Positions 1 through 60,339 of a DNA stretch of 60,339 nt are shown one piece after another (position 1 is the first letter of the stretch; each line of letters starts with the position of its first letter). A program made the position numbers and the translations under genes. This DNA comes from Candidatus Melainabacteria bacterium (GTDB lineage Bacteria; Cyanobacteriota; Vampirovibrionia; Obscuribacterales; Obscuribacteraceae), in contig RXJR01000007.1 in the NCBI GenBank assembly GCA_003963305.1, positions 1-60,339 on the forward strand. The letters are read 5' to 3'. The notes under the pieces were generated by a model that saw nothing but the letters and a program-made list of their open reading frames with translations, searched no databases and had not been told where the DNA came from.

Positions 1-80
1 GGAAAAAGGCCAAAAAGGTAAGAAAGTGGCCTAAAGCGGGTCGGCTTTAGACCACTGTCTACTAAATGGGGGGAAGGTCA
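1..80. repeat. 80-bp inverted repeat, left copy
   Basis: These 80 bases are the exact reverse complement of 60249-60328 near the other end of the window; identity stops at base 81. The core is itself a hairpin: GTGGCCTAAAGC and GCTTTAGACCAC, 12-base arms with one G-T type mismatch around a 6-base spacer (about 27-56). No ORF lies in it. Because the left copy begins at base 1, it may extend further outside the window. Confidence 0.97.
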
Positions 81-227
81 GAAAACAAAAGGCAGTGCTA
101 GAGAAAAATGAGTCCGAGGGCAGTCTTGCGGGTGAAACCACGATTGGTATCAACACCGCAAGAGCTGCTTCCTCGAACTAACTGAATCTGCTACCTGATA
201 CAGCTAGCTAGCAGCGAGCTTGAAACA

Positions 228-800
228 TCAGTCCTTGTCGCCCTTGCAGCAGCGGTCCTTGCGGTGCTGGCAGACCACGTCGAGACCTTGCTGGATGTGA
301 CGCTTGGCCTGAGCCGTGCAGACGAACTCGACTTCGAACGTCTGGTCAGACTCGATGGCGCCGAGCTTACGCTCGACCGACTGGCGAACGATGTGGGCAG
401 TGCCCCGCAGGTTGATGTTGAGCGCAGTGAGCCGATTGGCCACCACGGGAACGGTCAGCTTGTTGCAGCCCTTCGACAGCGCCTGGTCGACAGCCGCCTC
501 GATGACATCGTGCAGCCCACAGGGGTTGAAGTTCTGGACACTGCCCAGCCCCATCATGACCAGGTACTGCTGCGGACTGTCCGAGCCAAGCTCGACCGTG
601 ACAGCCTCGGCCAGCTCAGCCCGGAAGCCGTGCTGCTCGAGCGCCTGCGACAAAAGTCCGTCACAGTGCGCATCGATCGCCTTCGGCCCAGCTCCCAGAC
701 CCATGCCCTGGATCTTCGTGAGCATGAGCATCGGCGTGCGGATTGATTGGACTCCACCTTCGCTGTTGAGCGTCGGGGAGATGGTGAACTTTACGTGCAT
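228..800 (-). CDS. Stand-alone leucyl-aminopeptidase N-terminal (M17_N-like) domain protein
   Basis: This 190-residue protein resembles the non-catalytic N-terminal alpha/beta domain of M17 leucyl aminopeptidases: a GLGAGPKAIDAHCDGLL stretch (about 35-50), the strand YLVMMGLGS (about 79-87), then an N-F-N-P segment leading into a helix and the strand KLTVPVV. No catalytic M17 domain follows; the protein ends in a Cys/Lys/Asp-rich tail (RCCKGDKD) and downstream DNA is the window edge. The ATG at 800 is preceded by an AGAGGTG ribosome site. In true M17 enzymes this domain mediates hexamer contacts or DNA binding; its job alone is unknown. Codons are strongly C/G-ending. Family call moderate, function unknown. 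Confidence 0.75.
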   Translation of the reverse strand: MHVKFTISPTLNSEGGVQSIRTPMLMLTKIQGMGLGAGPKAIDAHCDGLLSQALEQHGFRAELAEAVTVELGSDSPQQYLVMMGLGSVQNFNPCGLHDVIEAAVDQALSKGCNKLTVPVVANRLTALNINLRGTAHIVRQSVERKLGAIESDQTFEVEFVCTAQAKRHIQQGLDVVCQHRKDRCCKGDKD

Positions 801-1769
801 ACGACACCTCTTTCAAAACACCGGCTGAATGCCGGAATAGCTGCGCATGCCGCTCCCTCGCAAAGCAGCATTGGGCATCATGGGTGATACCGTGCGCAGG
901 TTGGCATAAGAATTCACTGTGCTAACGTCTACGAAGCCGAATCTGACCCAGTCCAAGAATCAGAGGCAGCTATCGATACGGCTCACAAGTGACAGGCGAA
1001 GTAGTCTTCAACGCCTTTGAACAACTCCAGGAACCTCGTCGACCAGCACCTTCATCGCACAGACAGCGATGCAGGCAAGAAAAGAATCGATGGAAGATGC
1101 TGGTGGTGGGCTGTTGAGAAGAAACTGGAGAAGGTGAAGAGAGGAAGACTATGAGAGCCTATGGCAACACCTCACCGGTAAGCAAGCTAACCAAACTAAC
1201 TTCCGCCTAATTTGAGGGCTGAAGGCAGCAGCACAGAGCGCACCGCACCGGAGCTCGAACACTTGAATACATGTCAATTTCGGGCTAGTTTTGTGGATAC
1301 TCTTGACTGCTCCCCTGGTTGCAAAGCGGCACCGTTGAGCCATTTAAATGATGTAGCGCAACTTGCACACTGGCGCTAGGTTTGATTAAGAAATTCCGCT
1401 GATGTCAACAGGGCGACCAGTCCAGGGACCATAAACAGGCGCAGGCACAATCTGAGCAGCTCCCCTATATCCCAGACTCCTCACCTATCAAGCTCTGGCA
1501 GACCAGAGCGTTTACTTGTTTATCGATGCATACTTCTGCTAGGTAAAAGTAGCCTTTTTATTTTTCCGTTCTAACCCGAACACCACCCACACGTAGATAA
1601 CAGCACGAGTAACAGTCGTCTCCTGCGCACATCAGTGCACAAGACTGCTGTTGCCAGAACAGATCCGGCAGAGCTGGAACCTGTTAAGGTCGCTCGACGC
1701 CCACCTCAGTGGTCTTCGAACGACCTGTAAACACCGCTGCTAATGCGTATCTTCAGAAACGAGGGACCC
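801..1769. other. Intergenic stretch without a convincing gene
   Basis: Nearly 1 kb between the divergent M17_N-like gene and the first Nudix gene. Short ORFs here lack a ribosome site and recognisable sequence. It must contain the promoters for both flanking genes, but I cannot place them with confidence. No tRNA-like cloverleaf was seen. Confidence 0.6.
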
Positions 1770-2438
1770 ATGGAGATATTCACCTTGCGCACCATATGTG
1801 GTGTGCTGATTTTGGCTGTCATCCTGCTGTTGCTCCTGGCACGGCGACGCGGATGGCAGGTTTTCGGGCAGCAGCGTGGCAGGGAGACGCCGCCGCCGGC
1901 TCACTTCCACAATGTTCGCTGGTGCCCGATTTGCCGTGGCAGACTGCGTCAGGCGCAGATCTGCGGAAGACTGAGACTGGCATGCACTCGACGCGGTTGC
2001 CGCTACGTACACTGGGACAGCCCCAAACCCGTGGTTGTTTGCGTCGTTGAAATCAATGGCAAAATCGTCCTCGTGCGTCGCGCAATCGAACCCGCCACCG
2101 GACAGTGGTGCATTCCCGGCGGCTACATGGAAGCTGGCGAGACGGGCGAAGAGGCAGCGGCGCGCGAGTGTTTCGAAGAGACCGGGCTGAAAGTCAAAAT
2201 CGTCAGCCTGATTGGCGCCTACGCCCCCTGTCACGACGTCAATGAAATCATTCTGGTTTACAAGGCTGCCGTGGTCGGAGGTTCGATTAAGCCTGGTGAT
2301 GAAGAGAGCGAAGTAGGCGTATTCAGCCAGGGCGAACTGCCTGCCGATATCGCTTTCGACCAGCATCGCAAAATCATCGCCCATTGTTTCGACAACACGG
2401 TGATCAAACCAGCCGAGCTCGACTGCTGCAGCCCATAG
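1770..2438 (+). CDS. Membrane-anchored zinc-ribbon Nudix hydrolase
   Basis: Nudix pyrophosphohydrolases cleave nucleoside diphosphates linked to another moiety. A perfect Nudix box GX5EX7REUXEEXGU is present (GYMEAGE, seven residues, RECFEETGL). It is preceded by a four-cysteine zinc ribbon (CPIC ... CTRRGC) and the motif YVHWDSPKPV, as in NudC/YjhB-like enzymes. Unlike its paralogue at 50.4 kb it carries an N-terminal membrane span (about residues 7-25, ILAVILLLLLA followed by RRR), which would leave the enzyme domain in the cytoplasm. The ATG at 1770 is chosen over the in-frame ATG at 1743 because GAGGGA lies 4 bases upstream; length 222 residues. The substrate cannot be read from sequence. 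Confidence 0.9.
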   Translation: MEIFTLRTICGVLILAVILLLLLARRRGWQVFGQQRGRETPPPAHFHNVRWCPICRGRLRQAQICGRLRLACTRRGCRYVHWDSPKPVVVCVVEINGKIVLVRRAIEPATGQWCIPGGYMEAGETGEEAAARECFEETGLKVKIVSLIGAYAPCHDVNEIILVYKAAVVGGSIKPGDEESEVGVFSQGELPADIAFDQHRKIIAHCFDNTVIKPAELDCCSP

Positions 2439-2460
2439 GTGACGCCCTGAAAGCATGTCC

Positions 2461-2502
2461 GACCAGGCAAGTTCCGTAGCAAACTGCGGAATTTGCCTGG
2501 TC
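2461..2502. terminator. Hairpin between convergent genes
   Basis: GACCAGGCAA pairs with TTGCCTGGTC (10 bp) and an inner TTCCG/CGGAA adds 5 bp. It lies between the convergent Nudix gene and punA and probably ends the Nudix transcript, although no good T-run follows. Confidence 0.55.
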
Positions 2503-2682
2503 TGCGTCAAAGACAGTTATAGCCGTGATGCCAGTACAACAAAACAGCCGCACGCAGAAAAAAAATTTTGCTTCCAGTGCCACCAAATACGGTGGCACAC
2601 AAGAACAAAGGGCAGTCAAAAGCACAGAACGCGCTGCGAAAACGCAGGACGGTCGAAGAAAGAAGAAAACAGATAGGCTCAG

Positions 2683-3528
2683 CTAGATCGAAGTAAGCAC
2701 GGCATGGAAAAGCTTGTCCAGACGCAATGACGCTTGCTTGGAAGCCTCCAACACCTCTTCGTGTCCACCCATCGCCTCACCCTCTTTCCAGACATTGGTG
2801 ACCACAGATATGGCCGCCGCTACGGTGCCTGTTCCCGCCGCTGTGAGCAGTTCCGGCACAGTCGACATACCAACGGCGTCGGCATTCAGTCGTCGCAGCA
2901 TCTCTATCTCAGCCATAGTCTCATATGAAGGACCCAGACAGGCGGCGTAAGTACCTTGCTGCAACGGCACAAACGACTGATCGGCGCCACTGAGCTTTTT
3001 GCCGATTTCGATAACCTTGTCTGTAAGCGCATTGGCGCAAGCAACTGGATCTTTCATAAGCGCCGACACAAGACCCTTTTCCTTGTGTTCAGGATTGAGA
3101 AAATCGCGATAGCCAGTCAGCACCATCAAGTCGCCAACGTTGAACGATTTGTTCAACCCACCAGCCGCGTTTGTCAGAAACAGCTTGGGAACGCCCCATT
3201 CAACAAGTACTCGCGCCGGCAGTGTGACAACAGACCAGTCGTGACCTTCATAGAGGTGGAATCGTCCACGGAGAACCGCTACCAGAGGACCATCAGGAGC
3301 CTCGACCAACCGCCCGACGACAATCGATCCTGCGTGTCCGGCGATTGTCGGCGCGATGCCGAAGACCTCTTCAAAGGGCAAAGCAACTGGATCATGCAGA
3401 TCCATCAACACTTTGACACCAGAACCAAGCACAACCGCGGCATCCGGCACACGCTTGCATGCAGCCTTTAAAATGCCAACGGAACTACTCGCTGATTTTG
3501 CTTCGATATTCCAGGATTCAGTCTTCAT
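2683..3528 (-). CDS. punA: Purine nucleoside phosphorylase (trimeric class) lacking the DHIN loop
   Basis: Catalyses phosphorolysis of purine (deoxy)nucleosides to free base and (deoxy)ribose-1-phosphate. All hallmark residues of the trimeric PNP family are visible in 281 residues: GSG (35-37) and GHAG (64-67) for phosphate, GRFHLYEGH (88-96), TNAAGG (119-124), GPSYET..AE (189-197), VGMSTVPE (209-216) and the base-binding Asn in VTN (233-235). The usual DHIN-L-G-NPL-GPN...RFP segment is missing and replaced by TGYRDFLNPEHKEKG (about 138-152). In known PNP trimers this loop contributes to the neighbouring active site. The upstream gene encodes exactly this missing loop. Ribosome site TAGGAG precedes the ATG. 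Last gene of a deoB-PNP-like-punA operon, 9 bases after its neighbour. Confidence 0.92.
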   Translation of the reverse strand: MKTESWNIEAKSASSSVGILKAACKRVPDAAVVLGSGVKVLMDLHDPVALPFEEVFGIAPTIAGHAGSIVVGRLVEAPDGPLVAVLRGRFHLYEGHDWSVVTLPARVLVEWGVPKLFLTNAAGGLNKSFNVGDLMVLTGYRDFLNPEHKEKGLVSALMKDPVACANALTDKVIEIGKKLSGADQSFVPLQQGTYAACLGPSYETMAEIEMLRRLNADAVGMSTVPELLTAAGTGTVAAAISVVTNVWKEGEAMGGHEEVLEASKQASLRLDKLFHAVLTSI

Positions 3529-3537
3529 CAGAAACTC

Positions 3538-4059
3538 CTAATTGATCAACGACTTGATTTCATTCATCAGGGCCCCGTCCAGCGGCAACCTGGAAGGCAC
3601 GACAATACCGATCACTTTCCACCCTGAATGAGCGGCAACAATCATCGTTTGAGCGAGATTATAGGAAAAGAATTCGGCTCCCAGACTCTTCAACTTAGCA
3701 GTCTCAGCCGCATCCGGCACCACACCTTGCTTGAGCCCGCCCAGCACACCGCGCTGAATCGCCGGTAGAATCTTGCCAGGCATTTCCTCGACCAGGTAAA
3801 TATCATTGACGACTGGAAACCGTTCACCACAGGCATCATTAGGACCCAATAGTGGATTGGAACCAGTCAAATTGATATGGTCAGACACCAGATGCGGTGC
3901 CTCAGCTGTAAACCCGAAACCAGGGTCGATAACAACCGCGACCCTGGTGCCTTTGTGGTTGCGCACAGCGCTGGTCACTTCATCGGTAAAACGATCAAAC
4001 TGCTGAGCACCAACGACCTTACCCGTGAAATCTATTAGTTTTGCGCCTTTCAAATCCAC
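3538..4059 (-). CDS. Degenerate PNP-like protein retaining the DHIN loop
   Basis: A 173-residue protein that aligns with the C-terminal half of trimeric purine nucleoside phosphorylases. It keeps DHINLTGSNPLLGPND (60-75) and ERFP (79-82), all lost from the adjacent punA product. Its own catalytic positions are gone: the GTY..GPSYET region reads QGVVPDAAET, GADAVGMSTVPE reads GAEFFSYNLAQT, and the ITN asparagine is absent. Residues 1-57 hold a GTRVAVVIDPGFGF strand but no GSG, GRFH or NAAGG. So it cannot be an active PNP by itself. The tight operon position between deoB and punA suggests it works with PunA, perhaps as a hetero-oligomer partner supplying the loop in trans (inference). A decaying duplicate is the alternative, though the frame is intact. 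Confidence 0.8.
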   Translation of the reverse strand: MDLKGAKLIDFTGKVVGAQQFDRFTDEVTSAVRNHKGTRVAVVIDPGFGFTAEAPHLVSDHINLTGSNPLLGPNDACGERFPVVNDIYLVEEMPGKILPAIQRGVLGGLKQGVVPDAAETAKLKSLGAEFFSYNLAQTMIVAAHSGWKVIGIVVPSRLPLDGALMNEIKSLIN

Positions 4060-4101
4060 GTTAATCTCCTTATCCGAGGATAGTCTTTGCCGTCACCGCC
4101 A

Positions 4102-5373
4102 CTAAACCATCGCAGCGCGCGCGCTTGAAACAAATGAAACGCCCGGACCATCCCATTTTGTGCCGACCCAGTCAGCTACACTGGCAGCAACGTCGGTAAA
4201 ACCGTCACGAATGCCGACATTTAAATCAGACGCCGACTGGAAGCCTGGCGAATAAGCAAGCAGCGGCACAAACTCTCTGGTGTGGTCGGTGCCTGGTGCA
4301 GTCGGGTCGTTGCCATGGTCAGATGAAATAATCAGGAGGTCATCATTGGTCATTGATTTGAGAATTTTGCCCAGCCATTCGTCAATTTCGCTCAAGGCCG
4401 CGGCATAGCCCTTCGCATCTCGGCGATGACCGAAAAGCGAGTCAGTATCAACCAAGTTGGTGAAAACAAACTGCACATGCTCTGGTTTTTCTTTAGCAAG
4501 ACGAACCTTTTCGTAATCAACCTGATTTGTGATCGACTGCAGAGTCAGCTCAAGACCTTCCTGATTTGAACCGGTATGCTGCGCGTGCGTCAAACCCTGG
4601 CCTGTAAAAATGTCTTCGATCTTGCCGATACCGAACACGCCGATTCCTTTTGCCGACAGTGCATCAAGCAAAGTCGGAGACGGAGGTGGCACAGCATAGT
4701 CGTGACGGGCGCCACTCATGCGTTTCCAATTGCCAGGCGTGCCCGTAAACGGACGGGCAATGACTCGACCGACGCGGTGCTTGCCTTGCAACTGTCGGCG
4801 CGCTATTTCACACCACTTGTAGAGCGTTTCCAGAGGAACAGTACTTTCGTGCGTGGCAATCTGAAAAACGCTGTCGCCGCTTGTATAAACAATCGGAAAA
4901 CCAGTGCGCTGATGTTCTTCACCCAGTTCGTCTAATACTGCAGTTCCAGAGGCCGGCTTATTGCAGAGTACGCCCTTGCAGCCGGTCTCATCGATAAATC
5001 TCTGGATAACATCGTCTGGAAAACCCTGCGGATAATAGGGGAAGGCAATGTCGTTAACTACGCCCATCATCTCCCAGTGACCGGTTTGCGTATCTTTGCC
5101 GTTGCTGCACTCTTGCAGCTTGCCAAACATGCCGACACTCTTTTCGATCGCCTGCACGCCGGCAATCGGAGCGATATTTCCCAGACCCAGACGAGCCATA
5201 TTGGGCAGCTTCAAACCGCCTGTTTCGCGGGCAGTATTCGCTAGAGTGTTGCAATTATCGAGGTCGCCAAACTCTGCCGCATCAGGGGCGGCTCCAATTC
5301 CACATCCATCAATGACGACGACAAACGCCCGTCGAAGCCCATGTTCGTTTGTTTTTCCCGTCTGGCTGGCCAC
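4102..5373 (-). CDS. deoB: Phosphopentomutase
   Basis: Interconverts (deoxy)ribose-1-phosphate and (deoxy)ribose-5-phosphate, linking nucleoside phosphorolysis to central metabolism. Alkaline-phosphatase-superfamily metal sites are clear: VVVIDGCGIG near the N-terminus, DTQTGHWEMMG with the phosphorylatable Thr region, TSGDSVFQIATHE, NLVDTDSLFGHRRD and ISSDHGNDP...TDHTREFVPLL. The frame stays open up to 5538, but the family usually begins just before VVVIDG. The GTG at 5373, with GAGGGGG five bases upstream, is the best start and gives 423 residues, close to the family norm of about 400. First gene of the salvage operon; 42 bases separate it from the PNP-like gene. Confidence 0.95.
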   Translation of the reverse strand: MASQTGKTNEHGLRRAFVVVIDGCGIGAAPDAAEFGDLDNCNTLANTARETGGLKLPNMARLGLGNIAPIAGVQAIEKSVGMFGKLQECSNGKDTQTGHWEMMGVVNDIAFPYYPQGFPDDVIQRFIDETGCKGVLCNKPASGTAVLDELGEEHQRTGFPIVYTSGDSVFQIATHESTVPLETLYKWCEIARRQLQGKHRVGRVIARPFTGTPGNWKRMSGARHDYAVPPPSPTLLDALSAKGIGVFGIGKIEDIFTGQGLTHAQHTGSNQEGLELTLQSITNQVDYEKVRLAKEKPEHVQFVFTNLVDTDSLFGHRRDAKGYAAALSEIDEWLGKILKSMTNDDLLIISSDHGNDPTAPGTDHTREFVPLLAYSPGFQSASDLNVGIRDGFTDVAASVADWVGTKWDGPGVSFVSSARAAMV

Positions 5374-5955
5374 AATTACCCCCTCGTAGCGAATCACATC
5401 TCCCAACCGTTGGAAGGCATTAAATCGCTTACTTCGCTGATTTGGATATTGTAGTTTCCGCGTCTCGATTTTCCCACTTCTTTGAAATCGTCGTCGTAGC
5501 GAGGCACGCGCTAGCTCGCGAACTTCAGATAGCGTCATATAGCGCCAGAAGCCTGATCCTGTTTACCTTTCAGCGTGACGAAAGAATGGAGGATGAGTGA
5601 GAGAAGGCAATTGTAAAGAGGTGAGATTTTTAGATCGAGCTTAAATTCCCCAATCTACGCATAGCCAGCCCTTGTGTTGTTTTTCGTCTTTTTGTTAGCG
5701 TCACACCGTACTTTCGTTTTTTCTGCCAAAACGCCTCCAACTTCCCGCCAAGCACATCTCTCCTTCAGCTTTTCCGATGCTTATTGCTCTCCATCACCGG
5801 AGTGCGATAAAGACCGGATTCAGGTGCAAAGCGGAATTTTGCGGCGTCAGGCGATCTCGCGCAGCCCGTTTCCATGGTGGAGACAGGCTCGTTTCACATC
5901 TAAAAGGGTGAGGCCGAACTGAGATTTCGCGCTAACCACCCACGAGGACACAGTT
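5374..5955. other. Intergenic stretch, divergent promoter region
   Basis: Holds the upstream regions of the deoB operon (minus) and the secreted protein at 5956 (plus). The frame open at 5374-5538 is the in-frame extension before the GTG start of deoB. An 82-codon plus-strand ORF at 5674-5922 shows no ribosome site or recognisable features. Confidence 0.5.
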
Positions 5956-6393
5956 ATGAAAAAGCTCACAGTTTTCGCAGCACTGGCCGTCATGATGCTC
6001 GGGTTCGCTGGCACGGCTCAGGCTCAACACCACGGCGGTCACGGCGGTTACCACGGCGGCAACTACGGTCACGACTACCGTGGCGGCTACAACGGCGGCA
6101 ACTACGGTCACGACTACCGCGGCGGCTACGGCGGTTGGAACCGCGGCGGCGGCATCGTCATCGGCGGCGGTGGCATCGACATCATCATCGGTGGCGGTCA
6201 TCGCGGCTACCCCTACCCGTACCCCGACGGCGGCTGGCGCAACTATCCGCCCATCCCGCCCACCCGCATCGTCTACGAGCGTGTCTACGACCCGTACCGC
6301 GGCAGCTACACGGTGCGCCACATCGCCCGCTGGGACAACTACTACCGCGGCTACGTCTGGTACGACATCAACGGCAACCTGCGCGTCAACTGA
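5956..6393 (+). CDS. Secreted Gly/His/Tyr-rich repeat protein
   Basis: A 145-residue protein with a clean signal peptide (MKKLTVFAALAVMMLGFAGTAQA, cleavage after AQA at about 23). The mature part starts with HHGGHGGYHGG and contains two copies of GGNYGHDYRGGY (about 35-58), then a Gly/Ile stretch (GGGIVIGGGGIDIIIGGG) and a Tyr/Pro/Arg-rich tail (YPYPYP, VYERVYDPYRGSYTVRHIARWD). The His/Gly clusters could bind metal; the C-terminal part resembles small Tyr/Arg-rich periplasmic proteins of unknown function. GAGGACAC precedes the ATG and a strong terminator follows, so it is probably a single-gene transcript. Role unknown. Confidence 0.85.
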   Translation: MKKLTVFAALAVMMLGFAGTAQAQHHGGHGGYHGGNYGHDYRGGYNGGNYGHDYRGGYGGWNRGGGIVIGGGGIDIIIGGGHRGYPYPYPDGGWRNYPPIPPTRIVYERVYDPYRGSYTVRHIARWDNYYRGYVWYDINGNLRVN

Positions 6394-6511
6394 CCGCAGA
6401 CCAACTGGCCAATCGGGAAGCTTGAAGGCACAGTCTCTACGGTCCTGATTCTCAGTCTCTGACTGAATTGACGGACCAACGAAGACATCGCCTCTCGCTT
6501 TCCGACTGCAC

Positions 6512-6549
6512 GGAAGTGGTCTCGGGATTACCCGAACCACTTCCTTTTT
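6512..6549 (+). terminator. Rho-independent terminator
   Basis: GGAAGTGGT pairs with ACCACTTCC and an inner TCGGG/CCCGA extends the stem around ATTA; a TTTTT run follows directly. It ends the transcript of the secreted protein at 5956. Confidence 0.9.
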
Positions 6550-6652
6550 CACCCTTTTTACTGAACGATATAGTATAAAATCAAACATCGAGAGTTGTCA
6601 TAGCTGCGCTAGTATGGTGTATAAATTAGGGATACTTAGCGCAGGGAATTCC

Positions 6653-7399
6653 ATGACCGAACTGATGTCGATTAACGCTGTTGCCGCTCGCCTGGCACTG
6701 TCTGTTCACCAGTTAAGACGCTGGGAGTTGATGTTCGGGCTTGAAATCAAACGCGGTCGTGGACAACAGCGCCAATACCGTGCCGAAGACTTATCCGTTC
6801 TGGAACGCATCAAAGAGCTCGTAGATCAGGGCTGGCCTACTTCTCAAATTCGCCCGCAGCTCGAAGCCGAAGGTCTGGTTTCACCGAAATTGATAGGACT
6901 GCCAACTCCTCCAGGCAACCCTGAAGTCTTGATGGAAGCTCTGATTGGCTTTAGAAGTTTTACGGAACGACGCTTCATTGAAATCTCCAGGCAAATAGAT
7001 GAACTGAGACAGCTCCTCATTTCTGTAACTCTCAAGCAAGAACTGCAAGGGGAGCTGAGCTCGCCCTGGCAACCAATGCCGCAAGAATTCGTGCCTGAAG
7101 TAAAAGCGTCCCCTGCTGAAGAGATAAATCTCGGACCAGCTGTTAATCTCAATGTCGCAGCAGAAGAACCGAGTCCAAGCGATAGCGACCTGCTTGGATT
7201 AGGTGAAGTCACCGATCAGAATTACCTGACCATTCTGGGCAGAGCGCTCGATCTGGTCGGCTGGACAGACGAACAAGCCGACGCCTTTTCAAGCAAGTCA
7301 TACAACGTCGCACACTGGGATGAACTGGGTCGCAGTCAAGCTGAAAGACTGATCGAACACCTGATCACCGTCATGAACGGCGAAACTGCCGCGCCGTAA
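6653..7399 (+). CDS. MerR-like transcriptional regulator
   Basis: The first 65 or so residues form a MerR-type winged helix-turn-helix: MSINAVAARLALSVHQLRRWE (recognition helix region), then GLEIKRGRGQQRQYRAEDLSVLERIKEL, matching the R-x-Y-x-x-x-D-L pattern of the family. The middle (about 90-130) is a helical segment that could dimerise; residues about 140-190 are acidic and Pro-rich, and a helical C-terminal segment follows. No effector-binding cysteines or known ligand domain are visible, so the signal is unknown. The ATG at 6653, preceded by AGGGA, is preferred to 6614, giving 248 residues. AT-rich TATAGTATAAAAT about 80 bases upstream may be part of the promoter. Confidence 0.85.
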   Translation: MTELMSINAVAARLALSVHQLRRWELMFGLEIKRGRGQQRQYRAEDLSVLERIKELVDQGWPTSQIRPQLEAEGLVSPKLIGLPTPPGNPEVLMEALIGFRSFTERRFIEISRQIDELRQLLISVTLKQELQGELSSPWQPMPQEFVPEVKASPAEEINLGPAVNLNVAAEEPSPSDSDLLGLGEVTDQNYLTILGRALDLVGWTDEQADAFSSKSYNVAHWDELGRSQAERLIEHLITVMNGETAAP

Positions 7400-7846
7400 A
7401 AGCGCACACCTTAAGCAAATGAAATGGCGAGGCTTTGCTAGCGTCCGGGCTTGTCCTGACGCCTGCAATCACCAGCGCTTTCGCACGACCGCTTGAGAAC
7501 CAAGCTCTGTTTGCTTCGCGAGCTTTCTAGATTGGCCTACTTTTGTGAACCAGCGTACACAGAGGGCAACAATACTGACTCCCGCGCCGAAAAAACCTTC
7601 AAATCGAGCCCGCGCAAGGCTTGAGCTTGATTACTTCAACTTGTTAGGGTCAAAACATACATCTTTCACACTTGAACATCTGGAGACCCCCTACCTCAGC
7701 CCTTTTGATTCTGAAAAATCGAGCTTGCTGAACCTGGGTGCGACCTACGTTTTGGATTGATGTAGCAACTTTTCTCAATCAACCACTCTCTGAACGCGAC
7801 TGTTTGTCCATAACGGTCGCGCTGGAGGCTTATAACCGGAGGTTAC
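7400..7846. other. Intergenic stretch without a supported gene
   Basis: A 71-codon GTG-started ORF at 7545-7760 is the only candidate. It has no ribosome site or recognisable motif, so I leave it uncalled. The promoter of the HD-domain gene should be near the right end. Confidence 0.5.
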
Positions 7847-8722
7847 ATGGAACAACAAGTTCCCGATTACAAGTCCCTCGTTCCGCAGGTCTACACCGAC
7901 CCGGAAGTACTGGCTCTGTGCGCTGAGGGCGACCGTAAGCGGGCCAGTCAGACCTATCACGACCTGACGCACTTCACCCTGGTTCGCGACGTCGCGGTCA
8001 GCCTGGCCACGTCGATCGACAACCTGATTCCCGGGATGCTCTCGCCCCACACCCGTGAGGTGATCATCCCCGTCGCCGGCTTCCTGCACGACGTTGGCGG
8101 TGGCATCAACCCTGACGACCACGCTCGCGTCGGCGCTCAGTGGTCGCGCAAGTACCTGAAGAAGCTCGGTTTCACGAGGGACGACATCCGCGAGATCTCT
8201 CGCGTGATTGCCTGCCATCGTTCCGAGGTCGTCCTCAAGCCGCGCTCCTTCAGCCGTCGGAACTACGCCGATGCTGCCTGGGCAATCGTCGTCATCGCCG
8301 ACAAGGCGGTCGGCGACGAAGAGCGCGTTCGTCCCGGCCCGGCCGCTGAACTCGCCCGTCTGCGCGAAGAGCACAAGATGAGCGAATGGAAGGGCAGCGA
8401 GCACGACCAGGTCAACTTCGCCATCAAGAGCGCCGACCTGGTGCTCGACGGTCGCGGCAAGGGTGCAACCGACCCCGGCGTGATCGTGCTCAAGCTCCGT
8501 CTCGACGAGGAAGTCGCCTCGCCGGAGCAGGTCTACAAGCTCTACGGTCGTCGTTTCCACGCCTGCGGCAAGGCAGCTCAATACCTGGGCTTCGTCTTCC
8601 GCCTGGAGTTCAACGGTGAACGCTACTTCTACGACAAGAAGTCTCAGGGCTGGAAGCGCGTCGAGACCATCCACGCGACGATGCCCGAAGACCCTGTCGC
8701 ACCGTCCGGCTCCACGAAGTAA
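7847..8722 (+). CDS. HD-domain phosphohydrolase-like protein
   Basis: A 291-residue cytoplasmic protein with an HD metal-binding domain: H42 in YHDLTHF, H81-D82 in FLHDVGGG, H92 in DDHARVG, H124 in IACHRSE and D142 in VIADKAVGDEERVR. This H...HD...H...H...D pattern is typical of metal-dependent phosphohydrolases acting on nucleotides or signalling nucleotides. The C-terminal third (about 190-275) is an alpha/beta region without a family assignment. Start is supported by CGGAGG 5 bases upstream; a strong terminator follows, so it is monocistronic. Codon use is almost entirely C/G-ending, unlike the glycogen gene downstream. Substrate unknown. Confidence 0.85.
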   Translation: MEQQVPDYKSLVPQVYTDPEVLALCAEGDRKRASQTYHDLTHFTLVRDVAVSLATSIDNLIPGMLSPHTREVIIPVAGFLHDVGGGINPDDHARVGAQWSRKYLKKLGFTRDDIREISRVIACHRSEVVLKPRSFSRRNYADAAWAIVVIADKAVGDEERVRPGPAAELARLREEHKMSEWKGSEHDQVNFAIKSADLVLDGRGKGATDPGVIVLKLRLDEEVASPEQVYKLYGRRFHACGKAAQYLGFVFRLEFNGERYFYDKKSQGWKRVETIHATMPEDPVAPSGSTK

Positions 8723-8731
8723 CGGTCGGCA

Positions 8732-8782
8732 TTGAAGCACTGAGAGTTCGAACCCACGAACTCTCAGTCGCTTCAATTTTTT
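8732..8782 (+). terminator. Rho-independent terminator
   Basis: TTGAAGC...CTGAGAGTTCG pairs with CGAACTCTCAG...GCTTCAA (11-bp inner and 7-bp outer stem with a small bulge), followed by TTTTTT. Ends the HD-domain gene transcript. Confidence 0.92.
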
Positions 8783-9025
8783 CCATTTTCTATTACGGCA
8801 TACAGTACAACATTTTCAAAAACAGAAAGTTTCCAACAGTCAGACACTCTCAAAACCAGAAGCTCTACAGACCAGACAGTTCGGTCAGTTTTTCAACAAA
8901 ACAGACAAGTTGCAGACAGGCACCCTCAAAACAACTCAACCAAACACGAATCTGGAAAGCAATTTCGAAAGACACAAATAGGAGACATGCGAAGAGGGTA
9001 CGATTAAGGCGGAGGCAAGTGACAC

Positions 9026-11107
9026 ATGACCTTCGGGTTGATCAACTGGCTAAAATCGAAGTACCAGGATCTCGTCTATGACGTGCCGCTCTGGTATCCG
9101 TCACGTGAACAACCCGACCATCGGGAATGGCTGTTGACGAACGGGCTGGGCGGCTACAGCTCTGGCACCGTATCTGGTGCACAAACGCGGCGCTACCACG
9201 CTCTGCTCGTAGCAGCGCTCGACCCGCCCCACAATCGCAACGTCATCCTCTCCCAGGTTGACGAATTGCTGACCATCAACGGCACGACCCACCAGCTGGC
9301 TACCAACCATTGGGCTTCCGGAGTAGTCTCACCGACCGGCTATAAGCAAATCGAATCTTTCTCGATTCTCCCCAGTCCGACCTGGGTTTACGAAATCAAC
9401 GGCAACTATTTGATCAAGCAATGCACGCTCACCTGGGGCACAAATGAAGTGCATGTGGGCTACACCTGGCTGCCTGACAGCGATAATGCTCCGGCTGATG
9501 TACGACTGTCAGTGCGATTTTTGACCGGCTACAGAAACTTCCACGAAAAGCTGGCCGGCTCATCAGACGATAGATATCCGCAATTCGTCTCACCCAATCA
9601 TTCGGTAATCATTCTGAGCGAGGCAGCCAAACGCCTCTGTCTGACCTGGAACGAAGGCGAATACGAGTCGCAAAAGCAGTGGTGGTGGGACTACCACTGG
9701 CCCGAAGAGACAGCCAGAGGAGAGCCGGATCAACAAGACCTGTTTTTCGTCGGCTCAGTTTCAACAAAACTCCACGCCGACAAACAATTTTCCCTGGGCG
9801 CCAGCCTGGACAAGCCTATTGAAAAACCCGACTGCCACGCCGCTGTCGAAAAAAACTTGAAAAGACAGAGAGATCTTCTGCGCATCGCCAATTTGCCGCG
9901 CAACACCGCATCTAATCTGCTTGTTCTGGCATGCGACCAATTCCTGGTCAGCAAAACTACAACCGACTCTGATGCCGATCTGGGAGTAATCGAAGGCTAT
10001 CCATGGTTTGCTGAATCGGGTCGAGCAGCCATGATCGCAATGCCCGGTTTGACGCTGGCAACAAGACGGTTCGATGATGGAAAACGCATTCTCAAACACT
10101 ATGCCGATAACAGCAAAGATGGCGTCATGCCCAATCGCTACATCGAAGAGCCGAGAACACCGGTCGGTTTCGAATATGGTGCAGCAGACGTTACTCTCTG
10201 GTGGGCCTGGGCGCTCTATCAGTATCACAAGACGACAAAAGATGTGCAGTTCGTCACCGAACAACTTCCGCTCATGCTCAAGGCTGCTAACCACTACATC
10301 AACGGCGCCGACAAAAACATGAAGATCGACCCAAGCGACGGTCTTCTCAAATGCTCTGGCGTTCACCAGGAACACAGCTGGATGGACACAAAAGTGGCAG
10401 ATTATCCGATCACACCACGAGCCGGAAAAGCTGTAGAACTTTGCGCTCTCTGGTACAACTTTCTGGAGACAATTATCTTTTTCGCGCGGTCCACAAATGC
10501 ATTAGACGGTCAAATAACCGAGCTTGAGCACTACGCCACACTGGCCCGGCAGTCGATGCAAAAATTCTGGAATGCCGACCGCCAATGCCTCTTCGATGTT
10601 ATAGAGCCAGGATTCGGTTCGTCCAACCTGCCCGAGTCAAGCATCAGACCAAATCAGTTGTTAGCGGTCTCACTTCCTTACCGAGCGCTGACGACAGCCC
10701 AGGAGAAGTCTGTCTTGATCGCCATCGAATCTGAGCTACTCACGTCGATGGGCGTTCGTACCCTCGCTTCCACAGATTCCGCTTATCAAAGCATCTACGG
10801 GTGCGGGTTCGCTCACGCCGACCAATATCATCGCGATCTCTCTTATCACCAGGGAATGGCCTGGCCCTGGCTGCTTGGAGCTTATTGCGACGCACTGATA
10901 AACGTTTATGGACTGCTACCAGAGACAACTGTGCGCATCAACCTCGTCATGCAGCCGCTCTTGAGCCACCTGATCGAAGAAGCCGGGTTAGGCAGTATCT
11001 CTGAAATATTCGACGGATCGAGGCCGCACCTGCCGCGTGGCAGCATCGCCCAGGCCTGGTCCGTTGCTGAAGTGATGCGCTTTTTGAGCTGGCAAAATCG
11101 CCGCTGA
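9026..11107 (+). CDS. Glycogen debranching enzyme (GDE_N plus GH133-type GDE_C)
   Basis: Removes alpha-1,6 branches from glycogen. The 693-residue protein has the archaeal/bacterial GDE arrangement: a beta-sandwich N-domain opening with EWLLTNGLGGYSSGTVSGAQTRRYHALLVA (positions about 35-64, split by family pattern), and an (alpha/alpha)6 barrel with GYPWFAESGRAAMIAMPGL, HSWMDTKV, ITPRAGKAVEL-ALWYNFL and the terminal EIFDGSRPHLPRG-AQAWSVAEVMR. No signal peptide, so cytoplasmic. A GGAGG lies ten bases before the ATG. It stands alone, with no glgA/B/C/P nearby, and is followed by a hairpin shared with the convergent coiled-coil genes. Length is normal for the family. Confidence 0.93.
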   Translation: MTFGLINWLKSKYQDLVYDVPLWYPSREQPDHREWLLTNGLGGYSSGTVSGAQTRRYHALLVAALDPPHNRNVILSQVDELLTINGTTHQLATNHWASGVVSPTGYKQIESFSILPSPTWVYEINGNYLIKQCTLTWGTNEVHVGYTWLPDSDNAPADVRLSVRFLTGYRNFHEKLAGSSDDRYPQFVSPNHSVIILSEAAKRLCLTWNEGEYESQKQWWWDYHWPEETARGEPDQQDLFFVGSVSTKLHADKQFSLGASLDKPIEKPDCHAAVEKNLKRQRDLLRIANLPRNTASNLLVLACDQFLVSKTTTDSDADLGVIEGYPWFAESGRAAMIAMPGLTLATRRFDDGKRILKHYADNSKDGVMPNRYIEEPRTPVGFEYGAADVTLWWAWALYQYHKTTKDVQFVTEQLPLMLKAANHYINGADKNMKIDPSDGLLKCSGVHQEHSWMDTKVADYPITPRAGKAVELCALWYNFLETIIFFARSTNALDGQITELEHYATLARQSMQKFWNADRQCLFDVIEPGFGSSNLPESSIRPNQLLAVSLPYRALTTAQEKSVLIAIESELLTSMGVRTLASTDSAYQSIYGCGFAHADQYHRDLSYHQGMAWPWLLGAYCDALINVYGLLPETTVRINLVMQPLLSHLIEEAGLGSISEIFDGSRPHLPRGSIAQAWSVAEVMRFLSWQNRR

Positions 11108-11179
11108 TAATGAGAAGGAAGGACCCTAAAACGCTTTCACGGTTATGAAATTTAAATACTAATTGCAATAGTAGTTAAT

Positions 11180-11239
11180 GTGAAAAACAAGAGGCACCGG
11201 AAGAGGCGGGTCACGCCACTTCCGATGTCCTTGTTTCAC
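11180..11239. terminator. Bidirectional terminator between convergent genes
   Basis: A long hairpin: CGGAAG-A-GGCG pairs with CGCC-A-CTTCCG, and an outer GTGAAAAACAAG/CTTGTTTCAC pairing gives A- and T-rich flanks on both strands. It sits between the debranching enzyme gene (plus) and the coiled-coil gene (minus). Confidence 0.75.
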
Positions 11240-11304
11240 CCGTCCAGCAGGGACACCAGTCCAGAATCAACTGAACTGTGTCCGTGATGGACAGGAAGCG
11301 GAGG

Positions 11305-11751
11305 CTACTTCGAGCCGGCGACGGCGCTGACTTCGTCGAGCGCGGCTTCGGCGGTCTCGCGACGCGTCTTCTCGGCGGTGCGCTCGGCAGCCTGCTTCTC
11401 GGCGATGCGACCGAGCTTCTCGGCGCCGGCCTGGCGAGCAGCCGCGATGGCTTCCTCGAGCGCCTTGATGCGGGCGTCGGTCTGGTCGTTGACGCGGTCG
11501 AGCTCGGACTGGCGACGCAGTTCGGCCTTCTCGGCTTCGGTGGTGGCGGCTTCGATGGCGGCTTCGAGCGCGGCGGCGTCGGCCTTGGCGTCTTCGATGC
11601 GCTGAGCCTTCATCGAGGCGAGCAGCTGCTCGGCAGCGGCGATGTTGCTGTTGTTGTCGGCGAGGTGGCGCTGCGCCTTCTTGGCGGCGGCAACTTCGGG
11701 CGACTGGAAGATCGCGGCGATGGCGGCGATGATGGCACTGATGGTCTTCAT
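11305..11751 (-). CDS. Ala/Glu-rich coiled-coil protein, copy 2 of a tandem pair
   Basis: A 148-residue protein that is nearly all helix: Ala, Glu, Lys and Arg rich with heptad-like spacing from about residue 20 to the end. The N-terminus MKTISAIIAAIAAIFQSPE is hydrophobic and could be a short membrane-binding helix or a poor signal. It closely matches the neighbouring gene at 11895-12347 throughout (shared KKAQR.LADNNSNI and MKAQRIEDAKADAAALEAA), so the two arose by tandem duplication. Codons are strongly C/G-ending, suggesting high expression. A weak GAAAGGA precedes the ATG. No known family is recognised. Confidence 0.85.
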   Translation of the reverse strand: MKTISAIIAAIAAIFQSPEVAAAKKAQRHLADNNSNIAAAEQLLASMKAQRIEDAKADAAALEAAIEAATTEAEKAELRRQSELDRVNDQTDARIKALEEAIAAARQAGAEKLGRIAEKQAAERTAEKTRRETAEAALDEVSAVAGSK

Positions 11752-11827
11752 AGTTCGATGGTCCTTTCGGTTTGCGAATTTGATGTCAGAGCGACTTGCT
11801 TCTGCGGTCAGAAAAGAGCGAGAGGTG

Positions 11828-11871
11828 CGGGCAACTGCAGAACCCTCTTGCGAGTGAACTGCAGCTGCCCG
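11828..11871 (-). terminator. Hairpin between the tandem coiled-coil genes
   Basis: CGGGCAACTGCAG pairs with CTGCAGCTGCCCG (13-base arms, one mismatch). No T-run follows; it may attenuate or stabilise the transcript between the two paralogues. Confidence 0.5.
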
Positions 11872-11894
11872 TCCTCAGTTGAAACGCGAAGTCG

Positions 11895-12347
11895 TTACTT
11901 CGCGCTGTTGCCGGCGGCGGCGCTCACCTCTTCGAGCGCGGCTTCGGCGGTCTCGCGACGCGCCTTCTCGGCGGTGCGCTCGGCAGCCTGCTTCTCGGCG
12001 ATGCGACCGAGCTTCTCGGCGCCGGTCTGGCGAGCCGCGGCGATGGCTTCCTCGAGCGCCTTGATGCGGGCGTCGGTCTGGTCGTTGACGAGGTCGAGCT
12101 CGGCCTGGCGACGCAGTTCGGCCTTCTCGGCTTCGCTGGTGGCGGCGGCGATGGCGGCTTCGAGGGCGGCGGCGTCGGCCTTGGCGTCTTCGATGCGCTG
12201 GGCCTTCATCGCGGCGAGCAGCTGCTCGGCGGCGGAGATGTTGCTGTTGTTGTCGGCGAGACGGCGCTGCGCCTTCTTGGCGGCGGCGACTTCGGGCGAC
12301 TGGAACAGAGCAGCGAGGGCGGCGAGAATCGCGTTGATGGTCTTCAT
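11895..12347 (-). CDS. Ala/Glu-rich coiled-coil protein, copy 1 of a tandem pair
   Basis: A 150-residue paralogue of the protein at 11305-11751. It has the same hydrophobic N-terminus (MKTINAILAALAALFQSPE) and the same Ala/Glu/Lys/Arg coiled coil, ending VSAAAGNSAK. The frame is open further upstream to 12680, but the conserved start MKTI at 12347 and equal length to the sister gene fix the start. AAAGG lies 10 bases upstream. It is transcribed first, with its sister about 140 bases downstream. No enzymatic motif; a structural or cell-surface helper role is possible but unproven. Confidence 0.85.
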   Translation of the reverse strand: MKTINAILAALAALFQSPEVAAAKKAQRRLADNNSNISAAEQLLAAMKAQRIEDAKADAAALEAAIAAATSEAEKAELRRQAELDLVNDQTDARIKALEEAIAAARQTGAEKLGRIAEKQAAERTAEKARRETAEAALEEVSAAAGNSAK

Positions 12348-13345
12348 AGTGTTTAAACCTTTCATCAGCTGAATGAACGTTCCTTGATCAGGGGAACGCA
12401 GGGTTAGACCCATCCTTGACGTCATGTCTTGGACGAGCACAAGCGGATGCACGTCACCAGAGGCAACGAACACCCAGGATAGGAGCACTGACGCACGAGG
12501 CGACGAGCACTCCGAGCAGTCTTCAACTTCCCAGCAAAACCAAAGCCCACTTACTTCGAGGTACTCGTTTACTCCTAGCCGAAGCTGGTAGCGGAGAACG
12601 GAGATACGCTGAAGAAATGGACTTGTCGAGAGTTTCGGCGGTCTTGTGGAGGGAGAGAGAAGATACCAGGAGCCTATCACTTGGCAATGGGCGCTAAAAG
12701 GCTACCCACTATTGTGTACTGATGTTTGCTTACACGGCGCAGGTCCGCCTGTGCCAGGCTTTGAGTGCTGCCTGCGCTAGGTAGCACAGACCGGGCGCCC
12801 ACGGTTGCAAAGAGATTTAATCGAAAAATGGCGTTATCGTGGCTAGTGCGAATAACCAGTTAATATACCGCTAGCGCAAGCTAACGCGAATGATTGCGAA
12901 AAAGAGTCAATTAGACCACGCTTGAAAACCGCCAATGCCCAGACAGTGCCTCACGCGAGCGTCGCACAGCGAATTTGAGTTAATCCGGGTAAATCAAACC
13001 ACAAATATTCAGTCGACGAGCCGCTAAAGCCTCTGCTGCGGACGTTCTTCAGTGTGTAACGCAATACCTAGCGCTAGCTCGTCTATTTCTTGAGCCCGCG
13101 CAGTTGCAAAGAGTAGCTTTAAGACGTTATTTCACCACCTCAATCTCCTCCGGCTAACACCCAGCTTTCCCAGCCGCCAATCCCCCAAGCAACTACTTCG
13201 CCAGCCGCGAATTTTTGCTGGCCGCCTGTGGGTTCTGGAGTACGAGGTCAACGTCAACAGCTCGATGTGCATCTCGCCATCGAGTCGATTCTTCGATGAG
13301 AGCCTGCTGTGCAGACGCTCATCGCTTCTCAAGAAGGAGAATTGT
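12348..13345. other. 1-kb intergenic stretch between divergent genes
   Basis: Separates the coiled-coil pair (minus) from the LemA-type locus (plus). ORFs here are short and without ribosome sites. The frame of the 13346 gene is open back to 13265, but the ATG at 13346 has the AAGGAG site. I see no RNA gene. Confidence 0.55.
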
Positions 13346-14980
13346 ATGCCTGATAACAAAGAGGCTGCTTCCTCCGGGTCGACGGTATTTTCGCAAGAGA
13401 ACTTGATCTGCGCCGGTGTTCTCATCGCCGCGGTCATCCTTGCGTCATTCCTCTACCCCGGACTGGGCAGCCTGTCTCTCTGGAGCTGCGCCATCGCGCT
13501 CGGCGTCGGTGCCATCGCCTGGGCGATTCTGCACTTCGTCAAGTCTGACTATCGCATCACCTCGACCGAGGCCACCATCGCTTCGGTCGTGCTCATGATT
13601 CTCGTCGTCCCTGTCGTCGACCACGTCGGCGCCAAGATGGCATTCGACAACAAGGTCTCCTACCAGGAGTTCTGGGGCGGCTACGAGGCTGCTGCTCTGC
13701 GCGGTGTCACCGTCTGCGAGAAGGACGGATACTGCGAGCACACCTACGCCTGCGACTGGTACTGGGTCAAGGTCGTGGACCAGGCCGCCTACACGGAGCC
13801 TGCCTACACCGACTCGAACAAGGTCTACCACCCGGCGGTCTATCACCCCGAAGTGTCGCACATGGAGCATCGCCACCACGATTGCCCCTATACGACGCAG
13901 GAATACACCTTCACGGTGCGCACCACTCTCGGCGACTACACCATCGGCTCCCACTGGCTGCCCAGCAACCCTGACCAGCACCGGTGGCACGGCGATGACG
14001 GCGGCGATTACGTCTCGCGTGTGCCTGGCGACATCCCTTCCGGCATCCCGTCGCAGTGGTCGCAAGCCAAGTCGCGCATCGAAGCCGGCGACCCCGGTCC
14101 GGTGACGCAGGAGCACTCCTACGACAACTACATCCTGGCCTCGCAGGATGCCGCCCTGAAGCGTTACTCGCCGTACATCGACCAGTACACGCAGCTGGGA
14201 ATTCTGCCGAACCTGAACCACTCGGTGAAGAATTTCTACTACATGGACCGCGCCTACTTCGTCGGCAACACGGGCGCAGACCAGGCCGCCTGGACAGCCG
14301 CGGTCGAGCGCTACAACGCCGCCCTGGGTGCAAGCCTGCAAGGCGACCTCTACCTGGTCATCGCCGACACCCACAAGGTGACCGACCCCGACAACTACAT
14401 CTCGACTCTGACCGCCTACTGGCAGTCGCCCAAGTTCGAGAAGTACGCCATCTCCAAGAACGCCATCGTCGTCGTGCTCGGCACCGAGGACGGCAAGACG
14501 GTGAAGTGGGCGCGCGCTCTGACCGGCATGCCCACGGGCAACAGCACCATGGTCTTCGCCATCCAGAACCAGCTGGGCGGCAAGGAACTCACCCCGCTGT
14601 CCATCCTCGGACAGCCCAAGGGACTGCTCTCACCCAAGGGTGCGGACAGTTACAAGGTGACCATCCTGCACACGCAGTCGCCTGGTGCGCTGGAGTCGAT
14701 CATGTGGGCTGACGACACCGGCTTCAAGCGCGTCAGCATGACGGGCAAGGGCTCGGGCAACGGCGTCGGCTTCGAGTACCTGAAGACGCAGATCCAGCCG
14801 ACCGGCGGTCAGCTGTTCGCCATCTACTCGGTCGTCTTCTTCCTGTCGCTGCTCGTCTGGGGCGCGATGGTCTTCCTGGCTGTGCCCAGTCTGCGCCAGG
14901 TGCTCGGTCACGAGCCCTTCGGCAGCGGCAACAACCCGCAGAGCGTCATCTCGCGCATGCGTGATCGGCGCCGCTTCTAA
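13346..14980 (+). CDS. Polytopic membrane protein of the LemA-like locus, possibly TPM-like domain
   Basis: A 544-residue protein. Three membrane spans lie at the N-terminus (about 22-41, 47-65 and 76-95) and one near the C-terminus (about 492-515, LFAIYSVVFFLSLLVWGAMVF). The central region begins with a Cys/His/Tyr-rich part (CEKDGYCEHTYACDWYW, then VYHPAVYHPEVSHMEHRHHDC, about 125-185), which could hold metal. Residues about 330-440 contain DLYLVIADTHKV, AYWQSPKFEKYAISKNAIVVVLG and WARALTGMPTGN, loosely like the TPM fold. TPM proteins are often encoded next to LemA, which supports but does not prove this. AAGGAG precedes the ATG. Two LemA-like genes follow, the first 82 bases downstream. 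Confidence 0.75.
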   Translation: MPDNKEAASSGSTVFSQENLICAGVLIAAVILASFLYPGLGSLSLWSCAIALGVGAIAWAILHFVKSDYRITSTEATIASVVLMILVVPVVDHVGAKMAFDNKVSYQEFWGGYEAAALRGVTVCEKDGYCEHTYACDWYWVKVVDQAAYTEPAYTDSNKVYHPAVYHPEVSHMEHRHHDCPYTTQEYTFTVRTTLGDYTIGSHWLPSNPDQHRWHGDDGGDYVSRVPGDIPSGIPSQWSQAKSRIEAGDPGPVTQEHSYDNYILASQDAALKRYSPYIDQYTQLGILPNLNHSVKNFYYMDRAYFVGNTGADQAAWTAAVERYNAALGASLQGDLYLVIADTHKVTDPDNYISTLTAYWQSPKFEKYAISKNAIVVVLGTEDGKTVKWARALTGMPTGNSTMVFAIQNQLGGKELTPLSILGQPKGLLSPKGADSYKVTILHTQSPGALESIMWADDTGFKRVSMTGKGSGNGVGFEYLKTQIQPTGGQLFAIYSVVFFLSLLVWGAMVFLAVPSLRQVLGHEPFGSGNNPQSVISRMRDRRRF

Positions 14981-15062
14981 CGGCGCAAATTCTGTCGTGA
15001 GGTCTCGGGTCTGAACGGTCCGAGACCTCTCCATGTTCATTTCCAAAGGAGAAACAAGAATC

Positions 15063-15695
15063 ATGCAGATCAACAACAAGGTCATCGCCGGTGTCGCCGG
15101 TGGTGTCATCCTGCTGGCTCTGATCATCGGCATCTTCGGTGTCAAGGCACACGTCGGCAACGTCGCTCTGCTCAAGGAGAAGCAGATCGTCGAGCTGAAC
15201 AACAACAACACCATCCAGCTCAACCAGTACGTCGCCTCCCTCAAGGAGCAGGTCGGCATCGCCAACGTCAAGTCGAACGCGCTCGACAAGGTGCTCAAGG
15301 ACGCCCTCTCGGCGCGCTACAACCCGACCCAGATGGCCGACCCGAAGTCGAAGGGCTCGTTCTACTCGGCCATGCACGAGGCCTACCCGAACATCGACCT
15401 GTCGCTCTACGACAAGATCCTCACCTTCGTGCAGGGTCAGCGCCAGGACTACGCCCTGCTCCAGAAGCAGCTGCAGTCCATGCTGGCTGACTTCGACACC
15501 TGGCGCGGCAGCTTCCCCAACTCGATGTTCACGGGAAACCTGCCCGACCACTGGCTGGTCGCCACCGACGACAACGGCAACAAGCTGGAGGGCCAGAAGG
15601 CGCTCGACTACCTCGAGACCATCTCGCAACCCAACGGCTCCAACAACGGCGGCGGGCAGACCGGCGTCGACATCCCCGGACTGAACGGCAAGTAA
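15063..15695 (+). CDS. LemA-like membrane-anchored helical protein 1
   Basis: A 210-residue protein: short N-terminus, one membrane span (about 8-27, VIAGVAGGVILLALIIGIFG), then a long helical domain. The pattern of LemA is recognisable: NNTIQLNQYVASLKEQV in place of the RR-DLIPNLV helix, later Q.DYALLQKQLQSMLADFDTWRGSFPNSMF, comparable with the YN...FP..I ending of LemA. The tail is Gly/Asn rich (GSNNGGGQTGVDIPGLNGK). Nearly the same sequence recurs in the next gene. An in-frame ATG at 15033 exists, but AAAGGAG lies 11 bases before the ATG at 15063. LemA function is poorly known; membrane anchoring with an N-out helical bundle is typical. Confidence 0.8.
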   Translation: MQINNKVIAGVAGGVILLALIIGIFGVKAHVGNVALLKEKQIVELNNNNTIQLNQYVASLKEQVGIANVKSNALDKVLKDALSARYNPTQMADPKSKGSFYSAMHEAYPNIDLSLYDKILTFVQGQRQDYALLQKQLQSMLADFDTWRGSFPNSMFTGNLPDHWLVATDDNGNKLEGQKALDYLETISQPNGSNNGGGQTGVDIPGLNGK

Positions 15696-15715
15696 CCGTT
15701 CATCGCTTCTCTACC

Positions 15716-15776
15716 GGCACCGCAGGCGGTGCCTGAACGCAAGTTCGAAGGCGGAGGTGCAATCACGCACCTCCGC
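15716..15776 (+). other. Two tandem hairpins between the LemA-like genes
   Basis: GGCACCG/CGGTGCC (15716-15733) is followed by a perfect 10-bp stem GCGGAGGTGC/GCACCTCCGC with a 6-base loop (15751-15776). Neither has a T-run. They could set the relative expression of the two paralogues by attenuation or mRNA stabilisation. Confidence 0.6.
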
Positions 15777-15821
15777 TCAGCCTGTGCTGACGACATTCAG
15801 TTAACCTAGGAGAAATTTCGT

Positions 15822-16448
15822 ATGAAACTCGGAAAAATCATCGGCCTCGGTGCCGTCGCTCTCGTCCTCGCCGCCGGCGTCTGGGCGTTCCTCACCTACC
15901 AGGGTGTGATGAACGAAGGTCTGCGCCAGGAAAAGCAGATCGTCTCGCTCAACAACTCGAACACGATCGAGCTGAACCAGTACGTCGCCTCCCTCAAGGA
16001 GCAGGTCGGCATCGCCAACGTCAAGTCGGCCGCCCTCGACAAGGTGCTCAAGGACGCCCTCTCGGCGCGCTACAACCCGACCCAGATGGCCGACCCGAAC
16101 GCCAAGGGCTCGTTCTACTCGGCCATGCACGAGGCCTACCCGAACATCGACCTGTCGCTCTACGACAAGATCCTCGACTTCGTCAAGGCGAAGCGTGAAG
16201 GCTATGCCGTGCTGCAGAAGCAGATGCAGAAGCTGCTCGAGGAGTTCGACGTGTGGCGCGGCAGCTTCCCCAACAGCATCTTCACGGGCAACCTGCCGGA
16301 CCACTGGCTGAAGGTGCAGGACAACGACGGCAACATGCTCGAAGGGCAGAAGGCGCTCGACTACCTCAACACCATCTCGCAGCCGAACGGTTCGAACAAC
16401 GGCGGCGGGCAGAACGCGGTGACGATTCCCGGCCTCGAAGGCAAGTAA
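15822..16448 (+). CDS. LemA-like membrane-anchored helical protein 2
   Basis: A 208-residue tandem paralogue of the protein at 15063-15695. The stretch from LNQYVASLKEQVGIANVK to YPNIDLSLYDKIL is almost identical in both, and so is much of the DNA; the membrane anchor (about 5-27, IIGLGAVALVLAAGVWAFLTY) and the Q.G.AVLQKQMQKLLEEFDVW helix differ more. It shares the PNSIFTGNLPDHWL segment and the Gly/Asn-rich tail ending IPGLEGK. AGGAG sits nine bases before the ATG. A strong terminator 40 bases downstream closes the three-gene locus. Confidence 0.8.
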   Translation: MKLGKIIGLGAVALVLAAGVWAFLTYQGVMNEGLRQEKQIVSLNNSNTIELNQYVASLKEQVGIANVKSAALDKVLKDALSARYNPTQMADPNAKGSFYSAMHEAYPNIDLSLYDKILDFVKAKREGYAVLQKQMQKLLEEFDVWRGSFPNSIFTGNLPDHWLKVQDNDGNMLEGQKALDYLNTISQPNGSNNGGGQNAVTIPGLEGK

Positions 16449-16487
16449 TCGGCGTCGCGTTGCTGACTGACTGGTAAGGAACTCATT

Positions 16488-16526
16488 GGTAGCCCGGCTT
16501 GAGCCGGGCTACCTCTCCTTACTTTT
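16488..16526 (+). terminator. Rho-independent terminator of the LemA-like locus
   Basis: GGTAGCCCGGC-TTGA-GCCGGGCTACC, an 11-bp perfect stem with a tetraloop (16488-16513), followed after a few bases by a T-rich run. Confidence 0.85.
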
Positions 16527-16631
16527 TTCAGCTTTAATAATAGACCGGTCGTATTCAATCGAAGAGAAGCCGCCGATTGTCTTGTCACATCCTCATGGGG
16601 GTACAATGTTCGTGTCTCTCCAGGGTGTTAT

Positions 16632-16910
16632 ATGGACGAACTTACTAACTTTGATTTCAACGATAAAAGAAAAGTCGCTTGCATAGCAGCCGTCTTCTTT
16701 GGCTTCGTCGGCGCACACAAGTTCGTTCTCGGTTATAAACGAGAAGGGGCGATTATGGCGCTTGTTAGCGTCGCAGCAATACTCTGCCAGTTACCCGCCA
16801 TAGCGGCCCTGGTCGCTATCGTTGGTTTTGCAGAAGCATTTATCTACTTCGGACTGGACGAAAAGAAATTCAACGACATCTACGTTCGCGGGCAGCACCC
16901 CTGGTTCTGA
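16632..16910 (+). CDS. TM2-domain membrane protein
   Basis: A 92-residue protein with two membrane spans. The TM2 domain signature is clear: KRKVACIAAVFFGFVGAHKF then LGYKREGAIMAL, i.e. a first helix ending in G-hydrophobic-G-hydrophobic-HKFYLG-like sequence and a second helix (about 42-70). Function of bacterial TM2 proteins is not known. A weak AGGG site lies before the ATG. It is isolated between the LemA locus terminator and the DUF1800 gene. Confidence 0.88.
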   Translation: MDELTNFDFNDKRKVACIAAVFFGFVGAHKFVLGYKREGAIMALVSVAAILCQLPAIAALVAIVGFAEAFIYFGLDEKKFNDIYVRGQHPWF

Positions 16911-17107
16911 GCGCTCCACCTCTAGAGTCAGACCCTGAGAATCATGTGACAGCGGGCCTGGCGGGCTCGACAGAGAGTGCGTAGACCTTGACCGGTCTGG
17001 GTTTTGCTGTCTCAAAAAAAAATTTCTCAAAAAAGCCGCAAAATTTTTGAACTTTTTCCAGACAACTTACGTAGGTAATTACATGACGCCTTTCGTGGAG
17101 ACGCTCA

Positions 17108-18673
17108 ATGAAACGTTTTAACTCCCTCATGGTAATTGCTACCACTCTGGCAACCAGCACAACGTCCGCCTACTCAACCTTAGCGCAACCGCCGTCTGAC
17201 GACGACAAGGTGCTTCACGTTATCAACCGCCTTACTTTCGGTCCTGCACCGGGCGACTTGCAGCGCGTCAAGACTATGGGCATAAAAGCCTTCATCGATG
17301 AGCAACTCAATCCATCATCCATACCTGAATCACCGGCCGTGCAAGCTGTTGTTGCTAAATCAACCTCTACACAAGAGTCCATTACTGAACTGCTGAAACA
17401 TGTAAGAGACCTTCAGCAACAAAAAAAGGAAAACAAGCAAGCCCAAAGTGAAGCCATTCAAGCTGCAAAAGGTCAGGGTGATGAGGCAGTAGATAAAGCA
17501 GCAGCACAAAAATCGATTAACATGCTCGGCAAATTCTTCAAAAACATGAACGATGAGTTCGTGACAAAACGGCTCACACGCGACGTGGAAAGCCCACGTC
17601 AGCTCGAACAGGTAATGACGGAATTCTGGTTCAACCACTTCAACGTCTGTATCACGAAGGGTCTCGACCATGTTCTGGTTGGTCCGTACGAAGACCAGGC
17701 CATACGCCCTTTTGCGTTGGGCAAATTCAGAGATTTGCTCAGTGCGACATGCCACCACCCGGCCATGCTCTTTTATCTGGATAACTGGCAAAATACAGCA
17801 CCCCAGAGCCCCGGAGCGAGAGGCAAATTCACCGGGCTGAACGAGAATTATGCTCGCGAGTTGATGGAGCTGCACACACTTGGCGTGGATGGCGGATACA
17901 CGCAGAAAGACGTCACCGAATTGGCGCGAGTTTTGACCGGCCTGGGCATGAAAAACATCGCCCAGCAAAGACAAAACGTAGAGCCGGTAGGACCTTACGG
18001 AGCATACTTCGCACCTAATCGACACGACTTCGGCGAAAAGATTGTCCTGGGAAAGAAAATCAGCGGCAAAGGTGAGCAAGAAATCGAAGACGTACTCGAC
18101 ATGCTGGCTACACACCCGTCAACCGCACACCACATCAGCTACCAGTTAGCGCAATATTTTGTAGCTGATGATCCACCGGCCACCCTGGTTAACAAAATGG
18201 CTGCAAAATTCTCGAGCACTGACGGCGATATCAAAGCAGTACTGCGAGAAATGTTCAACAGTAGCGAATTCTGGGATCCCAAATATCAAAACGCCAAGTA
18301 CAAAACACCACTTCGCTATGCCGTCTCAATCGTACGCGCGACCGATGCACACCCGGCTAGATACGATGTGGTGGCGCAATTTATGCGCCTGCAAGGCGAG
18401 CCGCTTTATGGTTGTCTGACGCCGGACGGTTACAAGAACACCAAAGACGCATGGCTCAACCCTGACAGTTTTCTCAACCGACTCAACTTCGCAACCGCAG
18501 TGGCTTCCGGCAATGCACGAGGACTTGTAAATTCTCCGCCCGAGTACAGACAGCTGGGCGCCACCATCAGTGGTAGCAAATTTTCGCCAAAGACCGTTGC
18601 CGTTGTGGCCAAAGCACCAGAGCCGATGAAGTCGGCGATCGTGCTGGGCAGCCCTGAATTCATGCACTACTAG
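17108..18673 (+). CDS. DUF1800 secreted protein
   Basis: A 521-residue protein with an N-terminal signal-like segment (MKRFNSLMVIATTLATSTTSAYS). The family hallmark VLHVINRLTFGPAPGDLQRVKTMG begins at about residue 36, followed by FIDEQLNP; later FWFNHFNV-type sequence (EFWFNHFNVC), NENYARELMELHTLGVDGGYTQKDV and LARVLTGLG are all DUF1800 signatures. A Lys/Gln/Ala-rich helical insertion (about 95-140) is present. DUF1800 and DUF1501 genes are paired in many bacteria, as here with a 12-base gap. The biochemical role is unknown; export of the pair to the cell surface or periplasm is likely. Confidence 0.93.
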   Translation: MKRFNSLMVIATTLATSTTSAYSTLAQPPSDDDKVLHVINRLTFGPAPGDLQRVKTMGIKAFIDEQLNPSSIPESPAVQAVVAKSTSTQESITELLKHVRDLQQQKKENKQAQSEAIQAAKGQGDEAVDKAAAQKSINMLGKFFKNMNDEFVTKRLTRDVESPRQLEQVMTEFWFNHFNVCITKGLDHVLVGPYEDQAIRPFALGKFRDLLSATCHHPAMLFYLDNWQNTAPQSPGARGKFTGLNENYARELMELHTLGVDGGYTQKDVTELARVLTGLGMKNIAQQRQNVEPVGPYGAYFAPNRHDFGEKIVLGKKISGKGEQEIEDVLDMLATHPSTAHHISYQLAQYFVADDPPATLVNKMAAKFSSTDGDIKAVLREMFNSSEFWDPKYQNAKYKTPLRYAVSIVRATDAHPARYDVVAQFMRLQGEPLYGCLTPDGYKNTKDAWLNPDSFLNRLNFATAVASGNARGLVNSPPEYRQLGATISGSKFSPKTVAVVAKAPEPMKSAIVLGSPEFMHY

Positions 18674-18685
18674 GAGTAAGCAACT

Positions 18686-19942
18686 ATGAATCGCAGAGAA
18701 TTTATCAAACTTGCTTCGTTGTCGTCACTGGCACTCTTCGCGCCAGGACTGGCAGGCTGGGCCTTCAGCAACGGCATGGATAAGGCAAACAAAAAACTGA
18801 TTGTCATTCTGTTGCGCGGCGGAGTAGATGGGCTGAACATCGTCGCACCTTACGGAGATTCGCTCTACTACGGTATTCGTCCGCGCATCGCCGTAGCCAA
18901 ACCGGGACAGGAAAATGGATTGATCGATCTGGATGGACACTTCGGTTTGCATCCAGCTCTCGCTCCGCTCATGCCCTACTGGCAGAACAAAACCCTGGCA
19001 TTTGTGCATTCCAGCGGCTCTCCAAACCCATCCAGGTCGCACTTCGATGCCCAGGACAACATGGAAAGTGGTGCGCCAGGGGCCCGATCGGTGAGCACCG
19101 GTTGGCTCAACAGGCTCGTCAGCGAACTACCTGTCAAATCAGGTTCTTCGCTTCATGCCATAAGCATAGGACCGGTGCTGCCGCGCATCATGTCTGGACC
19201 AGCCTCAATCGCCACGATTTCAAAAACGGTTCAGGTAAATAAATCGCTTCTCGACAGACCGGTTGTGGCAAGCGTCTTTGAAGATTTGTACGGACAGCGC
19301 AACGATGATCTCGGCCGAGCGTTCAAAGAAGGTATGGCCGCGCATCAAGAAATCAACGAAAGCTTGAGCAAACCAGATGAGGACGCGATGATGGACCGCG
19401 AGCAAATGCTGGCCAATCGAGGCGCTCCACTACCCGGACAGAATAAAGCTTACGGCAAGCAACTGGCGCAACTATTTCGCAAATCACCATCGATTCAAGT
19501 TGCCTTTCTCGACTTCGGCGGATTCGACACACATGTCAACGAAGGCACCGGTAAAGGTCAACTGGCAAATCACCTGACACCGCTCGGTCAGGGCATCGCC
19601 GACCTGATTCAGGGACTCGGACCGATGTACAAAGACACGACTATTGTCGTCATGTCTGAATTTGGACGCACAGCAAAAGAAAATGGCAATTCGGGTACCG
19701 ATCACGGACACGGCAACGTCATGTGGGTTTTCGGTGGCGAGGTTCCCGGGGGCAACGTCTATGCCAGATGGGCTGGTCTCAACACCGAAGCACTGCATGA
19801 GCAAAGAGATCTGCCAACCAGTACCGACTTCCGCTCTGTTCTTTCGTATCTCTTGAACAACCAAATTGGCGTGTCCAAAACAACACTGGCAAAGGTTTTT
19901 CCAGACTTCCAGGCAAACGGAAATCCCTTCGTTCAAGTCTGA
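18686..19942 (+). CDS. DUF1501 secreted protein, Tat-type signal
   Basis: A 418-residue member of the DUF1501 family, related to the alkaline phosphatase/sulfatase fold. The N-terminus MNRREFIKLASLSSLALFAPG has an RREFIK twin-arginine pattern followed by a hydrophobic stretch, so export by Tat is likely. Family motifs include LIVILLRGGVDGLNIVAPYGD, the FHPALAPL-like GLHPALAPLMPYW, SRSHFDAQDNMESGAPG, VAFLDFGGFDTHVNEG and VVMSEFGRTAKENGNSGTDHGHGNVMW. The last two carry Asp/His/Glu that suit metal binding. It is the second gene of the DUF1800-DUF1501 pair; TAGGAG precedes the ATG. Confidence 0.93.
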   Translation: MNRREFIKLASLSSLALFAPGLAGWAFSNGMDKANKKLIVILLRGGVDGLNIVAPYGDSLYYGIRPRIAVAKPGQENGLIDLDGHFGLHPALAPLMPYWQNKTLAFVHSSGSPNPSRSHFDAQDNMESGAPGARSVSTGWLNRLVSELPVKSGSSLHAISIGPVLPRIMSGPASIATISKTVQVNKSLLDRPVVASVFEDLYGQRNDDLGRAFKEGMAAHQEINESLSKPDEDAMMDREQMLANRGAPLPGQNKAYGKQLAQLFRKSPSIQVAFLDFGGFDTHVNEGTGKGQLANHLTPLGQGIADLIQGLGPMYKDTTIVVMSEFGRTAKENGNSGTDHGHGNVMWVFGGEVPGGNVYARWAGLNTEALHEQRDLPTSTDFRSVLSYLLNNQIGVSKTTLAKVFPDFQANGNPFVQV

Positions 19943-20121
19943 GGACATTTCGGGACGTTGCTCAAGTGCGCGCCGCCGTGCGCAGGCTCGTTGCTCAGGC
20001 TCGTTGCTCGCCTCACCGGCTCGTCATTAGCGCCTTGTACGATACGAAATAGTATAACGGGAAGAAAAATATAGCAGCAGAAAAAATGACAAAAAAGACG
20101 GCCGCAGGAAGAAAGAGGAAA

Positions 20122-20158
20122 CGCAGCCGGGTCTGGAGAAATCCAAAACCCGGCTGCG
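20122..20158 (-). terminator. Terminator hairpin downstream of the M48 protease gene
   Basis: CGCAGCCGGGT pairs with ACCCGGCTGCG (11 bp); read on the minus strand a pyrimidine/T-rich run follows. Just 3' of the gene at 20191-21264. Confidence 0.75.
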
Positions 20159-20190
20159 CACCTTCATTCAAAGCTCGCTATCTTCCCGAA

Positions 20191-21264
20191 TTACCGGCCC
20201 AGCGTGGTCGGACGGGGGCAGGCGCCGCCGTTCATGCGCTCGAGCTGATAGACGCGATCCGGAACGGTCGGATGCGAGAGCATCAGCCACTTCCAGAAAG
20301 CCTGCAGCTTCTGCCAGAGCGTCACCGGCTTGGGATCGGCAGCAACGGCGTCGTAGAGCGGGTCGATCGTCATGATCGGCCGCAGCGCACGCAGCAGTTC
20401 CTTCTCCTGACCCTTCGGCCGGTTCTTCTCGACGTAGGCGACGAGCTTCTCCAGAGCCGTAGCCAGGGCACACGGGTTCTGCGTCATCCAGGCGCCGGTG
20501 GCATCAGCACCTGATTCACGGGAACGAACGACGAACATCTGGATCACCTTCGTCATCTGGCCGGTGAGCCAGAAGACAGCGTACATGATCAGGTTCATCA
20601 GGATGCCCGAGAGCGTGATGAAGAAGCCCTGCGGCTCACCCTTGGCACGCGGCTTGATGCCGAGCACCTTGCGGAACAGTCCGATCGAACCGAGCACAAG
20701 ACGCAGCCCGGAATCGACGATGAGGAAGAAGAGCGACGACATCATGGCCAGCATCGAGTTGATGCCGACGTCGTAGTTGCGAACGTGCCCGAGTTCGTGA
20801 GCGAAAACCGCTTCGATCTCGTCATCGGTCAGACCGATGAGGAAAAGCCCCTTGGTTGCTGCCACCACGGCCTTGCTGTGGATCGGACCAGTAGCGAAGG
20901 CGTTGGGCAGAGGATTGTCCGAGATGTAGACGGGCGGCTCGTGCTTGAGGCCGCTCTTCAGCCAGGTGCGGTGAACGATGTCGATCAGCCGCTTGTGCTC
21001 GGGGTTGGCGGGGTCGGCAGGCACCGACTTGGTCATCATCAACGCCACCTTGGCGCTGAACCACCACATGACCGCAGGCAGGAAGATCCACAGCAGGCCG
21101 AAGCCCAGCTGAAGGTGATACGTGGAGCCGAAGAGCTTGAAAGCACCGAGGATGAGCGCGCCCATGCCAAGGTAACCAACGAGCGTCTTCAGCCAAGTTT
21201 CGATCAGACGCCGGCGAATGGCACCGGGCTTCTGATCATCGAGACTGAGAGGTGTGTGTCTCAT
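20191..21264 (-). CDS. M48-family membrane zinc metalloprotease (HtpX-like)
   Basis: A 357-residue membrane protease. The zinc motif HELGH is at 156-160 (VFAHELGHVRNYD), with downstream ESGADATGAW (Glu zinc ligand region, about 250) and the LSxHP-like LMLSHPTVPDRVYQLERM near the C-terminus. Membrane spans lie at about 28-48 and 52-72, with two more around the 172-192 and 212-235 regions. The segment PNAFATGPIHSKAVVAATKGLF is typical of M48. HtpX-type enzymes degrade damaged membrane proteins. AGGAG precedes the ATG. Codons are almost only C/G-ending. Monogenic, with its own terminator. Confidence 0.93.
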   Translation of the reverse strand: MRHTPLSLDDQKPGAIRRRLIETWLKTLVGYLGMGALILGAFKLFGSTYHLQLGFGLLWIFLPAVMWWFSAKVALMMTKSVPADPANPEHKRLIDIVHRTWLKSGLKHEPPVYISDNPLPNAFATGPIHSKAVVAATKGLFLIGLTDDEIEAVFAHELGHVRNYDVGINSMLAMMSSLFFLIVDSGLRLVLGSIGLFRKVLGIKPRAKGEPQGFFITLSGILMNLIMYAVFWLTGQMTKVIQMFVVRSRESGADATGAWMTQNPCALATALEKLVAYVEKNRPKGQEKELLRALRPIMTIDPLYDAVAADPKPVTLWQKLQAFWKWLMLSHPTVPDRVYQLERMNGGACPRPTTLGR

Positions 21265-21839
21265 AAGAGTTGCTCCTAGAGTGACTCAAATGCTTCGAGT
21301 CGAATTTTTGTATTTGCGGCAGAATCTGACCACGCCACCAAATGCAGTGCACAGCAACACCACGTCTCGCGGCACAAGCCTTGAAGGAGACGAAATCTGG
21401 TTTAATCGCTGAGCCGAAGGTGGAAGAGGTCTTTGATTCCGAAAGAAAAGTTTTTAAATAGCGAGCACTCAGAACCTAGTGCTCTTCAAGGGCTAAAGTC
21501 CATAAATAAATCTTGAAAAGATAAGTATCTTCCTGCCCTCGACTGGTTTTCGGAGCAGAAATAGCCGTTCTCAGCCGGAATCGAAAGACAGTGCCCTAAA
21601 TCCGTACAAATTGACAAGCCTCGCTATCACTTGAGAACGGGATGCCAAGCAGCACTGCGGGCATGAAGTATTTAGCGCAGCTTACTTAGCAGCTGCCGAT
21701 AATTTCCAGGGAAGAGGCTGAAACGAATATATGGCAACCAATTCCAGATTAGAAAGTTGTTGCGAAGACGTGGAAATGCCTCAGAATGGTAGTTGTTACT
21801 GGGTATAAGGCAATAAATTGATATCGTAGGGTAGAAGGT
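21265..21839. other. Intergenic stretch between divergent genes
   Basis: Nearly 600 bases upstream of both the M48 gene (minus) and the large TPR gene (plus). No gene or RNA structure is recognised; promoters of both genes are expected. Confidence 0.5.
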
Positions 21840-24800
21840 ATGTCGGTGGACGACTCCGCGATATCGGGTCAGCAGGAACCAGTACCAGGAGCTGATTCCG
21901 GTATCAACAAGCATAAATTGCCAGATCAAAATGGCAATAATACTGCTGCGGGCGATTTGCAGGCGCCTATAGACCACCCCGAAACAGCCGCCCACAAGAC
22001 CGAAACCGAAGCAGTAGTTCTCACCAGTCCTGCGCAACCAGGCGTAACAGACGCAGAATGGCACAATGCCAGCTTGCCGGTGCCAGCGCCGAAGTCTCAA
22101 GACGAATTGATGGAACACCTCAGCGAAGCTCTAGCCGATATGGCTTCAGATTTCACCGAACTGCCTGCCCTAGAAGTGCCAAAGGATCTGGTCATCAATC
22201 GACCGGGATCAGGGCAGAGCGCCCCAACAACAGCGCAGGCAGCTGCGCCATCGACACCACAGATAGAACCAAATCAGGTGCAGGCGAGTGACTCTGTTCG
22301 CCAAACTCAAACTCCCCCAGCCACATCGTCGCCAGGCAATTCTCCAGCACAGCCGGCTCTTCCCCCTCAGCCAGAGCATCGCGGACCTTCGCAGCAAATC
22401 AGATCTTCGCTACCGCCCGGTTCCCTCTCATCGCAATCAAACCCACAACTGACACTTCCTCAGTCAGCGGGACAAACAGCCCCAGCTGAACAAAATCGCC
22501 AGGACAGCTCGCCATCTCACTGGGGTCCCCCGCCTCAAGTGCAAGCTCAAGTGCAAAACAAGCCAACGTCCGTTCCACAATCTCGCCCTGAGACACCCGC
22601 TTCTTCCTCCGAGTCGACAATTGATACAGGAGACCATCCGACAGTCGATCAACAGCAATCTAGCGCACAACAATTTTTTGTGCTGGAAGGAGTGGCACCA
22701 CCTGCGACACCAGAGCCACGACACGAGCGAAAGATCGAAACACCCGCTCAACAGCAAAGTGAGCAGAGCGAGCAAAGAGATGGGTTACAAATTCGTCGCC
22801 TGATTGCCACCCAACAGGGTATGGCTGCAGCACAGAGACCGGATCAACCAATTCAGCAGGACCAACCCGAGTCGCAGCAGAATCAAATCGATCAGCCGCA
22901 GCAGAATCAAGTCAATCCACCTCAGCAAATGCAAGCCAAACCGGTGGCACCATCTCGACCGTCGCCGAACGACCCGCCGAAGTCAGTAGGCACCACGTCG
23001 CAGAATGCAGTGCAATTGCCTCCAATGTTTGGAGGCAAGTCGAATGCGCCACAGAAAGACACCCAACCTGCAAGCGGTCAAGATCAACAGAGAGCGCATA
23101 CCGACTTACACGCCCTCCCCAAACCACCAGGCAGCAAAACCGGCGAGCCCCGCCCGACAACCGGGCCGGTTCGTATTCCAGCTGAAAGTGAAGCGCCGAA
23201 AAACGGCATCGACCCAGACGGTCCAACCAGGCCTGTTCTGACAGGGCATAATTTCCAACCGCGCCAGGCAGATCCGCGCTCATCAATGTCTGCACTGAAA
23301 GCTATGCCCGCCCCTGTACCCTCGTCGCCAGCACCAGGTCAGCCCGTCTCACCACTAGGCGCTGCACTGGCGTCATCCCTGCCGGCCAGCCCTCCGACCG
23401 GACAACACATGGTACCGGCGGCATTGAGAGAGCCTCCCCACGCACAGGCGACTTCCGACCAGGTCAAGACAGAGACCGTCGCCGCTCCGCAGAGCACGAA
23501 CGCTGAAAGACAGGACCAATCAAAGCAATCCGCTGCACCTCAGAACAGCTCACAATCGGCTCAACCCATGAACCCCCTCGGTCCAGCGGCATCGAGACCA
23601 CTGCCAACATTAGACAACTCCGGCACTGTAAACCAGGGCGGACATCCTTCAAAACAGATTCCCGGTCAATTCCCCGCCTCGACCGGAAACCCTCTCGGTC
23701 CCTCCGGAGCGCCCTTCCCGAGCGTTGCATCCCCACCTGTAAGCGCTTCCGAAAATCCTCTAGGACCGGCGAGCGCACCATTTGCGGTGCCACCATCGGC
23801 GCAAATGCAGCCCGGATTGCCCGCACCCAATGTCGGAGCCAATCCCCTCGGCGCTCCACCAAAGCCACTGTCGGGCACACCTCAGCCCCCCAACGTGAAC
23901 GCCTCTGCAGATGCAATTCAAGGACAGCAATCCAGTTCGAGAATTAAAATCATTGCACCAACTGACAGTGACGACGACCTCGACGCCTACGGAACCACGC
24001 ACTATCAGTCGGCACCACAGGAAAACGTCACTGAACAACTTTATCAAAAGCCATCAGGCATTCAGGCGAATTTTTCTCCAATGCAAGAACTGGCTGGTAC
24101 CAAGCCACCTGTTCAACCCAACCCTCCGCCTCCATCACTGCCTTCTGCCCACAAGTTCACAGACCTCGTACCAGGAGCACCCGGTCATCACGCACCAGGC
24201 TTGCCGAAACCTTCAGGCAAACCTGGATCCAACCAATCACAGTCGGGAACAACGTATCCGACAAGACCGCAAAGTCCGTCACCAGTCAGCGCTGCGCAAA
24301 CGCCGATTCCCGATCAACGTGTAACTAAACCTCAGTCAGCTAATCCACAGCCTGACAAAGAGAGCACCCCACCAAACAGACCCCCGCAGTCTACCGGCGG
24401 CACGCCTGCGGGGGTCAATCCACAGCAACCAGGGTCGCCCCAACAGACTGAATCAGCCAATACATTCCAACCCCAATCAGCCAGCTCCTCCCACCCGACT
24501 CAGGACGGCAATAGCTCCGAACTGCCACCAGCGGCACCAGTAAATTCAAGCCCCGCGCAAGCACCAGCAGCGACACCACCAAATCCCCAACTTTTTCCAG
24601 TCAAACAGAAGAGTCGACCCGCATACAACGATCTCCGGGAAGAAACAGGAATGGTGCTGCCGCACTCAGCTCCTGAACCCGATCCAAACCAACGCCTGAT
24701 GGAAGACTCGGGGAAAGCAGCAATCCCGGGCGTAACCCCGGCATCCAAGCCATTTGAGACGGCACAAGGACGCGAACGAAGAGAGGCTAAAGAGAGAGAG

Positions 24801-26744
24801 GCTGAAGCACGCAATCGCGTTCAACTACCGGCCACCAGAGAAGAACCAGAACAAGAAGCGGAACACGAAGAAGTCGCGGCACAAAAGAACAAGCAGCCGG
24901 ATAGAACCCCACCCGTTCCTAAAGAGCCGCCCAAACCGAGACGACAACAAGATTCCGGACGATCAGAACGATTCGCCAATCTCCTTCATGACGCACCGAA
25001 CAACCAGGCGAGCAGCCCAGCCGGCGGAAAGCGATTGAGAGCAAGCCAACGTGGCGGCGCCTTCTCAGACATAGCAGATCTGATCAAAAACCGCGGACGA
25101 GTGGCCATTCTTGCACTACTGGCGGTACCACTTGTGCTTTCCGTTTCGGCAGTGATTTTTATTACAGGCAAGTCGCTGATCAAAGTATCGATGAGTCCTT
25201 CGCAACGCGCCGGTGAAGAAGCTTTCAACGAAGGCAATTATGATCGCGCCGTCAACTACTTCAATGAAGCCATCAAAGCCGACGACAAAAGAGCAGACCT
25301 CTATCACGATCGAGCCAGAGCCAATCTGCATCTTCAGAAATATGCCGCAGCTGTAGCAGACTATACATCGGCTTTGAATCTAGACAAAAATTTCGCCAGC
25401 GCCCGGCTCGACCGCGCCGCTGCCTATTACTATCTAGGCGACTACTCAAAAGCCATAGCCGACTACGATGAACTGATCAAGGCAGATGCCAACAATGTAG
25501 ACGCCTACTTCGGCCGCGGCCTGAGCTACTCGAAACTAAAAGACTACACACCGGCGCTTGCAGATCTGAACAAAGTCATTGAGCTCAACCCCCACCATAC
25601 AGGCGCCTTCGAAGATATCGCCAACGCGTATCTGGCTCAAGGAAAACTCAGTGAAGCCATCGACGCCTACAGTCAATCCCTCAAAAACAATCCTCGCGAC
25701 GCCAATGCCTTCTACATGCGGGCTAACAGCTATAAGCGACTGGGCAAAACGAATGAAGCGCTCAACGACTTTACGTCAGCCATCGGCATCGCCCCCGGAC
25801 GTTACGAATTCTATAACGACCGCGGCTACGCCCTCTATGAAAGCGGCAAATACAAAGATGCAATCGCCGATCTGGCCCAAGCACTAAAACTGAATCCCAC
25901 CTATGAAATCGCTAAGCACAACTTGCATGCCGCCTGCAGCAAGTTAATAGCCTCGATCGGCAACAGCGCAAAATCGCCAGAGCAACTAGGTGACCTGGCT
26001 TTTGCCTACTACCACGACGATAAATTTGGCGAAGCAATGGCAGCCGCCAATAAAGCACTACTTCTCAATGCTCAGTTTCGACCAGCTCTAAACATCAGAG
26101 CAGCAATCGAACTGAAAGACAGACGATTCGACTACGCCTTAACTGATGCCGACAATGCGCTAAAAGTGAAAACCGACGATAAAGACGCCATGTTGACGAG
26201 AGCCCGAGCCTACTTAAACCTCGGTCGTTATGACAAAGCTATCAAAGACTATGACAGCTGCGTCTCAGAAAACGACAACACGAGCCTCTTTGCATTGAGA
26301 GAAAGAGCACTGGCACACTTATTAGCCAACGAAGGTGCACTGGCCAGTAAGGACGCCCAACAATTTCTCGAATTGAACGGCTGGAACAACTCAATGTCAG
26401 GTCCAACCGTACTGCTGTGGTGGCTGGCGAAACGACAGCTGCAAGATTTAGACGGAGCGAACGCTGCTTTGAGTCAGGGCGAGACCCGCCTCAAGGCAAC
26501 ACAATGGCCTTACGGGGTCTTGAAATTCTTGAAACGCGAAATGACACTTACTGAACTGAACAATATGGCACGCAACGAGCGAGAACACACAGATGTTCGA
26601 ACCTGGCTGGGATTCGACCACTTGCTGGGCGGACTGAGAGACGAAGCCCGCACAGATTTCGAATGGGTAAAGAAGAACGGCTTCAGAGGCAACGACGATT
26701 ACTTGCTCGCAGTCGAGCAATTGAAGGACGAAGCGAGAAACTAA
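21840..26744 (+). CDS. Giant protein: disordered Pro/Gln region, membrane span, TPR array
   Basis: A 1634-residue protein in three parts. Residues 1 to about 1080 are low complexity, rich in Pro, Gln, Ser and Ala, with no signal peptide. They include four copies of an N-P-L-G motif at about 577, 617, 637 and 666 (NPLGPAASRPL, NPLGPSGAPF, NPLGPASAPF, NPLGAPPKPL). A single membrane span follows at about 1087-1110 (VAILALLAVPLVLSVSAVIFI). From about 1120 to the end come around ten TPRs (for example GEEAFNEGNYDRAVNYFNEA, ALNLDKNFASARLDRAAAYY), which bind partner proteins. Likely a scaffold with one half on each side of the inner membrane; orientation is not certain. AGGG lies eight bases before the ATG. 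No neighbour shares its direction within an operon. Confidence 0.92.
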   Translation: MSVDDSAISGQQEPVPGADSGINKHKLPDQNGNNTAAGDLQAPIDHPETAAHKTETEAVVLTSPAQPGVTDAEWHNASLPVPAPKSQDELMEHLSEALADMASDFTELPALEVPKDLVINRPGSGQSAPTTAQAAAPSTPQIEPNQVQASDSVRQTQTPPATSSPGNSPAQPALPPQPEHRGPSQQIRSSLPPGSLSSQSNPQLTLPQSAGQTAPAEQNRQDSSPSHWGPPPQVQAQVQNKPTSVPQSRPETPASSSESTIDTGDHPTVDQQQSSAQQFFVLEGVAPPATPEPRHERKIETPAQQQSEQSEQRDGLQIRRLIATQQGMAAAQRPDQPIQQDQPESQQNQIDQPQQNQVNPPQQMQAKPVAPSRPSPNDPPKSVGTTSQNAVQLPPMFGGKSNAPQKDTQPASGQDQQRAHTDLHALPKPPGSKTGEPRPTTGPVRIPAESEAPKNGIDPDGPTRPVLTGHNFQPRQADPRSSMSALKAMPAPVPSSPAPGQPVSPLGAALASSLPASPPTGQHMVPAALREPPHAQATSDQVKTETVAAPQSTNAERQDQSKQSAAPQNSSQSAQPMNPLGPAASRPLPTLDNSGTVNQGGHPSKQIPGQFPASTGNPLGPSGAPFPSVASPPVSASENPLGPASAPFAVPPSAQMQPGLPAPNVGANPLGAPPKPLSGTPQPPNVNASADAIQGQQSSSRIKIIAPTDSDDDLDAYGTTHYQSAPQENVTEQLYQKPSGIQANFSPMQELAGTKPPVQPNPPPPSLPSAHKFTDLVPGAPGHHAPGLPKPSGKPGSNQSQSGTTYPTRPQSPSPVSAAQTPIPDQRVTKPQSANPQPDKESTPPNRPPQSTGGTPAGVNPQQPGSPQQTESANTFQPQSASSSHPTQDGNSSELPPAAPVNSSPAQAPAATPPNPQLFPVKQKSRPAYNDLREETGMVLPHSAPEPDPNQRLMEDSGKAAIPGVTPASKPFETAQGRERREAKEREAEARNRVQLPATREEPEQEAEHEEVAAQKNKQPDRTPPVPKEPPKPRRQQDSGRSERFANLLHDAPNNQASSPAGGKRLRASQRGGAFSDIADLIKNRGRVAILALLAVPLVLSVSAVIFITGKSLIKVSMSPSQRAGEEAFNEGNYDRAVNYFNEAIKADDKRADLYHDRARANLHLQKYAAAVADYTSALNLDKNFASARLDRAAAYYYLGDYSKAIADYDELIKADANNVDAYFGRGLSYSKLKDYTPALADLNKVIELNPHHTGAFEDIANAYLAQGKLSEAIDAYSQSLKNNPRDANAFYMRANSYKRLGKTNEALNDFTSAIGIAPGRYEFYNDRGYALYESGKYKDAIADLAQALKLNPTYEIAKHNLHAACSKLIASIGNSAKSPEQLGDLAFAYYHDDKFGEAMAAANKALLLNAQFRPALNIRAAIELKDRRFDYALTDADNALKVKTDDKDAMLTRARAYLNLGRYDKAIKDYDSCVSENDNTSLFALRERALAHLLANEGALASKDAQQFLELNGWNNSMSGPTVLLWWLAKRQLQDLDGANAALSQGETRLKATQWPYGVLKFLKREMTLTELNNMARNEREHTDVRTWLGFDHLLGGLRDEARTDFEWVKKNGFRGNDDYLLAVEQLKDEARN

Positions 26745-26787
26745 CTAGCCCCGGCAGTCGAAACTGTCGACTACCCTTGCAGCAATG

Positions 26788-27105
26788 CTATTCTGCCGAC
26801 TTTCCAGTATCGCCAGCAACAGCTTCTTGTTTGGGACGTCCGGCATGCCTGGCAAACTCAGCAGCTGATTTAGCTTTGCGCTCGCTGCGCTTCTGCTGGT
26901 CGTTAAATTTAGCAGAAACCAGAATACGCTCACCTTTCATGCAAATGAACTGAGCTTTGACTACCTCTCCGAGCCGACAAGTAACACTGGTTGGAAGAAA
27001 GCCGACCCGATCGTCACCAGATACAGTGACTGTGTAGCCGCCTGGCTCTTCTCCGTCAATAGTGCAACTCAAATACTCACCAGCTCGATAATCTTGATTA
27101 GCCAT
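26788..27105 (-). CDS. Small S1-like beta-barrel protein
   Basis: A 105-residue protein. Residues 5-70 fit an S1/OB-type barrel: GEYLSCTIDGEEPGGYTVTV, then RVGFLPTSV (compare the V-x-G-F-L/I-P-S element of S1 domains), LGEVVKAQFICMKGERILVSAKF. The C-terminal 35 residues are basic and helical (QQKRSERKAKSAAEFARHAG), suitable for nucleic acid binding. RNA binding is therefore plausible but inferred. It converges with the giant TPR gene, 43 bases apart. No clear ribosome site was picked out. Confidence 0.75.
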   Translation of the reverse strand: MANQDYRAGEYLSCTIDGEEPGGYTVTVSGDDRVGFLPTSVTCRLGEVVKAQFICMKGERILVSAKFNDQQKRSERKAKSAAEFARHAGRPKQEAVAGDTGKSAE

Positions 27106-27535
27106 ATGTCGCTCTTTTCCCTGTCGTTAAATACAACCTTGCGGTCCCCACATATATCCATTATGCCCCTCGGCTTGTCGATGAGAAACCAGAGATATGT
27201 TGATCTGCCAGGAACACCGATTACACCAAAGGTGCGTCCTCATAGCTTTACAGCAATCTCTTTACTGGCACCCGAATTAGGAGCTTTAATCAGCCAGACG
27301 ACCAGAGAAACAAATGTTGCGAATGTAAAGCAACCAAATTCGGGAGCAAACTGACAAGCGGCATTTAATCGACAGTGACAGTGCTCTCGCTGCGACCCAC
27401 CCTCTCCCTCCGGATGCATTCAATTTGCACCTCATAGAGGAAGCCGAGCAATTTATGAAAAGGGGCAAGAACTTGCGGACGTTTTTCAGACAGACTCTTT
27501 AAAAGACAAAAGAATCTTCGCACTTATATCGATCT
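27106..27535. other. Intergenic stretch without a supported gene
   Basis: A plus-strand ORF of 86 codons (27094-27354) overlaps the start of the S1-like gene and shows no motif. Nothing else is visible. Confidence 0.45.
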
Positions 27536-27658
27536 TTATTGATGACCCACACCACTGCCGGTGCTATAGCGCTCACCGAGATCAGCACCTTCAGGCTCTT
27601 GAAGAATAAAGAGCGTAATAAAACCAAAAACGATTACTGCAAGCAACAAAACTATCAT
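27536..27658 (-). CDS. Possible 40-residue single-span membrane protein
   Basis: From the ATG at 27658 the product is one hydrophobic helix (MIVLLLAVIVFGFITLFIL) followed by an acidic, Gly/Ser-rich tail ending GSGVGHQ. An AGGTGG ribosome site lies six bases upstream of this ATG, which is better than any start further upstream in the open frame (to 27745). The shape fits small membrane regulators, but no family is recognised and chance cannot be excluded. Confidence 0.4.
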   Translation of the reverse strand: MIVLLLAVIVFGFITLFILQEPEGADLGERYSTGSGVGHQ

Positions 27659-28181
27659 GACACCACCTACGATGACTACTACAAAACAATCGCATCTTAG
27701 CATCCTCATTTTTTCGGTCCAGTTAATCACTTCGAGACATTGCATTTTGTAATGCTAAACAAAACATTGACGTTAACAATTGCAGGCAAAAAAGATAGTC
27801 GTGTCAAAAATTCGCAAACACAAGCAGGTACAACGATACAGAACGCTCTCAACATCGCGCTTTTACAGCGGGATACAAAATTTAGGAAAAGAAGCTTTGC
27901 TCTGCTTTTGCAAGCATCTAACGAATCAAGCCCGACATTGAAACCCGATTAAACGAAACGGGGCCTACGTTTTAAGGGCGTCGCACATAGCGTTTGTTAA
28001 AGTCAGGATAAATACAAAAAATCACAGACTTTTATTTTTGCACCGCCCAAAGTGGTACGCACACCTTTCCGAATAGCAGGCCGCTCGCGCAAAGAGCCAC
28101 AGAGAAGCACATTAGCGCCTTCAACAAAAAACTTTGCAAAAATGATTCACGTTTTCGTTTTTGTTTCTAATTGCTCAAAAA
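27659..28181. other. Intergenic stretch downstream of mlaD
   Basis: AT-rich DNA between the end of the envelope operon (28182) and the possible small membrane protein. Short plus-strand ORFs at 27740-27952 and 28052-28324 have no ribosome site or recognisable content; the second runs antisense into mlaD. Confidence 0.45.
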
Positions 28182-29447
28182 TCAGTTCTGAATCGTACTT
28201 TTATCTGTCTCTGCTGTACTCTCAGGAATCGGCAGCGAAGGCTGATAAGCGTCACCAGAGACGTCTTTCGGAGGAGATTTTTTTCTCTTCGCCATCTGCG
28301 ATTGGAATTTTTCAGCGTTCTTGACGGAGCCGGGTTGCCCGAAAATCAGATGCACGAGTGGATGCTTGCGAGCCAGAATGGCGTTTAATTGCAACGAAGC
28401 GAGGTCCAGATGCTTGATTGTGTCGCGTACATCACCGAGCGTGCCCTTCATATCAGTGCCGAAACCGGGCTTGCTCAACATACGGTCAGCCTTATCCATT
28501 GTCTCGTTAACGCTGCCGATAATGTGTTTGATATCGGTCCGAAGCGTTTCATCGCTGCTTATTTTCTGAACTGATTCCACCGCCTGTTGAATATGAATGG
28601 TCGATTGATTGAGACGACTCATCGCTTCCAGCAAATCGTCTCTGAGAGGCTTATTGGTAAGCGTCTCGTTCAGTTCATGCATCGTTTTATTGATACTCAC
28701 AGCCGTTTCTTTGACACGCAGCGCCGTTTCTTTCAAGTCAGAGGAGAACCCCGGGTTATCAAGCAGCTTGTTCACCCGCCTGCTTGTCCCCTTCATTTCT
28801 GTGGCCAATTCGCCTATCTTATTTTCTACCTCGACAGCCCGACTGGCCGCCGGTGACAGCTTGTCAGTGAGGACTGTAACGGCGTCGGCTGCTCTGGCGA
28901 ACTGCTCCATGTGTTGATTTACACGCTCATGCGCTTCTTTGAAGTCAAAGTCATCAAACTGCTTAGCGACCTTGCTAACCACAACCTCAACCCGCACCGG
29001 GTCATTACCTTCCACCACCGAATTCTCGTCAAGCGGCAGCAGTTTTTGATCTGGGGCTTCTTGCGGTAACGTTATCTCGACATACTTGGCACCAACCACG
29101 CCGTTAGAGAGGATATCGAAATTCGATCCGACGGGAATAACGGTCGCACCGGTGATCTTAATTTTCACCAGAACCTTGTCTTTTCCTTTCAGCTTCAAGC
29201 CTTCCACGTCACCAACTTTGACACCATTGACGTTGACTGCGGCATTGGAGATCAGTCCAGCCACGTTATGGAACGAAACCGAAAATCTTTGCGGGGGATG
29301 CAGTGGAGAATAGTTCTTCAGCCACATCCATCCGCCCAGCAACAAAAGTATTGCCACAAGCACGAATAGGCCGGCAAATCCATCGGCATTTGAACTGGCA
29401 GGTGTTTCGAATTCGCTGGCGCGCTCGTCGCTTATCTTTTGAGTCAT
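28182..29447 (-). CDS. mlaD: MlaD/Mce-domain lipid transport protein
   Basis: Periplasmic substrate-binding component of an Mla-type ABC phospholipid transporter. From the ATG at 29447 the 421-residue protein has a short cytoplasmic start, one membrane span (about 23-42, GLFVLVAILLLLGGWMWLKNY), then a single Mce domain (about 53-140: RFSVSFHNVAGLISNAAVNV, NGVKVGDVEGL, GVVGAKYVEITL). The rest (about 165-400) is a long helical region with repeated LNETL/MSRLNQST-like heptads, as in Mce proteins whose helices form a tube. Its start codon overlaps the mlaE stop by ATGA, so the two are translationally coupled. The frame is open to 29525 but that part lies inside mlaE. Confidence 0.92.
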   Translation of the reverse strand: MTQKISDERASEFETPASSNADGFAGLFVLVAILLLLGGWMWLKNYSPLHPPQRFSVSFHNVAGLISNAAVNVNGVKVGDVEGLKLKGKDKVLVKIKITGATVIPVGSNFDILSNGVVGAKYVEITLPQEAPDQKLLPLDENSVVEGNDPVRVEVVVSKVAKQFDDFDFKEAHERVNQHMEQFARAADAVTVLTDKLSPAASRAVEVENKIGELATEMKGTSRRVNKLLDNPGFSSDLKETALRVKETAVSINKTMHELNETLTNKPLRDDLLEAMSRLNQSTIHIQQAVESVQKISSDETLRTDIKHIIGSVNETMDKADRMLSKPGFGTDMKGTLGDVRDTIKHLDLASLQLNAILARKHPLVHLIFGQPGSVKNAEKFQSQMAKRKKSPPKDVSGDAYQPSLPIPESTAETDKSTIQN

Positions 29448-30193
29448 GGCATGTACATCGCATAGGTGAACACAAGATTGAAGAACATGGCGGCGATAAA
29501 CATTGCGGTGATAGCATTTGAGCAAACTTCAGCGCGTCCACCCCTTCCATATCTACCGAAAACACATCCGGCAAAAACACCGATAGTTGGATTGAGAACG
29601 ATTAATTTGAAGAAATAACAGAACAGATCCTTGTCACGAATGGCAGGTTTAGCAGCCGAAAGATAGTCATGGATGGAGCTTACGCCGAGATAGGGAGCGA
29701 AAATCGCCGACGTCAGAAAACCTATCACCAAACCGTAGGCTCCAAGCGGTACAGCCATTGATAAGGCGGCCAGATACTTCGGGAGTGCGAACTCAGAGAC
29801 AAAGTCACTCGAACTGCCCTTGAAATCGCGGGCCTCGCCGCACAACCTGGCAGCCACCCGTGCGCACCAGGATACACTGACAGTCAAAGGTCCAAGTTCA
29901 CGCAGCAGACCAATAGAAATCACCATCCCAGCCATATCTTGAGCACTGAAATTCTTCAGCTCGATGATAGTTTGAATGGAAAGCGCAAGCGAAACAAACA
30001 TCGCCGACAGTCCGACCAGGGGCAGAGACTTGATGCCCATCCAGCCCAGACTGGAGCGATACTGGCGAAATTGAATGGAAAGGAGATTGCCCGGATAGAG
30101 CATCTCCAGAGCCAGCTTCGCAGCCTGTCCAAGCGGTGCAAACCAGGCGAGAAGTAGGTCGTTCTTGCGATTGTGCGGCGCCAGACGCTGCAT
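29444..30193 (-). CDS. mlaE: MlaE-type ABC transporter permease
   Basis: Inner-membrane permease partner of the Mce/MlaD protein. The 249-residue protein has the MlaE layout: about five spans and the conserved stretch LPLVGLSAMFVSLALSIQTIIEL, then LRELGPLTVSVSWCARVAARLCGEA (the LREIGPvlta...aGR-SA-AElG motif in divergent form), LPKYLAALSMAVPL and the terminal region with GCVFGRYGRGGRAEVCSNAIT. The usual GR-GAA-AELG segment reads CARVAARLCGEA. No MlaF-type ATPase is encoded next to it; it must come from elsewhere. It lies 77 bases after rfaE2 and overlaps mlaD by four bases. Confidence 0.92.
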   Translation of the reverse strand: MQRLAPHNRKNDLLLAWFAPLGQAAKLALEMLYPGNLLSIQFRQYRSSLGWMGIKSLPLVGLSAMFVSLALSIQTIIELKNFSAQDMAGMVISIGLLRELGPLTVSVSWCARVAARLCGEARDFKGSSSDFVSEFALPKYLAALSMAVPLGAYGLVIGFLTSAIFAPYLGVSSIHDYLSAAKPAIRDKDLFCYFFKLIVLNPTIGVFAGCVFGRYGRGGRAEVCSNAITAMFIAAMFFNLVFTYAMYMP

Positions 30194-30270
30194 TTCCTTT
30201 CCCCAAAGTAGCGAGTCTGACGCGGCGAGCGGCAGAAAAGTGCCTAGATGGTATCAGGAAGTAATGGCAC

Positions 30271-30771
30271 TCAGCAATTGACCGTGTCGTTGCTTTTCTC
30301 TTTACTCTTGTCGATTTTGGCAATCAGGCTTGTCGTGCTCTTACCGGGCACGAGATTGATAATCTTCACCTGTCCGCCAAATGACTCCACTACAGGGGTT
30401 TCCGCCAGCTTCTCAGGGTCGTAATCGCCGCCTTTCGCGTGAAAATTCGGCTTCACCTCAGTCAAAAGTTCGACCGGAGTATCTTCCGGAAACAGGGTTA
30501 CGTAATCGACGCACTCCAGACTGGCGAGAACTTCAGCCCGGTCGTTTTCATTGTTCACAGGTCTGCTCGGTCCTTTCAAGCGTCTGACGGAATCATCCGT
30601 GTTCACTCCCACGATAAGAACATCGCCGAGCCGACGAGCTTCTGCCAGATACCGCACATGCCCGACATGGAGAATGTCAAAACAACCGTTGGTCGTGACG
30701 ATTATCTTGTTCTGCTCCTTCTGAGCACGAACGACTTGCTTCAATTCTTCGCGTGTTACAACCAGTCCCAT
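30271..30771 (-). CDS. rfaE2: D-glycero-beta-D-manno-heptose-1-phosphate adenylyltransferase-like (RfaE2)
   Basis: Nucleotidyltransferase of the ADP-heptose pathway for lipopolysaccharide core. The 166-residue protein is the RfaE domain II alone. Motifs: TTNGCFDILHVGHVRYLAEA (nucleotide-binding HxGH at 35-38), VGVNTDDSVRRLKGPSRPVN, R-AEVLASLECVDYVTLFPEDTP, HAKGGDY and the late VPGKSTTSLIAKI. The KST(T)S ending is typical. The kinase domain (RfaE1) is not in the window. The start is four bases after the stop of the AMIN-TPR gene, so both are likely one transcript with mlaE and mlaD, an envelope biogenesis operon. Confidence 0.93.
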   Translation of the reverse strand: MGLVVTREELKQVVRAQKEQNKIIVTTNGCFDILHVGHVRYLAEARRLGDVLIVGVNTDDSVRRLKGPSRPVNNENDRAEVLASLECVDYVTLFPEDTPVELLTEVKPNFHAKGGDYDPEKLAETPVVESFGGQVKIINLVPGKSTTSLIAKIDKSKEKSNDTVNC

Positions 30772-30775
30772 AAGG

Positions 30776-33073
30776 TTACTTCTTCTGCGCTTTTAGTTCG
30801 GCTAAACGCTGCTTCGCATCAGCACTGTACTCAGCCGTTGAAGAAATCTTCAAAGCCTGACTGTACTGAGCGGCCGCATCATCAAGTTGATGTTTTTGCT
30901 GGAGAATCAGTCCCATGCGATAGTACGCTTCACCTAAACGATAATCATTGGTGATCGCATCTTTGTAGGCTTCCAGAGCTCGATCATAGTCTTTCTGAAT
31001 TTCGAAGGCGGTGCCGAGATTGTAATGCGCAGTCGCTAGCTTTGGATCGAGATCGACGGCGGTCTGCCAGTTTTTTATCGCCCCGGGAAGATCTTTCTCA
31101 GCTCTCAGCGCTGCCCCGATGCCATTGTATGTGATGGCATCTTTAGGATTGATCGCGAGAGCCTTATGGAACTCACCCAGAGCACCGGCATAATTATGCT
31201 GCTGATTGTAAATCAAACCCAGATTGCTGTGGGCTTCGGCCAGCGATGGATTGGCGGCCAAAGCGCCTTTATAATCGTTGATTGCCTCCATCAACTTTCC
31301 AGAAAGGTGATTTCGCACAGCCGAGTTATACAACTTCAGAGAAAGGGCCGGTCCAGATGCCTGCGGAGCAGCCTGTGCAGCGGCAGAAGCATCACCGTCG
31401 GCGCTTGTTGCAGAAGCAGGAGATTCATCGACAGCATCGGCGGGAACTGGTGCAGAGGCTCGTGGCGCAGCGGCTGGCGCTGGTTTAGCGGCAGGTTCAG
31501 GCAACGACAGAGGCTGGGTTTCAATCTGTTCGGTCCGCAACGGTTCAGAAACCTGGGCCACTTTCGTCACGGGCGGCGAAGCAGATACCACCGCATCTGG
31601 TGCGGTTGATTCCTGAGACGGCGCAGTCGCAGCAGACGGCACGTAAGCTGTCTCGGTCTCCACTTGTGGCGCCGCTGCGACGGGTACCGCCGCTATCGGC
31701 GCACTGGCTGCCGTTGGAGCAGTCACGGGTGCAGTCGCTACAGGTACAGCCTCAACATCGCGGAGCTGGGCCACAGGAGTGACGGTAGCCGTGTCCAACT
31801 CCCGCAATTGTGCGACCGGCGAAACTGCAGCAGCCGGAGATTCCTCTCGGCTGGCAGCCAGATTCGTTGTTGACGTCAATGGTGCCACATCTGTCAGGGT
31901 AGCTAGCGGAGTTGATGCGCCCATCTCCTTGGCTGCGATTTTCTTCACGAACGCTTCTTCCGGGTCATCGCCCGGCCGTGCTTGCGCCACTGCTGGACCG
32001 CTTGCAGCGGCGCCGTCCGACATCGACTTCGTAGCCGCCGCTTTAGAGACGAGTTCATTTTCGACCGGCGAATTCCAATCCCACCCTGACGCCGTGGCAC
32101 TACTTTTGGTGGCACCAGCGGGCACGGAAAGCTCGTCAATCTTCTGCTCGCCCTTGAGTGCAACTGTCTCACCATCGGCATTCACAACTGGTTGCCCGGC
32201 AAAAACTGGAGGTGCAGCCTGATACTGCGTCGTTGTCACCGTGCGCAGCGGCGCCTGTTGTGCCACAGGCGCGGGTGCTTGAGGCTGGTAGGCGACCGGT
32301 ACAGGCGCTTGAGCCTGTACCGCCACCGGTGCCGCGGTTGACGCCATAACCGGTGCAGCATCGTCTTCAAGAGGGATACGTGTGGATGCCAACTGAGTCA
32401 TTGCAGCGGTGGTGGTAGTGGAACGAGGCACCGGCGCGCCGACAGCTCCGGAAGGTACCGGCGCACTGGCAGCATTCACGGCACTGACTACACTCTCGCC
32501 GCCTGGAGATGGCACAGTCGCCGGTCGGGCGCTTGATTCGTGCGTTGTTCTGCCGGTAGTCTTCTTGGGCACAACCAGATTTTTGACTTCATCGCCAAGA
32601 TTGATGGTGACCGAGTTCTCCTCGACCTTCACCACACGCGGAGTCACTTTCAAATCTTCGGGCAGCTCAAGAACGACTCGGGCCGTTGGTTTAGCAGCAT
32701 TGGGAAGAATCGAGTAACGAATACCGTTGATAACAGGCAGAACCTTTCCCATCGCCGTTGTCATTTCTTCGACTGTAGGTATCTTGGCACGATCTATAGT
32801 CGTATCGGCGAAATCTACTACTACTCGATGATTCGGTCCAGGTAAGTCGAGAACGTTAGGGATAGATGGAAAAGCTCCTGGCTCAGAAGCAAACTGCACA
32901 ACCAACTGACGGGCATTGTCGAGACCGATTCTTTCGATCGGCAAAGGTTTAGTGCCGGCAGCGCCAGCAGTAAGAGGCGATATGGTGGTGGCTAAAGCGA
33001 TACCAGATAAAACAAGAGAGAGAGAACCGATTCTCGTCGTACTTTTGCTTCCTGATTGTTTCGTATCAGTCAT
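30776..33073 (-). CDS. AMIN-domain and TPR envelope protein
   Basis: A 765-residue exported protein. From the ATG at 33073 (GGAGTGAG upstream) there is a Ser/Arg-containing N-terminus and a signal-like span (about 16-38, SLSLVLSGIALATTISPLTAGAAG). An AMIN-type domain follows (about 40-165: IERIGLDNARQLVVQF, RVVVDFADTTID, GIRYSILPN, RVVLELPEDLKVTP). AMIN domains target proteins to peptidoglycan or secretin complexes. Residues about 170-570 are Ala/Pro/Val/Thr-rich and disordered. Four to five TPRs end the protein (from about 576: LKLYNSAVRNHLSGKLMEAI, AEAHSNLGLIYNQQHNYAGAL). First gene of the operon with rfaE2, mlaE and mlaD. Starting at 33136 would put extra residues before the signal. Confidence 0.9.
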   Translation of the reverse strand: MTDTKQSGSKSTTRIGSLSLVLSGIALATTISPLTAGAAGTKPLPIERIGLDNARQLVVQFASEPGAFPSIPNVLDLPGPNHRVVVDFADTTIDRAKIPTVEEMTTAMGKVLPVINGIRYSILPNAAKPTARVVLELPEDLKVTPRVVKVEENSVTINLGDEVKNLVVPKKTTGRTTHESSARPATVPSPGGESVVSAVNAASAPVPSGAVGAPVPRSTTTTAAMTQLASTRIPLEDDAAPVMASTAAPVAVQAQAPVPVAYQPQAPAPVAQQAPLRTVTTTQYQAAPPVFAGQPVVNADGETVALKGEQKIDELSVPAGATKSSATASGWDWNSPVENELVSKAAATKSMSDGAAASGPAVAQARPGDDPEEAFVKKIAAKEMGASTPLATLTDVAPLTSTTNLAASREESPAAAVSPVAQLRELDTATVTPVAQLRDVEAVPVATAPVTAPTAASAPIAAVPVAAAPQVETETAYVPSAATAPSQESTAPDAVVSASPPVTKVAQVSEPLRTEQIETQPLSLPEPAAKPAPAAAPRASAPVPADAVDESPASATSADGDASAAAQAAPQASGPALSLKLYNSAVRNHLSGKLMEAINDYKGALAANPSLAEAHSNLGLIYNQQHNYAGALGEFHKALAINPKDAITYNGIGAALRAEKDLPGAIKNWQTAVDLDPKLATAHYNLGTAFEIQKDYDRALEAYKDAITNDYRLGEAYYRMGLILQQKHQLDDAAAQYSQALKISSTAEYSADAKQRLAELKAQKK

Positions 33074-33348
33074 GTAGCTCACTCCGTTGATTAACTCACT
33101 CCGACACAGCCACAACCGAAAGCATTGCCTGTGCACGGCATTCCCTTGCGCATTTTACTAAAGTAAAGAGCGCTAAGACAGCCAATCGGATTCATCTGCA
33201 TGACTTTAGCTACTAAACTAATTCACAGATTGACAGAAGATTTCGGCACTGCCAACGGCTGCACAGGCTATAATTGTGACGTTTTGAGAGTTCGAGTGCG
33301 AAAAAATTCTTGTTGCTGTCAGCGTTCATTTAGAGATACATTGTAAAT

Positions 33349-33867
33349 ATGAAACCTTTAAGATGCAAAGCGAAACAAGAACCATTCACACCCGGGCATG
33401 TCAAGAAGGGCGTCACAACCCAGCACATCGTTGCATTCCTGTTAGCCACCAGCTGCCTCGGTGCCTTTGCCGGCGGTGCCCAGGCGAGAAAAACCGATGA
33501 GATTCCGGACTACCTTTTCATCGGCAAAAAGGTACCTAACAAAATCCCAATGCCGTCTGCACCTCAGCCAGACCGCAACAAACTCGTGCCACCGCCGGGA
33601 GAGCAACAGTTCTTTCCGATTCGTGAAGACGGACAACCATTCGTACTCAACGTCGACAGAACCGTTAATCTCACTGATGCGCTCAATCGCGTCTATTACA
33701 ACCCAAAATGGCGCGGCGAAGAATGGACACCGTTCGATCAAGTCGATACCATTGAACGCGCCTGCCGACTGATGGGCACCTGGCGTGAATATGACGAAGC
33801 CAACATCTATCGCGTCTTCACCCCGGTGAATAAATTTTTCGAAAAATACTCAGGATTTGGACCATGA
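33349..33867 (+). CDS. Exported protein of unknown function
   Basis: A 172-residue protein with a long basic N-terminus and a hydrophobic signal-like stretch (about 27-44, HIVAFLLATSCLGAFAGGAQA, likely cleaved after AQA). The mature part contains IPDYLFIGKKVPNKIPMPSAP, a Pro-rich segment, FPIREDGQPFVLNVDRTVNL and a helical end with NPKWRGEEWTPFDQVDTIERA. No family recognised. Its stop overlaps the start of the epimerase gene (ATGA), so the two are co-translated, an odd partnership for an exported and a cytoplasmic protein. Confidence 0.8.
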   Translation: MKPLRCKAKQEPFTPGHVKKGVTTQHIVAFLLATSCLGAFAGGAQARKTDEIPDYLFIGKKVPNKIPMPSAPQPDRNKLVPPPGEQQFFPIREDGQPFVLNVDRTVNLTDALNRVYYNPKWRGEEWTPFDQVDTIERACRLMGTWREYDEANIYRVFTPVNKFFEKYSGFGP

Positions 33868-34289
33868 GCGAAACACGACTTGACCATATTGCTGTAGCAG
33901 TGCGCAGCCTCGATGAAGCATTGAAGTTCTACAAAGACTCTTTCGGTCTTGAATGCATCGAGATCGAAGAAGTTCTCGAACAGGGAGTCAGGGTAGCGAA
34001 GCTAGATCTTGGCAACACCCATCTCGAACTGCTTGAACCGCTATCGGATGATTCACCTGTAGGCAAGTTTCTCGCCAGCCGTGGACCCGGTCTGCATCAC
34101 ATTTGCGTGGGCGTCGACAATATCATCACCAAACTGGATTGCTTGAAAAGCGCTGGCACCAGGCTCATTGACGAGCAGCCCAAGCTTGGTGCAAGCGGCG
34201 CCCGCATCGCCTTTGTGCACCCGAAAAGCACAGGCGGCGTGCTTCTGGAGCTTTCCCAGCCATTTGAAGTTGGGTCTGACAAGCACTGA
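33864..34289 (+). CDS. mce: Methylmalonyl-CoA epimerase (VOC superfamily)
   Basis: Interconverts the (2R) and (2S) epimers of methylmalonyl-CoA in propionate metabolism. The 141-residue protein shows both VOC half-sites: LDHIAVAVRSLDEALKFYKD with metal His at position 7, GVRVAKLDLGNTHLELLEPL with Glu, PGLHHICVGVDNI with His, and GVLLELSQP with Glu at the end. Length matches the family. No mutase subunit genes are in the window. ATGA overlap with the upstream exported protein gene; aldolase 1 follows after 131 bases. Confidence 0.93.
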   Translation: MSETRLDHIAVAVRSLDEALKFYKDSFGLECIEIEEVLEQGVRVAKLDLGNTHLELLEPLSDDSPVGKFLASRGPGLHHICVGVDNIITKLDCLKSAGTRLIDEQPKLGASGARIAFVHPKSTGGVLLELSQPFEVGSDKH

Positions 34290-34420
34290 TAGCCAGCCGC
34301 TTCTCGCAACAAATTTCACCGACTCTTAACCGAAACATTGATATATGTGGGCGTTTTGGTTCATACTTTCCATTTCAGTGAGAAAGTATTCGCCTACACC
34401 TAGAAGGAGGCAGCGGCACT

Positions 34421-35488
34421 ATGCCAGTCATGCAGGAACTATCAAAAATTGAAGAGGCACTGGGAAGCAAAGCTTCTTATTATTTGCAACACGAGTGCAA
34501 AACTGTCTCCAAAGATCTGTTGCACATTCCAGGACCGAACTTCGTAGACAATGTCTTTGTACAGAGCGACCGCAGCCCACGCGTCATGCGCGCTTTGCAA
34601 GATATTTTCAGCACAGGCAGACTGGCTAACACAGGCTATGTCTCCATTCTTCCAGTCGACCAGGGCATTGAGCACTCCGGCGGCGCTTCCTTTGCGAAGA
34701 ATCCAATCTATTTCGATTCAGAAAATATCGTCAAACTGGCCATCGAAGGTGGTTGTAACGCTGTCGCCTCGACATTCGGCGTTCTGGGCTCCGTGGCAAG
34801 AAAATATGCGCACAAGATTCCATTCATCGTAAAACTCAATCACAACGAGTTCTTGAGCTACCCCAACCGCTACGATCAGATCATGTTCGGTGCTGTCGAG
34901 CAGGCATGGGAAATGGGTGCAACAGCAGTTGGCGCCACAATCTACTTTGGTTCGGAAGAATCTTCTCGCCAGATCCAGGAAGTTGCTCATGCCTTCCACG
35001 AAGCTCACCAGCTCGGCATGGCCACGATTCTCTGGTGCTACCTGAGAAACCCAGCCTTCAAGACCGCCGACACCGACTACCACGTCTCAGCCGACCTCAC
35101 CGGTCAAGCCAACCACCTCGGCGTCACAATCGAAGCCGACATCATCAAACAGAAGCTGCCTGAAAACAACGGTGGCTACAACGCCATCAAGTTCGGCAAA
35201 ACTGACCCGCTCGTTTATTCACAGCTGACTTCAGATCACCCGATCGATCTGACCCGCTACCAGGTAGTCAATTGCTACATGGGACGCCAGGGCTTGATCA
35301 ACTCCGGTGGTGCTTCTGGTAAGCATGACTTCGAAGAAGCCGTCACTACAGCCGTTATCAACAAGCGCGCCGGTGGAATGGGCTTGATCTCAGGAAGAAA
35401 AGCTTTCCAGAGACCAATGAAAGAAGGCGTTCAGTTGCTGAATGCTATTCAAGACGTTTACCTCTGCAAAGACGTTACAGTCGCCTAG
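34421..35488 (+). CDS. fbaB: Class I fructose-bisphosphate aldolase, archaeal/DhnA type, copy 1
   Basis: Cleaves or makes fructose-1,6-bisphosphate through a Schiff base. The 355-residue protein belongs to the FbaB/DhnA class I family: [94 protein letters not shown] and [13 protein letters not shown] (phosphate loop), ending [17 protein letters not shown]. The Schiff-base lysine should lie in one of the K-bearing strands (KFGKT region by family analogy). A near-identical protein is encoded at 58637-59698, but this copy uses mixed codons while that one uses almost only C/G-ending codons. AAGGAGG lies upstream; a strong terminator follows. Confidence 0.92.
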
Positions 35489-35539
35489 GCAAAGTTCCTC
35501 CCTCGAGGACTGACTCAGGAAACGGCATCCAAACAGTTC

Positions 35540-35579
35540 TTCGCGTTCCATCCACGGGTGGAACGCGAAGTCTCTTTTT
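35540..35579 (+). terminator. Rho-independent terminator of aldolase 1
   Basis: TTCGCGTTCCA pairs with TGGAACGCGAA (11 bp) around an 8-base loop, with a T-run at 35575-35579. Confidence 0.88.
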
Positions 35580-35582
35580 GCT

Positions 35583-35618
35583 GAAAAAAAAGGAGCGCCG
35601 TCAAATTGACAGCGCTCC
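35583..35618 (-). terminator. Rho-independent terminator of the beta-solenoid gene
   Basis: Read on the minus strand: GGAGCGC, inner GTCAA/TTGAC, GCGCTCC, then a run of eight or so T. Directly 3' of the gene ending at 35642. Confidence 0.9.
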
Positions 35619-35641
35619 GATATCTTCCAAGCCGATTGAAA

Positions 35642-36307
35642 TTAACCGCCGATTGTCTTCTTTGCGGCGTCGTGAACTTCGACCTTGGCTGTTTTAGTGG
35701 CCGTGACTTTGGAATTGTCGTAAGCGTCGACAGTAGCACTGTCGCTTGCAGTGACAACAGTGTTTCCGTAAGCCTTGACTACGCTGCTGTCCTTGGCGAC
35801 AACTGTGACGTCACCCAGAGCCATAACAGAAGCATTACCGTAGCACTCGACTCTGCACTTGCCGGCGGCAAATACTGTGCAGTTGTCGTAGGCTTTGATA
35901 AGCGCGTTACCGGCGCCCGTGATGTTGCAGTTGCCATGTCCCATGATGGTTGATTGTCCGTCAGCTTGAACATAGGCGTTACCGGCTGCATCGATGTCTG
36001 ATTTGTTGTGAGCAAAAATGCGGCTGTTGTCGAACGCTTTGGTCTTCACGTCGGCATTGGCATAGACAGTTGTGTGACCATAACCAATTACAGTGCAAGT
36101 ATCGAAGGCATTTATGTAGGTTTGGTCGTAAGCTTCGACACTGGCACCACCGTAGGCATCTACGTGAGCAGTCTCGCGCACGATTGCGGTGCCGCCATGT
36201 ACTTCATTTTGACCGTAGAAGAAAAGCGATGTCTTTTCGATGGCCAGAGCACCCAGTGCCGTCGACAAAGACAAAAGAGTTGGCAGTAACACATATTTCA
36301 GTTTCAT
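35642..36307 (-). CDS. Secreted beta-solenoid-like repeat protein
   Basis: A 221-residue protein with a signal peptide (MKLKYVLLPTLLSLSTALGALA, about 22 residues). Almost the entire mature protein is a run of about eleven 16-residue units with the pattern A-Y-D/G-N/S-x-x-V-x-A, e.g. VDAYGGASVEAYDQT, VIGYGHTTVYANAD, ALIKAYDNCTVFAAGK, SVVKAYGNTVVTASDS. Alternating short hydrophobic strands and small polar turns suggest a stacked left- or right-handed beta-solenoid. Similar A-Y-D-x-S repeats occur in phage and surface proteins, but I cannot assign a family. A few cysteines (TCTV, GNCNI, DNCTV, GKCRVEC) recur at equivalent places and could form a ladder. Has its own terminator. Confidence 0.85.
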   Translation of the reverse strand: MKLKYVLLPTLLSLSTALGALAIEKTSLFFYGQNEVHGGTAIVRETAHVDAYGGASVEAYDQTYINAFDTCTVIGYGHTTVYANADVKTKAFDNSRIFAHNKSDIDAAGNAYVQADGQSTIMGHGNCNITGAGNALIKAYDNCTVFAAGKCRVECYGNASVMALGDVTVVAKDSSVVKAYGNTVVTASDSATVDAYDNSKVTATKTAKVEVHDAAKKTIGG

Positions 36308-36570
36308 CGCACTTTCCTTTCCGGACTCAGCCGGTCATCCAAACAATGGCGGTGCGCGTCAGCTTATCACATCTATATCCCTGCACTCATCTGCCGGGAC
36401 TCTTAACGCAACATCGTTAAATCGCCAACTCGTTGTCATATTCAGGCAGGATGGCAAGCGGAGAGCAGAAAAGATAATTAAAAGAGGCACATTTCGACCC
36501 TTAACAGATCGCCGCGTTATAAGCTTAGCAACCGGTGACCCGCTGTTCCCGCGCCTCAGCTTCATTGCCC

Positions 36571-38214
36571 ATGAATAAATATCTGACAGACATAAGGTTG
36601 GGAGACCTTCTGGCCAAAACAGGCATTGTTACAGCCAAGCAGGTTAATGATGCAGTCAGAACTGCCGGCAATAAGAATTTGCACTTCGGTCAAATACTCG
36701 TCCTCTCTGGTTATCTTAAATCGAGCGATCTCAAGGCGGGCATCGAGGCTCAATCAGCGATTCGCGACAGGTCCGTAGACAGAGAGGCAGCTGGCAAAGC
36801 GCTGGAAAAAGCCTGCAGTGAGGGCTTGACCTTCAATGAAGCCCTGAGCGCAGTCGGTGCTGCGCCTGAGAGCATACCGACAAATCGGCTCGGGGAGCTG
36901 ATTGTGGACTCCGGTCTGCTAACTGCGGAACAGTGCAAGACGGCGATCGATAAGAGCCTCTCGACCGGGCTGCCGCTCGGGCGGATTTTAGTGACAAACA
37001 ACCTGATCAGTGAAGACACGCTGGTCAACTTGCTTGAGATACAAATGCGCGTGCGAGATCAGATGCTCACACGAGAGCAAGCGCTGGCATTGATAGCGGC
37101 TGGACCAGACCAACTGAACGAGCAGGACATGCAAGCGCAGGGTCAGAAAACAGTTCGACTGGGTGAGTTATTGGTGAGGGCAAGGATTCTCAGCCGCACT
37201 GACGTAATTAACGTTCTTGAAGTGGGTCTCCATGCAAACGAAAAAATTGGTCAGCTCCTGGTTGGATTTGGCTTCATCAGCCCATTTCTGCTGGAGTGTG
37301 CTCTCAACCTGCAACAAATGGTGGAAAACAAATTCATTCGCACGGACGAAGCAGCAAAATGCCTGAAACACATAGAAGCACATAACACCTCGATTTCGGA
37401 GGCATTAGTGCAGCTCGGGGTGCTGCAGTTGCCCAAAATCACATCCCAGGGCACTGCCGATTCGACGCTGGCCGGCGGTAATCACAGCGCGGTCAACAAA
37501 TTCTTCAGCGCAGTCGATGCGGGTTCATCCTCAACAAAGCTCGATTCAACATTCGGCGAGGCAGATCAAACAAGCTGGAACGCTCTCGATATGCGGACGC
37601 GGCGCCTGGTACGCTCTTTGCGTTCAACCGGAGAACCAAAACCGCCACAAGCGCTCTGCACCGTATATGGTGAGCTTGTGAAAGCATACAAGAACTTAGC
37701 GACCCGACACGTTGCAGCCACCAATTTATTGGAAGCAGAGTGGCTTTATGAGCGAGTCTTGTCCTTGAAAGAACGTACAGGTGGTCGCCTGCACCCGAGC
37801 CTGGCTGTAGATCTGAAGAATCTTGCCGAAGTACAAATCAGCCAGCGCAAATTCGACAATGCAGAAAGATCAGTGCAAAGGGCGATCGCTCTGCTCGAAC
37901 AGAGTCGTCCGTATAACGGTGCTTTGCTGGCCAACTGCCTGAATATGCTCGCCATGATTTATTTCGACCAGGGCTTCCACAAAGATGCTGAGCCGCTTCT
38001 GACGCGGGCCTTGACCTTGAAAGAGCTACACTTCGGACACGATCACGTGGAATTGGCTGACACACTCAGAGATTACGCTCGACTGCTGGCCAAAACCGAA
38101 CGCAACTTCGAAGCGGAAAAAGTTTACTTTCAAGCCCGTTCTATTCTCGCCCGGCAGCAACGATCTGAAGGTGCAAATGTTCCCCCGGCTATACGGGTGG
38201 GTCGTGCGCATTGA
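36571..38214 (+). CDS. MshEN-like repeats plus TPR protein
   Basis: A 547-residue protein with no signal peptide or membrane span. The first 300 residues carry repeated units like the N-terminal MshEN/GspE domain of type II secretion and pilus ATPases: IRLGDLLAKTGIVTAKQVNDA (about 8), RLGELIVDSGLLTAEQCKTAI (about 110), RLGELLVRARILSRTDVINVL (about 203), each followed by a G-x-x-LG-x-x-L half. MshEN can bind cyclic di-GMP. From about 363 come kinesin-light-chain-like TPRs (AVDLKNLAEVQISQRKFDNAE, LANCLNMLAMIYFDQGFHKDAEPL). No ATPase domain. An adaptor linking a nucleotide signal to protein partners is plausible (inference). The 3' end overlaps the convergent FHA gene by 26 bases. Confidence 0.85.
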   Translation: MNKYLTDIRLGDLLAKTGIVTAKQVNDAVRTAGNKNLHFGQILVLSGYLKSSDLKAGIEAQSAIRDRSVDREAAGKALEKACSEGLTFNEALSAVGAAPESIPTNRLGELIVDSGLLTAEQCKTAIDKSLSTGLPLGRILVTNNLISEDTLVNLLEIQMRVRDQMLTREQALALIAAGPDQLNEQDMQAQGQKTVRLGELLVRARILSRTDVINVLEVGLHANEKIGQLLVGFGFISPFLLECALNLQQMVENKFIRTDEAAKCLKHIEAHNTSISEALVQLGVLQLPKITSQGTADSTLAGGNHSAVNKFFSAVDAGSSSTKLDSTFGEADQTSWNALDMRTRRLVRSLRSTGEPKPPQALCTVYGELVKAYKNLATRHVAATNLLEAEWLYERVLSLKERTGGRLHPSLAVDLKNLAEVQISQRKFDNAERSVQRAIALLEQSRPYNGALLANCLNMLAMIYFDQGFHKDAEPLLTRALTLKELHFGHDHVELADTLRDYARLLAKTERNFEAEKVYFQARSILARQQRSEGANVPPAIRVGRAH

Positions 38215-38536
38215 GCGTGAACCAGTAAATGTTCTCACCAATCTTCAGACAGTCCCCTTCCTCCAGAGGCATGTCTGATTTGAGCGGCTTTCCGTTTATG
38301 GTTGTCCAGACGGTAATAGGAAAAATGCCGATTTTAGACTTAGCCTTGAACGATCCCTGCTCGATCTTGGCCTGATACTTTCCGTCAGCCTCAGTAATCG
38401 AGACCTGAATGGGCTCAGGATAAGGATGCTCGAGAACGACGTCGCTTTTTCTGTCTGAACCAATTGTTGCTGGACACGTAATAGCGAACATCTCGTTTGT
38501 TTCGCTCAGAACGAGATAAACTTGCGAATTAGGCAT
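38189..38536 (-). CDS. Small FHA-domain protein
   Basis: A 115-residue protein that is essentially one FHA-type beta-sandwich: FAITCPATIGSDRKSDVVLEHP (the G-R/S-x-x-x-D-V/I-x-L element, here GSDRKSDVVL), a core strand region, then TTINGKPLKSDMPLEEGDCLKIGENIYWF. The Ser-x-x-His phosphothreonine contact after the first motif is not obvious, so phospho-binding may be reduced. Begins 11 bases after a 34-codon ORF; its end overlaps the convergent MshEN/TPR gene by 26 bases. It reads away from the palindrome cluster at 38774-38864. Confidence 0.8.
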   Translation of the reverse strand: MPNSQVYLVLSETNEMFAITCPATIGSDRKSDVVLEHPYPEPIQVSITEADGKYQAKIEQGSFKAKSKIGIFPITVWTTINGKPLKSDMPLEEGDCLKIGENIYWFTLNAHDPPV

Positions 38537-38547
38537 GGGGCCGGGGC

Positions 38548-38652
38548 TTAGCGTCGATATCTGTTATTGCGCACTTCGATCGGCACAGGCGACATTTTGG
38601 CAGGGAACAGACGCTGCATGAGCAGGTTCAAGAAGTTTGCGATATGACTCAT
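38548..38652 (-). CDS. Possible 34-residue protein upstream of the FHA gene
   Basis: An ORF too short for usual gene finding: it begins MSHIANFLNLLMQRLFPAKM, forming an amphipathic helix, and ends with a basic tail (RNNRYRR). A TAAGG ribosome site lies seven bases before the ATG, and the stop is 11 bases before the FHA start, for which no other good ribosome site is visible. It could be a leader peptide or a small partner of the FHA protein. Coding status is not proven. Confidence 0.5.
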   Translation of the reverse strand: MSHIANFLNLLMQRLFPAKMSPVPIEVRNNRYRR

Positions 38653-38773
38653 TGGATTACCTTACTAAATGCGTACACTCTATTTGTACCCCGAATCCCC
38701 CGACTTTCTGATATTAATTCTATTGGAAACCTCAAATTTTTAATCCAGCGCCGAAAAACTGGCAGATTGGGTA

Positions 38774-38864
38774 GAGCGATATCGCTTTACCACCGATTCA
38801 TCTTTTTCCTAAAGCGATATCGTTTTGCCATGAATTCATCTTTTTCCTGAAGCGATATCGCTTT
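38774..38864. repeat. Cluster of three GCGATATCGC palindromes in a 38-bp tandem array
   Basis: Cores at 38776-38785, 38814-38823 (last base T) and 38852-38861, exactly 38 bases apart. The fullest form is AAGCGATATCGCTTT. The spacer GATTCATCTTTTTCCT or AATTCATCTTTTTCCT repeats too, so this is a true tandem direct repeat with palindromic centres. It lies in the divergent region between the FHA genes (minus) and the block starting at 38963 (plus), a natural operator position. Confidence 0.93.
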
Positions 38865-38962
38865 AGTCAACCATTATTAGTTTTTGTAGTGAACGAACTT
38901 CCTCTAGGTAAAACCCAGTGCTAAGCTGATGATCGGTAGGTTCAAGCAACGAATTTCAGATC

Positions 38963-39379
38963 TTGGCCAAACAAAGCTTTTCTAAAAATCTAGTCAAAAA
39001 CAGGCTGGCAACAGTTGAGTTAGCCCTGTCAAAATTGAGCGCCGACTATGAAGAAACAACCTACCGTAAAAGTGCTGTCGTAGCCGACTGCATAAGAAAC
39101 GCCCGCGAAGAACTCGATGCCGCTTTCGAAAAACTATTTGAAGACGAGTATCAACGGGCTTTCGAGCTAGCCGGCATTGCCTGGCTGCACACTGACTTCG
39201 GTCGGCAAATCATCGATGCTGAAGCGATCGAGCACCTGCTCGGGGAGAGCGACTACCTCGAGTTAGGCGACATCAGTGTGCCGTGGCAAGACAGAGCCAA
39301 ACAGCATTTCGCCTTTCTCGAACAAGAATTGCAACGAGTGCGCGCCGAGATTACCGCCAACCGTGGGACGTCAACATAA
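38963..39379 (+). CDS. Small helical protein, first gene of the palindrome-flanked block
   Basis: A 138-residue protein, largely charged helices (RLATVELALSKLSADYEETTYRK, CIRNAREELDAAFEKLFEDEYQRAF) with a coiled-coil end (HFAFLEQELQRVRAEI). Only a TTG start at 38963 is available since an in-frame stop lies shortly upstream and no ATG follows near the N-terminus; no strong ribosome site is seen. The stop is directly followed by the ATG of the next gene, so they are coupled. It begins about 100 bases after the palindrome cluster. No family recognised. Confidence 0.72.
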   Translation: MAKQSFSKNLVKNRLATVELALSKLSADYEETTYRKSAVVADCIRNAREELDAAFEKLFEDEYQRAFELAGIAWLHTDFGRQIIDAEAIEHLLGESDYLELGDISVPWQDRAKQHFAFLEQELQRVRAEITANRGTST

Positions 39380-40516
39380 ATGCCTTTCCAGCTTCCCGAG
39401 CAATTTTCTAACTGGCTGGAACGGCGAAACGCGAAAGCAAAAATCGAGCAGCTCATGTCTACAATCAGCGAACTGAGCAACATCTCGCAAAACAAAGACG
39501 AGGCCGTCAAAAGCCTGCTGCAAAAACACCTTTTGAAGGCAGAAGAAGAATATCAATCGGCTCTGACTGAGTACAAAGATGACATAGAAGAATGTAAGCG
39601 CCGCACAGAATTTGGCTTGTTCAGACTGGACCTGGTCAAGCAACAGTTAAGCGTGGCCCAAGAAAAAAAATTTCTGCCCAACTTTGAAGAGAACACACCC
39701 GAGCACAGTGCACTCATGCTCTCTGGCGCTATCGCTCGGACAAAAATGGCGGTTGAATACAGCAATTGCGTGGTTAGCGAAGCGATCCGTATGAATTTAG
39801 TTGGGGTCGTGACCATGTTCAATGACGCCGTCGACATGATCCGCACCGGTCAGCCCGAGATGTCGCAGCGAACCTGCGAAGGCGGTCTGCTCATGCTCTA
39901 TTTGCTGGAACGCCAGATTGAGCTCGACAATCGCCAGTCGATTGTCGACCTGAAAAACATTCCTAAATTCACGAAGAAAGAGTCGAAAAAAATCAAAGAA
40001 GCTGTCGACTGCATCTGCAACCTCAAAGAAAGCCTGATCGAATCTGAACGTCCGGTCTCACTACGCATCACCAAACATTTAGATAATGCGGTGGAGAATT
40101 TTTATGCTGCAGTTCAGGCGTTCGTTGACGACGAAATCGAGCTGGTCGATAAGCTGACGACAACGATGACTATGCAAGTAGCGCTTTCCGAGAAGCTATT
40201 TCACAGCAGCAACGCCAAAGAGAAAACTGCCGACGATGCTGCCGGGGAAGAACACGATCTCATCGCTCAGCGCGTCAACGAATTCAAAACAAGAATTTTG
40301 AAACTACAGCGTTTGATTCAAAATCGCAGCGAAAACGATGTTCACGCGACCAAGAGGCTTGATGCCGTGTTGAGGTTTTACGAACAGTCAATGGAACATT
40401 TGCGTGAATGCAATCTCGCTGAAGCCGAGAGAACTGCAACTGGCGCAATTTTAGACCTTGATTTTGCGCGCCAGTTGCTCTTTAACAAAGGCAAGCCCAC
40501 CTACCGGGAATTGTGA
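39380..40516 (+). CDS. Coiled-coil protein of unknown function
   Basis: A 378-residue, mostly helical and charged cytoplasmic protein. Its start touches the preceding stop (0 bases between). The N-terminal third (about 16-100) is coiled coil (KAKIEQLMSTISELSN, LLKAEEEYQSALTEYKDDIEECK); the middle (about 115-180) is a less charged helical bundle with ARTKMAVEYSNCVVSEA; the C-terminal third is again long helices (NEFKTRILKLQRLIQNRSEND). No catalytic motif visible. Shares style and probably a transcript with the 138-residue protein and the kinase. A structural or signalling-scaffold role is possible. Confidence 0.82.
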   Translation: MPFQLPEQFSNWLERRNAKAKIEQLMSTISELSNISQNKDEAVKSLLQKHLLKAEEEYQSALTEYKDDIEECKRRTEFGLFRLDLVKQQLSVAQEKKFLPNFEENTPEHSALMLSGAIARTKMAVEYSNCVVSEAIRMNLVGVVTMFNDAVDMIRTGQPEMSQRTCEGGLLMLYLLERQIELDNRQSIVDLKNIPKFTKKESKKIKEAVDCICNLKESLIESERPVSLRITKHLDNAVENFYAAVQAFVDDEIELVDKLTTTMTMQVALSEKLFHSSNAKEKTADDAAGEEHDLIAQRVNEFKTRILKLQRLIQNRSENDVHATKRLDAVLRFYEQSMEHLRECNLAEAERTATGAILDLDFARQLLFNKGKPTYREL

Positions 40517-40517
40517 T

Positions 40518-41504
40518 GTGCGCGAAAACTGGACACGAGCAGATCAAGAACTAACCCTCAGCGAAAGCGAGATGCAAACGCTTTTGCATCCAGTCTTTCC
40601 AAATGCTCGCGTTCTCCACAGCCAACTGGCATCAGGCGGGCTCTCCAATACAAACATCCGCGTGCTTATGCACGAACAAAAGGCACCGGTCCTCTTGCGC
40701 ATTTGGACAAGAGACGCCAGTCAGGCCGAGAAAGAGTTTCGCATAAACAGCGCCGTGCACAAAACAGTGCCTACTCCAGACTGTTTTCACTTCTCTGTCG
40801 ATAATCCCGTCAACGGTCAGCCTTACGCGATCATGCAGTGGTTCGACGCGCCCCGGTTAGAACTTGTGGCAGCCAAACTTTCACCTGGTGAACTGCTTCA
40901 ACTGGCGAAATCGCTCGGCAAAGTTCTGCAATCGATTCACGACTACAAATTTTCCGCCACAGGAATGCTGGACAACAAATTAAAGATCTGCGAACCGATA
41001 GAGATCGGTTCAGCAGGGATGATCGCGTTTGCCCGCGAGTGCTTAATCGAAAAACGCGGTAACAGCCATCTCAGCGAAGATTTCACAGAGAAAATATTGG
41101 GTTTCGTGCAACACTTCGGGCCTCTTCTCGATCAGTGGAAAAGCGAACCATGCTTAGTACATTCAGACTTCGGCGGCTCGAATATTCTCGTGCACGACGT
41201 TGGCAAAGGATGGGAAGTAGCGGCCGTGCTGGATTGGGAGTTCGCCCTGAGCGGCACGCCGCTCTTTGATTTCGGCAATTTGCTGCGCCCGCCACTTGGC
41301 ACAATGCAAAACTTTGCCGAAACAGTGGCAGAATCCTATACAGAACATGGCGGCAACTTGCCGAACGACTGGCGAAGATTAATTCGTCTGGTAGACCTTT
41401 CAGCCTGGTTCGATTTTTTATCACGCCCCAATGTCACAAACGAAGTCGTAGCCGATGCGAAGTCTGTAATCGCAAATACAATCGACCTTTTCGAGCAGAA
41501 CTGA
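40518..41504 (+). CDS. APH-fold phosphotransferase (aminoglycoside/choline kinase-like)
   Basis: A 328-residue kinase-fold protein from the GTG at 40518, one base after the previous stop. Motifs of the APH family: LASGGLSNTNIRV (glycine-rich nucleotide loop), PVLLRIW (Lys position occupied by Arg), the catalytic loop LVHSDFGGSNILV (H-x-D-x-x-x-x-N) and VLDWEFALSGTPLFDFGNLL (D-W-E metal site). Substrates of APH enzymes include antibiotics, choline, homoserine and sugars; nothing here fixes which. The open frame extends back to 40458 inside the previous gene; the ATG at 40572 would cut into the family N-terminus. Third gene of the palindrome-bounded block. Confidence 0.88.
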   Translation: MRENWTRADQELTLSESEMQTLLHPVFPNARVLHSQLASGGLSNTNIRVLMHEQKAPVLLRIWTRDASQAEKEFRINSAVHKTVPTPDCFHFSVDNPVNGQPYAIMQWFDAPRLELVAAKLSPGELLQLAKSLGKVLQSIHDYKFSATGMLDNKLKICEPIEIGSAGMIAFARECLIEKRGNSHLSEDFTEKILGFVQHFGPLLDQWKSEPCLVHSDFGGSNILVHDVGKGWEVAAVLDWEFALSGTPLFDFGNLLRPPLGTMQNFAETVAESYTEHGGNLPNDWRRLIRLVDLSAWFDFLSRPNVTNEVVADAKSVIANTIDLFEQN

Positions 41505-41707
41505 GGCCAACGGACCCGACTGGCAATTTGCTTCGTCGAACTTTGTCATAGATGGGCTTGCGGTTTTCCACATTGTCAGGAGGCAGAAAAAAGAGTTTAT
41601 TGATGGTGTCTCTCAAAAATGAACTTCACTCGGGAAGTTAAGGAGACGTTTAAAACCCTCGCTGCTCACGGGCAACGCGGACGATTCTATAGCAGGGCTT
41701 CTCCAGA

Positions 41708-44656
41708 ATGGCTCCTCCACAAACCAGCGACTCAGTCTCACAGACCACGGCACAGCCGACGGATCAAGACGCTTCCGCGAAACTTTTCGAAGCCACGCAC
41801 AAATTACTAGGCACGCCAGCCCAGGCCGCGCCACAAGAGAAGCAAAACAGCCTCGGTCACATTGTCAGCGACGTAGCCGGTACACTGACGAGCGGCGTAG
41901 CCGGTGCCGTCACTTATTCACTTCTCAGCCATACCTCTTACGGTCGCTTCGTTGCCCTGGCGGGCTCGGCGGCAGCAGGCAGCCTGACAAACTATGGCGT
42001 CAAGGCTGGTTTGCAGGAAATTCTTTGTGATAAGAGCGAACGAGACACATCATGGAAGGACCTGGCCTGGGGCGCCGCCAACGGTCTATCGGGAAGTATC
42101 GGTGCCATCGCCGAAACAGGCGCGAGCAAAGCGTATGCTGAGCGCGTCGGACTGAAAGCTCTCGGGCAGGTCGAAGATGCAGCCAAGTTGCGCGAAGCCG
42201 GCTTCAGAATGTTCGAAAGCGATTTGAGCTACAAGTACAAAGCAAGCATTATGCGTGGCATCGTTGGCGGTGGCGCCGGCACCTTTGCGTACAGCCTGCC
42301 CCATAGCGTCTCCAACCACTGGGGCGAAATCCAGAAGGGCGACGCCAGCGCAGTTACAGGCATTCTTAAAGATGTTGCTATCGAAACGACCGTAGGTGGT
42401 CTGACCGGAGGCGTACTGAGCGGAGCGTTCACAACCATAGCTAACCGCGCCGATGTAATCGGATACGCTCGCGCCAAATTCATGCCCAGCGAAGTCGAGC
42501 CAACGCGCCTGAACATTGGGCACGTCAACGATGTTCACAGCTCACTCGTCAACGACAAGGGCGGTCACCCCTGGGCGAGAATGGCTACAGAAGCAGACAG
42601 AATCTCAGCGGAAGCAGAGAAGAAAGGTATAACCACACACTTTGTCAATGCAGGCGATGAATTCGGCGGCACCGAAATTGATGCATCAACCCACAACGGT
42701 CTCGTCGAGAACATGACGCTTGAAAAAGCTATGCATCCGACGGCTCGCACTATGGGCAACCATGCTGTAGATAAAGCCGCCAGTATCACCGAATGGCTGC
42801 GTAATGCAAAACTGCTCCAGAATGAGACAGGCGAAGCCAATACAGTCGTCTCTAACGTAGCGTTTGACAAAGCCGAACTGGCTAAGTACTCCAAAGTCTT
42901 CTCCGATGCTAATCTCGACCCAGCTTTATTGCAGGGTGACATTGTCGGCACTGGTCCCAATTCAATCGTAAAACCATATCTGGTTCGAACGATAACTGGA
43001 CCAAACGGACCCGAACGCGTCGGCTACATCGGTCTGGTCACAGAAGAGATCGATCCGATGGGACTGCAAGTCAATCCAGGCATGTCGAGAGAAACAACAA
43101 CGCTGACCGAACGGTACATAGACTCGGCACGTAAAGCCATCGAGACTCTCAAAGCCGACCCAGCCAACGCTGACGTTCAGAAAGTAATTCTCGTCTCCCA
43201 CCTCGGTCGCGGTCAAGATGTTCAACTGGCCAAGGAAGTTGAAGGACTGAGCGCGATAATCGGTGCTCACTCTCACGACGCACAGCCGGTGCCGCACTGG
43301 GTGAAAGCCAACAACGGTTGGAATGTTCCAGTCGTACAAGCCGGTAACGATATGAAGTGGCTCGGGCAGCTAGAGCTGGCCTTCAAACCAAATTCAGGCG
43401 AAGTCGACAAATACATGAGCAGCGGGCGCTTGATTCCGCTTACAGAAAAAGTGGCTGAAAAACCAGCAATCGTTGAATTTCTGCAGGAACAGCCATTTTA
43501 CGCCAGAGTTACCGGGCTCCGTGGGGCTGAAGGTTATGGCAATGTTTCGACCGCTGGAGAATTTTCAGTGGAGTCGGTACGAGCCAAGCAAACCACCCTG
43601 GGCACCCTTGTCTCAGACGGGCTGCATGCAGGCATTAACGATCACCTGGCCAGCAATGGCTCAGACGTGCGCCTCAATGCTTTCTTGAAGCACTCAGGAG
43701 ATATTCGCAAAACCATTCCCGGAGACACAGACCTATCCGGCTGGCATTTTGCCAATTTGTTCTGTAACGGCGAGAATTCTTCAGAACTAACTGTTGCCAC
43801 CATGAATGGTGAAGCAATTCGGCGCGCCCTGGAGTTTGGCGTACAAGACATGCCGGCGCCAGAAGCGGCAGGCAGCGGTGCTCTTGGCCGCATCAAGAGC
43901 TTCGCCGGCAATCTGTTCAAAGCCGCCTCGGAAGAACGTCCTGATTACTCGGGCAATTTCGTTCAGACAAGCGGAATGCGCTATCAGATAGACTTAACGC
44001 AACCGCCAATTAAGGCTGAAAACGGGCAGCTCGCCAGTGCCGGCAGCCGCATCAAAAACATCGAAATCTGGAAGCCTGGTACTGGAGAACAACCGGGAAC
44101 CTGGCAGAAACTGGACGGCAACGAAAGCTATCAGATAGGAACCCTTTTCCACCCGATCGACAAATGGGCTAAATCTGGAATCTATGACGACATGCTTGGC
44201 ATAACGCCTGATCTGACCGGTGATGCCTTGAAGCACGCACGTGTTAATGGCTTACATTCGATGTTCGGCACTGAAGCAGGGGTCAACACACCAAAATTCG
44301 TCGATGAAAGCGGAGTCGTAAAACGAGGACTTGGACTGAGCCAGCCGCGTTTGATGGTGGACTACCTGAGCGGTAAAGCCAAGCTTGAAACAGGAATGCT
44401 TTCGCACCAGATTCAACTGGGTGCTGACGGCGCTCCCATAGCAGATCCGGCCAATCTCGGGCGCATAGACGGCCGCATTGTCGACATCACACCGCAACCC
44501 AAAGGCGCAAGCTGGACAGCAATCGGGGCTATGTCTCTGACCGATTGGAGAAATGAGTCGTTCGGAGCGACAACCGGGCTCAACTATGCCGACTTGAGAG
44601 ATAGACAGCCCAACAACAACAATCCGCAAACCGCATACAATGACGCTGGACATTAA
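41708..44656 (+). CDS. 5'-nucleotidase/UshA-like metallophosphoesterase with membrane-like N-domain
   Basis: A 982-residue protein. Residues about 45-260 are Gly/Ala-rich with several weakly hydrophobic segments (AGTLTSGVAGAVTYSLLS, FVALAGSAAAGSLTNYG, GGLTGGVLSGAFTTIA), a possible membrane-associated or channel-like domain with no signal peptide. From about 268 a calcineurin-type phosphoesterase follows: HVNDVHSS, NAGDEFGG (about 315), GNHAVD (about 350, GNHE motif with Ala for Glu), VSHLGRGQD (about 498) and GAHSHD (about 520). The C-terminal 5'-nucleotidase domain shows LGTLVSDGL and the NGEAIRRALE element. Likely hydrolyses nucleotides or related phosphoesters. Start supported by AGGG 11 bases upstream. 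A palindrome cluster follows 65 bases after the stop. Confidence 0.88.
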   Translation: MAPPQTSDSVSQTTAQPTDQDASAKLFEATHKLLGTPAQAAPQEKQNSLGHIVSDVAGTLTSGVAGAVTYSLLSHTSYGRFVALAGSAAAGSLTNYGVKAGLQEILCDKSERDTSWKDLAWGAANGLSGSIGAIAETGASKAYAERVGLKALGQVEDAAKLREAGFRMFESDLSYKYKASIMRGIVGGGAGTFAYSLPHSVSNHWGEIQKGDASAVTGILKDVAIETTVGGLTGGVLSGAFTTIANRADVIGYARAKFMPSEVEPTRLNIGHVNDVHSSLVNDKGGHPWARMATEADRISAEAEKKGITTHFVNAGDEFGGTEIDASTHNGLVENMTLEKAMHPTARTMGNHAVDKAASITEWLRNAKLLQNETGEANTVVSNVAFDKAELAKYSKVFSDANLDPALLQGDIVGTGPNSIVKPYLVRTITGPNGPERVGYIGLVTEEIDPMGLQVNPGMSRETTTLTERYIDSARKAIETLKADPANADVQKVILVSHLGRGQDVQLAKEVEGLSAIIGAHSHDAQPVPHWVKANNGWNVPVVQAGNDMKWLGQLELAFKPNSGEVDKYMSSGRLIPLTEKVAEKPAIVEFLQEQPFYARVTGLRGAEGYGNVSTAGEFSVESVRAKQTTLGTLVSDGLHAGINDHLASNGSDVRLNAFLKHSGDIRKTIPGDTDLSGWHFANLFCNGENSSELTVATMNGEAIRRALEFGVQDMPAPEAAGSGALGRIKSFAGNLFKAASEERPDYSGNFVQTSGMRYQIDLTQPPIKAENGQLASAGSRIKNIEIWKPGTGEQPGTWQKLDGNESYQIGTLFHPIDKWAKSGIYDDMLGITPDLTGDALKHARVNGLHSMFGTEAGVNTPKFVDESGVVKRGLGLSQPRLMVDYLSGKAKLETGMLSHQIQLGADGAPIADPANLGRIDGRIVDITPQPKGASWTAIGAMSLTDWRNESFGATTGLNYADLRDRQPNNNNPQTAYNDAGH

Positions 44657-44720
44657 TCCTCGCCCGAGAAGCTGAATTGGTGTGCGTTTCATGAATTTCC
44701 CAGGATCATCACCGCAGAGC

Positions 44721-44801
44721 AAAGCGATATCGCTTTAGAAAACAGTCCTCGGTAAAGCGATATCGCTTCAAAACCGGCCCTCGGCAAAGCGATATCGCTT
44801 T
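44721..44801. repeat. Cluster of three AAAGCGATATCGCTTT palindromes
   Basis: Cores at 44724-44733, 44757-44766 and 44789-44798, 33 and 32 bases apart (about three helical turns). The 16-base palindrome AAAGCGATATCGCTTT is perfect in the first and third copies; the second ends CTTC. A CCTCGG segment repeats in the spacers. The same core forms the cluster at 38774-38864, 5.9 kb away on the other side of the four-gene block. Confidence 0.95.
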
Positions 44802-45279
44802 ACGAAAGTGTCCGAGCAGCTGAGTTCCTGATTAACAAGGCATAACCGATAGCTAGCGCGAGATCTGACTGGCATAGAACCGGCCAATTCCCCCGAAAAG
44901 TGGACAAATTACCAAACTGCCAAACCGAGATAGCGAAGATGAGTAAGGTTTCTGCTTTACATCGATTGAATCCCAGCCGATCGGAGCTTTAAGTTAAAGA
45001 GTCACTTTAATCTCCAATCTCGATATCTGGAACAGTTCAACACCTTCTAAAAATCATGACTATCACGATACGTCATCAGGTCTTCCGGCCTGTAGGTGAG
45101 ACTGTGCCTGCCATCGAGGACTAAGCGAACGACGAGCCGCTGCCATCGTTCGCTCCCACTGACCTGCCTTAAAACAGGTCGTCTTCAACAATCAGTTTCC
45201 GCGTGTTGTGCAAGTCGGCATCGTCTTTCGTGGGACGAGACCTTCCTGCACTGCCGCGGAAATTGAGAGAGGAAAAAAT
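44802..45279. other. Leader region of the polytopic membrane protein gene, with hairpins
   Basis: No ORF is supported here. Two stem-loops lie near the right end: AGCGAACGA/TCGTTCGCT (45124-45154, 9 bp) and GACCTG/CAGGTC (45161-45180). They are about 100 bases upstream of the start codon, a position suited to a structured 5' leader. I cannot match them to a known riboswitch. Confidence 0.5.
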
Positions 45280-47262
45280 ATGAATATCCTTCGCGGTATC
45301 GGATGGCTGCTCGGCAAGATCGTCATGATCTTCCTGGCAATCGTTTTCATTGGCCCCTACGAGGGTGCCAAGTGGCTGTACAAGCGGGTCTACAACGACT
45401 CGCTCGACTACGTCGGCTTCAGTCTGTTCGGGCTGATCGGCTCCATCTACGGCGCCGCCTCCGGCTTCAACCTGGTGCACAGCTTCGGCTACGGCATGCT
45501 CGCGTCCGGTGTCGGAGGCTTCTTGAGCTTCCTGGTTGCTGCCGGCTACGTCACGCCGGTTCTCTGGATGATCCTCCTGCGCCCGATCGTGAAGACGTTC
45601 GAGAAGCTCTGGAAGGCGATCAACAACTTCGCCCGCAAGAACTTCGAGGGCATCGCTTCGGGTATCGTCGACTTCACCCGCGTGCTGCCTGGCGCAGACT
45701 CCGGCTGGTCGAAACTGCTCGCTTCCGACCGGAAGAAGTCTTTCTTCCAGAAGGTTCTCGAGGTGCTCACCTTCCCCAGCGCCGTGGCCGCCAGCGGTTA
45801 CGCAGGCTGGCTCGCTCAGCATTGGGTGGCAGCATTCGGCGCCGGCACCCCGGTTCTGACTGGTATCGCCACTGGTGCGGGCGCCGTGGTTGGTGTGCTC
45901 GTCTTCGCCCTGCTCGCCGACGTGGCTTGCAAGTGGTTCTATTACGGCAAGACACCGGCCGTGGGCATCGCACTCAGCATCGCCGCCATCGCAGGTGGTG
46001 CACCATTCGTCGCCTCGCACCTCGGTCTGAGCCTGCTCACCACGGTGATCGGCACGACTGTCGGCAGCATTCTCTTCGCGGCCTACGTCTTCCCCTGGGC
46101 AGTGCTGCTGCTCAGCGACCGGCTGCTCGCCTGGGTGCGCAACACCCTGAAGCCGCTCGTCGAATCGGTCTACGACGAGAAGGAGAACGGTTCACGGCAC
46201 CTGTTCCAGCAGGGCACCAACCTCGTCGTCACAGCCGCAGCTGGCTGGGGCGCGGCCTGGCTGTGCAGCGCCATCGCACTGCCACTGGCTGCTACGGTCG
46301 GCGCGGTGGCTCTCGTTGCCGCGTTGACTTACACGCTGGCCGGTAAGGTGCTCGACTGGGACGGCGGCAACTTCGTCATCGGCGCGCTGCTGGCTGCTGC
46401 CACAGGCACCGCTGCCGGATTCGGCTGGCACAATGCCGAGCTCATCTACGGCAACTGGGGCGCGGTCATCGCGGGAGTGCTGGCGGCGTTGCCCGTCTTC
46501 TTCCTGATTTTCCCGCTGCTCTACGCCTGCTATCGCTGGGCGAGCAACCTGCCCGTGGTCACGATTCTCACGAGCGGTCTGGGAAATGCTCTCCACGCCG
46601 GACACGACAAGGTGTGGAAGCGTTTCGACAAGCTCGTCGACCGCTGCGAGAAGGTCTATCGCTTCGCCTACAACGACGATCGCCCCTACGACAAGCTGGT
46701 GCTTCACATCACCAACCTGCTCGTCACGGTCGCGGCCGGCTTCGGTCTGCACTTCCTGCTGGCAGGCTTCTCGGTCGCTCACCCGTGGCTCGCCATCACC
46801 GCCACGGCGGCTGGCACGGCGATCACTTACATCGCCGGCGGGCAGTACCTCGTCAAGGCCGGGCTCGAACTGGTCGGCGCGGTCACGGCTCTCATCGTTG
46901 CTGTCGCTCTCGGCAGCATCGTCCTCGGAGCACAGCCGCTGGGTTACGGCTTTGCCGTGCCTTTCGGTATCGTCGTCGCGGCGGTGACCTACTGCCTCGC
47001 CTACCCGCTGTTCTTCATCGGCGTGCGTTACATCGCCGACCCGCTCTTCACCAGCTGGCTGCTGCCTGTTCTGGAGGGAGCCCACAAGTGGTGCTGGGAG
47101 ACGTTCTTCAGCGTCTTCAAGGCGGTGCGGGACTTCCTGGCGCCCTACGTCAAGTTCTTCTTCGGCTGGCTCAAGCCGGTCTGGCTTGGCATCGCTGCCC
47201 TGTTCGTCGGAGCCTGGAAGATGGCCAACGACGCATGGAACAGCATGTTCGGGCGCAAGTAA
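45280..47262 (+). CDS. Large polytopic membrane protein of unknown function
   Basis: A 660-residue protein with roughly fourteen hydrophobic segments rich in Gly, Ala and Val (for example LLGKIVMIFLAIVFIGPYEGA, FGYGMLASGVGGFLSFLVAA, VALVAALTYTLAG), separated by short basic loops with recurring KxFEKLWKAINN, TLKPLVESVYD and VLEGAHKWCWETFFSVFKA segments. This points to internal duplication of two- or three-helix units. No transporter signature is recognised. The ATG at 45280 with AGAGG seven bases upstream is chosen over an earlier in-frame ATG at 45208. Codons are almost only C/G-ending. The palindrome cluster at 44.7 kb is about 480 bases upstream; a strong terminator follows. Confidence 0.88.
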   Translation: MNILRGIGWLLGKIVMIFLAIVFIGPYEGAKWLYKRVYNDSLDYVGFSLFGLIGSIYGAASGFNLVHSFGYGMLASGVGGFLSFLVAAGYVTPVLWMILLRPIVKTFEKLWKAINNFARKNFEGIASGIVDFTRVLPGADSGWSKLLASDRKKSFFQKVLEVLTFPSAVAASGYAGWLAQHWVAAFGAGTPVLTGIATGAGAVVGVLVFALLADVACKWFYYGKTPAVGIALSIAAIAGGAPFVASHLGLSLLTTVIGTTVGSILFAAYVFPWAVLLLSDRLLAWVRNTLKPLVESVYDEKENGSRHLFQQGTNLVVTAAAGWGAAWLCSAIALPLAATVGAVALVAALTYTLAGKVLDWDGGNFVIGALLAAATGTAAGFGWHNAELIYGNWGAVIAGVLAALPVFFLIFPLLYACYRWASNLPVVTILTSGLGNALHAGHDKVWKRFDKLVDRCEKVYRFAYNDDRPYDKLVLHITNLLVTVAAGFGLHFLLAGFSVAHPWLAITATAAGTAITYIAGGQYLVKAGLELVGAVTALIVAVALGSIVLGAQPLGYGFAVPFGIVVAAVTYCLAYPLFFIGVRYIADPLFTSWLLPVLEGAHKWCWETFFSVFKAVRDFLAPYVKFFFGWLKPVWLGIAALFVGAWKMANDAWNSMFGRK

Positions 47263-47372
47263 GCTGCTGAACGCCGGTAAGGCGTTGGCGGCTGGGCTGT
47301 GACTCAATTTGACTGCTAACCAGCTCGCCACAAGCCAGCTGACTGACAGTCTTTGAGTTGCTATCCGGAAGG

Positions 47373-47409
47373 CAGCTTGGGGTCGCGAGACCCCAGGCTG
47401 TTTTCTTTT
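47373..47409 (+). terminator. Rho-independent terminator
   Basis: CAGCTTGGGGTC-GCGA-GACCCCAGGCTG, a 12-bp stem with one G-T pair, then TTTTCTTTTT. Ends the polytopic membrane protein gene. Confidence 0.93.
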
Positions 47410-47520
47410 TCCACACCTACTCATGCATATAGTTATTAAGAGATGTTTTCCACCAATGAAAGCTGCCCATGTATGATCGTCTTGCCGACACCACTTATTT
47501 TCAACGGGAACCACTGCTTC

Positions 47521-49683
47521 ATGTCCCAACCCTCTATCGGAAAAATCAGACGAGATCTGGTTCTGGTAAGCTTTCTCAGCCTCTTCTGCGAACTGATGAT
47601 CATTCGCTGGTTGGCAACTGAAATTCGAATTTTTGCCTACTTCAAAAACCTGCCCTTAATGGCAGCATTTCTGGGATTGGGACTCGGCTTTCTGTGGACC
47701 CACAGGCAAAAGGACTGGATGAAAACGTCAGGCATTTGCCTGCTGTTTTTATCCGGAATTTTGATCTTTGCTCTGGCTCTTCATTTCACATTTTTGACTT
47801 TTGTCGACCCGTTCAAGTTTATGCTCTTCGGAGTAGGCAAAACCAGCGTTGCCTCAACCAGCCTGGACTTGTTCAACACACTCAAGTCGCTTCTAATCAT
47901 GTTTGGCACATTTGTTCTGGCCACACTGGTGTTCGTCGGCTTCGGTCAAAAAACCGGGCAACTCTTCGAAAAACTAAAACCGCTGGAAGCGTATTCATGG
48001 AACGTTTTTGGAGCCCTGCTGGGCACGGTGATTTTTTCAGTGCTCTGCTGGTTTAACTGCTCGCCCGGCATCTGGCTGATTGTCATGGGCGTCGGGCTGC
48101 TTTCGATGTTTCCCAAACAACCTGCAAACTACGCACTTATATTGCTAGGTGCACTCTATATTTTCTGGCTCGCACCATTTATTTCCCGCGCCTACTATGG
48201 CGACTCCTACGTCGAAACGATCTGGTCACCTTATTACAGAATCGATTTAACACGCGAGAAAGCCGATGAAAAGGCGGTTGGAAAGAAAAATCTCTATTTC
48301 GGCTATACAGTCTATATCAATTACGACAATTTTCAGCAAATTCTCGACTGCACTCCCGAGAATCTGGCTAAGATGCCACCGGTGGTGGCAGAAACAATGC
48401 GCCTTTCCTTCGAGCGACCCTATCACATCTTTGACAAAACACCAGAAGATGTCTTGATTTTGGGCGCCGCAAACGGCACCGATCCGGCTGCCGCCTTGCG
48501 TTGCGGAGTGAAAAGTGTCGACGGAGTAGAAATCGACCCGGGCATTGTCAAAATCGGACGGACACTACATCCGGAGAAACCATACGACAATGAGAAGGTC
48601 AAGCTCTACGTCATGGATGCGCGCACCTTTTTGCGCACCACGAAGAAGAAATACGATCTGATTTTGTTTGCTTACGTAGACAGCCACGCCGCTTTTTCAT
48701 CACTGTCGTCACTGCGCATGGACAACTACCTGTTCACCCGCGAGTCGCTGACTGACGCAGCTCATTGCCTGAAAAAAGACGGCGTGATCGTAATTACGTT
48801 TTTATCTATGGCTGATTGGCTATGGCAAAAACACGCCAAAGCCCTGGCCGCAGCTACAGGAATGACACCACTGGGATTCTGCGTCAACAACGGAAACGTC
48901 GACGTCGGTACTCTCATTTCCGGACCAGGCATTGTTGGGCACACACCGAACGTTCAGGGACTGCCACCGCGCAACGTCGACCTCAACGTCGATACGCCCA
49001 TTTCGACTGACGACTGGCCGTTTCTGTTTTTACCTAAGCACGAGATTCCAACTGTCTACATGATTCCGATTTTCGTCGTTCTGGCATTTGGTTTCGCGCT
49101 GGTGATACCACAGATGAAGGAAGGTCGAAAGGAAATTCTCAACTGGCAGATGTTTCTCATGGGTATGGGTTTCATGCTCCTCGAAGTGCGCGCCATGTCG
49201 GCACTCTCACTGCTCTTCGGCTCGACCTGGATTGTCAACAGTACAGTCATTTCGGGCGTCATGGTAGTTATACTGATCGCAAATTTTGTGGCGACAAAGC
49301 TGTCGGGCAAACACCTTTATGCCATCGCCACAATGCTCATTCTTACCTTGCTTGGAACAACTTTCTGCTCTCTTTCCAACCTCGCCGAGCTTGGTTCACT
49401 CAGCGGTCAGACCCTGGGCACAGTGATCTTTCTTTCACCGATGGTATTTGCCTCAGTCATGTTTGCCCTGTTGTTCAAAGACACAAAAAGCCCCAGTACG
49501 GCACTGGCTTTTAACATCACAGGCGGCCTGATTGGCGTCTGCCTGGAATATTTTTCAATGCTGACGGGCATGCAAGCACTGGGCTTCATCGCTATCGCAA
49601 TATACGGGTCAGTGGCATTGCTCAATTTAAGCCGTGGTAAATCAATTCCAAAACAAGCAGAACCGGCTCAGAACACTGACTGA
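47521..49683 (+). CDS. Membrane protein with spermidine-synthase-like domain
   Basis: A 720-residue protein with about seven N-terminal membrane spans, a soluble SpeE-like Rossmann domain in the middle, and about six more spans at the C-terminus. The central domain shows DVLILGAANGTDPAAALRCGV (the GGGDG methyl donor motif, here GAANGTD), VDGVEIDPGIVKIG (acidic ribose-binding end of strand 2), VMDARTFLRTTKKKYDLILFA. The family of membrane-bound spermidine-synthase-like proteins is widespread but its substrate is usually unknown. Opening RRDLVLVSFLSLFCELMIIRW is typical, so the ATG at 47521 is preferred to 47443, though ribosome sites are weak for both. Stand-alone gene. Confidence 0.88.
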   Translation: MSQPSIGKIRRDLVLVSFLSLFCELMIIRWLATEIRIFAYFKNLPLMAAFLGLGLGFLWTHRQKDWMKTSGICLLFLSGILIFALALHFTFLTFVDPFKFMLFGVGKTSVASTSLDLFNTLKSLLIMFGTFVLATLVFVGFGQKTGQLFEKLKPLEAYSWNVFGALLGTVIFSVLCWFNCSPGIWLIVMGVGLLSMFPKQPANYALILLGALYIFWLAPFISRAYYGDSYVETIWSPYYRIDLTREKADEKAVGKKNLYFGYTVYINYDNFQQILDCTPENLAKMPPVVAETMRLSFERPYHIFDKTPEDVLILGAANGTDPAAALRCGVKSVDGVEIDPGIVKIGRTLHPEKPYDNEKVKLYVMDARTFLRTTKKKYDLILFAYVDSHAAFSSLSSLRMDNYLFTRESLTDAAHCLKKDGVIVITFLSMADWLWQKHAKALAAATGMTPLGFCVNNGNVDVGTLISGPGIVGHTPNVQGLPPRNVDLNVDTPISTDDWPFLFLPKHEIPTVYMIPIFVVLAFGFALVIPQMKEGRKEILNWQMFLMGMGFMLLEVRAMSALSLLFGSTWIVNSTVISGVMVVILIANFVATKLSGKHLYAIATMLILTLLGTTFCSLSNLAELGSLSGQTLGTVIFLSPMVFASVMFALLFKDTKSPSTALAFNITGGLIGVCLEYFSMLTGMQALGFIAIAIYGSVALLNLSRGKSIPKQAEPAQNTD

Positions 49684-50399
49684 TCCAGTCACCGGGTCTG
49701 AAAGTTCGCCTGAGGAAACCGCCGAAAACCTTGACAATCCGTCAAATGCTAAAAATTCACATGCAAATAAGCACGTGACCGGATCGGTATCACGTGCGGT
49801 GCGTGTAATTGAGCAAATCGACTAAGCTCCTGGGTTGTCGGGCAATTTAGAATCGAGTTGGCTTGGTTTCCAAGATAATTGACAAATGCCGTTAGTGCAT
49901 TGATTCGGACTACCGGGCTCGAGCTGGGCTCCGACTTTAGTTCTAGGTCTGATTGAAAGTGCCGGTTGATTTGCGTTTGAAGATTGTTTGGGCTGTCGCA
50001 CAGAGCGATTACCAAAGGATCCCGAATTCATGGACAGACTCCTACTAGCCTCTTTTGCGAGGGTTTACGGCGGACTGGGTGGGCAGAGCGAAGCGTACTA
50101 AATACTAAGTAGATTCTTCTTTCTAGTTCGCGCTTTACGACGTTGTCATAGAAGCACTATAAATCCCAGAGTAGCTGCGGACATCTTAACAGCGTCTTGA
50201 AATAAGTAAACCCAATATCGGCCAGTTATCAGAGATTTATTTGCAAATTTGAATTCGAAATATTTTGCTAAAGATAAGCCCCGCAAGGAAAAACGGCGAA
50301 GAACGGCATTTTAAGCCGGTTCAGAGGGGGAGAAGTTTTCCCTCACATCTGATTCAATAGGAGTAGGCAATTTTTCGTCACCACACCACCCCGATTTGG
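49684..50399. other. Intergenic stretch
   Basis: About 700 bases without a supported gene; ORFs of 63-88 codons on both strands have no motif. Near the right end AGGAG (50358-50364 region) stands six bases upstream of an ATT codon in frame with the Nudix gene. Confidence 0.5.
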
Positions 50400-50945
50400 T
50401 TGTTACAATCCGTGATATCACCGAGCGCTGGAACCGACCCATTGATTTGCTGTCCGCTGTGTTCGAGCACCGTGAAGATCACCGAGATTGGTGGTCGTGA
50501 TCGCGTTGTCTGCATCTCATGTGAGTTCGTCCACTGGGATAATCCCAAACCGGTGACAGCTACTCTGGTTCCCATGAATGGCGGAATCGTCCTCGTTAAG
50601 CGCAAGTTCGAACCTTACGTAGGCGACTGGTGCCTGCCCGGCGGCTTCATCGAGGGGCACGAAGATCCTGATGAGTCTGCCGCTCGCGAAGTTTTTGAGG
50701 AGACCGGGCTCAACATTCACAACCAGAAATTGCTCAAGGCCACTGCGCCGGGGCGGGGTATCAACGTCATCATTCTTTTTTACGCAGCCGAATCTGCAAC
50801 AGGCGAAATGGTTGCTGGTGACGATGCCAGCGATGTAGGAGCGTTCAAGCAAGATGAACTACCGTCCAACATCGCCTTCGAGTGGCACAGGCGCATGATT
50901 GCCAAGTTTTTTGAAATGAATGGAAAAATGATCCAACCGGCATAA
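50400..50945 (+). CDS. Zinc-ribbon Nudix hydrolase, soluble paralogue
   Basis: A roughly 181-residue Nudix hydrolase. Zinc ribbon CCPLC...CISC (about 17-42), the linker FVHWDNPKPV also seen in the 1.8-kb paralogue, and a perfect Nudix box GFIEGHE, seven residues, REVFEETGL. It also shares the SNIAFEWHRRMIAKFF end with that paralogue (ADIAFDQHRKIIAHCF). It has no membrane anchor. The start is uncertain: the TTG at 50400 and GTG at 50412 have no ribosome site, while an AGGAG lies six bases before an in-frame ATT at 50370, which would add ten residues. It converges with the next gene, nine bases apart. Confidence 0.88.
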   Translation: MLQSVISPSAGTDPLICCPLCSSTVKITEIGGRDRVVCISCEFVHWDNPKPVTATLVPMNGGIVLVKRKFEPYVGDWCLPGGFIEGHEDPDESAAREVFEETGLNIHNQKLLKATAPGRGINVIILFYAAESATGEMVAGDDASDVGAFKQDELPSNIAFEWHRRMIAKFFEMNGKMIQPA

Positions 50946-50954
50946 GCACCAGAT

Positions 50955-51845
50955 TTAGTGCTGGGCTTTTCGATTTTCAATCTTCTGCTCTGCAGGTATC
51001 TTTGCCACTAGAATTTCCTGCAACTCGTCAGCAGCATTCATATTGGAACCAACCAGATATGACATTTTCCTGGTATTGATGGTGAATCCCTCGGGCAAAA
51101 ATGGCGACGATGGTTTGACCGCGCGAAGATCACCCCACAGATAACCACGCTCAAAAAACAAATTCTTGAGTAACAACTTTTCAGCTGTAACTTCCACCTT
51201 GAGCGGCATCAAAGCAATGACTACAGTGCGCCACAAAAGGACAATTGTTGCAACCACACTAAAACTCAACAACAGCCACCAGTCGGAAGTTGTTTTGACG
51301 TGCAAAGTAGCAAAAAAAGTCCAGATGATAGCAATGAAAACAAAGCCGTAAACGACCTGACCAAGCTGCCAGAACGCCGCTACTTTGTCGTGCTCAAACA
51401 GCTTATTAGTGCCCCGCGAAGCCGGTCCACCGGCCGGTAAACACTGTCGAATAGTATCGACAAGATCGTCGCAGTCCTTGAGCATAACTGGAAAAGATAT
51501 TTCACCATCACGCGTTTCGATCACGTATCTAAGCCAGTTCCAACTGGAGCGGCGCGATAGACCACGCACTACACCCCATTCGCAAAACTGCCTCTTGAAA
51601 AGAGATACGCAGGTGATACCACTTGCATCCGTGCGAACCTGCCAGGTAATAAAGCCGTAAAAGGGCAGCAAGCATAGACCCAGCACTGCCAGCGTGATGA
51701 AAACGGCCCGCCCTGGTATTGACAATTGCATAAACTTGCCAAGAGTCATCAGCACTACAGGCAATGCCATAAAAATCACGAACAGAGTCACTTCCGAAAG
51801 CATGCGCACGAAAACCATTGCTTTCAGCCGATATGTTTTAGTCAT
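50955..51845 (-). CDS. Four-span membrane protein with PH-like domains
   Basis: A 296-residue membrane protein. Two pairs of spans (about 13-35 and 45-66; about 155-176 and 187-210) each precede a soluble beta-rich segment: TWQVRTDASGITCVSLFKRQFCEWGVVRGLSRR... and LKVEVTAEKLLLKNLFFERGYLWGDLRAVKPS. Both segments look like bacterial PH (bPH2-type) domains, suggesting an internal duplication. AAAGG precedes the ATG. Function unknown. Confidence 0.8.
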   Translation of the reverse strand: MTKTYRLKAMVFVRMLSEVTLFVIFMALPVVLMTLGKFMQLSIPGRAVFITLAVLGLCLLPFYGFITWQVRTDASGITCVSLFKRQFCEWGVVRGLSRRSSWNWLRYVIETRDGEISFPVMLKDCDDLVDTIRQCLPAGGPASRGTNKLFEHDKVAAFWQLGQVVYGFVFIAIIWTFFATLHVKTTSDWWLLLSFSVVATIVLLWRTVVIALMPLKVEVTAEKLLLKNLFFERGYLWGDLRAVKPSSPFLPEGFTINTRKMSYLVGSNMNAADELQEILVAKIPAEQKIENRKAQH

Positions 51846-52165
51846 ACAAAAGCAACCTTTGCCTTAGCGGGTGCGCGAGCTGGCGGGGCTAGCTTACCTA
51901 TTATCCACTCAGCGCCGAAATCTTTATGATTACTTTTGCTCTTGAGATTGAAGTTCGAATCTCATACAGGTTAGGTTCATCGCGTCTTTACATTTATCGC
52001 CTCAAGCCAACCAGCCTTTTCACTTCAAGCCCCACTGCCATTCAAGCTGCCACCACATCGGTCGCCGGTCGATTGTTCGAGTGTACGCAGAAATCCACTG
52101 CGCACGCTACGGCATCAAATCCGATTTCGCTTGAGTAGACACTCAACTGTAGAGAGGTATTTATC
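51846..52165. other. Divergent promoter region upstream of fumC
   Basis: About 320 bases between the PH-like membrane protein gene (minus) and fumC (plus). No ORF with a ribosome site. It should hold both promoters. Confidence 0.5.
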
Positions 52166-53563
52166 ATGCCCGGAAGAATCAAAACTCGTCTCGAACGAGA
52201 CTCTATGGGAACGATGCGGGTACCTGCGGACGCATACTACGGCGCCAGCACACAACGCGCAGTTCTCAACTTTCCTATCAGCGATCTGCGTTTTTCGCGA
52301 TCGTTCATTCGCGCCCTTGCTCTGATCAAACTCTGCGCGGCCGACGTCAACAAGCGCCATGGCGCTCTCGACGCCAGTCAGGCGAGCGCGATTCGCAAGG
52401 CCGCTCGCGAAGTGGCAAACGGAAGATTCGACGAACACTTCGTCGTCGACATCTTCCAAACCGGTTCCGGAACGTCCACGAACATGAACGCCAACGAGGT
52501 AATCGCCACTCGTGCGCGCGAAATTCTGGGCGGCAAAAGAGCCGACCGCCAGCTCATTCACCCGAACGACCACGTCAATCACGGACAATCATCCAATGAC
52601 GTGATTCCGACGGCAACTCACATTGCCGCCCTGATCGACATCCACACACAGCTACTGCCGGCTCTGCGACTGCTCCACGACTGCCTGGTGCGCAAAGCAA
52701 ACGAATTCATGCCCGTGATCAAGACCGGCCGCACCCACTTGCAAGACGCCACACCGATCACGCTCGGTCAGGAATTCATGGGCTATGCCGGTCAGGTCGA
52801 ACGTGCCATCAGCCGCGTCGAGCACGCCTGCGAACGGCTTTCTGAAGTGGCACTGGGCGGCACCGCGGTTGGTACCGGTATCAACACTCACCCCGAATTC
52901 GCTGCTCTGGTCTGCCTCAAGCTCTCCAAAATGCTGGGATTCAGAATCCGTGAAACCGACAACCACTTCCAGGCGCAAAGCACCATGGATGAAGTGGTCG
53001 AGGCCAGCGGCATTCTCAAGACCATTGCAGTCAGCCTGATCAAGATTGCCAATGACGTTCGTTGGCTGGGCAGCGGTCCTCGCGCCGGATTGGGTGAGAT
53101 CGCTCTGCCCGAAGTGCAGCCCGGCAGCTCGATTATGCCAGGCAAGGTCAATCCCGTTATCGCTGAATCGATTCTGCAAGCAGCTGCTCAGGTGATCGGC
53201 AATGATGCCACCATCACCTTCGCAGGACAGTCGGGCTCGTTCGAACTCAACGTGATGCAGCCGGTTGCCGCCTACAATTTGCTGCAATCAATCGGACTTC
53301 TGGCGCGCAGCATCGATAACTTCAGGGAACGCTGCCTGGAGGATATCGAAGCTACAAGCAAGGGTCCCGAGTGCGTTCGCAACGGACTGATGCTCGCGAC
53401 AGCTCTCGTGCCCGCCATCGGATACGATACCGCTGCAAGCATTGCCCACGAGGCTTCGCAAACCGGTGAATCGATTCTGGCTGTGGCATTGCGGCGTACC
53501 AGCCTGACGCAGCCGGAACTGGAAAGCCTGCTTGACCCGTTCAAGATGATCGGCCAACACTGA
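52166..53563 (+). CDS. fumC: Fumarate hydratase, class II
   Basis: Converts fumarate and malate in the TCA cycle. The 465-residue protein has the class II fumarase/aspartase signatures: DSMGTMRVPADAYYGASTQRA near the start, FQTGSGTSTNMNANEVIA, HPNDHVNHGQSSNDVIPTA, TGRTHLQDATPITLGQE, GGTAVGTGINTHPEF and the flexible catalytic loop GSSIMPGKVNPVIAE. The GSGTSTNMN and GQSSND segments favour fumarase over aspartase, though the two are hard to separate from sequence. AGAGGT precedes the ATG. Monogenic; followed by three stacked hairpins. Confidence 0.95.
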   Translation: MPGRIKTRLERDSMGTMRVPADAYYGASTQRAVLNFPISDLRFSRSFIRALALIKLCAADVNKRHGALDASQASAIRKAAREVANGRFDEHFVVDIFQTGSGTSTNMNANEVIATRAREILGGKRADRQLIHPNDHVNHGQSSNDVIPTATHIAALIDIHTQLLPALRLLHDCLVRKANEFMPVIKTGRTHLQDATPITLGQEFMGYAGQVERAISRVEHACERLSEVALGGTAVGTGINTHPEFAALVCLKLSKMLGFRIRETDNHFQAQSTMDEVVEASGILKTIAVSLIKIANDVRWLGSGPRAGLGEIALPEVQPGSSIMPGKVNPVIAESILQAAAQVIGNDATITFAGQSGSFELNVMQPVAAYNLLQSIGLLARSIDNFRERCLEDIEATSKGPECVRNGLMLATALVPAIGYDTAASIAHEASQTGESILAVALRRTSLTQPELESLLDPFKMIGQH

Positions 53564-53617
53564 GATTTCCGAACCCGAAAGTGAGATTCAGTGGGACGAT
53601 TGTTGTTTAACTCTTGG

Positions 53618-53646
53618 AAGAGCAGGCGGGATGACCACCTGCTCTT
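53618..53646 (+). terminator. Hairpin 3' of fumC
   Basis: AAGAGCAGGCGG pairs with CCACCTGCTCTT (12-base arms, one mismatch), short T-run after it. First of three hairpins between the convergent fumC and cdd genes. Confidence 0.75.
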
Positions 53647-53687
53647 TCAAAAGCCCCAATATGCTATATAAAATAGTATCTCCAGGC

Positions 53688-53722
53688 AAAGGAAAATGGC
53701 GGGAGGCTGCCGCTTTCCTTTT
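53688..53722. terminator. Second hairpin in the fumC-cdd gap
   Basis: AAAGGAAA pairs with TTTCCTTT, with an inner GGCGG/CTGCC stem. The A- and T-rich flanks make it usable on either strand. A TATAAAAT sequence about 20 bases upstream could be a -10 element. Confidence 0.6.
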
Positions 53723-53730
53723 GTTCAGAG

Positions 53731-53779
53731 CATCGGCGGAGGTGGCAGGAGCCAGCTCCGCCGATGTCGTTGTTTTTTC
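53731..53779 (+). terminator. Third hairpin in the fumC-cdd gap, with T-run
   Basis: CATCGGCGGAG pairs with CTCCGCCGATG (11 bp), inner TGGC/GCCA stem, then TTGTTTTTT on the plus strand. A complete rho-independent terminator about 85 bases after the first hairpin. Confidence 0.8.
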
Positions 53780-53784
53780 GCTGT

Positions 53785-53832
53785 GTACTCAGATGTCTGT
53801 GCACTCAGATCGCTATGTACTCAGATCGCCAT
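53785..53832. repeat. Three 16-bp direct repeats at the 3' end of cdd
   Basis: Units GTACTCAGATGTCTGT, GCACTCAGATCGCTAT and GTACTCAGATCGCCAT start at 53785, 53801 and 53817, exactly 16 bases apart. They end four bases before the stop of cdd (53837). Confidence 0.85.
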
Positions 53833-53836
53833 CCGC

Positions 53837-54712
53837 TCAAAGAGCTTCCGGTCCGAAGGAATCGGGCAGGAGCTCTACGAGGCTGGTGTGAACGACCGAG
53901 CGATCCGGTCCGACCAGCAAGATCGGTGCGTCGGCGCCGAACTCGCGCAGCACCTGCAGACACTCGCCTTCTACCGGGTTGACGCTGGTCGGGTCGTCGA
54001 CAGTGACGACCAGCCTCACCTTGCGAGCGAAACCAGCGGTGCGGGCGCTGCGCATCGCCACTGTTTCGGCCAGCGCTGAGCCGCCGTAAGAGGCATTGTC
54101 GTCAGAGACACCTGAGAAGACACGTCTGACGCCCTTCTCGTTCTCACAGATGAAGAGCGCTGCGCGCGGACGCTTCGAGTAGGGAACGTGAGCGCGCTTC
54201 TTCAGCCCGTTCACGCGCCTGACGAGATTCTTTTCATCGCCGCTCAGATCGGCGAAAGCGATGCGCGCCACAGAAGCGCCGGGCAGGAGGTCGCCGACGA
54301 GCGCCTTGCGCACGTTGCGATCATGGTCGACGATGTTGAGCAGGATGGCGTCGCGTCCGAACTGAACCAGGAGCTGCCTGCAAAGCCCACAAGGTGAACC
54401 GCCGGGAACCTTGCGGCAGAACACCGAGACGATGCGAAATTGCTTGTAGCCTTGGAAGGCCGCCTGCGTGCCAGTAGTCCGCTCGGCGCAGATAGTGGGC
54501 GGGAACCAGTCGTTCTCGACGTTGCTACCGCCGAAGACCCTGGTCTCTCCCATCGCGTTAGCGGCAAGAATGCCTGCGCCGACCGGGAAATCTGAGTTGA
54601 AGCACAATCCATGCCGCGCCGACGCTGCGGCACCGCCCACGGCCACATCGACAAGTTGCTGTTCCTCGAACGACAGATCCTCGAAGCTAACGAACGTACC
54701 GATTGCGGTCAT
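53837..54712 (-). CDS. cdd: Cytidine deaminase, two-domain
   Basis: Deaminates (deoxy)cytidine to (deoxy)uridine in salvage. The 291-residue length and tandem-domain build match the dimeric E. coli-type enzyme. The N-terminal domain is active: SNVEN, the zinc motif CAERT (C75, E77) and PCGLC (C108, C111). E. coli Cdd has His at the first zinc position, while here it is Cys as in the short tetrameric enzymes. The C-terminal domain is degenerate: ALAET in place of C/H-A-E and SVNPVEGEC in place of P-C-x-x-C. AGGAGG precedes the ATG. Codons strongly C/G-ending. It fits with deoB and punA in nucleoside salvage but lies 49 kb away. Confidence 0.93.
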   Translation of the reverse strand: MTAIGTFVSFEDLSFEEQQLVDVAVGGAAASARHGLCFNSDFPVGAGILAANAMGETRVFGGSNVENDWFPPTICAERTTGTQAAFQGYKQFRIVSVFCRKVPGGSPCGLCRQLLVQFGRDAILLNIVDHDRNVRKALVGDLLPGASVARIAFADLSGDEKNLVRRVNGLKKRAHVPYSKRPRAALFICENEKGVRRVFSGVSDDNASYGGSALAETVAMRSARTAGFARKVRLVVTVDDPTSVNPVEGECLQVLREFGADAPILLVGPDRSVVHTSLVELLPDSFGPEAL

Positions 54713-54827
54713 GAAATTCCTCCTGAGACGGACAATCCGCCTCTTTTAAAGCACCGGCAGCCAAGTCACCACTACCGGTGCACGCGACAAGCCCCGACTG
54801 AAGTCGGAGCGAACAAGGAGCGCAGCA

Positions 54828-54860
54828 CCTGAGCCAGAAAATTTAGCTGTCTGGCTCAGG
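54828..54860 (-). terminator. Hairpin 3' of the FHA gene
   Basis: CCTGAGCCAGA pairs with TCTGGCTCAGG (11 bp), loop about 11 bases. It lies just after the FHA gene read on the minus strand, without a strong T-run. Confidence 0.55.
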
Positions 54861-54891
54861 CGCCGAAGGTAGACCTCATCCCGAACAGGAC

Positions 54892-55347
54892 CTACTGAGC
54901 CACCTGATCGTCAGCCGGTCCCACATCCTTCGCCGGGACCTGACCCTGACCAAAAGCCTGATCGACCTGACCCTGACCGAGAGCCGGGTCCGGAACCTGC
55001 CCGTGATCCTGACCAACAGCCGGATTCTGCCCCTCGGGCTGGTCGGTCAAAGAATGACTCAGGCTCAGCACGAGCATGGACGTCTCGGCGTTCACCGACC
55101 AGACGATCTCGGTCGCGAGGCCGATGGTAAGTCGGTCGCCGGGCTGGAGAACGCAACGCCTCGTGCGGCTGCCGTTGACGAAAGTACCGTTGGTGCTGTT
55201 GAGGTCACGAACGCTGACCTTTCCACCCACAGCCACCAGGGCCAGGTGCAGTCGGCTCACCTTAGCGTCGTCACCGACGATGCACTCACACTCCGCAGAC
55301 CGACCAATGGTGACGATCTCACCCTGCGCAAAATTCTTCTTACTCAT
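54892..55347 (-). CDS. FHA-domain protein with Gly/Gln repeat tail
   Basis: A 151-residue protein with a canonical FHA domain (about 10-90): TIGRSAECECIV (G-R-S), KVSRLHLAL (the S-x-x-H phosphothreonine contact), VRDLNSTNGTFVNG and LQPGDRLTIG. The last 55 residues are low complexity with repeated GQxQV-like units (GQGQVDQAFGQGQVPA). FHA domains read phosphothreonine marks from Ser/Thr kinases; none is encoded in the window. Followed on the minus strand by a hairpin. A short ORF (55392-55553) lies 44 bases upstream and may be co-transcribed. It is more canonical than the FHA protein at 38.2 kb. Confidence 0.92.
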   Translation of the reverse strand: MSKKNFAQGEIVTIGRSAECECIVGDDAKVSRLHLALVAVGGKVSVRDLNSTNGTFVNGSRTRRCVLQPGDRLTIGLATEIVWSVNAETSMLVLSLSHSLTDQPEGQNPAVGQDHGQVPDPALGQGQVDQAFGQGQVPAKDVGPADDQVAQ

Positions 55348-55391
55348 CGCAAAACTCCTATCAGAAAGGAGCCATGGGAAACGCAGCCGAC

Positions 55392-55553
55392 CTACAGCGG
55401 CAGGCTACGAAAAAATCTGTTCCAGGCTTCCATCCATGGAACCTCGAATTCATCCCAGCTCAACTCTTTCTCGAGTTGACGGAAACGCTCCAGCCGGGAT
55501 TGCAACTCAAGCCACTCCTGCCTGAGTTTCTTCAGTTCATCATCAGAAAGCAT
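55392..55553 (-). CDS. Possible 53-residue coiled-coil protein upstream of the FHA gene
   Basis: From the ATG at 55553, with GAGGACC eight bases upstream, the product is charged and helical (DDELKKLRQEWLELQSRLER, then FRQLEKELSWDEFE) with a Trp-rich end (VPWMEAWNRFFRSLPL). A longer GTG start at 55592 has no ribosome site. C/G-ending codons match the FHA gene it precedes. Probably real, but unproven. Confidence 0.5.
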   Translation of the reverse strand: MLSDDELKKLRQEWLELQSRLERFRQLEKELSWDEFEVPWMEAWNRFFRSLPL

Positions 55554-56663
55554 CTTTTGGTCCTCTGGCGCTGCCACCACATGTGATGACACGCAGTGAG
55601 AGATGACTGCCTGCGACCGATGAATCTTCTCGCCTCCTCGCGCGAGAAGTGAAAAAGTACAAAAATGAGGCTGAAGCGAACGCTAGTTGGCGGTTATCCG
55701 GAAATGCAAAAATGAAAAAGTAGACACCCCAATCTGCGCATTTTGGGATGCAAATTGCAAGCCACCATTATTTCTTGAAAAGAAGCGAAGAACCGCCCCA
55801 GTTGGCGCCGGACGGAATCGAACCAAATGTTTTCGATGAAGCAAAAACGCTCTCACGAAAAAGTGAACTAGCGCACAATGAATCAATAAAATTACCTGAA
55901 AACTTCTTTCAAAAACATGCGTTACCACCTGAAATCCGCCTGAATTGAGCATTCACGAGAACTACAAAAGTCATGAGACCTTTCAATCTCTATCGCGAGC
56001 ATGAGCCCAAAAGTTACTAAAAAGTCACAGGTGAGCAGAAAACCCAGGTCAGGCAGTACCGAGAGCTGGAAAGTGGAACAGCCGGCGCGACGATACCATA
56101 TATGGTACCAGTATGAATGCGGTTAACGATGGGTCAAGGAGGAGAATCTACTCTAAATTTCGCGCCGCTATGAAACGCTTTAGCATCCGTTGAACCAAAG
56201 ATTGTCAAATTCGCAGCAGGCAATAACATTGGCAATGTTGTCGACGTTAACAGAGGCTCACACTGGTCTGGCAAAATGCACACGCCCCTGGCGGAGCTGC
56301 AACAACCAAAAATGCTTGTCAGCCACACTAAGGAATGATGAAGAAGACATTTGTAACGGGTCAAAAACGTCATCAAGCGGCGCATTCAAGACTGTTGATT
56401 AAGTAACTACACAGTCCGTACATTTCAACGCGCGCGAAATTCTCTTGATAAGTTTCTGAAGTCTACTTTTTTCTTCGTCCAGGATTACATCACTGCACTG
56501 ATCGTGCTTTTAACAAAACAAACGCACATCCTTATGCCCCAAACGGCATACAGGCTGACACATTGCCGGAGACGCACCAAAGCCCCTGAAGCGGCGCAGC
56601 TGCGCTAACCCCGCACCAGGCACTTCAGGTTCTCAACGCAGGTCAACCTATGAAGGACATCTC
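55554..56663. other. 1.1-kb intergenic stretch
   Basis: No supported gene. It contains a 14-bp perfect palindrome TACCATATATGGTA (56094-56107), which could be an operator, and short ORFs without ribosome sites. A T-loop-like sequence at 55814-55824 (minus) is not part of a foldable tRNA. The region upstream of pckG should hold its promoter. Confidence 0.55.
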
Positions 56664-58502
56664 ATGACCTCAGCATCGAACAAACTCCCCTCCAAGCCCG
56701 CCCTCTCCCTGTCTCATGCCCGGCTTTCCGCCTGGGTGAACGACATGGTCGCACTGTGCAAGCCCGAACACATTCACCTCTGCGACGGTTCGCAAGCCGA
56801 ATTCGACTCGCTCTGTGCCACCATGGTCGCGTCCGGCACACTGCTGCGGCTCAATCCGGAACTGCGCCCGAACAGCTTCCTGGCTCGCTCCGACGCATCC
56901 GACGTCGCCCGCGTCGAAGACCGCACCTTCATCTGCTCGCGCAGCGAGGCCGATGCCGGACCGACCAACAACTGGCTGGATCCCGCCCAGGCCAGATCGA
57001 CTCTCTCTTCCCTCTTCGACGGCTGCATGCAGGGACGCACGATGTACGTGATTCCCTTCAGCATGGGTCCGATCGGCTCCGACATCGCCCACATCGGCGT
57101 CGAGGTCACCGATTCACCGTATGTGGTGGCGAGCATGCGCATCATGACGCGCATCGGCGAGGCTGTGCTCGACCAGCTGGGTGAAGACGGCGCGTTCATC
57201 CCGTGCCTGCACTCGGTGGGCATGCCGCTCACAGAAGGCTTAACCGACGTCGCCTGGCCCTGCAACAAGACGAAGTACATCTGCCACTTCCCGGAGAGCC
57301 GCGAGATCTGGTCGTTCGGCTCGGGCTACGGCGGCAACGCCCTTCTGGGCAAGAAGTGCTTCGCGCTGCGCATCGCCTCGAGCATGGCACGCGAAGAAGG
57401 CTGGTTGGCCGAGCACATGCTCATCCTCGGTCTGGAGTCGCCCCAGGGCGAGAAGAAGTACATCGCGGCAGCGTTCCCGAGTGCCTGCGGCAAGACCAAC
57501 CTGGCCATGCTGGTGCCTCCTGCCGGTCTGAACGGATGGAAGGTGACCACAGTCGGCGACGACATCGCCTGGGCCAAACCGGGCGCTGATGGGCGGCTCT
57601 ACGCCATCAACCCGGAAGCCGGCTACTTCGGCGTCGCCCCGGGCACTTCCACCAAGACCAATCCCAACGCCATCGCCATGCTGCAGCGCGACTGCATCTT
57701 CACGAACGTGGCGCTGACCGACGACGGCGATGTCTGGTGGGAAGGCCTGAGCGATGCGCCCGCTCACCTGGTCGACTGGCAGGGCAACGACTGGACACCG
57801 GGATGCGGTCGTCCTGCCGCTCATCCGAACTCGCGGTTCACAGTCGCGGCCACCAACTGCCCGTCTCTCGACGACAAGTGGAACGCCCCCGCCGGCGTGC
57901 CAATCAGCGCCTTCCTCTTCGGCGGCCGTCGCCCCAGCACCGTGCCGCTGGTCATGCAAGCGCGCGACTGGACAAGCGGCGTCTACATGGCGGCGACGCT
58001 CGGCTCCGAGACGACCGCAGCAGCGGCGGGCAAGGTCGGGCAGGTGCGACGCGATCCGATGGCGATGCTGCCCTTCTGCGGCTACAACATCGGCGACTAC
58101 TTCAAGCACTGGCTCGCCATGGAGGGCCGCGTCACCTCTCTGCCGGCCATCTTCAGCGTCAACTGGTTCCGCCTCGACGAGCACGGCAAGTTCATCTGGC
58201 CGGGCTACGGCGAGAACATGCGCGTCCTGAAGTGGATCTTCGAGCGCAGCAGCGGCACCGCCGGCGCCACCGAGTCTGTGCTCGGATGGATGCCCGAATA
58301 CGACTCTCTCGACTGGAACGGTCTTGCCTCGATCACGCCGGAACGGTTCAGCGAGCTGACCAGGCTCGATCCGCAGCTCTGGCTGTCCGAGCTCGACCAG
58401 CAAGCCGAGTTCTTCAACAAGCTCGGCGACAAGCTGCCAGCGCCCCTGGCCGCAGCCCGAGCCAGCTTCGCAAGCAGCTTCGCTCGCCAACTGACCGCCT
58501 GA
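56664..58502 (+). CDS. pckG: Phosphoenolpyruvate carboxykinase (GTP)
   Basis: Converts oxaloacetate and GTP to phosphoenolpyruvate, the entry step of gluconeogenesis. The 612-residue length and sequence match the GTP class: [20 protein letters not shown] within [13 protein letters not shown] (P-loop with reactive Cys, about 270), [33 protein letters not shown] metal-binding stretch, ENxNWF-type SVNWFRLDE and the C-terminal [18 protein letters not shown] lies seven bases before the ATG. Codons are almost only C/G-ending, as expected of a highly expressed gene. Aldolase 2 follows 135 bases later, separated by a hairpin, forming a gluconeogenic pair. Confidence 0.96.
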
Positions 58503-58526
58503 GGCTGCGCCGGCAGCTAGTTTTCG

Positions 58527-58561
58527 AGATAGAAGCGCGTCAACAAAACGCACTTCTATCT
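58527..58561 (+). other. Hairpin between pckG and aldolase 2
   Basis: AGATAGAAG pairs with CTTCTATCT (9 bp) and GCGT/ACGC extends inward. No T-run, so partial termination or transcript stabilisation is more likely than full termination. Confidence 0.55.
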
Positions 58562-58636
58562 TGCCTGACAGATTCAATCTCAGCGCTACGCAATGACGCT
58601 AAGCGCTTTCGAAACGCAACTTTCAAAGGAAACTGA

Positions 58637-59698
58637 ATGACCTCTCTCGAAAAAATCCGCCAGACCCTGGGCGACAAGGCCGACTTCCTGCTCGGGCACG
58701 AATGCAAGACCATCTCCCGCGATCTGCTGCATCTGCCCGGTCCGGACTTCATGGACACGGTCGTCACCGCCGCCAATCGCTCACCACAGGTGGTGCGCAG
58801 CCTGCAGCAGCTCTTCAACACCGGGCGCCTGGCCGGCACCGGCTACCTCTCCATCCTGCCCGTCGACCAGGGTATCGAGCACTCGGCCGGCGCTTCCTTC
58901 GCCGCCAATCCGATCTACTTCGACCCCGAGAACATCGTCAAGCTCGCCATCGAAGGCGGCTGCAATGCGGTCGTCTCCACCTTCGGCGCCCTCAGCTCCG
59001 TCGCCCGCAAGTACGCGCACAAGATTCCCTTCATCGTCAAGCTCAATCACAACGAGCTCCTCACCTACCCCAACAAGTTCGACCAGATCATGTTCGGCGA
59101 GGTCGAGCAAGCCTGGGAGATGGGCGCAGTCGCCGTCGGCGCCACGATCTACTTCGGCTCGCCCGAGTCGTCGCGGCAGATCGTCGAAGTGGCGAAGGCC
59201 TTCCGGCGTGCGCACGAGCTGGGCATGGCCACCATCCTCTGGTGCTACCTGCGCAACAACGACTTCAAGAAGGGCGACAAGGACTACCACGTCGCCGCCG
59301 ACCTGACCGCCCAGGCCAACCATCTCGGCGTCACCATCGAAGCCGACATCATCAAGCAGAAGCTGCCCGAGCTGCACGAGAGCGGCTTCGAAGCCCTGAA
59401 GTTCGGCAAGACCGACAAGAAGGTGGCAAGCGATCTGCTCAGCCAGCACCCGATCGACATGGCGCGTCTGCAGGTGGCTGCCTGCCACATGGGTCGCAGC
59501 GGGCTGATCAACTCGGGCGGCGCCTCGGGCAACAACGACCTCGCCGAAGCTGTGATGACGGCCGTCATCAACAAGCGCGCCGGCGGCTCGGGCATGATCT
59601 GCGGACGCAAGGCGTTCCAGAAGCCGATGCCCGAAGGCGTGGCGCTGCTGCACGCGATTCAGGACGTCTACCTCTGCAAGGAGGTGACGATCGCCTGA
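58637..59698 (+). CDS. fbaB: Class I fructose-bisphosphate aldolase, archaeal/DhnA type, copy 2
   Basis: Paralogue of the protein at 34421-35488: 353 residues, collinear from end to end with mostly identical residues, including [60 protein letters not shown] and [15 protein letters not shown] precedes the ATG. Its codons end almost always in C or G, unlike copy 1, so the two copies have been under different codon pressure or have different histories. The position downstream of pckG suggests that this is the gluconeogenic or highly expressed copy. The MaoC-type gene follows 43 bases later. Confidence 0.93.
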
Positions 59699-59741
59699 AC
59701 AGTCGAGGACGGTGAGAATACTGGACACACAGGAGGAGAAA

Positions 59742-60158
59742 ATGAATGTGTGGAAGGTGGGTGACAGCGCCCAGTTAACCAAAACAGTGACTCAAGAAGA
59801 TATCGGTGCTTTCGCCAAGATCACGCTCGACGACAACCCGGTTCACCTCGACCCGGAGTATGCCGCTGGCACCATCTTCAAAGGTTGCATCGCGCACGGA
59901 TTGCTGGTTGCCGGTCTCGTCTCTGCGGTGATCGGTACGAAACTTCCCGGTCCCGGTGCTATCTTTCGCGGGAACACGGTGAAGTTTCACCTCCCCGTCA
60001 GGGCCGGCGACACTATCACCGCCACTGCCACCATCACCCGTTTTGAAAACGGGGTCATGGAGCTGGACACCATCGTGACCAATCAGCATGGTCAGAAAGT
60101 GGTGTCCGGAACAGCCGAAATCGGCTATCGTCCCGACAAATTCAAGTCCGCAGCGTGA
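59742..60158 (+). CDS. MaoC-like (R)-specific enoyl-CoA hydratase
   Basis: A 138-residue single hot-dog domain. The MaoC/PhaJ catalytic motif is present: FAKITLDDNPVHLDPEYA (Asp and His), FKGCIAHGLLVAGLVSAV, LPGPGAIFRGNTVKFHLPVRAGD. Such enzymes hydrate trans-2-enoyl-CoA to (R)-3-hydroxyacyl-CoA for polyhydroxyalkanoate or fatty acid metabolism. No PHA synthase is in the window, so the pathway is open. Start at 59742 is set by AGGAGG four bases upstream; an earlier in-frame ATG lies at 59712. Likely co-transcribed with aldolase 2. A strong terminator follows. Confidence 0.9.
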   Translation: MNVWKVGDSAQLTKTVTQEDIGAFAKITLDDNPVHLDPEYAAGTIFKGCIAHGLLVAGLVSAVIGTKLPGPGAIFRGNTVKFHLPVRAGDTITATATITRFENGVMELDTIVTNQHGQKVVSGTAEIGYRPDKFKSAA

Positions 60159-60189
60159 TGCGAATACCAGGGATTTAAGCGTCAACTTC

Positions 60190-60229
60190 GAGGAACTGGT
60201 TCGACAAAACCAGTTCCTCATTTCTTTTC
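60190..60229 (+). terminator. Rho-independent terminator
   Basis: GAGGAACTGGTT pairs with AACCAGTTCCTC (12 bp perfect, 6-base loop), followed by a T-rich ATTTCTTTTC. Ends the pckG-aldolase-MaoC segment. Confidence 0.88.
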
Positions 60230-60248
60230 CGTACTAGCGCCTCGCATT

Positions 60249-60328
60249 TGACCTTCCCCCCATTTAGTAGACAGTGGTCTAAAGCCGACCCGCTTTAGGC
60301 CACTTTCTTACCTTTTTGGCCTTTTTCC
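60249..60328. repeat. 80-bp inverted repeat, right copy
   Basis: Exact reverse complement of bases 1-80. Eleven further bases follow to the window end, so this copy is not cut by the edge. The internal 12-base-arm hairpin is the same as in the left copy. Confidence 0.97.
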
Positions 60329-60339
60329 CACGGTGTGAG

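Follow-up and report, generated by a model that had tools for sequence, protein, structure and literature searches.

A putative purine nucleoside phosphorylase with its catalytic site and inter-subunit loop encoded by separate genes

PMC9916683 raises the question, still open, of why purine nucleoside phosphorylase (PNP) is obligately oligomeric when each subunit possesses an almost complete active site, and the locus described here poses it in a natural form. In calf PNP, loop 141–168 of one subunit lies on segments 87–91 and 196–205 of its neighbour and makes up most of the interface. Asn137 and Asn145 form bonds with Asn199 and Glu205 of that neighbour, and Phe159 alone enters the active site from another subunit (PMC9916683). 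A monomeric mutant of calf PNP is inactive (PMC9916683), which implies that a PNP devoid of the loop requires some substitute. On the other hand, the F159A mutation hardly alters the activity of human PNP (PMC9916683), so that Phe159 itself is perhaps not what matters. The window, i.e. the whole 60,339-nucleotide stretch of DNA that was analysed (contig RXJR01000007.1, from a Candidatus Melainabacteria bacterium), encodes side by side a PunA-type catalytic protein without this loop, called L below, and a small PNP paralogue, called S, in which the loop is present and the active site absent. Such a pair separates in nature what are normally two roles of a single interface, and the question becomes testable with or without a 19-kDa protein. 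Is the loop missing from L supplied in trans by S? No heteromeric or naturally split PNP of this kind was found in the open-access literature searched, from which subscription papers were excluded.

Organization of the locus

All elements of the locus lie on the minus strand. L (2683..3528) starts with ATG, encodes 281 amino acids and was defined by its sequence, profile matches and alignment. S (3538..4059) starts with GTG, encodes 173 amino acids and was characterized by sequence and structure comparison. The two genes are in the same frame, separated by the TAG stop of S and three codons, and the Shine–Dalgarno sequence of L (AGGAG, 3535..3539) overlaps this stop, an arrangement indicative of tight coupling. 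S has its own Shine–Dalgarno sequence (AAGGAG, 4066..4071), 6 nt upstream of its start. The phosphopentomutase gene deoB (4102..5538; PRK05362, E 5e-150) is found 42 bp upstream of S in the same direction, and deoB, S and L probably form one operon. Homology of the deoB product starts only at residue ~69 of the open reading frame (ORF), hence the true start is likely to be further in than the ORF start. A search for a sigma-70-like promoter near the S and L genes found none. On the plus strand, at window positions 1743–2438, a NUDIX hydrolase-like protein was noticed by eye only; its N-terminus carries a membrane segment, and a Cys-rich stretch resembles a zinc ribbon.

Complementary conservation in L and S

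Conservation was counted over 82 canonical PNPs, 52 L sequences and 50 S sequences, among which there are some near-duplicates, and is expressed in bovine numbering. L strongly matches PNP I (PRK08202, E 1.7e-58) and has the PNP fold (VIA Z 32.2 over 249 residues, to 4m1e), yet it scores under the curated NCBIfam cut-off of every PNP model (198.3 versus 218 bits for PRK08202; 183.5 versus 197.1 bits for TIGR01697), as is consistent with the absence of the loop segment. Residues S33, H64, R84, H86, Y88, Y200, E201, M219, S220, N243 and H257 are conserved at 98–100% in the 52 L sequences. Two stretches combine catalytic and receiving functions. RFHLYEG (L residues 89–95, 3244..3264; bovine 84–90) corresponds to the phosphate/ribose site and to acceptor segment 1, as judged from conservation, with an interface role according to PMC9916683; R84, H86 and Y88 are present in 100% of the L sequences and E89 in 92%. 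GPSYETMAE (L residues 199–207, 2908..2934) carries the catalytic Glu201 and, with Glu205, acceptor segment 2, these two residues being conserved at 98% and 100%, respectively. In contrast, when L is aligned to the canonical PNPs found in its class, residues 138–155 (3064..3117) are identified as a short replacement, TGYRDFLNPEHKEKGLVS, of the donor loop DHINL..NPL.GPN..RFP; position 137 is Asp (78%) or Asn (21%), position 159 is Leu, Ile or Val, and positions 146–148 are deleted. The original prediction, according to which PunA retains its catalytic and phosphate residues and lacks the DHIN...NPL-GPN...RFP segment, therefore held in the alignment (92–100% for each residue in L).

The genome has two further PF01048 genes. 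Named by sequence reading, they encode a methylthioadenosine (MTA) phosphorylase and a futalosine-hydrolase-like protein beside an mqnD-like gene, which leaves L as the sole PNP. Phosphorolysis by L, and its specificity for 6-oxopurine nucleosides as suggested by E201 and N243, are inferences from sequence.

S presents the opposite picture. It matches PNPs only weakly (PRK08202, E 2.4e-12, 47 bits versus a cut-off of 218; PDB 3la8, E 1.7e-12), over DHINLTG-NPLLGPN-..-GERFP and the part downstream of it. Its donor loop, DHINLTGSNPLLGPNDACGERFPVVNDIY, occupies residues 60–88 (3796..3882) and was delimited by invariant alignment columns: N63, P69, G72, F81 and Y88 of S are the counterparts of bovine N137, P146, G149, F159 and Y166. 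Among the 50 S sequences, Asn137, Phe159 and Tyr166 are conserved at 98, 100 and 98%, and at 94–100% when P146 and G149 are included; in canonical PNPs, Asn137, Phe159 and Tyr166 all reach 100%. Active-site residues are replaced or deleted (e.g. E201 by P in 80% and S220 by N in 86%), and the counterpart of GPSYETMAE is GLKQGVVPDAAE. That the neighbouring gene keeps the segment at residues 60–82 and has lost the catalytic residues was thus predicted with exact positions, except that the loop extends to Tyr88 (PNP Tyr166). Its description as a dead paralogue held in part: S is not a full-length protein but a shrunken whole PNP. The S model aligns with 3lba over 169 of its 173 residues (VIA Z 17.8), spanning PNP residues ~25–280, and predicts that S, ~95 residues shorter, has retained the PNP fold. 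A C-terminal PNP fragment, considered as an alternative, is ruled out by this coverage of residues 25–280.

Two motifs are conserved specifically in S, namely YNLVPxMIxAAHA (residues ~128–145, window 3625–3680) and GLKxG (~108–112), where PNP has its catalytic motifs GMSTVPE and GPxYET; they may bind a ligand at a new site or serve in packing. S shares 78% amino acid identity with its nearest relative at 69% nucleotide identity; dN/dS analysis of S and L gave no usable value, dS being saturated.

Taken position by position, the acceptor and catalytic residues R84, H86, Y88, Y200, E201, E205, S220, N243 and H257 are kept at 98–100% in L. S has lost them, apart from an acidic residue often aligned at 205. 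The inter-subunit loop 134–168 is missing from L in every sequence of the five families that possess it and is present in S. As far as sequence conservation of both half-interfaces goes, the giving and receiving faces sit on separate proteins. With the faces so divided, S and L should each be incapable of building the symmetric ring by themselves, although assembly itself is inferred.

Packing of the two proteins was addressed by AlphaFold2 (AF2) folding of the S–L read-through as a single tethered chain (63 aligned sequences, ten of them paired), which is not a multimer run. The model reached a pLDDT of 92.8 and a pTM of 0.90, with pLDDT below 50 only in the linker (173–184). Two rigid bodies of unknown mutual placement would be capped at a pTM of ~0.61, and a value of 0.90 needs S to be placed on L at ~3 Å expected error. 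Packing of S onto L is therefore predicted with confidence by the model, within the limits of a tethered chain, the docking face being inferred. S alone is predicted equally well (pLDDT 95.1, pTM 0.91, with the same confidence in the loop), and no signal was obtained for the idea that its loop becomes ordered on binding.

Distribution and origin of the split

Relatives with a truncated PunA and no partner would have refuted the original prediction, which suggested testing in related genomes whether both losses occur together. Profile searches (hand count from tables) detected S in 50 of the 51 genomes with a loop-less L, including genomes where the two genes are unlinked. Conversely, S is also absent from 14 of the 15 genomes of the same families that lack L, the fifteenth having an S fragment at a contig end. 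Co-occurrence is significant (Fisher p 3e-12), related genomes not being independent, and recurrence of the split in 50 genomes in all excludes a chance occurrence. The sole exception within the class is G047, an incomplete metagenome-assembled genome (MAG; 91%) with L and no detected S, from which a search with a divergent S profile did not recover S either; in the sister class considered below, G305 and G361 are further exceptions.

Within the class, five families (f1, f2, f4, f6 and f7) have loop-less L proteins. Family f1, which we take to be Obscuribacterales, has S at roughly 38–78% identity; in those pairs that were examined, S immediately precedes L. S is also found in f2. In one taxonomic order S adjoins L; in f4, f6 and f7 the genes are unlinked, and both are kept in 20 of 21 genomes. 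According to gene names assigned by sequence reading, S lies between rsfS and gpmI in f7, where it is devoid of the NDxxGER stretch, and beside rsfS or purQ in f6. In six of the seven f4 genomes, S makes up the N-terminal domain of an ArgJ protein, while in the seventh it is free-standing with 116 amino acids. Families f3, f5 and f8–f12 lack a separate S and have a single canonical PNP that contains the loop itself, and matches of the S profile there (rows listed) fall inside the canonical PNP ORF.

Several observations accompany this survey. The f4 fusions (L155:1471-3126, L152:1432-2922, L154, L157 and L158) match PF01960 with E values of 1e-102 and 6e-114 in the two tested, and the reason for an S-like domain on an arginine-biosynthesis enzyme is unexplained. 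In G020 (L078:1281-4601), two loop-less L copies surround one S. The record L180, labelled 'Synechococcales cyanobacterium', appears to match the f6 genome G042 (identical S length of 190 amino acids and identical score of 151.4 bits) and is probably a mislabelled MAG of this class. S-like proteins were searched for in viruses, with none found, and in plasmids, with PNP-like matches only; among the best 80 loci of a capped contig scan limited to one pattern, no split pair was seen in other phyla.

All loop-less L proteins form one clade in the tree, hence a single origin of the split within the class. With a single origin, the evidence from co-occurrence rests on retention and co-loss, and it is possible that the co-loss of S and L in f1 and f2 reflects one deletion.

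A related situation is found in a sister class of the same phylum, which we take to be perhaps Sericytochromatia. Its 14 genomes have two full-length PNPs, a and b, at separate loci (L254-L266 and L268-L277 in genomes G297-G319 and G361). Protein a has intact catalytic residues and a degenerate donor loop, e.g. DHLNLTGGFMLAPHLVPADRHVYD. Protein b has an intact loop, DHxNxTGxNPLIGPNDxxxGPRFPVMF, with Glu201 changed to Phe or Cys and Asn243 to Asp; its phosphate residues are kept, and for this reason b may possibly be an active enzyme of other base specificity rather than a dead one. Both occur in 11 of the 14 genomes, a only in two (G305 and G361) and b only in one (MAGs 86–95% complete). In trees calculated without the loop columns, L and a fall on one side of a branch (95*). 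S and b group at 100* when the loop columns, with their shared RFPV, are included, and their relationship is unresolved once these columns are removed; the AU test gave S+b and S+a equally good fits (0.79 and 0.80). Descent of S from b is consequently not claimed, its support vanishing without the loop columns and the AU test being unable to separate S+a. The a/b pair is likely to be an intermediate, the complementary state predating the class of the present genome and having gone further there. It would make the system a case of transition from homomer to heteromer with a visible intermediate.

A proposed heteromeric enzyme, its rivals and known systems

The losses are complementary, both half-interfaces are conserved, the genes co-occur and packing is predicted; together, this leads to the proposal that S and L probably constitute a single heteromeric phosphate-dependent PNP in which S provides L with the loop in trans. 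In the usual PNP trimer, the long loop of each subunit (~134–168, with Phe159) reaches reciprocally onto the catalytic helix and site of its neighbour, a point of the original prediction borne out by the calf PNP interface (PMC9916683). In the proposed enzyme, L would provide the receiving face and the chemistry only, and S the giving face only; S would clamp the RFHLYEG and GPSYETMAE segments of L and render L competent. Each L:S pair would be an open unit holding a single active site, not a closed ring. The ribose-1-phosphate product would pass to the phosphopentomutase encoded just upstream by deoB. The predicted hetero-oligomer is supported by the retained contact residues and by the pTM of the tethered model, whereas the complex itself, its docking face, its 1:1 stoichiometry and the inactivity of L without S are all inferred. 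A bolder reading, which we favour by a small margin, is that the heteromer is obligate, that a full-length a/b pair existed before the classes separated, and that the giver was then miniaturised, relocated and fused to ArgJ.

The main rival holds that L, its lost loop replaced by a tightened segment, is self-sufficient as a monomer or as some novel homo-oligomer, S having a separate role such as a co-transcribed ligand sensor or regulator. All catalytic residues are indeed present in L, and in Thermus thermophilus a monomeric PNP is reported to be active (cited in PMC9916683). The S–ArgJ fusion in f4 and the three MAGs with a catalytic partner, L or a, and no detected S or b (G047, G305 and G361) favour this rival and count against the heteromer; the loss of NDxxGER in f7 is likewise, with the fusion, unexpected for a tight L:S complex. 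The mild effect of F159A in human PNP and the absence of experimental support also weigh against the proposal. However, the invariant residues of S are those of the interface loop and not of a new pocket, the interface residue Glu205 is kept in 52 of 52 L sequences, the genes co-occur in 50 of 51 genomes even when unlinked, and the packing is predicted at a pTM of 0.90, so that a self-sufficient L appears unlikely.

Even less probable is a regulatory or chaperone-like S that tunes the stability, specificity or allostery of a partly active L without sharing an active site. Activation of trypanosomatid deoxyhypusine synthase (DHS) and S-adenosylmethionine decarboxylase (AdoMetDC) by dead paralogues (PMC3663545, PMC6221367) gives it a precedent, and the conserved motifs proper to S could bind a ligand; against it, what S has kept are the residues touching the neighbour's active-site segments in calf PNP, which points to direct completion of the site. 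Decay, with S as the pseudogene of a duplicated PNP and L itself degenerate, would account for the loss of the active site and ~95 residues from S, but is all but excluded by an S frame open in 50 genomes, by columns invariant across families, by the Shine–Dalgarno sequence of S and by an amino acid identity exceeding nucleotide identity.

Among known systems, trimeric PNP-I (human and calf PNP, PunA, XapA; TIGR01697/PRK08202) resembles the heteromer we prefer: L shares with it the fold and catalytic residues, S the fold and the donor loop, and the locus a deoB neighbour. These enzymes are homotrimers of complete identical subunits, whereas S and L have loop and site on different proteins and L should be unable to form a closed ring. 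In the hybrid oligomers of PfPNP (PMC7949152), which combine wild-type with M183L subunits, an active and a nearly inactive subunit are likewise associated with mutual effect, but they involve a drug-selected mutant of a hexameric PNP in an engineered fusion, with neither a division of loop and site nor a fixed gene pair. The trypanosomatid pairs DHSc/DHSp and AdoMetDC/prozyme are likewise enzymes completed or activated by a dead paralogue of the same family (PMC3663545, PMC6221367), with a 3000-fold activation in the case of DHS; they concern other enzymes in eukaryotes, whereas the S/L pair is bacterial and its paralogue miniaturised. As in prozyme-type systems, the partner is a paralogue minus its catalytic residues and both are conserved together (50/51); a physical complex is supported only by the packing of the tethered model (pTM 0.90), and strong activation by S would be an inference. 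Annotation pipelines are likely to label L as a normal PunA and S as a hypothetical protein. MTA phosphorylase, of the same superfamily and also encoded in this genome, has its own inter-subunit loop (CDQFVDRT...) and other specificity residues, both of which L lacks.
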